A DNA stretch of 21,347 nt from a virus. A model generated the notes under the pieces. It saw nothing but the letters and a program-made list of their open reading frames with translations, had not been told where the DNA came from and ran no database searches. The translations under genes were made by a program, and so were the position numbers. Shown here in pieces: positions 1 to 21,347 of the stretch; position 1 is the stretch's first letter; every line of letters starts with the position of its first letter. The stretch lies in IMG/VR virus record IMGVR_UViG_3300042907_001027, positions 1 through 21,347 of that record, one strand, 5' to 3'.

Positions 1-2
1 TG

Positions 3-350
3 TTTATCGGTCATCTGTTCCTCGCCCGCGACGTGGCGCATAGCAGCCATCTGAACACGCGCTCATATGCCAAGCACAAGGCGCTGGGCAAGTTCTATGG
101 GGGCGTCATTGACCTCGCGGACACGTTCGCAGAGGCTTATATGGGTCGGCACGGCATGATCGGGCCGATTGCGCTCCAGTCGGCCAAGAAGACGAACAAC
201 ATCGTGGATTTCCTCGAAGACTCGCTGAAAGACATCGAGGAAATGCGCTATAAGGTCTGCGACAAGGACGACTCTGCGTTGCAGAACATTATCGACGAGA
301 TCGTGGGGTTGTATCTTTCGACCCTGTATAGACTCAAATTCCTGGCGTGA
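3..350 (+). CDS. DUF5856-like phage protein, 5' end cut by window edge
   Basis: The reading frame is open from the left edge, so the true start lies outside the window; 115 residues are visible. A GTG at 33 is a possible internal start, but the residues before it (FIGHLFLARDVAHSSHLNT) look like real protein. The pattern 'AxxxHLNTRSYAKHKALGKFYGGVIDLAD' of alternating His/Asp/Glu on predicted helices resembles the small helical DUF5856 family seen in many phages. The family's function is unknown, and a ferritin/Dps-like helical fold is only a resemblance. The stop at 348-350 is 7 bases before the next start, whose ribosome binding site overlaps this gene's end, so the two are probably co-transcribed. 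Family assignment is from memory of the motif, with moderate certainty. Confidence 0.75.
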   Translation, partial: FIGHLFLARDVAHSSHLNTRSYAKHKALGKFYGGVIDLADTFAEAYMGRHGMIGPIALQSAKKTNNIVDFLEDSLKDIEEMRYKVCDKDDSALQNIIDEIVGLYLSTLYRLKFLA

Positions 351-357
351 GGCTAAA

Positions 358-633
358 ATGGGACTGAAATCAACCACCGTCTGTCTCGGCTATCAGCAGA
401 TTACCAGTCTGTCGTCTGCGGCCAGCCTTACCGTCCCGCAGGGGGCGACTATGGCCGTGATCGCGCCGCTGACGCAGGGCATACGCTGGCGAGACGACGG
501 CACGGACCCGACCGCAAGCGTCGGGATGCCGGTGTCCGCCGGGGCGTACTTCAACTATGACGGCGATCTCAAGCGGATCAGGTTCATTGAGCAGACCGGC
601 TCGGCTGAGCTTAACGTGAGCTATTATGCTTAA
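358..633 (+). CDS. small hypothetical phage virion-region protein (91 aa)
   Basis: The protein has 91 residues, starting at ATG 358 after a GAGG-type binding site in 'gtgaggctaaaatg'. It is predicted to be a beta-rich, soluble protein: 'ITSLSSAASLTVPQGATMAVI', then 'IRWRDDGTDPTASVGMPVSAG' and a C-terminal 'IRFIEQTGSAELNVSYYA'. This layout, with a quantity clamped by 'GIRWRDDGTDPTA' and ending in 'L.V.Y', is common in small jelly-roll-like proteins near phage head genes. It has no enzymatic motif. The stop overlaps the next gene's start by 8 bases, so translation is probably coupled. The function is unknown; a minor head or decoration component is a guess from context. Confidence 0.75.
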   Translation: MGLKSTTVCLGYQQITSLSSAASLTVPQGATMAVIAPLTQGIRWRDDGTDPTASVGMPVSAGAYFNYDGDLKRIRFIEQTGSAELNVSYYA

Positions 634-826
634 GATCCGCAACGGCGAACAGGTTATCAACGTCAACGTAGCCAAAAGCTATCTGGTTGGCGAAGGCCCG
701 TATGCTGTTAGCCCGACCGGGGCGGCCCCACCACCGCCCGTCGTCTCCAACGGCATCCTGTTGGAGGACAATACTTCGTTTCTTCTTCTGGAAGATAACA
801 CAAGCATTCTGCTGCTAGAGGCGTAA
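626..826 (+). CDS. small protein with tandem LLLEDNT repeats (66 aa)
   Basis: The protein has 66 residues and overlaps the previous gene by 8 bases. It has a proline-rich linker ('GAAPPPPVV', about residues 33-41), then a C-terminal tandem motif in which (I/L)LLEDNTS is repeated: 'ILLEDNTSFLLLEDNTSILL'. Similar LLLEDG/LLLEDNT repeats occur in short proteins and fibre tips near phage structural genes. No function is established. It ends one base before the fibre-like gene at 828, whose Shine-Dalgarno (AGAGGCG) lies inside this gene's last codons. It may be a small virion or fibre-associated protein; that is inference. Confidence 0.7.
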   Translation: MLKIRNGEQVINVNVAKSYLVGEGPYAVSPTGAAPPPPVVSNGILLEDNTSFLLLEDNTSILLLEA

Positions 827-827
827 C

Positions 828-2555
828 ATGGCAAACACACGTATTTCCAACCTTACAGCCAGCGCCTCCAATCTGGCGGCGACCGATGTCACGCCTGTAG
901 TGCAGACGACCGGCGTTGGACCGGTGAAGATGACCGGCTTGCAGATTGCAGGCGGGTTGCTCGGCTCCACGGCTTTGACCGGCGCGACCATCACCACCAG
1001 CCAGCCCGTCCTGAACCTGTCGCAGACGTGGAACGATGGCGCGGGTGGCACCGTCACCTTTACCGGCCTGCGGTTCAACGCGACTGACACGGCGTCTGCG
1101 AGCGGCTCGCTGCTGCTGGATTTGCAGGTTGGTGGGGTGAGTAAGGCAAACATTACAAAAGGTGGACGTTTTTATAGCGACGTAGACACAAGCGCGGTCG
1201 CTGCGGTTTCTTATGCACTGAAAACTGGCGTTACTACGGGCTTCGGCGGCTACTATGACAGCCCCGCGTTGATTAGCAACGGCGCTGAAAGATTGTGGGC
1301 AAACAGCGGCGGCGTGTTCGTTACCACAAATACCAAGTTGTGGCTTCCTACCAGCACCTTCATATCGTTCAACGATGACCTCATCCTCCGCCGCGCCGCC
1401 GCCGCCACTCTCCAACTCGGCGCAGCGGACGCAGCCGCTCCCGTCGCGCAGACGTTCAAGGTGCAGAGCGTTGTCGCTGGCACCACGAATACGGCGGGAA
1501 CGAACTTCACCATTCAGGGGTCTGCTGGCACCGGCACGGGCGCTGGCGGCAGCATCATCTTTCAGGTTGCGCCTGCGGGCAGCAGCGGCTCGTCGCAGAA
1601 CGCTTATGTGACGGCTATGGGCCTAAATGCTGTAGCAGGCTCTTCTCCTTATGCTATATTTGAAGTCGGAGCCGCAAGCGGCTATAACGGCGTTCAAATA
1701 AGGACAGGTGGATACACAGGGGGAGCATGTTTTGTTGGAGATACTCCAACCCAAGGCACTGTATTTGGTGTGCATCCTGCCTTTGCCTTTGCATGGTCTA
1801 ATGGAAATGCAACACCGACGGCCACTTACGATTTGTTTGTCCGCCGCGACGCCGCCAACACGCTCGCGCTGCGGAACGGGGCGAGCGCGCAGCTATTCCG
1901 GGTCTACTCGACCTACAACGGCACGAACGACGCGTATGGCGCGATTGGCGCTGCGGTTAACCTTGATGGCACCGCTGGCAATGCCAACACGCTTTACATC
2001 GGCTCGCAGAAGAAGGGCAGCCCGACCGCGCTGACGAAGCTGGCGATACAGGTGGATGGCACGACGCGAGCGGACTTTGGAATAACATACACGGACAACT
2101 GGACGTTCACTAATCCGTCTAGTGGAGCCTTTAATATATTAGGAAGTGGCAGCGGTAACTCAAATTTTGGCTTAGCCATTCAAGCCGGAGCTGGCTCTCA
2201 GGACTACAGCCTGTATATAACGAACAGTGCCGGAACCACGCCTTATTTTAGGATCGTTGGGAATACCGGAATTGTTTGCTTCGGCACCAACACCTCCAGC
2301 TTCCCCGCCCTCAAGCGCGTCTCTGCAAATCTTCAGGTTATCGCTGCGGACAATACTGCATCTGCGGGCTTCATCGTCGGCAATCAAGCACTCGCCACAT
2401 CGGCGACAGACGGCTTCCTCTACGTCCCGACATGCGCGGGAACGCCTACGGGAACGCCTACGACACAGACCGGCACCGCGCCTATCGTTGTCGATAGCAC
2501 GAACAACAAGCTGTATTTCTACAGCGGCGGTCAGTGGCGTGACGCTGGCCCGTAA
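828..2555 (+). CDS. tail-fibre-like / structural protein (575 aa)
   Basis: The protein has 575 residues and is rich in Ala, Gly, Thr, Ser and Asn. It opens with 'MANTRISNLTASASNLAATD', a typical start for phage fibre or appendage proteins. It has repeated beta motifs of the form L(I/F)(L/V)RR(A/D)AA(A/N)TL(Q/A)L at about residues 185-197 and 335-346. The C-terminal part contains 'NNKLYFYSGGQWRDAGP', a frequent end module of phage fibres. A 12-base direct duplication at 2439-2462 encodes GTPT twice. Base composition is patchy: 1621-1810 and 2081-2280 are clearly more A+T-rich than the flanks, which suggests mosaic exchange of fibre segments. Receptor binding is likely but cannot be shown from sequence. 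An alternative is a non-fibre decoration or appendage protein. Confidence 0.75.
   Translation: MANTRISNLTASASNLAATDVTPVVQTTGVGPVKMTGLQIAGGLLGSTALTGATITTSQPVLNLSQTWNDGAGGTVTFTGLRFNATDTASASGSLLLDLQVGGVSKANITKGGRFYSDVDTSAVAAVSYALKTGVTTGFGGYYDSPALISNGAERLWANSGGVFVTTNTKLWLPTSTFISFNDDLILRRAAAATLQLGAADAAAPVAQTFKVQSVVAGTTNTAGTNFTIQGSAGTGTGAGGSIIFQVAPAGSSGSSQNAYVTAMGLNAVAGSSPYAIFEVGAASGYNGVQIRTGGYTGGACFVGDTPTQGTVFGVHPAFAFAWSNGNATPTATYDLFVRRDAANTLALRNGASAQLFRVYSTYNGTNDAYGAIGAAVNLDGTAGNANTLYIGSQKKGSPTALTKLAIQVDGTTRADFGITYTDNWTFTNPSSGAFNILGSGSGNSNFGLAIQAGAGSQDYSLYITNSAGTTPYFRIVGNTGIVCFGTNTSSFPALKRVSANLQVIAADNTASAGFIVGNQALATSATDGFLYVPTCAGTPTGTPTTQTGTAPIVVDSTNNKLYFYSGGQWRDAGP
2439..2462 (+). repeat. two tandem copies of a 12-base unit in the fibre-like gene
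   Basis: The unit ggaacgcctacg occurs twice without a gap (2439-2450 and 2451-2462). It encodes a short GTPTGTPT stretch just before the conserved C-terminal module, probably a flexible linker that arose by slippage. Confidence 0.9.
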
Positions 2556-2562
2556 CCCCAAC

Positions 2563-2598
2563 ACACGCGAGGAGCATCGTCCGGCCAGCCTCGCGTGT
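2563..2598 (+). terminator. intergenic hairpin after the fibre-like gene
   Basis: A perfect 10-base-pair stem (acacgcgagg at 2563-2572 pairs with cctcgcgtgt at 2589-2598) has a 16-base loop. It lies 8 bases after the fibre stop codon, in the 81-base gap before the next gene. There is no T-tract after it, so intrinsic termination is uncertain. It could instead be an mRNA processing or stabilising structure. Confidence 0.4.
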
Positions 2599-2636
2599 TC
2601 TCCATCTGGCTGGGCACATGCTTTGGAGAAAGCAAA

Positions 2637-2804
2637 ATGAACATCGAATTGAACAGCGACGAAGCCAACGTTCTCATCAACCTGATTGACGTTGCGGTTA
2701 AAGCAGCGGGCTTGCAGGCGGCGGAAGCCGGGCTGCACTTCAAGCGGAAGATTGAGGAAGCTGGCAAACCTGCGGCGGTCGAGACAGAAGAAGGACATTC
2801 CTGA
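2637..2804 (+). CDS. small hypothetical phage protein (55 aa)
   Basis: The protein has 55 residues and starts at ATG 2637 behind a good GGAGAAAG binding site; the longer frame from 2595 lacks one. The sequence 'MNIELNSDEANVLINLIDVA' followed by 'KAAGLQAAEAG' predicts a helix-turn-helix-shaped small helical protein. This layout is common in short proteins next to phage structural genes, where they often match 'L..ALD.A.KAGGLQ'. No function is known. It ends one base before the next start, so the two are probably translated together. Confidence 0.75.
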   Translation: MNIELNSDEANVLINLIDVAVKAAGLQAAEAGLHFKRKIEEAGKPAAVETEEGHS

Positions 2805-2805
2805 G

Positions 2806-3207
2806 ATGGCATTCGTTAACTACGGGGTCGTCAGCCCCACGCTGACGCTGACGGTGCAGATGGAATTGTCGGATGCCGACAGCGCCCGCGTCGTGAACTA
2901 TCTGATGCAGGCGACCTCGTTCGGCACGGTGACGGAAAACGTCCAGAGCGAAGTGCCGAACCCGGCATGGAGCCCGGATCAGGAAGACCCGCTGAACCCG
3001 CCGGAGTTCATCTCCGTGCAGGCGTGGGTTACCCGTCCCGCGACGCCGGAAGAGGCTGTCATCGCCTACGCCGAGAGCGTCATGAACGGCATCGTCAATC
3101 AGGCGTATCAGTGGGACAAGCAGGTCGCCGGTCAGGATGCGGCCGACAAGGTTCCGCCGATCACGCCGGTCCAGCCGCCTATGCCTGTCCCGCCGGTTGC
3201 GGAATAA
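2806..3207 (+). CDS. hypothetical phage protein (133 aa)
   Basis: The protein has 133 residues and starts at ATG 2806, two bases after the stop of the 55-residue gene. The N-terminal part ('LTLTVQMELSDADSARVVNY') looks like a short beta strand plus helix. The middle holds 'TPEEAVIAYAESVMNGIVNQ', a helix seen in small phage proteins. The C-terminus is proline-rich ('PPITPVQPPMPVPPVAE'). There is no catalytic motif. It lies directly before the scaffold gene, which fits a morphogenesis or minor virion role, but I do not recognise a named family. Confidence 0.7.
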   Translation: MAFVNYGVVSPTLTLTVQMELSDADSARVVNYLMQATSFGTVTENVQSEVPNPAWSPDQEDPLNPPEFISVQAWVTRPATPEEAVIAYAESVMNGIVNQAYQWDKQVAGQDAADKVPPITPVQPPMPVPPVAE

Positions 3208-3227
3208 GCGTGGCTGTAGTATATAAA
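3197..3227 (+). promoter_or_regulatory. weak sigma70-like promoter candidate before the scaffold gene
   Basis: TTGCGG (3197-3202) and TATATA (3220-3225) are 17 bases apart, with an overlapping TATAAA at 3222-3227. This lies in the 52-base gap before the scaffold gene, one of the few gaps in the late block. The -35 match is poor, so this is only a candidate. Confidence 0.22.
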
Positions 3228-3259
3228 CATCAACCGACTGGCCGGAAAGCTAGGTAAAA

Positions 3260-4030
3260 ATGGAAAATGAACAGGCTGTAGCGGAGATCAGCCCCGCGCC
3301 GGAACCGGAAGCTACGGCAGCGCCGGAATCTGTTGAGACAACGCCGGAGGAACAGCAGCCTGCAAAATCGTTCACTCAGGAAGAGTTGGACGCGATTGTA
3401 AGCAAGCGCCTTGCAAGAGAACAGCGTAAGTGGGAACGAGAGCAAGCCCAGCGGCTTGCGGAGTTACAGGCCCCAAAGCCCGTAGCACCTCCCGCAGACC
3501 CGAATGATTTTGAGACCGCTCAGCAATATGCGGAAGCATTGGCTGAGCAAAAGGCTCAGGAACTTTTGGCGAAGCGTGAGGCCGCAAAGCAGCAGGAAGC
3601 TATCGTTGAGGCATATAGAGACCGCGAAGAGGCGATTCGGGACCGATACGACGACTTTGAACAGGTCGCCTATAACCCGAACCTGCCCGTAACGGACTTT
3701 ATGGCTCAGGCCATTCAGGCGTCTGACATTGGTCCCGAAGTCATCTATTGGCTAGGGTCCAACCCGGCAGAAGCCCGACGGATCTCCGGCTTGCCGCCGA
3801 TCTTGCAGGCAAAGGAGATCGGCACGATTGAAGCCAAACTGGCTGTCAATCCGCCGGTCAAGAAAACATCAACCGCTCCAGCGCCGATTGCGCCTGTTGC
3901 GGCTCGTTCTTCGGGGGCTCCGGCGTATGACACGACGGACCCGAGATCGCTGAAGACCATGACGACTTCGGAGTGGATCGAGGCGGAGCGGCAACGGCAG
4001 ATCAGGAAGCTGGAAGCACAACGACGCTAA
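3260..4030 (+). CDS. head scaffolding protein, P22-like module
   Basis: The protein has 256 residues. It has an acidic, proline-rich N-terminus (about 1-40, 'PAPEPEATAAPESVETTPEE'), then 'SFTQEELDAIVSKRLAREQR', a motif typical of phage scaffolding proteins. A long charged coiled coil follows (about 45-130), and the basic C-terminal helix 'EWIEAERQRQIRKLEAQRR' is the kind of tail that binds coat protein. Scaffold proteins assemble the procapsid with the coat protein and leave before DNA packaging. The length is close to the roughly 300 residues of P22 gp8. It lies immediately before the coat gene, as expected. No cysteine is present and composition is low-complexity. Role assignment is by composition, motif and position. 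Confidence 0.88.
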   Translation: MENEQAVAEISPAPEPEATAAPESVETTPEEQQPAKSFTQEELDAIVSKRLAREQRKWEREQAQRLAELQAPKPVAPPADPNDFETAQQYAEALAEQKAQELLAKREAAKQQEAIVEAYRDREEAIRDRYDDFEQVAYNPNLPVTDFMAQAIQASDIGPEVIYWLGSNPAEARRISGLPPILQAKEIGTIEAKLAVNPPVKKTSTAPAPIAPVAARSSGAPAYDTTDPRSLKTMTTSEWIEAERQRQIRKLEAQRR

Positions 4031-4050
4031 GTCATTGAAAGGACTGGGTA

Positions 4051-4147
4051 ATGAGCAACAGCCTGTTAACAATTGACATGATCACAAGGAAGGCGCTCGA
4101 AATCCTCGAGAACTCCCTTGTGATCACGCGCACTGTCAACCGTCAGT
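4051..4147 (+). CDS. major coat protein, exon 1 (residues 1-32 plus first base of codon 33)
   Basis: ATG 4051 follows an AAAGGA binding site. It encodes 32 residues starting 'MSNSLLTIDMITRKALEILE' and ending 'TRTVNRQ'. This is the conserved N-terminus of P22-type coat proteins, in which NRQ is normally followed at once by a Y/F-D-D-S-F sequence. Here an in-frame TAA (4147-4149) would end it. The T at 4147 is the last exon base. Joined to exon 2 it forms a TAT codon, giving 'NRQYDDSFAVEGAKIG', the expected family sequence. The spliced message encodes 398 residues (97 + 1100 bases, including stop). Without splicing only a 32-residue peptide would be made from this start. Confidence 0.9.
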
Positions 4148-4885
4148 AAACGTAAGTCTAGCTGACGTTAAACCCCGTTAATTGCTGGAAACCCCTTAGA
4201 GCCACATGCACCACAGCGTAGTTAGAAATGACAAGCGCGACGGTCTGAAAAGCCTGTGGATTGGGCAATCAGCAGCCAAGCATCTTATCACTTACTGTGA
4301 TATGATGAAGGTCCAACGACTAGAGCGAAAGCTCGTAGGGCCAAGCGGCCCGAAATGCGGGGTAGATATGAAGCGTGACTTGAAAGAGCGATTCTTCGCA
4401 AAGGTGGCGATACGTGAAAACGGATGTCATGAATGGACGGGATGCCTGATGCCTAACGGCTATGGTCAATTCCATAAGGACGGCAAGACTGCCTATGCTC
4501 ACCGCGTAGCCTTTGAGTTGGCTTACGGCGATCCGGGTCAGGCTTACATCCTTCATTCGTGCGACAACCGTAAGTGTGTGAACCCCGCGCATCTGTTTGC
4601 CGGAGATTTTGACGCCAACATGCAAGACATGGTGGATAAGAATCGACAGGCGCACGGAACCCGGAACGCGCACGCAAAACTCACGGAAGACCAGGTGCGA
4701 GAGATCCGCGCTTTTCGAGGCACGAACCGCGAAATAGCGGCTCAATACGGAGTGACCCCGTCATTGGTGTCCATGATCCGTAGCGGGCGTATTTGGCGTC
4801 ATATCTAAAGATATAGTCTGACCTGCCGTGAAAGCGGCAGCCGCGCAAGCGGGAGCAGAAGTAGCGATCTGCTTCGAACATGGTG
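4148..4885 (+). ncRNA. group I self-splicing intron in the coat gene
   Basis: The intron is 738 bases long. P1: the exon end cgtcagt (4141-4147) pairs with gctgacg (4161-4167), giving six Watson-Crick pairs plus the U·G that defines a group I 5' splice site. P4: attgc (4181-4185) pairs with gcaat (4265-4269) within typical P/Q core sequences ('aattgctggaaacc', 'gcaatcagcagcc'). P7: gacta (4318-4322, in 'ccaacgactagag') pairs with tagtc (4814-4818, in 'aagatatagtctgacc'), the R and S elements. A P9-like hairpin follows (4823-4828 with 4835-4840, GAAA loop). The last intron base is G4885 (omega-G). The endonuclease gene sits between the two P7 strands. Exact subgroup was not determined. Confidence 0.9.
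4368..4808 (+). CDS. intron-encoded HNH homing endonuclease (146 aa)
   Basis: The protein has 146 residues and starts at ATG 4368; the frame is open back to 4206, but that part is intron core RNA. An HNH_3-type nuclease core spans about residues 18-80: 'GCHEWTG', 'GYGQF', 'AHRVAFELAYG' (H45), then 'LHSCDNRKCVNPAHL' (H63, C65, C70, N72, H75), with the cysteines probably binding zinc. A C-terminal helix-turn-helix at about 104-146 ('TNREIAAQYGVTPSLVSMIR') probably gives target recognition. Such enzymes cut intronless copies of the host gene near the insertion site and spread the intron. It lies in the P8/P7 region, and its stop (4806-4808) is 5 bases before the second P7 strand. The binding site is weak (ggggtag), so expression may be low. 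Confidence 0.9.
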   Translation: MKRDLKERFFAKVAIRENGCHEWTGCLMPNGYGQFHKDGKTAYAHRVAFELAYGDPGQAYILHSCDNRKCVNPAHLFAGDFDANMQDMVDKNRQAHGTRNAHAKLTEDQVREIRAFRGTNREIAAQYGVTPSLVSMIRSGRIWRHI

Positions 4886-5985
4886 ATGACGATTCGTTTG
4901 CTGTAGAGGGCGCCAAGATCGGCTCGACCCTCCGCATCCGTCTGCCCGACCGCGCTCTGGTCACGGACGGCGCGGCCCTTCAGGTTCAGGACGACAACGA
5001 GCAGTACACCACGCTCGCGGTCTCCAGCCAGAAGCACATCGGCGTCAACTTTACGACCGCCGAACTGACGATGCAGTTGGACGACTTTGCCGACCGCGTC
5101 CTGAAGCCTCGTATTTCGCAGCTTGCCGCTTCTATCGACGCGGACGTTGCGAACAGCTTCAAGTATATCGGCAACTCGGTCGGCACGCCCGGCACGACGC
5201 CGGCCACGTCGCTCGTCCTGCTTCAGGCTCAGCAGAAGCTGAACGAGAACGCCGCCGTCATGTCGCCGCGCTACGCGACGGTCAACCCGGCCGCCAACGC
5301 CGCGCTGATCGAGGGCATGAAGGGTCTCTTCAACCCGGTCTCGGCCATCTCGAAGCAGTTCAAGAACGGCATGTTCGGTGAAGGCATCCTCGGCTATGAC
5401 GAGCTGAATATGTCGCAGTCGGTCAAGCAGTTCACGACTGGCTCGCGCGCGGGCACCGTCACGGTCAGCACCACCGTCACGGCTGAAGGTTCGACCAGCA
5501 TCGTGCTGACGGGTCTTGGCTCGACGACGATCAAGGCTGGCGACGTGTTCACGATTGGCAGCGTCTTCGCTGTCAACCCGCAGACGCGTGAATCGACTGG
5601 CTCGCTGTATCAGTTCGTGGCTCTGGCTGACGTTACGGCGTCCACCACGGCGACGGTCACTGTCCCGGCGATGTATTCGGCCGGTCAGGCGCTTGCCACG
5701 GTCGATGCGCTGCCGGTCAGCGGCGCGGCGGTCACGTTCGTCGGCGCTGCCTCGACGCAGTATCCGCAGAATCTGATCTACCACAAGGACGCCATCGCGT
5801 TCGCCACCGCCGACCTGCTCATGCCGCAAGGCGTCGATATGGCGTCGCGTCAGGTCCACAACGGCATCTCGCTCCGTATTGTTCGTCAGTATGACATCAA
5901 TAACGACCGGCTGCCGTGCCGCATCGATGTACTTTATGGCTACAGCGTCATTCGTCCGCAGATGGCCGTCCGTCTTTGGGGCTAA
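4886..5985 (+). CDS. major coat protein, exon 2 (P22-type coat, residues 33-398)
   Basis: Exon 2 encodes 'YDDSFAVEGAKIGSTLRIRL' (the Y is completed by exon 1) through to 'VIRPQMAVRLWG'. It matches the P22 coat family: an N-terminal arm, 'HIGVNFTTAELTMQLDDFAD', a helical core, 'VNPAANAALIEGMKGLFNP', an inserted beta domain (about residues 225-310), and a C-terminal 'MASRQVHNGISLRIVRQYDI'. The coat builds the icosahedral head with the scaffold protein at 3260-4030. An unspliced frame with a GTG at 4828 exists, but its first 20 residues (KAAAAQAGAEVAICFEHGD) are intron sequence, so annotating the gene from 4828 would give a wrong N-terminus. A terminator-like hairpin follows directly. Confidence 0.93.
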
Positions 5986-5986
5986 C

Positions 5987-6008
5987 AGATGGGGCTTCGG
6001 CCCCATCT
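5987..6008 (+). terminator. UUCG hairpin after the coat gene
   Basis: A perfect 9-base-pair stem (agatggggc at 5987-5995 with gccccatct at 6000-6008) is capped by a TTCG tetraloop. It begins two bases after the coat stop codon. The following bases (ccttctc) are pyrimidine-rich but not a true T-tract. It may act as a partial terminator or protect the abundant coat message from 3' decay. Confidence 0.7.
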
Positions 6009-6035
6009 CCTTCTCAATTCAAGGAGTTCTGAATC

Positions 6036-6503
6036 ATGGCTATCACTACTCAGGGCGCGTCCTACCCGCTCGAAGCCTTTGGCCCGACGCCCCCGCTTTC
6101 GCAGGGAACGGGCGGTTATCAGGTCGGCGCCGGCAACGGCGGCGACATGCTCTTCCGCGTTACGCCGACCCCGGCTACGCTGACGACCGGCGCTACGCTG
6201 ACCGGCGATCAGATCGTCACCGGTCTGATCCTTGGCTCTCCGACCGGCACCGCGTCGTCCTACCAGCTCCCGACGGTTGCGGCGCTGGAGACGGCGCTTC
6301 CGTCGTCCGCCAAGGTTGGCGCGACGATTGACTTCTCGGTCATCAACGTCGATGGCACGGGTTCGGGCGTCATCACGCTGACGACCAACACAGGCTGGAC
6401 GCTGGTCGGTCTTATGACGGTCGCAGCTACGGCTGGCACCGCGCAGGCGTTCCGCGCCCGCAAGACCGGCTCCAGCACATGGGCGCTCTATCGCGTCGCT
6501 TAA
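6036..6503 (+). CDS. small virion/decoration-type protein (155 aa)
   Basis: The protein has 155 residues and starts at ATG 6036 behind a strong AAGGAG site. It is a beta-rich Gly/Thr/Ala protein without cysteine or signal peptide. After 'GTASSYQLPTVAALETALPS' it has 'VGATIDFSVINVDGTGSGVI' and ends 'FRARKTGSSTWALYRVA'. Proteins of this shape commonly follow the coat gene in podovirus-like and siphovirus-like clusters and are often found in virions. A head decoration or capsid-associated role is the likeliest reading, but no specific family is certain. It lies between the hairpin after the coat gene and a similar-size protein at 6519. Confidence 0.75.
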   Translation: MAITTQGASYPLEAFGPTPPLSQGTGGYQVGAGNGGDMLFRVTPTPATLTTGATLTGDQIVTGLILGSPTGTASSYQLPTVAALETALPSSAKVGATIDFSVINVDGTGSGVITLTTNTGWTLVGLMTVAATAGTAQAFRARKTGSSTWALYRVA

Positions 6504-6518
6504 CCTCGGGAGAAGGCA

Positions 6519-7043
6519 ATGCCTAATACGAAACCAGTAGGCGTTGCGTTCAGCGACCCCGAATTGACCTCTGGCACTACGATTGCGGGCGCAACGATTG
6601 ACTCTACGTCGAAAGTTCTGTCCAACATCGCCAGTGGTCTCTCTATGGGACAGCAGGGCGCCACGATTGTCACTACCACCGGCGGGACCAACGATGTCTT
6701 CATGATCGCGCCGGCTGCCGGAGTTCTGTCGTCTGCGCTGTTCTCGGGCGTCGATGCCCTGACGGCCAACGATACGAACTACATCACGTTTGGCATCACC
6801 AACCTTGGTCAGGCTGGCGCAGGCACCGCAGCTATGCTCGCGGCGACCGACGCCAACACGACCAAGGCGACGGGCGGCACGGGCCTCGCGGCCAATACCG
6901 TCCGGTCGCTGACGCTGAATAGCACGGCGGCCAATCTCGTCGTCGCGGCCGGGGATCGCATCCGCATCCGCGCGACGGTCTCGGGAACGCTTGCCAATAC
7001 GGTGACGTTCCCGGTCTATCGCCTGACGTTCACGGTATCCTGA
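6519..7043 (+). CDS. small virion protein (174 aa)
   Basis: The protein has 174 residues and starts at ATG 6519 with a GGGAGAAGG site at ideal spacing. It is Ala/Thr/Gly-rich and predicted mostly beta: 'GLSMGQQGATIVTTTGGTND', 'LFSGVDALTANDTNYITFGI', and a C-terminal 'GDRIRIRATVSGTLANTVTF'. The pattern resembles single-domain jelly-roll proteins found in phage virions, such as decoration or fibre-head proteins. There is no enzymatic signature. It is in the same transcription unit as 6036-6503, 15 bases downstream, and is followed by a second hairpin. The exact function is unknown. Confidence 0.75.
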   Translation: MPNTKPVGVAFSDPELTSGTTIAGATIDSTSKVLSNIASGLSMGQQGATIVTTTGGTNDVFMIAPAAGVLSSALFSGVDALTANDTNYITFGITNLGQAGAGTAAMLAATDANTTKATGGTGLAANTVRSLTLNSTAANLVVAAGDRIRIRATVSGTLANTVTFPVYRLTFTVS

Positions 7044-7049
7044 TCCAAT

Positions 7050-7075
7050 AGCCCTCCGGCCACGGCCGGGGGGCT
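7050..7075 (+). terminator. GC-rich hairpin between virion genes
   Basis: An 11-base-pair stem (7050-7060 with 7065-7075, one T·G wobble) has a CACG loop and starts 7 bases after the stop of the 174-residue gene. Only 'tta' follows, so it lacks a T-tract. It is probably a transcription attenuator or a message-stabilising stem between the head and tail-completion genes. Confidence 0.6.
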
Positions 7076-7090
7076 TACCACAGGTGGAAA

Positions 7091-7417
7091 ATGGCGGTAA
7101 TTTATCTTCGTCATCCCGATCACGGGGTGAAGATTGCGACAATGGATCTCGAAGCCGACTACGACGAGCAGAACGGCTGGGAAAGGTTTGAACCTAATGA
7201 CGACAGCGGGCGAGCAGATCAACGGAGCGTTGCGGCTTCTGGGCGTCCTCGCAGAGGGCGAAACGCCTTCGTCCGAAACGTCGCAGGACGCGCTGATGGC
7301 GCTCAACCAGATGATCGACAGTTGGAACACGGAACGCCTGTCAGTGTTTTCGACACAGGATCAGGTGTTCACATGGCCGTCGAGCCAGATCAGCCGGACG
7401 CTCGGGCCAACGGGTGA
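7091..7417 (+). CDS. small conserved phage protein running out of frame into the gp4-like gene
   Basis: It starts at ATG 7091 behind AGGTGGAAA. The first ~38 residues ('MAVIYLRHPDHGVKIATMDL' then 'EADYDEQNGWERFEPND') match a short family often found just before the gp4-type gene (H-P-x-H-G-x-K-I-A ... DExNGWxR). After about residue 38 the frame continues for 70 more residues inside the gp4-like gene, which starts at 7197. That part is Arg/Gly/Asp-rich and looks like an out-of-frame reading of the other gene. The stop codon that would end the short protein seems to be missing. Real protein in the N-terminal part is likely; the length of the tail is uncertain. Confidence 0.6.
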   Translation: MAVIYLRHPDHGVKIATMDLEADYDEQNGWERFEPNDDSGRADQRSVAASGRPRRGRNAFVRNVAGRADGAQPDDRQLEHGTPVSVFDTGSGVHMAVEPDQPDARANG

Positions 7418-7907
7418 CTTTGTCGGCAACCGTCCGATTCTGGTAGACGACGCGACCTACTTCCGCGATCCGCAGACCAACGTCTCCTACGGCATCAAGA
7501 TCATTAACCAGCAGCAGTATGACGGCATTGCCGTCAAGACTGTGACCAGCACCTATCCACAGGTGATCTGGATCAATATGTCGTTCCCCAACATCGAGAT
7601 GTATGTCTACCCGGTGCCGCTCCGCGCGCTGGAGTGGCACTTCATTTCGGTTGAGGAGCTGACGCAGCCGGCGACGCTGGCGACGACGCTGTCGTTCCCG
7701 CCGGGCTATCTGCGCGCGTTCCGCTACAATCTGGCCTGCGAGATTGCGCCGGAGTTCGGCGTCGAGCCCTCGGCGCAGGTCCAGCGCATCGCTATGTATA
7801 GCAAGCGCAATCTGAAGCGGATCAACAACCCTGACGACATCATGTCGATCCCCTACAGCATCGTGGGGGCCAGGCAAAGGTATAACATTTTTGCCGGAAA
7901 TTTTTAG
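7197..7907 (+). CDS. P22 gp4-like tail accessory / head completion protein
   Basis: The protein has 236 residues from ATG 7197 (GGAAAGG upstream; an earlier ATG at 7134 lacks support). It opens 'MTTAGEQINGALRLLGVLAE' and continues 'ETSQDALMALNQMIDSWNTE', the conserved start of P22 gp4-type proteins. These bind under the portal and begin the tail after DNA packaging. Next come 'LPVPLRALEWH'-like beta segments ('MYVYPVPLRALEWHFISVEE') and a helical end 'GYLRAFRYNLACEIAPEFG'. It is longer than P22 gp4 itself (166 residues), as in many relatives. The gp10-like gene would normally follow at once; here an antisense HNH gene intervenes. Confidence 0.88.
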   Translation: MTTAGEQINGALRLLGVLAEGETPSSETSQDALMALNQMIDSWNTERLSVFSTQDQVFTWPSSQISRTLGPTGDFVGNRPILVDDATYFRDPQTNVSYGIKIINQQQYDGIAVKTVTSTYPQVIWINMSFPNIEMYVYPVPLRALEWHFISVEELTQPATLATTLSFPPGYLRAFRYNLACEIAPEFGVEPSAQVQRIAMYSKRNLKRINNPDDIMSIPYSIVGARQRYNIFAGNF

Positions 7908-7920
7908 TGAAATCAACTAC

Positions 7921-8403
7921 TTACAAGGTGCAAGCTGCGTGAAACTTACGTTTAGCCGCAAGATAAGTCTGATGGGCTTCCTCGGGGGTTGTAAAGTCCC
8001 CCAGCCAATGCGTTTTTCCGCTATGCGTTATGCTTGCGCGCCACTTCCCCTGAAAGAGTATAACACCCATAAAACCCGATTTATTACGTTTGTTTGGTTT
8101 TCTAATGTTTTGGGAATTTCCCGACTCGTCTACAACGCGAAGATTTTCAAATCTGTTATCATCTTTTATGCCATTAATATGATCTATAAGACCGTTGGGC
8201 CACCTTCCGGTGACGTAAAGCCACGCCAGCCTATGCGCTTTGTATATCCTACCTCTATACCCGATTGTGCGGTAGCCGATTCGTTTTTCCTTGCACCCTG
8301 CCTCGCGGCCTTCCGAAATGCTTTTCGAAGGACGCACAAGCCAGACGAATTTTCCGGTCTGCGGGTCGTAGCTCAATATTTGTTTAAGTTCGTCAACTGT
8401 CAT
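7921..8403 (-). CDS. free-standing HNH endonuclease with AP2 DNA-binding domain
   Basis: The protein has 160 residues from ATG 8403 (reading leftward), behind an AGGGGAAAG site; the frame is open further upstream without a good start. The HNH core has 'YKAHRLAWLYVTGRWPNG' (H57), 'LIDHINGIKDDNRFENLR' (D74, H75, N77, N83, N87) and 'GNSQNI'. The AP2 domain at about 109-155 ('GFMGVILFQGKWRASI', 'LGDFTTPEEAHQTY') is a known target-recognition domain of homing endonucleases. It is the only leftward gene in the late block, lies 13 bases after the gp4-like stop, and is visibly more A+T-rich than both neighbours, all of which suggests recent insertion. No intron core is seen around it. Confidence 0.93.
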   Translation of the reverse strand: MTVDELKQILSYDPQTGKFVWLVRPSKSISEGREAGCKEKRIGYRTIGYRGRIYKAHRLAWLYVTGRWPNGLIDHINGIKDDNRFENLRVVDESGNSQNIRKPNKRNKSGFMGVILFQGKWRASITHSGKTHWLGDFTTPEEAHQTYLAAKRKFHAACTL

Positions 8404-8410
8404 ATACTTT

Positions 8411-8456
8411 CCCCTATAATAGTTTCTGAGTATATACACGAAGAAACTACTAGGGG
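8411..8456. promoter_or_regulatory. inverted repeat covering both divergent ribosome binding sites
   Basis: The arms are cccct-a (8411-8416) with taggggs-complement (8451-8456), and tagtttct (8420-8427) with agaaacta (8442-8449). Together they give 14 base pairs around a small internal loop and a 14-base end loop. The right arm holds the AGGGG binding site of the gp10-like gene. The left arm, read on the other strand, holds the AGGGG site of the HNH gene. A TATAAT sequence (8415-8420) is present on the plus strand but has no clear -35 box. Confidence 0.55.
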
Positions 8457-8462
8457 TCAAGT

Positions 8463-9893
8463 ATGAAGTCGCCAATTCTCGGTTCCGCCTACGTCACCCG
8501 CAGCGTAAATGCTGCGGACAACCGATGCGTCAATCTCTATCCCGAGATCGTGCCGGAGGGCGGCAAGGAAGCCGCCTTCCTTCAGCGCGCGCCGGGGCTG
8601 CGGCAGCTTGTGCAGCTTCCGACCGGGCCGGTGCGCGGGCTGTGGGCTTTTGGTGACTACGCGTATGCGGTGTCGGGAACCAAGCTCTATCAGATTGACT
8701 CAAACTGGATGTATGTTGAAAAAGGCACCGTGGCGGGCACGTCTCCGGTCAATATGGTGGACAACGGCACACAGTTGTTCATCGCTGCGGGCGCTACCGG
8801 CTACATCTACAACGCCGGCACGGGCGTATTCGCCCAAATCACAGACCCGGATTTCTACGGCGCAGTAGGCGTCGGGTTCATTGACGGCTACTTCGTCTAT
8901 AACGAGCCAAACAGCCAGAAGTTCTGGGTCACAACGCTCTACGACGGCACGTCAGTAGATCCTCTGGACTTTGCCAGCGCGGAAGGCTCGCCCGATGATC
9001 TGGTCACGCTGATCGTGGACCATCGCGAGGTCTGGCTGTTCGGCACAACGTCTGTCGAGGTCTGGTATAACGCCGGCCTGCCGGATTTCCCGCTCGCCCG
9101 TATTCAGGGTGCGTTCAACGAGATTGGCTGTCAGGCCCCCTATTCTGTCGCCAAACTGGACAACGGCCTGTTCTGGCTCGGGCGCGACGCGCGCGGCAAT
9201 GGTATCGTCTACCGATCCAAGGGCTACTCGGGGCAACGCATCTCAACCCACGCGGTCGAGTGGCAGATCCAGCAATACACGACGCTGGCCGACGCGGTCG
9301 CCTATACCTACCAGCAGGACGGCCACTCGTTCTATGTCCTGAACTTCCCGACCGCCAATACGACATGGGTCTACGATGTCTCGACCGAAGTCTGGCATGA
9401 GCGCGCTGGCTGGGAGAACAACGCATTCACTCGCCATCGCGGCCAGTGTCAGATGAACTTTGCGGACGAAATCGTCATCGGTGACTACGTTGCCGGTATC
9501 CTCTACGCATATGACATGACCGTCTATTCGGAGGCCGACACAATCCAGAAATGGCTCCGCTCGTGGCGGGCGCTTCCGACCGGGCAGAACGACCTGAAGC
9601 GCACGACGCAGCATAGCCTCCAGCTCGACTGCGAGTCAGGCGTCGGTCTTGCTACCGGGCAGGGCGATAACCCGCAGGTCATGCTACGCTGGTCGGACGA
9701 CGGCGGCCACACATGGTCGAACGAACATTGGAAGTCGATGGGGCAGATCGGCCAATATGGAAAGCGCGTCATCTGGCGGCGGCTTGGCATGACGACCAAG
9801 ATCCGCGACCGGGTCTATGAAGTGTCGGGGACCGACCCTGTCAAAATCGCAATCATGGGCGCCGAACTGATTCTGAGTCCGACCAATGCCTGA
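8463..9893 (+). CDS. P22 gp10-like packaged DNA stabilization / tail protein
   Basis: The protein has 476 residues, close to the 472 of P22 gp10. It starts 'MKSPILGSAYVTRSVNAADN' followed by 'RCVNLYPEIVPEGG' and 'APGLRQLVQLPTGPVRGLWA', the signature of the Phage_stabilise family. Later features include 'FASAEGSPDDLVTLIVDHRE', 'LFGTTSVEVWYNAG' and 'IGCQAPYSVAKLDNGLFWLG', all typical of this beta-propeller-like hub protein. It binds the gp4 ring, plugs the filled head and connects to the needle and fibres. The start ATG 8463 follows AGGGG. It overlaps the next gene by 8 bases. Confidence 0.93.
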   Translation: MKSPILGSAYVTRSVNAADNRCVNLYPEIVPEGGKEAAFLQRAPGLRQLVQLPTGPVRGLWAFGDYAYAVSGTKLYQIDSNWMYVEKGTVAGTSPVNMVDNGTQLFIAAGATGYIYNAGTGVFAQITDPDFYGAVGVGFIDGYFVYNEPNSQKFWVTTLYDGTSVDPLDFASAEGSPDDLVTLIVDHREVWLFGTTSVEVWYNAGLPDFPLARIQGAFNEIGCQAPYSVAKLDNGLFWLGRDARGNGIVYRSKGYSGQRISTHAVEWQIQQYTTLADAVAYTYQQDGHSFYVLNFPTANTTWVYDVSTEVWHERAGWENNAFTRHRGQCQMNFADEIVIGDYVAGILYAYDMTVYSEADTIQKWLRSWRALPTGQNDLKRTTQHSLQLDCESGVGLATGQGDNPQVMLRWSDDGGHTWSNEHWKSMGQIGQYGKRVIWRRLGMTTKIRDRVYEVSGTDPVKIAIMGAELILSPTNA

Positions 9894-10491
9894 CGTAGTC
9901 AACAACACCCAGATACCGGCGGCCCGTGTCCAGCTATGGGACGCCGTTACCAATTTCGTCTCGCGGGCGTGGTATCGGTGGTTTTATAACATGTATATCG
10001 CGGTCGAGGCCGGGCGGCGATACGGCTCGTTCTACAGCACGACGACCTTCACCATTCCGGTCATCAATACCGCCTACACGTTTACGTTCAACAACACGTT
10101 CACACGCGCCGACGGCTCGGATCTGGTCTATGGCGTCTACGTCGGCACACCAACGTCCCGCATATACGTAGACAATACGGCCACGTATAACTTCCAGTTC
10201 TCGGCGCAGATTGAGCAGACGAGCGGCGGCAAGCACGATGTGTATATTTGGCCCCGCGTGAATGGCGTCAATGTGGACGACTCAGCGACGCAGGTATCGC
10301 TGAACGGCGGGGCCGGATACGCCGCTGTCGCCGCGTGGAATTTTGTGCTAAACCTTCAGGCGGGTGACTATTTTGAGCTGGTGTATTCGGCCAACAGCAC
10401 AGGCGTCCAGATTCCGTATGTCGCTGCGTCCAGTCCGGTTCCGGCCATCCCTTCGGTCATATTGACCGTAACCAGTTGTGTAGGTGGATAA
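9886..10491 (+). CDS. tail/knob-associated virion protein (201 aa)
   Basis: The protein has 201 residues. The N-terminal 'QLWDAVTNFVSRAWYRWFYN' is an aromatic helix common in phage small tail proteins. The C-terminal half ('DVYIWPRVNGVNVDDSAT', 'AAVAAWNFVLNLQAGDYFEL', 'IPSVILTVTSCVGG') matches a widespread jelly-roll (C1q/TNF-like) module found in phage tail and fibre proteins. It sits between the gp10-like protein and a tail fibre and is translated by overlap with gp10, so a role in the short tail is likely. The exact partner is unknown. Confidence 0.8.
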   Translation: MPDVVNNTQIPAARVQLWDAVTNFVSRAWYRWFYNMYIAVEAGRRYGSFYSTTTFTIPVINTAYTFTFNNTFTRADGSDLVYGVYVGTPTSRIYVDNTATYNFQFSAQIEQTSGGKHDVYIWPRVNGVNVDDSATQVSLNGGAGYAAVAAWNFVLNLQAGDYFELVYSANSTGVQIPYVAASSPVPAIPSVILTVTSCVGG

Positions 10492-11754
10492 ATGACCGCT
10501 CTTACTCCTACCGCCAAAATGCAGTTCTTCAGGGCCAACGGCGAGCCGTTGGTTGGCGGGAAGCTCTACACCTATACGGCCGGCACGACGACGCCGCAGC
10601 CAACTTACACAGACAGCGCGGGCGGGACGGCCAACACCAACCCCGTCATTCTCGACAGCCGCGGCGAAGCCGACATTTGGCTTGGCGGCGCGACCTACAA
10701 GTTCAAGCTGGCTGACGCCAACGACGTCGAGATCTGGACCGTAGACAACATTTCCGCGCCCACGTCCGGCGTCTCCCCGGCGCTGTCGGGCAACGTGACG
10801 ATTGACACCAACTCGTCCAGCCCGGCGCTGAAGATCACGCAGACCGGCACCGGTTATGCGCTTCGGGTGCAGGATAGCGCGGACCCTGACGCGACCGCAA
10901 CGGTCATTGATAACACCGGACGTCTCGGCGTCGGGACCGTATCGCCGTCCGAGCTGGTGGACATCTCCGGCGGCAATCTGGCGTTCACGGCTGCGGGCGG
11001 CACGCTTTACGCCAAGATCACGCCGGGCGCGTTGCTGACGGACATCGCCGCTGATGGCGCAAAGGCGCTCACATTTACGACCGACAGCGTGGAACGTATC
11101 CGCATAACGGACACTGGTCTTGTTGGCATCGGTAAAACGCCATCGGCCGGCGTTGAGCTTGATGTTGTCGGCGATATTGCGGCGTCTGTCTCGGTCAAGA
11201 CGGATACGATCTCTGAACTGACATCCGCAGCCGGCGTCACAATCGACGGCGTTCTCTGCAAAGATAGTCAGGTCGCTCCGGCCAATCGCGTGATCACGGC
11301 GGCGACTGCGGTCGCAACGACGAGCGGGACAAACATCGATTTTACCGGAATACCGTCTTGGGTTAAGCGGATAACCGTTATATTTAATGGCGTTTCTACG
11401 GGTGGGACCAGCGATTTTATTGTTCAGTTGGGCACCGCAAGTGGCGTAGAGAATACCGGGTATAACTCAGTCGTAAATTCGTTCAATACTTCGCCGGGCG
11501 CTGCTACAAGCACAACCGCGTTTAATGTTTATCGCAGTTTTTCATCCAATGCTATGCTTGTGGATGGACACGTAATTTTGACCAACATTAGCGGAAATAT
11601 ATGGGTTGCAAGCGGTGCTCTCGTAAATGAGCAAGCCACTATTTCTATATCGGGCGGCCGAAAAACCACAGCCGCTACGTTGGATCGTGTGCGATTAACT
11701 ACATCAAGTGGCGATACTTTTGACGCGGGCAGCGTCAACATCTTCTACGAGTGA
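10492..11754 (+). CDS. tail fibre / tailspike-like protein (420 aa)
   Basis: The protein has 420 residues starting directly at the previous stop. The N-terminal domain (about 1-90: 'KMQFFRANGEPLVGGKLYTY', 'GTTTPQPTYTDS', 'NPVILDSRGEADIWL') is a common head-binding domain of short-tailed phage fibres. A repetitive beta shaft follows ('SSPALKITQTGTGYALRVQD', 'RIRITDTGLVGIGKTPS'). From about residue 265 the C-terminal module ('NIDFTGIPSWVKRITVIFNG' to 'GSVNIFYE') is a frequent exchangeable tip. The DNA of this tip (about 11330-11710) is more A+T-rich than the rest, which points to acquisition of a receptor-binding domain. No catalytic residues of a glycan-degrading spike are seen. Confidence 0.85.
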   Translation: MTALTPTAKMQFFRANGEPLVGGKLYTYTAGTTTPQPTYTDSAGGTANTNPVILDSRGEADIWLGGATYKFKLADANDVEIWTVDNISAPTSGVSPALSGNVTIDTNSSSPALKITQTGTGYALRVQDSADPDATATVIDNTGRLGVGTVSPSELVDISGGNLAFTAAGGTLYAKITPGALLTDIAADGAKALTFTTDSVERIRITDTGLVGIGKTPSAGVELDVVGDIAASVSVKTDTISELTSAAGVTIDGVLCKDSQVAPANRVITAATAVATTSGTNIDFTGIPSWVKRITVIFNGVSTGGTSDFIVQLGTASGVENTGYNSVVNSFNTSPGAATSTTAFNVYRSFSSNAMLVDGHVILTNISGNIWVASGALVNEQATISISGGRKTTAATLDRVRLTTSSGDTFDAGSVNIFYE

Positions 11755-11761
11755 GGCTGAA

Positions 11762-12592
11762 ATGGACTCCTTTTCACTAGCCCTTCTAGGCGGCGCGCAG
11801 GTAGGCGCAGGGCTTCTTGGCCAGCGCGCTGCCAGTCAGGCTGCGGGGGCGCAGTCGAACGCCGCCATGATGTCAGCGCTCATTCAGGCGCAACAGGCGC
11901 AGGCTGCACGCGAGCAGCAGCAGCAGATGTTCAACAAGTCCGTTGAGCTTCAGGAGCCGTTCCGGCAGGGCGGCGTCGGGGCGACCAACCGGCTGGCGGA
12001 TCTCTACGGCACAAGCGGCAACGCGGGCGCGGCAGGCTACGGCAGCTACGCCGAGATGCCCACGATGAACCAGCTCCAGATGGACCCCGGCTATCAGTTC
12101 CGGTTCGAGCAGGGGATGCGCGGCGTGAACGCCTCTGCTGCGGCAAACGCGGGGCTCCAGTCCGGCGCGGCGCTGAAGGCTGCGACCGGGTTCGGTCAGG
12201 GCATGGCCACGCAGGAATACCAGAACGCCTACAACCGCTTCATGGCCAATCGTCAGCAGGCCGCCGAGGCCATGTCCGGTCTGGCCGGTCGCGGCGCAGG
12301 CGTCGCGCAGGGGGTGGGCCAGCAGGCCGTCAGCACCGGCGCTAACATTGCCAACACAATGCTCGGGGCTGGTCAGGCGCTCGGGCAGGGTCTTGAGAAT
12401 GTGGGTCAGGCTAGGGCGTCCGGCTATATGGGCGGCGCTACGGCGCTCGGGCAGGCGCTTCAGGCTCCGGCCCAGAACTATCTGGCCTACAGCATGATGA
12501 ACCGCTTTGCGCCGCAGGGCGCGCAGTCCATTGGCGGCGGTGTCTTCGGGTCTCCGTTCCCGTCCAGCTACGCCACCACGATGTATGGGTGA
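11762..12592 (+). CDS. internal virion / DNA ejection protein (276 aa)
   Basis: The protein has 276 residues and starts at ATG 11762 after 'gaggctga'; the frame is open upstream inside the fibre gene. It is Ala/Gly/Gln-rich, with an N-terminal hydrophobic, glycine-rich helix ('ALLGGAQVGAGLLGQRAASQ') and long helices ('MMSALIQAQQAQAAREQQQQ', 'YQNAYNRFMANRQQAAEAMS'). This composition and place (after fibre genes, before two larger proteins) match podovirus ejection proteins such as P22 gp7. Those leave the head with the DNA and help form a channel through the cell envelope. Specific homology is not proven. Confidence 0.8.
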   Translation: MDSFSLALLGGAQVGAGLLGQRAASQAAGAQSNAAMMSALIQAQQAQAAREQQQQMFNKSVELQEPFRQGGVGATNRLADLYGTSGNAGAAGYGSYAEMPTMNQLQMDPGYQFRFEQGMRGVNASAAANAGLQSGAALKAATGFGQGMATQEYQNAYNRFMANRQQAAEAMSGLAGRGAGVAQGVGQQAVSTGANIANTMLGAGQALGQGLENVGQARASGYMGGATALGQALQAPAQNYLAYSMMNRFAPQGAQSIGGGVFGSPFPSSYATTMYG

Positions 12593-12598
12593 TTTGAC

Positions 12599-14245
12599 AT
12601 GCCGGTTCGCTACGACATCGCCGCACAGGTTCCGCAGATTGCCAGCAGCGGCATCGACCCGCTGAACATGATGGCGCAGTTGCGCCAGCAACGCATGTCT
12701 GAGGCCCAGCTTGCGCGTATGGCGCAGAGCATGGATGTGCAAGACATGCAAGCCCGTATTGCGGCTGAGAAGGATATGCGGGCGGCGCAGGCGGCTGAAC
12801 GTCAGGCACAGCTCTTCGGTAAGCAGTCGGAAGAAATTGACCAGAAGTTGCAGGCGGAAAAAATTAACGTCTATAAAAACATGTTCCAGAACTTCGTGAA
12901 TGATCAAAAGTCGCTCGACAGTTTTGTGTCCATGATGGAGAAGGATTTTCCACAGGGCGTCGCGGCGTTCAAGGGCAAGTCCTATTCGGACGATTGGAAG
13001 CAGAGCCTTGTAAAACCTGAAGGCGACTACATGGAGGCGGGCGGCGAGGTCTATCGCAAGACGGCGCGCGGTCTGGTGCCTGCGCCAATCATGCAGCCTG
13101 AAGCTATTCCCGGCCCGCGTCAGGATCTGGCGACCAATCTTATTAAAAGTCGAGAGGGTTTCAGCTCCACACCATATTTTGACGTGAACGCAAATCGCGC
13201 CGGTTATGGTAGCGATACCGTCACACGCCCGGATGGAACTGTTGAGCGCATTAAACCCGGTATGACGGTCAGCCGTGAAGACGCCGAGCGCGATCTTCAG
13301 CGGCGTATCCAGACTGAGTTCGTGCCGAAGGCTGCGGCCAAGGTTGGCGAAGAGAATTGGGCGCGCTTGCCGGAAAACACTCGCGCGGCATTGACTTCGG
13401 TCGCCTACAACTACGGAAACATCCCCAGCCGTATCGTTCCGGCTGTGCAGTCCGGCAACCCGGAAGCGATTGCGCGCGCAATCGAAGGATTGGCTGAAGA
13501 CAACAAAGGCGTCAACGCGGGGCGCCGTATGCAGGAGGCAAACATCGCCCGTGGCACCGGTATGCCGGGGTCGCAGGCCGTCCCGGCGTTCGCCGCTGGC
13601 GGGTTGCCGACGTTTATGGGCGGTCCTCAGATACAGCCTCCCATCAATATGATGGCCGCACCTACACCGGTTGCAAATGCAATGGCTGCGCCGTCGCCGG
13701 TAGCTCCCGCTGTTGCGCCGCTCGCTACCGCGCCTGTGCCTGCGCGGCCGATCACGGTCGGGGCCAAAACCGCGATCAAAGGTCAAACAGATGTAGAGCG
13801 CACGCTCGGGCGCATGGATTCTCTGTATAACGAGTTGGATAAGATGGCAGAGATCCCCAGCGAATCTCGCGGCGTGCTAGAAAATGTAGGCGCGTATTTC
13901 CGTGGAACATCTGTCGGGCAGGAAGCCGAAAAAGCGCGCGCTGCGCCTGCGCAGTCGCGACGGAATGAGTTGAAGACGCTCACCCGCGCGCTTTTAAATG
14001 ACATCAAAAAAGCCACGGGAATGAGCGCGCAAGAGATCAACTCTAACTTTGAGTTGAAGAACATGCTCGAAACCCTTTCAGATCCGACGCAGTCTATCGA
14101 ATCTGTCCGAAATATTCTTGCGGATATCTCTACCCGTTATGGGTCTGGCAGCCTTAGAGCGCCGGAGAAAGCGCCGGAAGCATCGGCTGAGACACCCGCT
14201 GCTCGCATCATAGATTTTAGCCAGCTTCCGAAAAGGGCGCGTTAA
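12599..14245 (+). CDS. internal virion protein with embedded T4-type lysozyme domain (548 aa)
   Basis: The protein has 548 residues. The N-terminal ~100 residues are helical and rich in Gln, Ala and Met. At about 177-320 is a GH24 (T4-type) lysozyme domain: 'LIKSREGFSSTPYFD' places E186 and D195 nine residues apart, as with E11 and D20 of T4 lysozyme. These are followed by 'RAGYGSDTVTRPDG', 'SREDAERDLQRRI', 'RAALTSVAYNYG' and 'NKGVNAGRRMQE'. The position of the T4 threonine (T26) holds Ala201. The C-terminal part is a Pro/Ala linker (about 325-395) and a helical domain. The likely job is local peptidoglycan cleavage during DNA entry. It shares one base with the next start. Confidence 0.88.
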   Translation: MPVRYDIAAQVPQIASSGIDPLNMMAQLRQQRMSEAQLARMAQSMDVQDMQARIAAEKDMRAAQAAERQAQLFGKQSEEIDQKLQAEKINVYKNMFQNFVNDQKSLDSFVSMMEKDFPQGVAAFKGKSYSDDWKQSLVKPEGDYMEAGGEVYRKTARGLVPAPIMQPEAIPGPRQDLATNLIKSREGFSSTPYFDVNANRAGYGSDTVTRPDGTVERIKPGMTVSREDAERDLQRRIQTEFVPKAAAKVGEENWARLPENTRAALTSVAYNYGNIPSRIVPAVQSGNPEAIARAIEGLAEDNKGVNAGRRMQEANIARGTGMPGSQAVPAFAAGGLPTFMGGPQIQPPINMMAAPTPVANAMAAPSPVAPAVAPLATAPVPARPITVGAKTAIKGQTDVERTLGRMDSLYNELDKMAEIPSESRGVLENVGAYFRGTSVGQEAEKARAAPAQSRRNELKTLTRALLNDIKKATGMSAQEINSNFELKNMLETLSDPTQSIESVRNILADISTRYGSGSLRAPEKAPEASAETPAARIIDFSQLPKRAR

Positions 14246-15831
14246 TGGACGTTCGGCTTCCTGACGGGACTATCATTCGCAACGTCCCTGACGACATCAC
14301 GCAAGAAGATCTCATGGAGCGCGTTGGTGCGATGCGCCAGCCTTCAGAAGGTCTGACGGCGGGACGCGCGGCAGAAGTCGCGGGCGGCGCGGTCGCTCCA
14401 ATGGCTGCGGCGGCTGGTCTGGGCGGTCTTGTCGGTGGCCCGGCGGGCGCGGCGTTGGCGGCTGGCGGTCTTGGCGCAGCAGATCTTGCCACGTCTATCT
14501 ACAATATCGCAGCGCCCCGATTCGGCGGCCAGCCGGTAAGAACGCCCTCGGAAGTCGTGCGCGGCTATCTGACGCCCGAGTCATTCCGTCCCCGAACACA
14601 GGCCGAAGAGCTCTTGGCTTCTGCGGCGGAAGGCGGCGCGGGCGCTTTTACGGGCGCGGGGGCAGCCAATGTGTTGGCGCGGCGCGCGGCGCCCGGCATG
14701 ACGCGTAATGTGCTGGCTACGATGGCTGAACGTCCGCTGGTGCAAGCTGGCGCAGGCGCTGGCGCAGCAGCGGCTCCCGTCCGCGCCGAACAGATGGGCG
14801 TAGAAGATCCTCGCGCTCTGCTCGCGACCAGTCTTGTCGGTGGTCTGGCTGGCGCTCGGGGCGCTGGCGCCTTTCAACGCGGCGCAGAAGCTGTAACGGC
14901 GGCCGGTCAACGCGGCGCGCTGGGCCTTCTCGGCAAACCTCCGACGACGGAAGCGCTCAAAGAACGCGCTGCGCAATCGTTTGAGCGCGCCACGTCGTTG
15001 GGCGTTCAGTATGACCCGCAGGCGTATCAATCATTTGCGAGCGGTCTCGAATCAAGCCTCAAGGGCTACGATCCTCGGTTTAGCAAATTTACAGATGTAA
15101 AAGTTGCTGTTGATGCGCTGAAGGATCTAGGCAGCCAACCACTCACAATTGAAAGCCTGCACAATGCACGGCAAATGATTGGCGTTTTGCGTGACGACAA
15201 GGAAAAAGACGTACGTCGTCTGGCCGGCATTTTGACTGACAAACTTGATGACTTCGTCACAAACGACAAAAATACCAATGTTGCGGCGCGTATGTCTGGA
15301 ACGGGCCGCGAAGCGGCAGATGCGCTAATGTCAGGCATCAAAGATTATCGCATGATGTCGAAAAGTGGAGAGATTGAACGTCTGATTGACCGCGCCAATT
15401 TGTCTGGCGGATCAGCGGAAAATATCGAGTCGCAATTTCGTTCGCTTGCCAAAAACGAAGGACGGATGCGTAAGTTTACGCCCGATGAGCAGGCCATGAT
15501 CCGGCGCATAGCGAAGGGCGAAGAAGGCTCGACGCTCGCCAATATCGCCAGCGCGGTTTCCCCAACGCGAAGCCCCACTATGCTGGCTTCACAGGCGCTA
15601 GTTGGCGGGTATGGGTTGTCCAGTGATGATCCATATGCCGTTTATGGCGCAGGCGGCGCGGTGCTGCTGGGCGCCGGTGGCCGCGCTGTCCGCAATGCTC
15701 TGGCTCGGAGAGCCGCAGCTAACACGGCGGCCATGATGCGCGGTGCGCCGACCGCTATACCATTTGACGTAGGCGCGCCTACTTTAGCGATGCCTATTCT
15801 TTCTCAATCCGTAAACGCGATGGCCCGATGA
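14245..15831 (+). CDS. large Ala/Gly-rich DNA ejection protein (528 aa)
   Basis: The protein has 528 residues. It starts at ATG 14245, whose A is the last base of the previous stop (TAATG). The N-terminal motif 'VRLPDGTIIRNVPDDITQED' is common in phage ejection proteins. Then comes a long Ala/Gly segment with membrane-like stretches (about 40-80), a middle charged helical region ('AQSFERATSLGVQYDPQAYQ', 'LESSLKGYDPRFSKFTDV'), and a C-terminal Ala-rich part ('AVYGAGGAVLLGAGGRAV'). This agrees with gp16/gp20-like proteins that enter the cell envelope with DNA. No enzymatic motif is seen. It overlaps the endolysin start by 4 bases (ATGA). Confidence 0.8.
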   Translation: MDVRLPDGTIIRNVPDDITQEDLMERVGAMRQPSEGLTAGRAAEVAGGAVAPMAAAAGLGGLVGGPAGAALAAGGLGAADLATSIYNIAAPRFGGQPVRTPSEVVRGYLTPESFRPRTQAEELLASAAEGGAGAFTGAGAANVLARRAAPGMTRNVLATMAERPLVQAGAGAGAAAAPVRAEQMGVEDPRALLATSLVGGLAGARGAGAFQRGAEAVTAAGQRGALGLLGKPPTTEALKERAAQSFERATSLGVQYDPQAYQSFASGLESSLKGYDPRFSKFTDVKVAVDALKDLGSQPLTIESLHNARQMIGVLRDDKEKDVRRLAGILTDKLDDFVTNDKNTNVAARMSGTGREAADALMSGIKDYRMMSKSGEIERLIDRANLSGGSAENIESQFRSLAKNEGRMRKFTPDEQAMIRRIAKGEEGSTLANIASAVSPTRSPTMLASQALVGGYGLSSDDPYAVYGAGGAVLLGAGGRAVRNALARRAAANTAAMMRGAPTAIPFDVGAPTLAMPILSQSVNAMAR

Positions 15832-16205
15832 CAAAGCTCAACCCCACATCAATAGCGCGCCTGCGCGGCGTAGACGCTAACCTGATCGCGCTGGCCAAGA
15901 AGGCGCGTGAGATCTCTCCGATCCCGTTCGAGGTCACCGAGGGGCTGCGCACCAAGGAGCGGCAGCGCTACCTCGTCAAGACCGGCAAGTCGCGCACGAT
16001 GAACAGCTACCACCTCCGCGGCAAGGCAATCGACTTCGTCGCCATGCCGGGCGGTAAGGTCTCGTGGGATCTGAAGGACTACAAGACCATCGTCGAGAAG
16101 GCGTTCAAGCCGGCGGCCAAGGCGCTCGGCCTGACCGACCGAATTGTGTATGGCATTTATTGGAAGTCTATTGTGGATGGCCCGCACGTAGAGATCCACG
16201 ACTGA
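15828..16205 (+). CDS. endolysin, M15-family peptidase
   Basis: The protein has 125 residues. Its motifs match the VanY-like Peptidase_M15 endolysins: 'FEVTEGLRTKERQRYLVKTG', then 'NSYHLRGKAIDF' (H62 and D69, seven apart, as in the T5 enzyme), and 'SIVDGPHVEI' (D117 and H120, three apart). H62, D69 and H120 would bind zinc and D117 would be the catalytic acid. Such enzymes cut the L-Ala-D-Glu or D-Ala bond in peptidoglycan stem peptides. There is no signal peptide, so it needs a holin to cross the membrane. It starts the lysis cassette, overlapping the ejection gene by 4 bases and sharing TGATG with the next gene. Confidence 0.92.
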   Translation: MTKLNPTSIARLRGVDANLIALAKKAREISPIPFEVTEGLRTKERQRYLVKTGKSRTMNSYHLRGKAIDFVAMPGGKVSWDLKDYKTIVEKAFKPAAKALGLTDRIVYGIYWKSIVDGPHVEIHD

Positions 16206-16390
16206 TGATTCAGGAAACCCTTCGCTTTCTGATCTGGTCCACGATGTTCTCGCTGCTGCTCTGGGGCGCGGCGCTGCTCACGGGCTGCTCGGTCGAGGGC
16301 GCAGGGTTTGAGAACTCTGGCCGGTTACGCCAGAAAGTGGTATGCAAACAGGTAAGGCCCAACTATACGGAGTGCCGAAATGTTGACTAA
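16205..16390 (+). CDS. small lipoprotein of the lysis cassette (61 aa)
   Basis: The protein has 61 residues, with start and stop sharing an A with the endolysin stop (TGATG). A hydrophobic N-terminal segment ('MFSLLLWGAALLTGC') ends in a lipobox, L-T-G-C, with the lipid cysteine at residue 28. The mature part has 33 more residues, including two further cysteines (C47 and C57). It looks like a short periplasmic lipoprotein, possibly a lysis accessory, or a second o-spanin-like protein next to the one at 16641-16898. It overlaps the next gene by 11 bases. Confidence 0.75.
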   Translation: MIQETLRFLIWSTMFSLLLWGAALLTGCSVEGAGFENSGRLRQKVVCKQVRPNYTECRNVD

Positions 16391-16547
16391 CTGGATGACC
16401 ACAATCCCCGGAATCCTCGCGCTGCTGTCCGTCCTGTGGAACGCGTGGCAGACGAAGTCCATTAACTGGGCCGATCTTCAGGGCGCGCTGATCGGCATCG
16501 GCCTGATCGCGGCCAAGGACTTCAACGTCACTGGCGGGACGCGGTGA
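16380..16547 (+). CDS. small membrane protein, possible holin component (55 aa)
   Basis: The protein has 55 residues, starts at ATG 16380 and overlaps the lipoprotein gene by 11 bases. It carries two hydrophobic stretches ('IPGILALLSVLWNAW', about 9-23, and 'LQGALIGIGLIAA', about 33-45), then a conserved C-terminal 'KDFNVTGGT'. The latter ending recurs in short proteins of many phage lysis cassettes. Its place between a peptidase endolysin and a spanin pair makes it a holin candidate, but the family's function is not established. It ends in TGA overlapping the next gene's GTG start (GTGA). Confidence 0.72.
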   Translation: MLTNWMTTIPGILALLSVLWNAWQTKSINWADLQGALIGIGLIAAKDFNVTGGTR

Positions 16548-16780
16548 TCCTCGCCATCCTCTCGGTTGTCAGCGGTCTGTTCTCGGTCGCTGGCAAGATC
16601 TTCGAGTGGCTGTATGCCGTAAAGATGGTGGACGCGGGCCGTGTGCAGGAAAGACTTGACGCTCTCAACAAACAGGTCCGCGACGCCCAGATCGCCGTGG
16701 CGGCTCGCGAGTCTGTGCGCGCTGCTACCGTTCGTGACGGCGTGTCAATCGACGAGCGAGACCCGTTTCTCCGCGACTGA
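16544..16780 (+). CDS. inner-membrane spanin-like protein (Rz-type, 78 aa)
   Basis: The protein has 78 residues, with a GTG start overlapping the previous TGA. An N-terminal membrane segment ('MILAILSVVSGLFSVAGK') is followed by a charged coiled coil ('GRVQERLDALNKQVRDAQIA') and the tail 'VSIDERDPFLRD'. One membrane anchor plus a periplasmic coiled coil is the design of inner-membrane spanins (lambda Rz), which join an outer-membrane lipoprotein to fuse the membranes at lysis. An out-of-frame lipoprotein gene starts within it at 16641, as with lambda Rz/Rz1. Confidence 0.8.
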   Translation: MILAILSVVSGLFSVAGKIFEWLYAVKMVDAGRVQERLDALNKQVRDAQIAVAARESVRAATVRDGVSIDERDPFLRD

Positions 16781-16898
16781 CTTCTGTACAACCGCCCGCG
16801 CCATATATTATAGTAGGCACGACACGAAGCAGACAGTCGCCCAGATTAAGGAACATAACGCGGTTGGCGTGGCTCTGAAATGCGGATGGATCAAATGA
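16641..16898 (+). CDS. embedded outer-membrane lipoprotein spanin (Rz1-type)
   Basis: This gene lies in the +1 frame of the inner spanin gene (16544-16780) and extends 118 bases beyond it. Starts: GTG 16641 (85 residues) or TTG 16656 (80 residues). The signal peptide 'RLASLCALLPFVTAC' ends in V-T-A-C, a lipobox. The mature part 'QSTSETRFSATDFCTTARAI' then 'YYSRHDTKQTVAQIKEHNAV' and 'ALKCGWIK' matches a common phage protein ending (D-T ... Q-(V/I)-K-E-H-N-A-V). Lipoprotein plus overlap plus position make an o-spanin the best reading. The next gene starts with ATGA on its TGA stop. Confidence 0.78.
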   Translation: MCRKDLTLSTNRSATPRSPWRLASLCALLPFVTACQSTSETRFSATDFCTTARAIYYSRHDTKQTVAQIKEHNAVGVALKCGWIK

Positions 16899-17185
16899 AC
16901 GACGAGGCGCAGAAGTTCCTTGAGGCCCTGAAAGAGTATGGCGCCGCGCTATCTGCTCCCGTCGGTCTGATCGGGTTCTGGATGGGCAGAAAGAAAGCCG
17001 CCGCCGAGACCACCAAGCTGGAGGCGGACGCGGCGGCGGCTAAACTGGACAGCATGACCCGGCATTTTCAGGCGCTGATCGACGGCTACGAAGCCCGCGT
17101 TAAGGATCTGACCGACGAGATTGAGGCGCTCCGCGACGAGATCAGGGAGCTTCGTCAGGCTCTGGACAAGAGGCCTCGGCTTTAA
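16895..17185 (+). CDS. coiled-coil membrane protein of the lysis cassette (96 aa)
   Basis: The protein has 96 residues if started at ATG 16895, which overlaps the previous stop (ATGA); ATG 16880 would give 101. A short hydrophobic segment ('YGAALSAPVGLIGFWMG', about 15-31) is followed by a long coiled coil to the end ('KAAAETTKLEADAAAAKLDS', 'VKDLTDEIEALRDEIREL'). It may be a holin, a second Rz-like protein or another lysis accessory. The last rightward gene in the window, it ends 6 bases from the convergent gene at 17192. Confidence 0.75.
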   Translation: MNDEAQKFLEALKEYGAALSAPVGLIGFWMGRKKAAAETTKLEADAAAAKLDSMTRHFQALIDGYEARVKDLTDEIEALRDEIRELRQALDKRPRL

Positions 17186-17191
17186 CGCCCA

Positions 17192-17599
17192 CTAAAGAAT
17201 AGCGGCGCGGGCGGCGCGGGCGGCGCGTAGTTCCCCTGCGAGGACCATCACATCAATCGGTCGCGTGTCAGGGATATCGGGGTCTATCCACTGTGTTTCC
17301 GGCACGAATGGCTCCAGCGCCTCCCGCAGCCGCGCGTTTTCTTCGCGCAATGCGTTAAGGATTGATGTTCTTACCTTCAGCTTCGAGCTTTCTTCTTCGC
17401 GCAGGCGGGTGATTTCGCCCTGCATTTTCAGCTTGTCCGCCCAAAGACGGTCTCGCTCAGCGCTTAACGCCTCAACCTGACCGCGCAGGCTGGTGATTTC
17501 GTCAGCCGCCATCCAGTCAATATGCTCGCTCGGCTCTGTAATTCCTGTCGCAGTTTCCCAAGTCGCGCGACTGCGTAACGCTTTGACGAGATCAATCAT
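17192..17599 (-). CDS. coiled-coil hypothetical phage protein (135 aa)
   Basis: The protein has 135 residues from ATG 17599 (leftward), behind GGGAGGGAAGG; the frame is open further upstream but with no binding site. It starts 'MIDLVKALRSRATWETATGI', an N-terminus seen in several phage early proteins ('MAADEI' motif following). A coiled coil follows ('LRGQVEALSAERDRLWADKL', 'ILNALREENARLREALEPF') and an Ala/Arg end (17202-17228, 'RAARAARAAIL'). Function is unknown. It overlaps the upstream HTH gene by 8 bases, so the two are probably co-translated. Confidence 0.75.
   Translation of the reverse strand: MIDLVKALRSRATWETATGITEPSEHIDWMAADEITSLRGQVEALSAERDRLWADKLKMQGEITRLREEESSKLKVRTSILNALREENARLREALEPFVPETQWIDPDIPDTRPIDVMVLAGELRAARAARAAIL
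17202..17228 (+). repeat. 9-base tandem repeat, three copies
   Basis: gcggcgcgg occurs at 17202-17210 and 17211-17219, with a third copy (last base t) at 17220-17228. On the minus strand it encodes the C-terminal Ala-Arg-Ala repeat of the coiled-coil protein. A likely slippage-prone site. Confidence 0.85.
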
Positions 17600-17876
17600 C
17601 CTTCCCTCCCTCACGAATAGCGATGCGATGACTAACCCACATATTTTCCAAATTTTGAAAAAACTCTTTCGAGACCCCAAATATTTTTGCAAAATCATCA
17701 ATAACATCTTGACCCATTCTAAGATTTTCATCGTGAACATGAAAATATAAGTCAAGAGCTAAGAAATTTTCTTGAAAATCTCCCGACATCAAAGACGCTA
17801 AATACCCCATAGACCACCCCCTAGCCTTCATTTCATCTTTAATAAATTCGCTTGGGTGAAATCTTTCAGCCGGCAT
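17592..17876 (-). CDS. HigA-like helix-turn-helix protein (94 aa)
   Basis: The protein has 94 residues from ATG 17876. 'FHPSEFIKDEMKARGWSMGY' resembles the start of HigA/VapI antitoxin-type HTH proteins (HPGE-x-x-x-x-E-L...GW). 'FAKIFGVSKEFFQNLENMW' resembles their C-terminal signature (A-x-x-x-G-x-S-P-E-F-W-L-N-L). The central recognition helix is poorly matched, as in phage versions with 'ALDLY' inserted ('NFLALDLYFHVHDE'). No partner toxin gene is adjacent. The DNA of this gene is markedly more A+T-rich than its neighbours. It overlaps both neighbours by 8-11 bases. A regulator is likely; an orphan antitoxin is possible. Confidence 0.8.
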   Translation of the reverse strand: MPAERFHPSEFIKDEMKARGWSMGYLASLMSGDFQENFLALDLYFHVHDENLRMGQDVIDDFAKIFGVSKEFFQNLENMWVSHRIAIREGGKDD

Positions 17877-18249
17877 CCTTCCCTCCCGTCACCTTTTCAG
17901 CCGTGCAGTTGTCACCCTCGATAACGATGCGGAGTAAGTCGACGCGGTCGTCATCGGCGTGTTTATCCGCGAGTTCTTTCGACGACCACGCGTTAGAGCC
18001 GTGGTAGCTATTATAAACATTAACCCAAAGCTCTTTCCGCTCCACGGGCGGCATGAGATCGTATGGATTTGACATCCCGCCTAAAAGTGTTCCGTCGCTC
18101 TCCCAAGTAATAAGCCCTTCGCCATTATCTCTTTTTATTTTCCCAACGATCATCCGCCCGTGTTCTGATTTATAATTCACGTCCAACACCTGCGCCTCAA
18201 AGCCGCCGCGCGTTTTGTACCATTCGCCTACTTTATATTCGTATGTCAT
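17866..18249 (-). CDS. hypothetical early phage protein (127 aa)
   Basis: The protein has 127 residues from ATG 18249, behind GGGGGAG with 8-base spacing; earlier in-frame starts lie in other genes. 'YKVGEWYKTRGGFEAQVLDV' and 'MIVGKIKRDNGEGLITWESD' (then 'LLGGMSNPYDLMPP') follow a pattern found in phage early proteins: a small SH3-like beta domain with a 'G-x-W-x-T-R-G-G' start. The second half is helical and acidic. Function is unknown. The 27-residue gene upstream ends on the A of its start codon (TGATG). Confidence 0.72.
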   Translation of the reverse strand: MTYEYKVGEWYKTRGGFEAQVLDVNYKSEHGRMIVGKIKRDNGEGLITWESDGTLLGGMSNPYDLMPPVERKELWVNVYNSYHGSNAWSSKELADKHADDDRVDLLRIVIEGDNCTAEKVTGGKDAG

Positions 18250-18332
18250 CACCAAACTCCCCCATCTTTCGTTGCCGTCAGCACCGCCGCCCAAATCAGC
18301 GCGGTCAGAATGACGATTATCCACTTGAGCAT
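18249..18332 (-). CDS. 27-residue membrane microprotein
   Basis: The ATG at 18332 (leftward) has a GAGGGA binding site 6-7 bases before it. The peptide is 'MLKWIIVILTALIWAAVLTA' then TKDGGVW: one membrane helix with a positive start and a short polar end. Its TGA stop shares the A with the next start (TGATG), a typical translation-coupling join, which supports expression. It also overlaps the HTH gene upstream by 16 bases. Function is unknown; phage early membrane peptides of this size often modify host physiology. Confidence 0.65.
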   Translation of the reverse strand: MLKWIIVILTALIWAAVLTATKDGGVW

Positions 18333-18505
18333 ATCTTGTCCCTCGCGGTCTCAAACAGCTTGCGGACGTTCGCCTCTGACGTGCCGATGATCGCGGCGAC
18401 TTCTTTCGTGCTTTTCGTCTTGCGCATCTCCCAGACCTGCCTCTCGCGGCCTGTCAGAATAAAGACGTTGTGCTGACCGGCTTTGCCGACGCCCTTGATG
18501 CTCAT
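18317..18505 (-). CDS. sigma-region-4/LuxR-like HTH protein (62 aa)
   Basis: The protein has 62 residues from ATG 18505; a GTG at 18535 in the same frame overlaps the upstream gene and is less likely. After a short N-terminus it has a complete HTH of the sigma-70 region 4/LuxR type: 'LTGRERQVWEMRKTKSTKEV' then 'AAIIGTSEANVRKLFETARDK'. It consists of little else, so it would be a small DNA-binding regulator. Its HTH matches that of the 120-residue protein at 19290-19652 at many key positions (L..R..Q.W, V..., T...V.KL...AR.K), so the two are probably related. Confidence 0.8.
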   Translation of the reverse strand: MSIKGVGKAGQHNVFILTGRERQVWEMRKTKSTKEVAAIIGTSEANVRKLFETARDKICSSG

Positions 18506-18522
18506 TTCTCTAGCCCCACAAA

Positions 18523-19293
18523 TTAAAGTCCGCACCAGCCGGCTTCGCAGCCGGGCGATTCGCTTCCGTCGTCCAACGAGAACTCACCGCGCTCGCATTC
18601 TGCCCACCGTATTATTTCTTTAATTCCTGTGGCGCCCATGTATCTGTATGGTCGGAACATGGTTCTGGGTTTGCCTTTGGATGTAAAGCCTAGAGAAGTC
18701 TCTAACTCAGCTATCTCCTCTACGCGCGCCGAATCCTTTGCCAGTTCGCGAAGATCCTGCCTGTTTGAGTTGATGCAGGGGAAGCACTCCATCGACCGAT
18801 GAGGCAATGGTGCAACGCCAGCACGCCCCAAAAGCTCGTTACGCATGACCTCTGTGTGCGCCACAAGCGGAGCCCAGACGGTTCTTCCTTGCAGGTCTAC
18901 ACCAAACTCAGGAAACGCCGCTCTGTTCGCGCTTTCCTCCCGCCTTACACCTATTAACTGAATAGATGTGCTTTGCGGATCGTTCTCTTCCAGCCATTTT
19001 ATAGACGGCGCTATCTTCAATTCTTGCGTGCAGAACTGAATGCCTTGACGAGGCCATGACTTTTTTTGCCTCACCAGATTTTCCATGCCGATTGACTTGG
19101 TTCTGTGCGTATCAAAGCCTAAAGATCGCGCCCACATCTCCATTTCTGATACGCGGCTATCCCAGTTGCGAGAGGCCCATCCGGTGTCGTTATACAAGAT
19201 TGCAACGCAATCCAGCTTTTGCTCAAACGCCCACTGGATGAGTGCAATGCTATCGTTTCCGTAGCTTGCTTTGACTACATAAGCGTAGTTCAT
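18523..19293 (-). CDS. PAPS-reductase-family (ATP-pyrophosphatase fold) protein (256 aa)
   Basis: The protein has 256 residues from ATG 19293. The N-terminal 'VVKASYGNDSIALI' is an S-x-G-x-D-S pyrophosphate loop (S10-S15). 'AILYNDTGWA' and 'QFCTQELKIAP' (C88-T-x-x-L-K) and 'IGVRREES' (R117, R118) are core motifs of the PAPS reductase/DndC-like family. Added cysteines, C170-x2-C173 ('MECFPC') and C249-x4-C254 ('CEAGWCGL'), could bind an iron-sulfur cluster or zinc. Sulfate assimilation is one option; nucleotide, DNA or tRNA thiolation or another adenylation chemistry are others, since no companion enzymes (Dnd, sulfotransferase) lie in the window. It overlaps the HTH gene before it by 4 bases (ATGA). 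Confidence 0.88.
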   Translation of the reverse strand: MNYAYVVKASYGNDSIALIQWAFEQKLDCVAILYNDTGWASRNWDSRVSEMEMWARSLGFDTHRTKSIGMENLVRQKKSWPRQGIQFCTQELKIAPSIKWLEENDPQSTSIQLIGVRREESANRAAFPEFGVDLQGRTVWAPLVAHTEVMRNELLGRAGVAPLPHRSMECFPCINSNRQDLRELAKDSARVEEIAELETSLGFTSKGKPRTMFRPYRYMGATGIKEIIRWAECERGEFSLDDGSESPGCEAGWCGL

Positions 19294-19652
19294 TTAAGTC
19301 CGATCCCCAGCTTCTCTCTTGCTTGCGCCACCAGCTTTCCAACAGCGTTCGGTGTGCAGTTCATCTTCTCTCCGACCTGCACCATGGTCAGGCCCTCACA
19401 ATGCAACGCCCACGCCTGCTTTTGGCGTTCGGACAGTTCGTCGCTGCGCAACTGCGGCCTGAACGAATGGCGCGCGGGCTGAAAGTCCGGCACAGGCTCC
19501 GGCTCCGGCTCCTTCAGCGGCGGCCACGGCACGTAGTCCGGCTGACGCTCCAGCCATTGCACACGTGGTAACGACAGCAGCACCAGCCGTCCGTCGCCGG
19601 GACCGCAAGAGATGCCGCTGCGAACGTGAACATATTTGCTCACCTTGTTCAC
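19290..19652 (-). CDS. protein with C-terminal sigma-region-4-like HTH (120 aa)
   Basis: The protein has 120 residues from ATG 19652, overlapping the DUF6378-like gene by 4 bases. The first ~70 residues are proline- and arginine-rich with no known domain ('LKEPEPEPVPDFQPARHSFR'). Residues 73-118 form an HTH: 'LSERQKQAWALHCEGLTMVQ' then 'VGEKMNCTPNAVGKLVAQAR'. The protein would bind DNA as a small regulator. The start of its N-terminal half may be a flexible arm. It directly precedes the PAPS-reductase-family gene, with which it shares a 4-base overlap. Confidence 0.78.
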   Translation of the reverse strand: MNKVSKYVHVRSGISCGPGDGRLVLLSLPRVQWLERQPDYVPWPPLKEPEPEPVPDFQPARHSFRPQLRSDELSERQKQAWALHCEGLTMVQVGEKMNCTPNAVGKLVAQAREKLGIGLK

Positions 19653-19900
19653 AGCCTGTCCTCGATCAGTTTGGCGTAACCCTGAATGTCATGCCAGTGG
19701 TCGGCATGGTTCGGGTTGCCGGCCAGAATGCGCCCCATCTTATGGACGATCATGTCCAGCGACTCGCGCTGCATGGCGCTCAGGTTTTTCCAGCCCGGCT
19801 GGTTCTGGATGACCGTCTTCAGCATCTGCGTCACACGCGCATGGTCGGCAAAGTCGCCGTGTGTCGCGTTGCGGTCCTCAAGCGTTTGCTGCACAGACAC
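19649..19900 (-). CDS. DUF6378-like protein (83 aa)
   Basis: The protein has 83 residues from ATG 19900. 'LEDRNATHGDFADHARVTQM' (R-x-x-x-H/Y-G-D-F), 'QRESLDMIVHKMGRILAGNP' and 'HADHWHDIQGYAKLIEDRL' match the DUF6378 pattern of small phage proteins. These have a G-D-(Y/F) start, a middle 'L-x-M-I-x-x-K-(I/M)-x-R', and an end 'D-x-W-x-D-I-x-G-Y-A'. The fold is helical and its function is unknown, although it resembles MazG-like nucleotide hydrolase helices. It overlaps both the upstream and downstream genes. Confidence 0.85.
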   Translation of the reverse strand: MSVQQTLEDRNATHGDFADHARVTQMLKTVIQNQPGWKNLSAMQRESLDMIVHKMGRILAGNPNHADHWHDIQGYAKLIEDRL

Positions 19901-20066
19901 GCTCGATCTCCTCCCGTTCTCGTTGCGCCCGCAGCGCGCACAGGCGCTGGTGCAGGCGGATCATGAATGTGCGCCGGCGGTCGCCGCGACGCTCCTCCTC
20001 CAGCATCTGCCGGAGTTCGGTCTCCGACAGATCCATGATGATTTCATGCAGTTCTCGATAGTTCAT
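19878..20066 (-). CDS. small basic/acidic helical phage protein (62 aa)
   Basis: The protein has 62 residues from ATG 20066: 'MNYRELHEIIMDLSETELRQ' then 'MLEEERRGDRRRTFMIRLHQ' and 'LRAQREREEIERVCAANA'. It is one or two long charged helices without a catalytic or metal motif. It overlaps the helicase's end by 23 bases and the DUF6378-like start by 23 bases, so all three are probably translated from one message. I do not recognise a family beyond similar short proteins between helicases and DUF6378 genes in phages. Confidence 0.7.
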   Translation of the reverse strand: MNYRELHEIIMDLSETELRQMLEEERRGDRRRTFMIRLHQRLCALRAQREREEIERVCAANA

Positions 20067-21324
20067 CCAACGCCACCTCTGCTAAAGATCTTTTATCCTT
20101 TAACGCTTGCATGATCCTTTCGTCAATAGTTTTTTCACAGATCAGGTTGTAGACCCACACGTCGCGCGTCTGGCCGGAGCGGTGCAGCCGGCCGATGGTC
20201 TGCTCGTAGAGTTCAAGCGACCACGGCAGAGACAAAAAGACGATCTTGTTACCGCCGTGCTGAAGATTTAGCCCGTGACCAGCGCTCTTGGGGTGGAGCA
20301 GCAGCAGCTCGACCTTGCCGGCGTTCCAGTCGTCAATATTGCCGTCCACCATCCGCGCCTTCGGGTAGCGGCGCTGGAGTTCGGCCAGCTCTTCCTTGTA
20401 GTTGTAGACGATGATGGTGTTGTCGCGCTGGTTCTCTTCAAGGATCTCGTCCAGCAGGTCATACTTGTGCGGGGACAGCCACTCCGCGCCTGACGGCCCG
20501 TAGACCCATCCGCCGGCCAGTTGCTGTAGCTTGGTCGTCACCGACGCCGCAGTCGGCGCCGTGATCGTCTCGCCCAGCTCCAGCACGAAGTCCTTCTTCA
20601 TGCGGTTGTAGGGCTCCAGATCCATCGAGCAGCGCATTTCGACCGTGTGCAGCGCGGGTAGCCGATCCTTATACTCGCCGGGCTCCAGCACGAAGGTCGC
20701 CGGCTTGATCGTCTCCATGACGCGCTCCAGCGCGCCGGGCAGCGGCTCCCACATACCGAACTCGCGGTGGATACAACAGAAGAACTGTTGCATGAACGCG
20801 CCCTTTGACCGGCCCAGCAGCGCGCGGTCCACGATCTTGCATTGGCCAAACACGTCCTCCAGCCCGTTCGATGTGAACGAGCCGGTCAGGCCCCAGCGGA
20901 TCTCGACGCCCTCGATCCGCTTCTCCAGCTTCTTGAACCGCACGCCGGACGGGTTCTTCAGCCGCGTCAGTTCGTCGAAGACAATGCCGTCGAAGTCGCC
21001 TTCGATTGATTCGACGTTCTCGAAGTTGGTGACGACGACCTGCGTGTCGGCTTTGAACGCCGCGCGGCGCTGCTTTGGCGTGCCGACCGCGACAGACATG
21101 GTCAGGGTCGGAGCCCACTTCGGCTGCTCGACCGGCCAGACGGACTGCGCCACGCGCTTGGGGGCCAGCACCAGCCAGCGCCGGACCAGCCCGCGCGCTG
21201 TCATGTCCTGCATCGCTGTTAGCGTGATGGCTGTTTTGCCCGCGCCGACTGGCGCGAGGATCATCGCACGGTCACGCTCAAACAGGAAATCGGCGGCTAC
21301 TTCTTGATAAGGTCGCAGGCCCAT
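20044..21324 (-). CDS. SNF2-type DEAD-box-like helicase (426 aa)
   Basis: The protein has 426 residues from ATG 21324, behind AAAGGAACAGG; the start of the leftward operon as seen here. Motifs: 'LRPYQEVA' (Q-motif-like), Walker A APVGAGKT (24-31), Ia 'VLAPKRV', DELT in place of DEAH (117-120), III 'TGSF' (147-150), V 'SAGHGLNLQHGGN' and VI 'QTIGRLHRSGQTRDV' (375-389). The set matches phage SNF2-family helicases. It probably moves along DNA using ATP in replication, recombination or branch migration. The family usually works on double-stranded DNA. At 426 residues it is a minimal form with no added domain. Confidence 0.93.
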   Translation of the reverse strand: MGLRPYQEVAADFLFERDRAMILAPVGAGKTAITLTAMQDMTARGLVRRWLVLAPKRVAQSVWPVEQPKWAPTLTMSVAVGTPKQRRAAFKADTQVVVTNFENVESIEGDFDGIVFDELTRLKNPSGVRFKKLEKRIEGVEIRWGLTGSFTSNGLEDVFGQCKIVDRALLGRSKGAFMQQFFCCIHREFGMWEPLPGALERVMETIKPATFVLEPGEYKDRLPALHTVEMRCSMDLEPYNRMKKDFVLELGETITAPTAASVTTKLQQLAGGWVYGPSGAEWLSPHKYDLLDEILEENQRDNTIIVYNYKEELAELQRRYPKARMVDGNIDDWNAGKVELLLLHPKSAGHGLNLQHGGNKIVFLSLPWSLELYEQTIGRLHRSGQTRDVWVYNLICEKTIDERIMQALKDKRSLAEVALDELSRTA

Positions 21325-21347
21325 CGGTCTACCTGTTCCTTTGAGTT

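Follow-up and report, generated by a model that had tools for sequence, protein, structure and literature searches.

Related PP-loop enzymes and the family of the window protein

Phage genes named as PAPS reductase have been read as sulfate-assimilation auxiliary genes (PMC7785012; PMC6145125), and virome studies often count genes of the family treated here in the same way. In DndC, Cys146, Cys280 and Cys283 are the cluster-ligand cysteines common to this protein and APS reductase (PMC12193691). The PP-loop proteins TtuA, NcsA and LarE carry [4Fe-4S] clusters and insert sulfur. CasCysH of type IV-B CRISPR, which is linked to csf genes, is a mobile-element PP-loop relative with an ATP-type loop and is reported to have no catalytic cysteine (PMC8175902). 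In phage lambda, loss of the nin genes does not abolish plaque formation, and knockdown of ninC is harmless when Q is supplied (PMC10695390). Given that lambda plaques without nin genes, any function of NinC is dispensable in the laboratory.

The DNA analysed is a stretch of 21,347 nucleotides from a virus (IMG/VR record IMGVR_UViG_3300042907_001027), referred to as the window. The enzyme gene opens with an ATG, and its features and neighbours are presented in Table 1. The protein matches the Pfam family PAPS_reduct (PF01507) with an E-value of 1.1e-8 and 35.7 bits, over a cut-off of 22.5, and the profile of phrog_424 with an E-value of 9.3e-27 across the core domain (residues 5-251), both of which are far beyond chance. 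Lambda NinC matches phrog_424 with an E-value of 1.2e-89 and scores 65 bits against the whole-family profile. The window protein is thus almost certainly a new member of this known phage family: the PAPS-reductase or PP-loop fold given in the preliminary description is borne out, but the protein is no lone oddity.

Table 1. Positions of the enzyme gene, its motifs and the adjoining genes in the window
Feature	Position	Strand	Remarks
NinC/phrog_424-family PP-loop protein, 256 aa	18523..19293	-	Pfam and PHROG profile matches, AF2 model
PP-loop S10-Y-G-N-D-S15	19249..19266	-	87-88 of 89 family members retain the S, G, D and S residues
C88 in FCTQELK	19030..19032	-	aligned position is a cluster cysteine in both APS reductase and DndC
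C170-x-x-C173	18775..18786	-	aligned positions are the CxxC cluster ligands in both enzymes, APS reductase and DndC
C249-x4-C254, invariant C-terminal tail pair	18532..18549	-	absent from 8 DndC and 6 APS reductases; tail pLDDT 46-59
HTH1, sigma-70 region 4-like, upstream neighbour	19290..19652	-	part of older helicase-DUF6378-HTH1-HTH2 block
HTH2, weakly sigma-70 region 4-like, downstream neighbour	18317..18505	-	profile match
GGGCTAGAGAAATGAGC, leftover HTH1 3' end running into HTH2 start	18500..18516	-	identical in empty sites

The nearest named relatives are encoded by Rhizobium phage RHph_X2_30 (53% identity) and by an Alteromonas plasmid (43%), and the protein of a sister phage (L001/G001) is 85% identical. 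Relatives are many in the viral contig scans, whereas bacterial matches are few (two loci in genome contigs, and 3 of 398 genomes, one of which was already known), which argues that the family is mainly virus-borne; a chromosomal origin of the gene was rejected on these bacterial counts. In the tree, a 43-member subfamily forms a clade with a support of 0.81, and the window and sister-phage proteins group with 0.98; how DndC branches relative to the phage groups varies with rooting, and no order is claimed. Between the window gene and its sister copy, dN is 0.11 and dS about 2.4 (saturated). Such strong purifying selection indicates the gene is not a decaying pseudogene. PDB entry 21fy, labelled 'PptA', is the solved structure of a distant relative; the literature search found no publication on it, and it was left aside. 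On Alteromonas plasmid L009, two genes of the PAPS-reductase family (9950-10948 and 19710-20714) are separated by about 9 kb.

Lambda NinC and the window protein share a PP-loop, an FCT-x-x-LK-type motif, a CxxC, a C-terminal cysteine pair and surroundings of DNA-metabolism genes. However, the two sequences are distant: the NinC loop reads SGGRTS, its tail cysteines are spaced as CSESC, and its middle region differs. In viral contig L031, a NinC-like gene and one of the window subfamily adjoin each other (5081-5923 and 5995-6849), so the two are distinct lineages that coexist.

Fold, PP-loop and conserved cysteines

The AlphaFold2 model, built from 52 sequences, has a mean pLDDT of 92.9 and is poor only in the last 16 residues (46-59). 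Its best Foldseek and VIA-align matches are PAPS and APS reductases (VIA Z 12-13, rmsd 2.9-4.2), with further matches to TtuA, NcsA and LarE, which were compared by fold alone (VIA Z about 11-12); function is not shown by such a shared fold. All the motifs previously claimed are present, namely S10-Y-G-N-D-S15, F87-C-T-Q-E-L-K93, C170/C173 (in ECFPC) and C249/C254 (in GCEAGWCG). Judged from its residues, the ATP-type PP-loop is intact, and its S-x-G-x-D-S pattern resembles the SGGKDS of DndC.

Among 89 distinct family members, C88, C170, C173 and C249 never vary, and C254 is absent only at contig ends. The invariance of C88 and C170/C173 is biased, however, because these residues were partly among the search patterns, which C249/C254 were not. 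The four cysteines first listed are conserved, and the cysteine of the FCT motif joins them, giving five. When the family profile is aligned to APS reductase 2goy, C88 falls on the second cysteine of the CC pair and C170/C173 fall on the CxxC. In a joint alignment, these three positions are cysteines in 91 of 91 phage proteins, all eight DndC proteins and all six APS reductases, whereas C249/C254 have no counterpart in either enzyme. Together with the published DndC ligands, this alignment suggests the pattern consists of a shared cluster triad and a family-specific tail pair. C249/C254 are a separate pair on a low-confidence, probably mobile C-terminal tail of the model. The metal or cluster site of the preliminary description holds as a conserved cysteine site, but its grouping of C170/C173 with C249/C254 is probably not the cluster, since C88/C170/C173 match the known Fe-S triad.

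Comparison with DndC gives a profile-profile probability of 99.4%, and the PP-loop, the C-T-x-x-LK cysteine (WCT-x-x-LK in DndC) and the CxxC lie at aligned positions; yet with the curated DndC model, whose cut-off is 290.4 bits, the protein scores 21.6. In the eight DndC proteins retrieved, five cysteines do not vary: one in WCT-x-x-LK, the two of the CxxC, and a further two N-terminal to it. The extra DndC pair (C252/C263) thus precedes the CxxC and has no counterpart in the window protein, whose own pair sits at the C-terminus. The 16 viral records searched, some of them fragments, contain no gene for DndD or a cysteine desulfurase, and a PADLOC scan of the neighbours shows no Dnd or sulfur-donor partner among its best 25 families. 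The identification of the protein as DndC itself was rejected given the score far below cut-off and the lack of the DndC pair and, in those 16 records, of DndD and desulfurase partners. The SspD and BrxP profiles match only weakly (18.1 and 17.8 bits), which does not place the protein in either group. Curated TtcA and ThiI models are not among the matches listed at E-values up to 1, ThiI being a fold match only.

Across the family, the neighbouring genes include helicase, SSB, ERF, RusA, DnaB and methyltransferase genes. A fixed partner gene was rejected, since every Pfam or PHROG family occurs in at most 3 of 114 neighbours. The sister phage encodes two SNF2-type helicases (L001 6065-7375 and L121 6388-7665) related to the window helicase at 20044-21324.

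Candidate function and competing explanations

We consider there to be about an even chance that the window protein is an ATP-dependent, Fe-S-type sulfur-transfer enzyme of a phage DNA-metabolism module, as its motifs and the model suggest. In this working model, for which TtuA, NcsA and LarE serve as precedent, the protein would act as a PP-loop ATP pyrophosphatase, with the C88/C170/C173 triad holding a putative [4Fe-4S] cluster. ATP would be split to AMP and PPi, adenylating a candidate substrate, and the cluster, the C249/C254 tail pair or both may hand on sulfur from a host cysteine desulfurase. The most likely product would be a thiolated nucleic acid or nucleotide of early phage DNA metabolism, the candidate substrates being phage DNA, RNA or a nucleotide. 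A broader version, in which the whole NinC/phrog_424 family, lambda included, consists of stand-alone [4Fe-4S] phage nucleic-acid thiolation enzymes that work without Dnd partners, use a swinging tail pair and host-desulfurase sulfur, and mark phage DNA or RNA, is speculative and, on balance, unlikely. As lambda NinC belongs to the same family, the function of this long-unexplained gene becomes testable in E. coli K-12.

That the gene instead encodes a PAPS/APS (sulfonucleotide) reductase and boosts sulfate assimilation as an auxiliary metabolic gene seems very improbable, although the Pfam match, the presence of CysH and APS reductase among the best fold matches, and the correspondence of C88/C170/C173 to APS reductase ligands speak for it. 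Scores with the NCBIfam models for CysH and APS reductase reach only 15.9, 13 and 12.4 bits, against cut-offs of 154, 254.2 and 235.3, so canonical CysH, one of the checks proposed for this gene, is not reached. The fetched APS reductases carry CC, CxxC and ECGLH, with the ECGLH cysteine in six of six; the window protein has three of the four cluster cysteines, F87 replacing the first of the CC pair (F87-C88), and ends in GCEAGWCGL in place of ECGLH. Its PP-loop is of the ATP type with S15, versus GAEDV in APS reductase. Moreover, just one of the 16 viral records has a second PAPS_reduct gene (such as CysD), that gene being NinC-like, and the family's neighbours are DNA-metabolism genes. As noted at the outset of this work, no sulfate-assimilation partner is seen in the window (a 21-kb fragment), nor was one seen in the sampled neighbours. 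The window member and its relatives therefore do not fit the auxiliary-gene reading common in virome studies, and appear nearer to DndC-type sulfur chemistry than to sulfate assimilation.

The remaining alternatives dispense with sulfur transfer or with catalysis. In one, a structural zinc site (a ribbon) is built from C170/C173 together with C249/C254, and the substrate is adenylated or modified without sulfur chemistry; the spacing of CxxC and CxxxxC is common for zinc sites and all four residues are invariant, but the model gives the C249/C254 tail low confidence and shows no ordered, packed site there, and C88, aligned with a cluster ligand, is equally invariant, which leaves this explanation rather doubtful. 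In the other, the protein is no catalyst but counteracts, or serves as a decoy for, a host defence built on a related enzyme (DndC, SspD or BrxP). The weak profile matches to those three proteins would suit such a role, as would a virus-borne, patchy gene inserted in the manner of accessory genes; however, a decoy does not need the strongly conserved catalytic PP-loop and five cysteines, and we regard it as most unlikely. With sulfur transfer as the preferred reading, the nucleotide or DNA thiolation first offered as an option is still live as a thiolation-like role, but the accompanying suggestion that the gene is under its own control fails, as described below.

Insertion between two HTH genes and other features of the window

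The spacing given in the preliminary description is correct: the enzyme gene overlaps HTH1 by four bases (19290-19293), and the ATG of HTH2, at 18505, lies 17 bases past the enzyme stop. The two HTH proteins were called related, and both do weakly match sigma-70 region 4 as a fold class, but BLASTP finds no alignment between them. In scans with HTH1 and HTH2, the two genes abut with nothing between them in 14 distinct related viral contigs, the sister phage included. The latter (L001/G001) keeps a block of helicase, 62-aa ORF, DUF6378, HTH1 and HTH2, in which the HTH1 stop overlaps the HTH2 start, and carries its enzyme gene about 4.5 kb from this block on the opposite strand. The sequence GGGCTAGAGAAATGAGC, which is the HTH1 end in empty sites, persists after the enzyme stop in the window. 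By these sequence comparisons, the enzyme gene is mobile phage cargo inserted between two older HTH genes. Given that it fills the HTH1/HTH2 junction, the four-base overlap is the old HTH1/HTH2 overlap re-used, and the HTH genes stand beside the enzyme gene by accident of insertion. Dedicated regulation by HTH1 and HTH2, as the earlier idea of own control implied, was rejected: it is contradicted by the 14 enzyme-free contigs and by the different place of the gene in the sister phage. The GC content of the enzyme gene is 0.52, versus 0.60-0.61 in HTH1, DUF6378 and the helicase.

A small ORF at 17592-17876, with a weak transcriptional-regulator match, has a GC content of 0.375 in a window of 0.583, and is possibly another recent insertion. 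Elsewhere, a group I intron at 4109-4840 (Rfam RF00028, 79.9 bits, E-value 2.2e-20) interrupts the P22-type coat protein gene, whose first exon runs from about 4051 and whose coat ORF spans 4828-5985; an HNH endonuclease ORF (4206-4808) lies within the intron, and the coat gene of the sister phage is uninterrupted. An HNH/AP2-type endonuclease ORF at 7921-8475 (-) runs against the direction of the structural genes, and a related ORF occupies the corresponding site in the sister phage.
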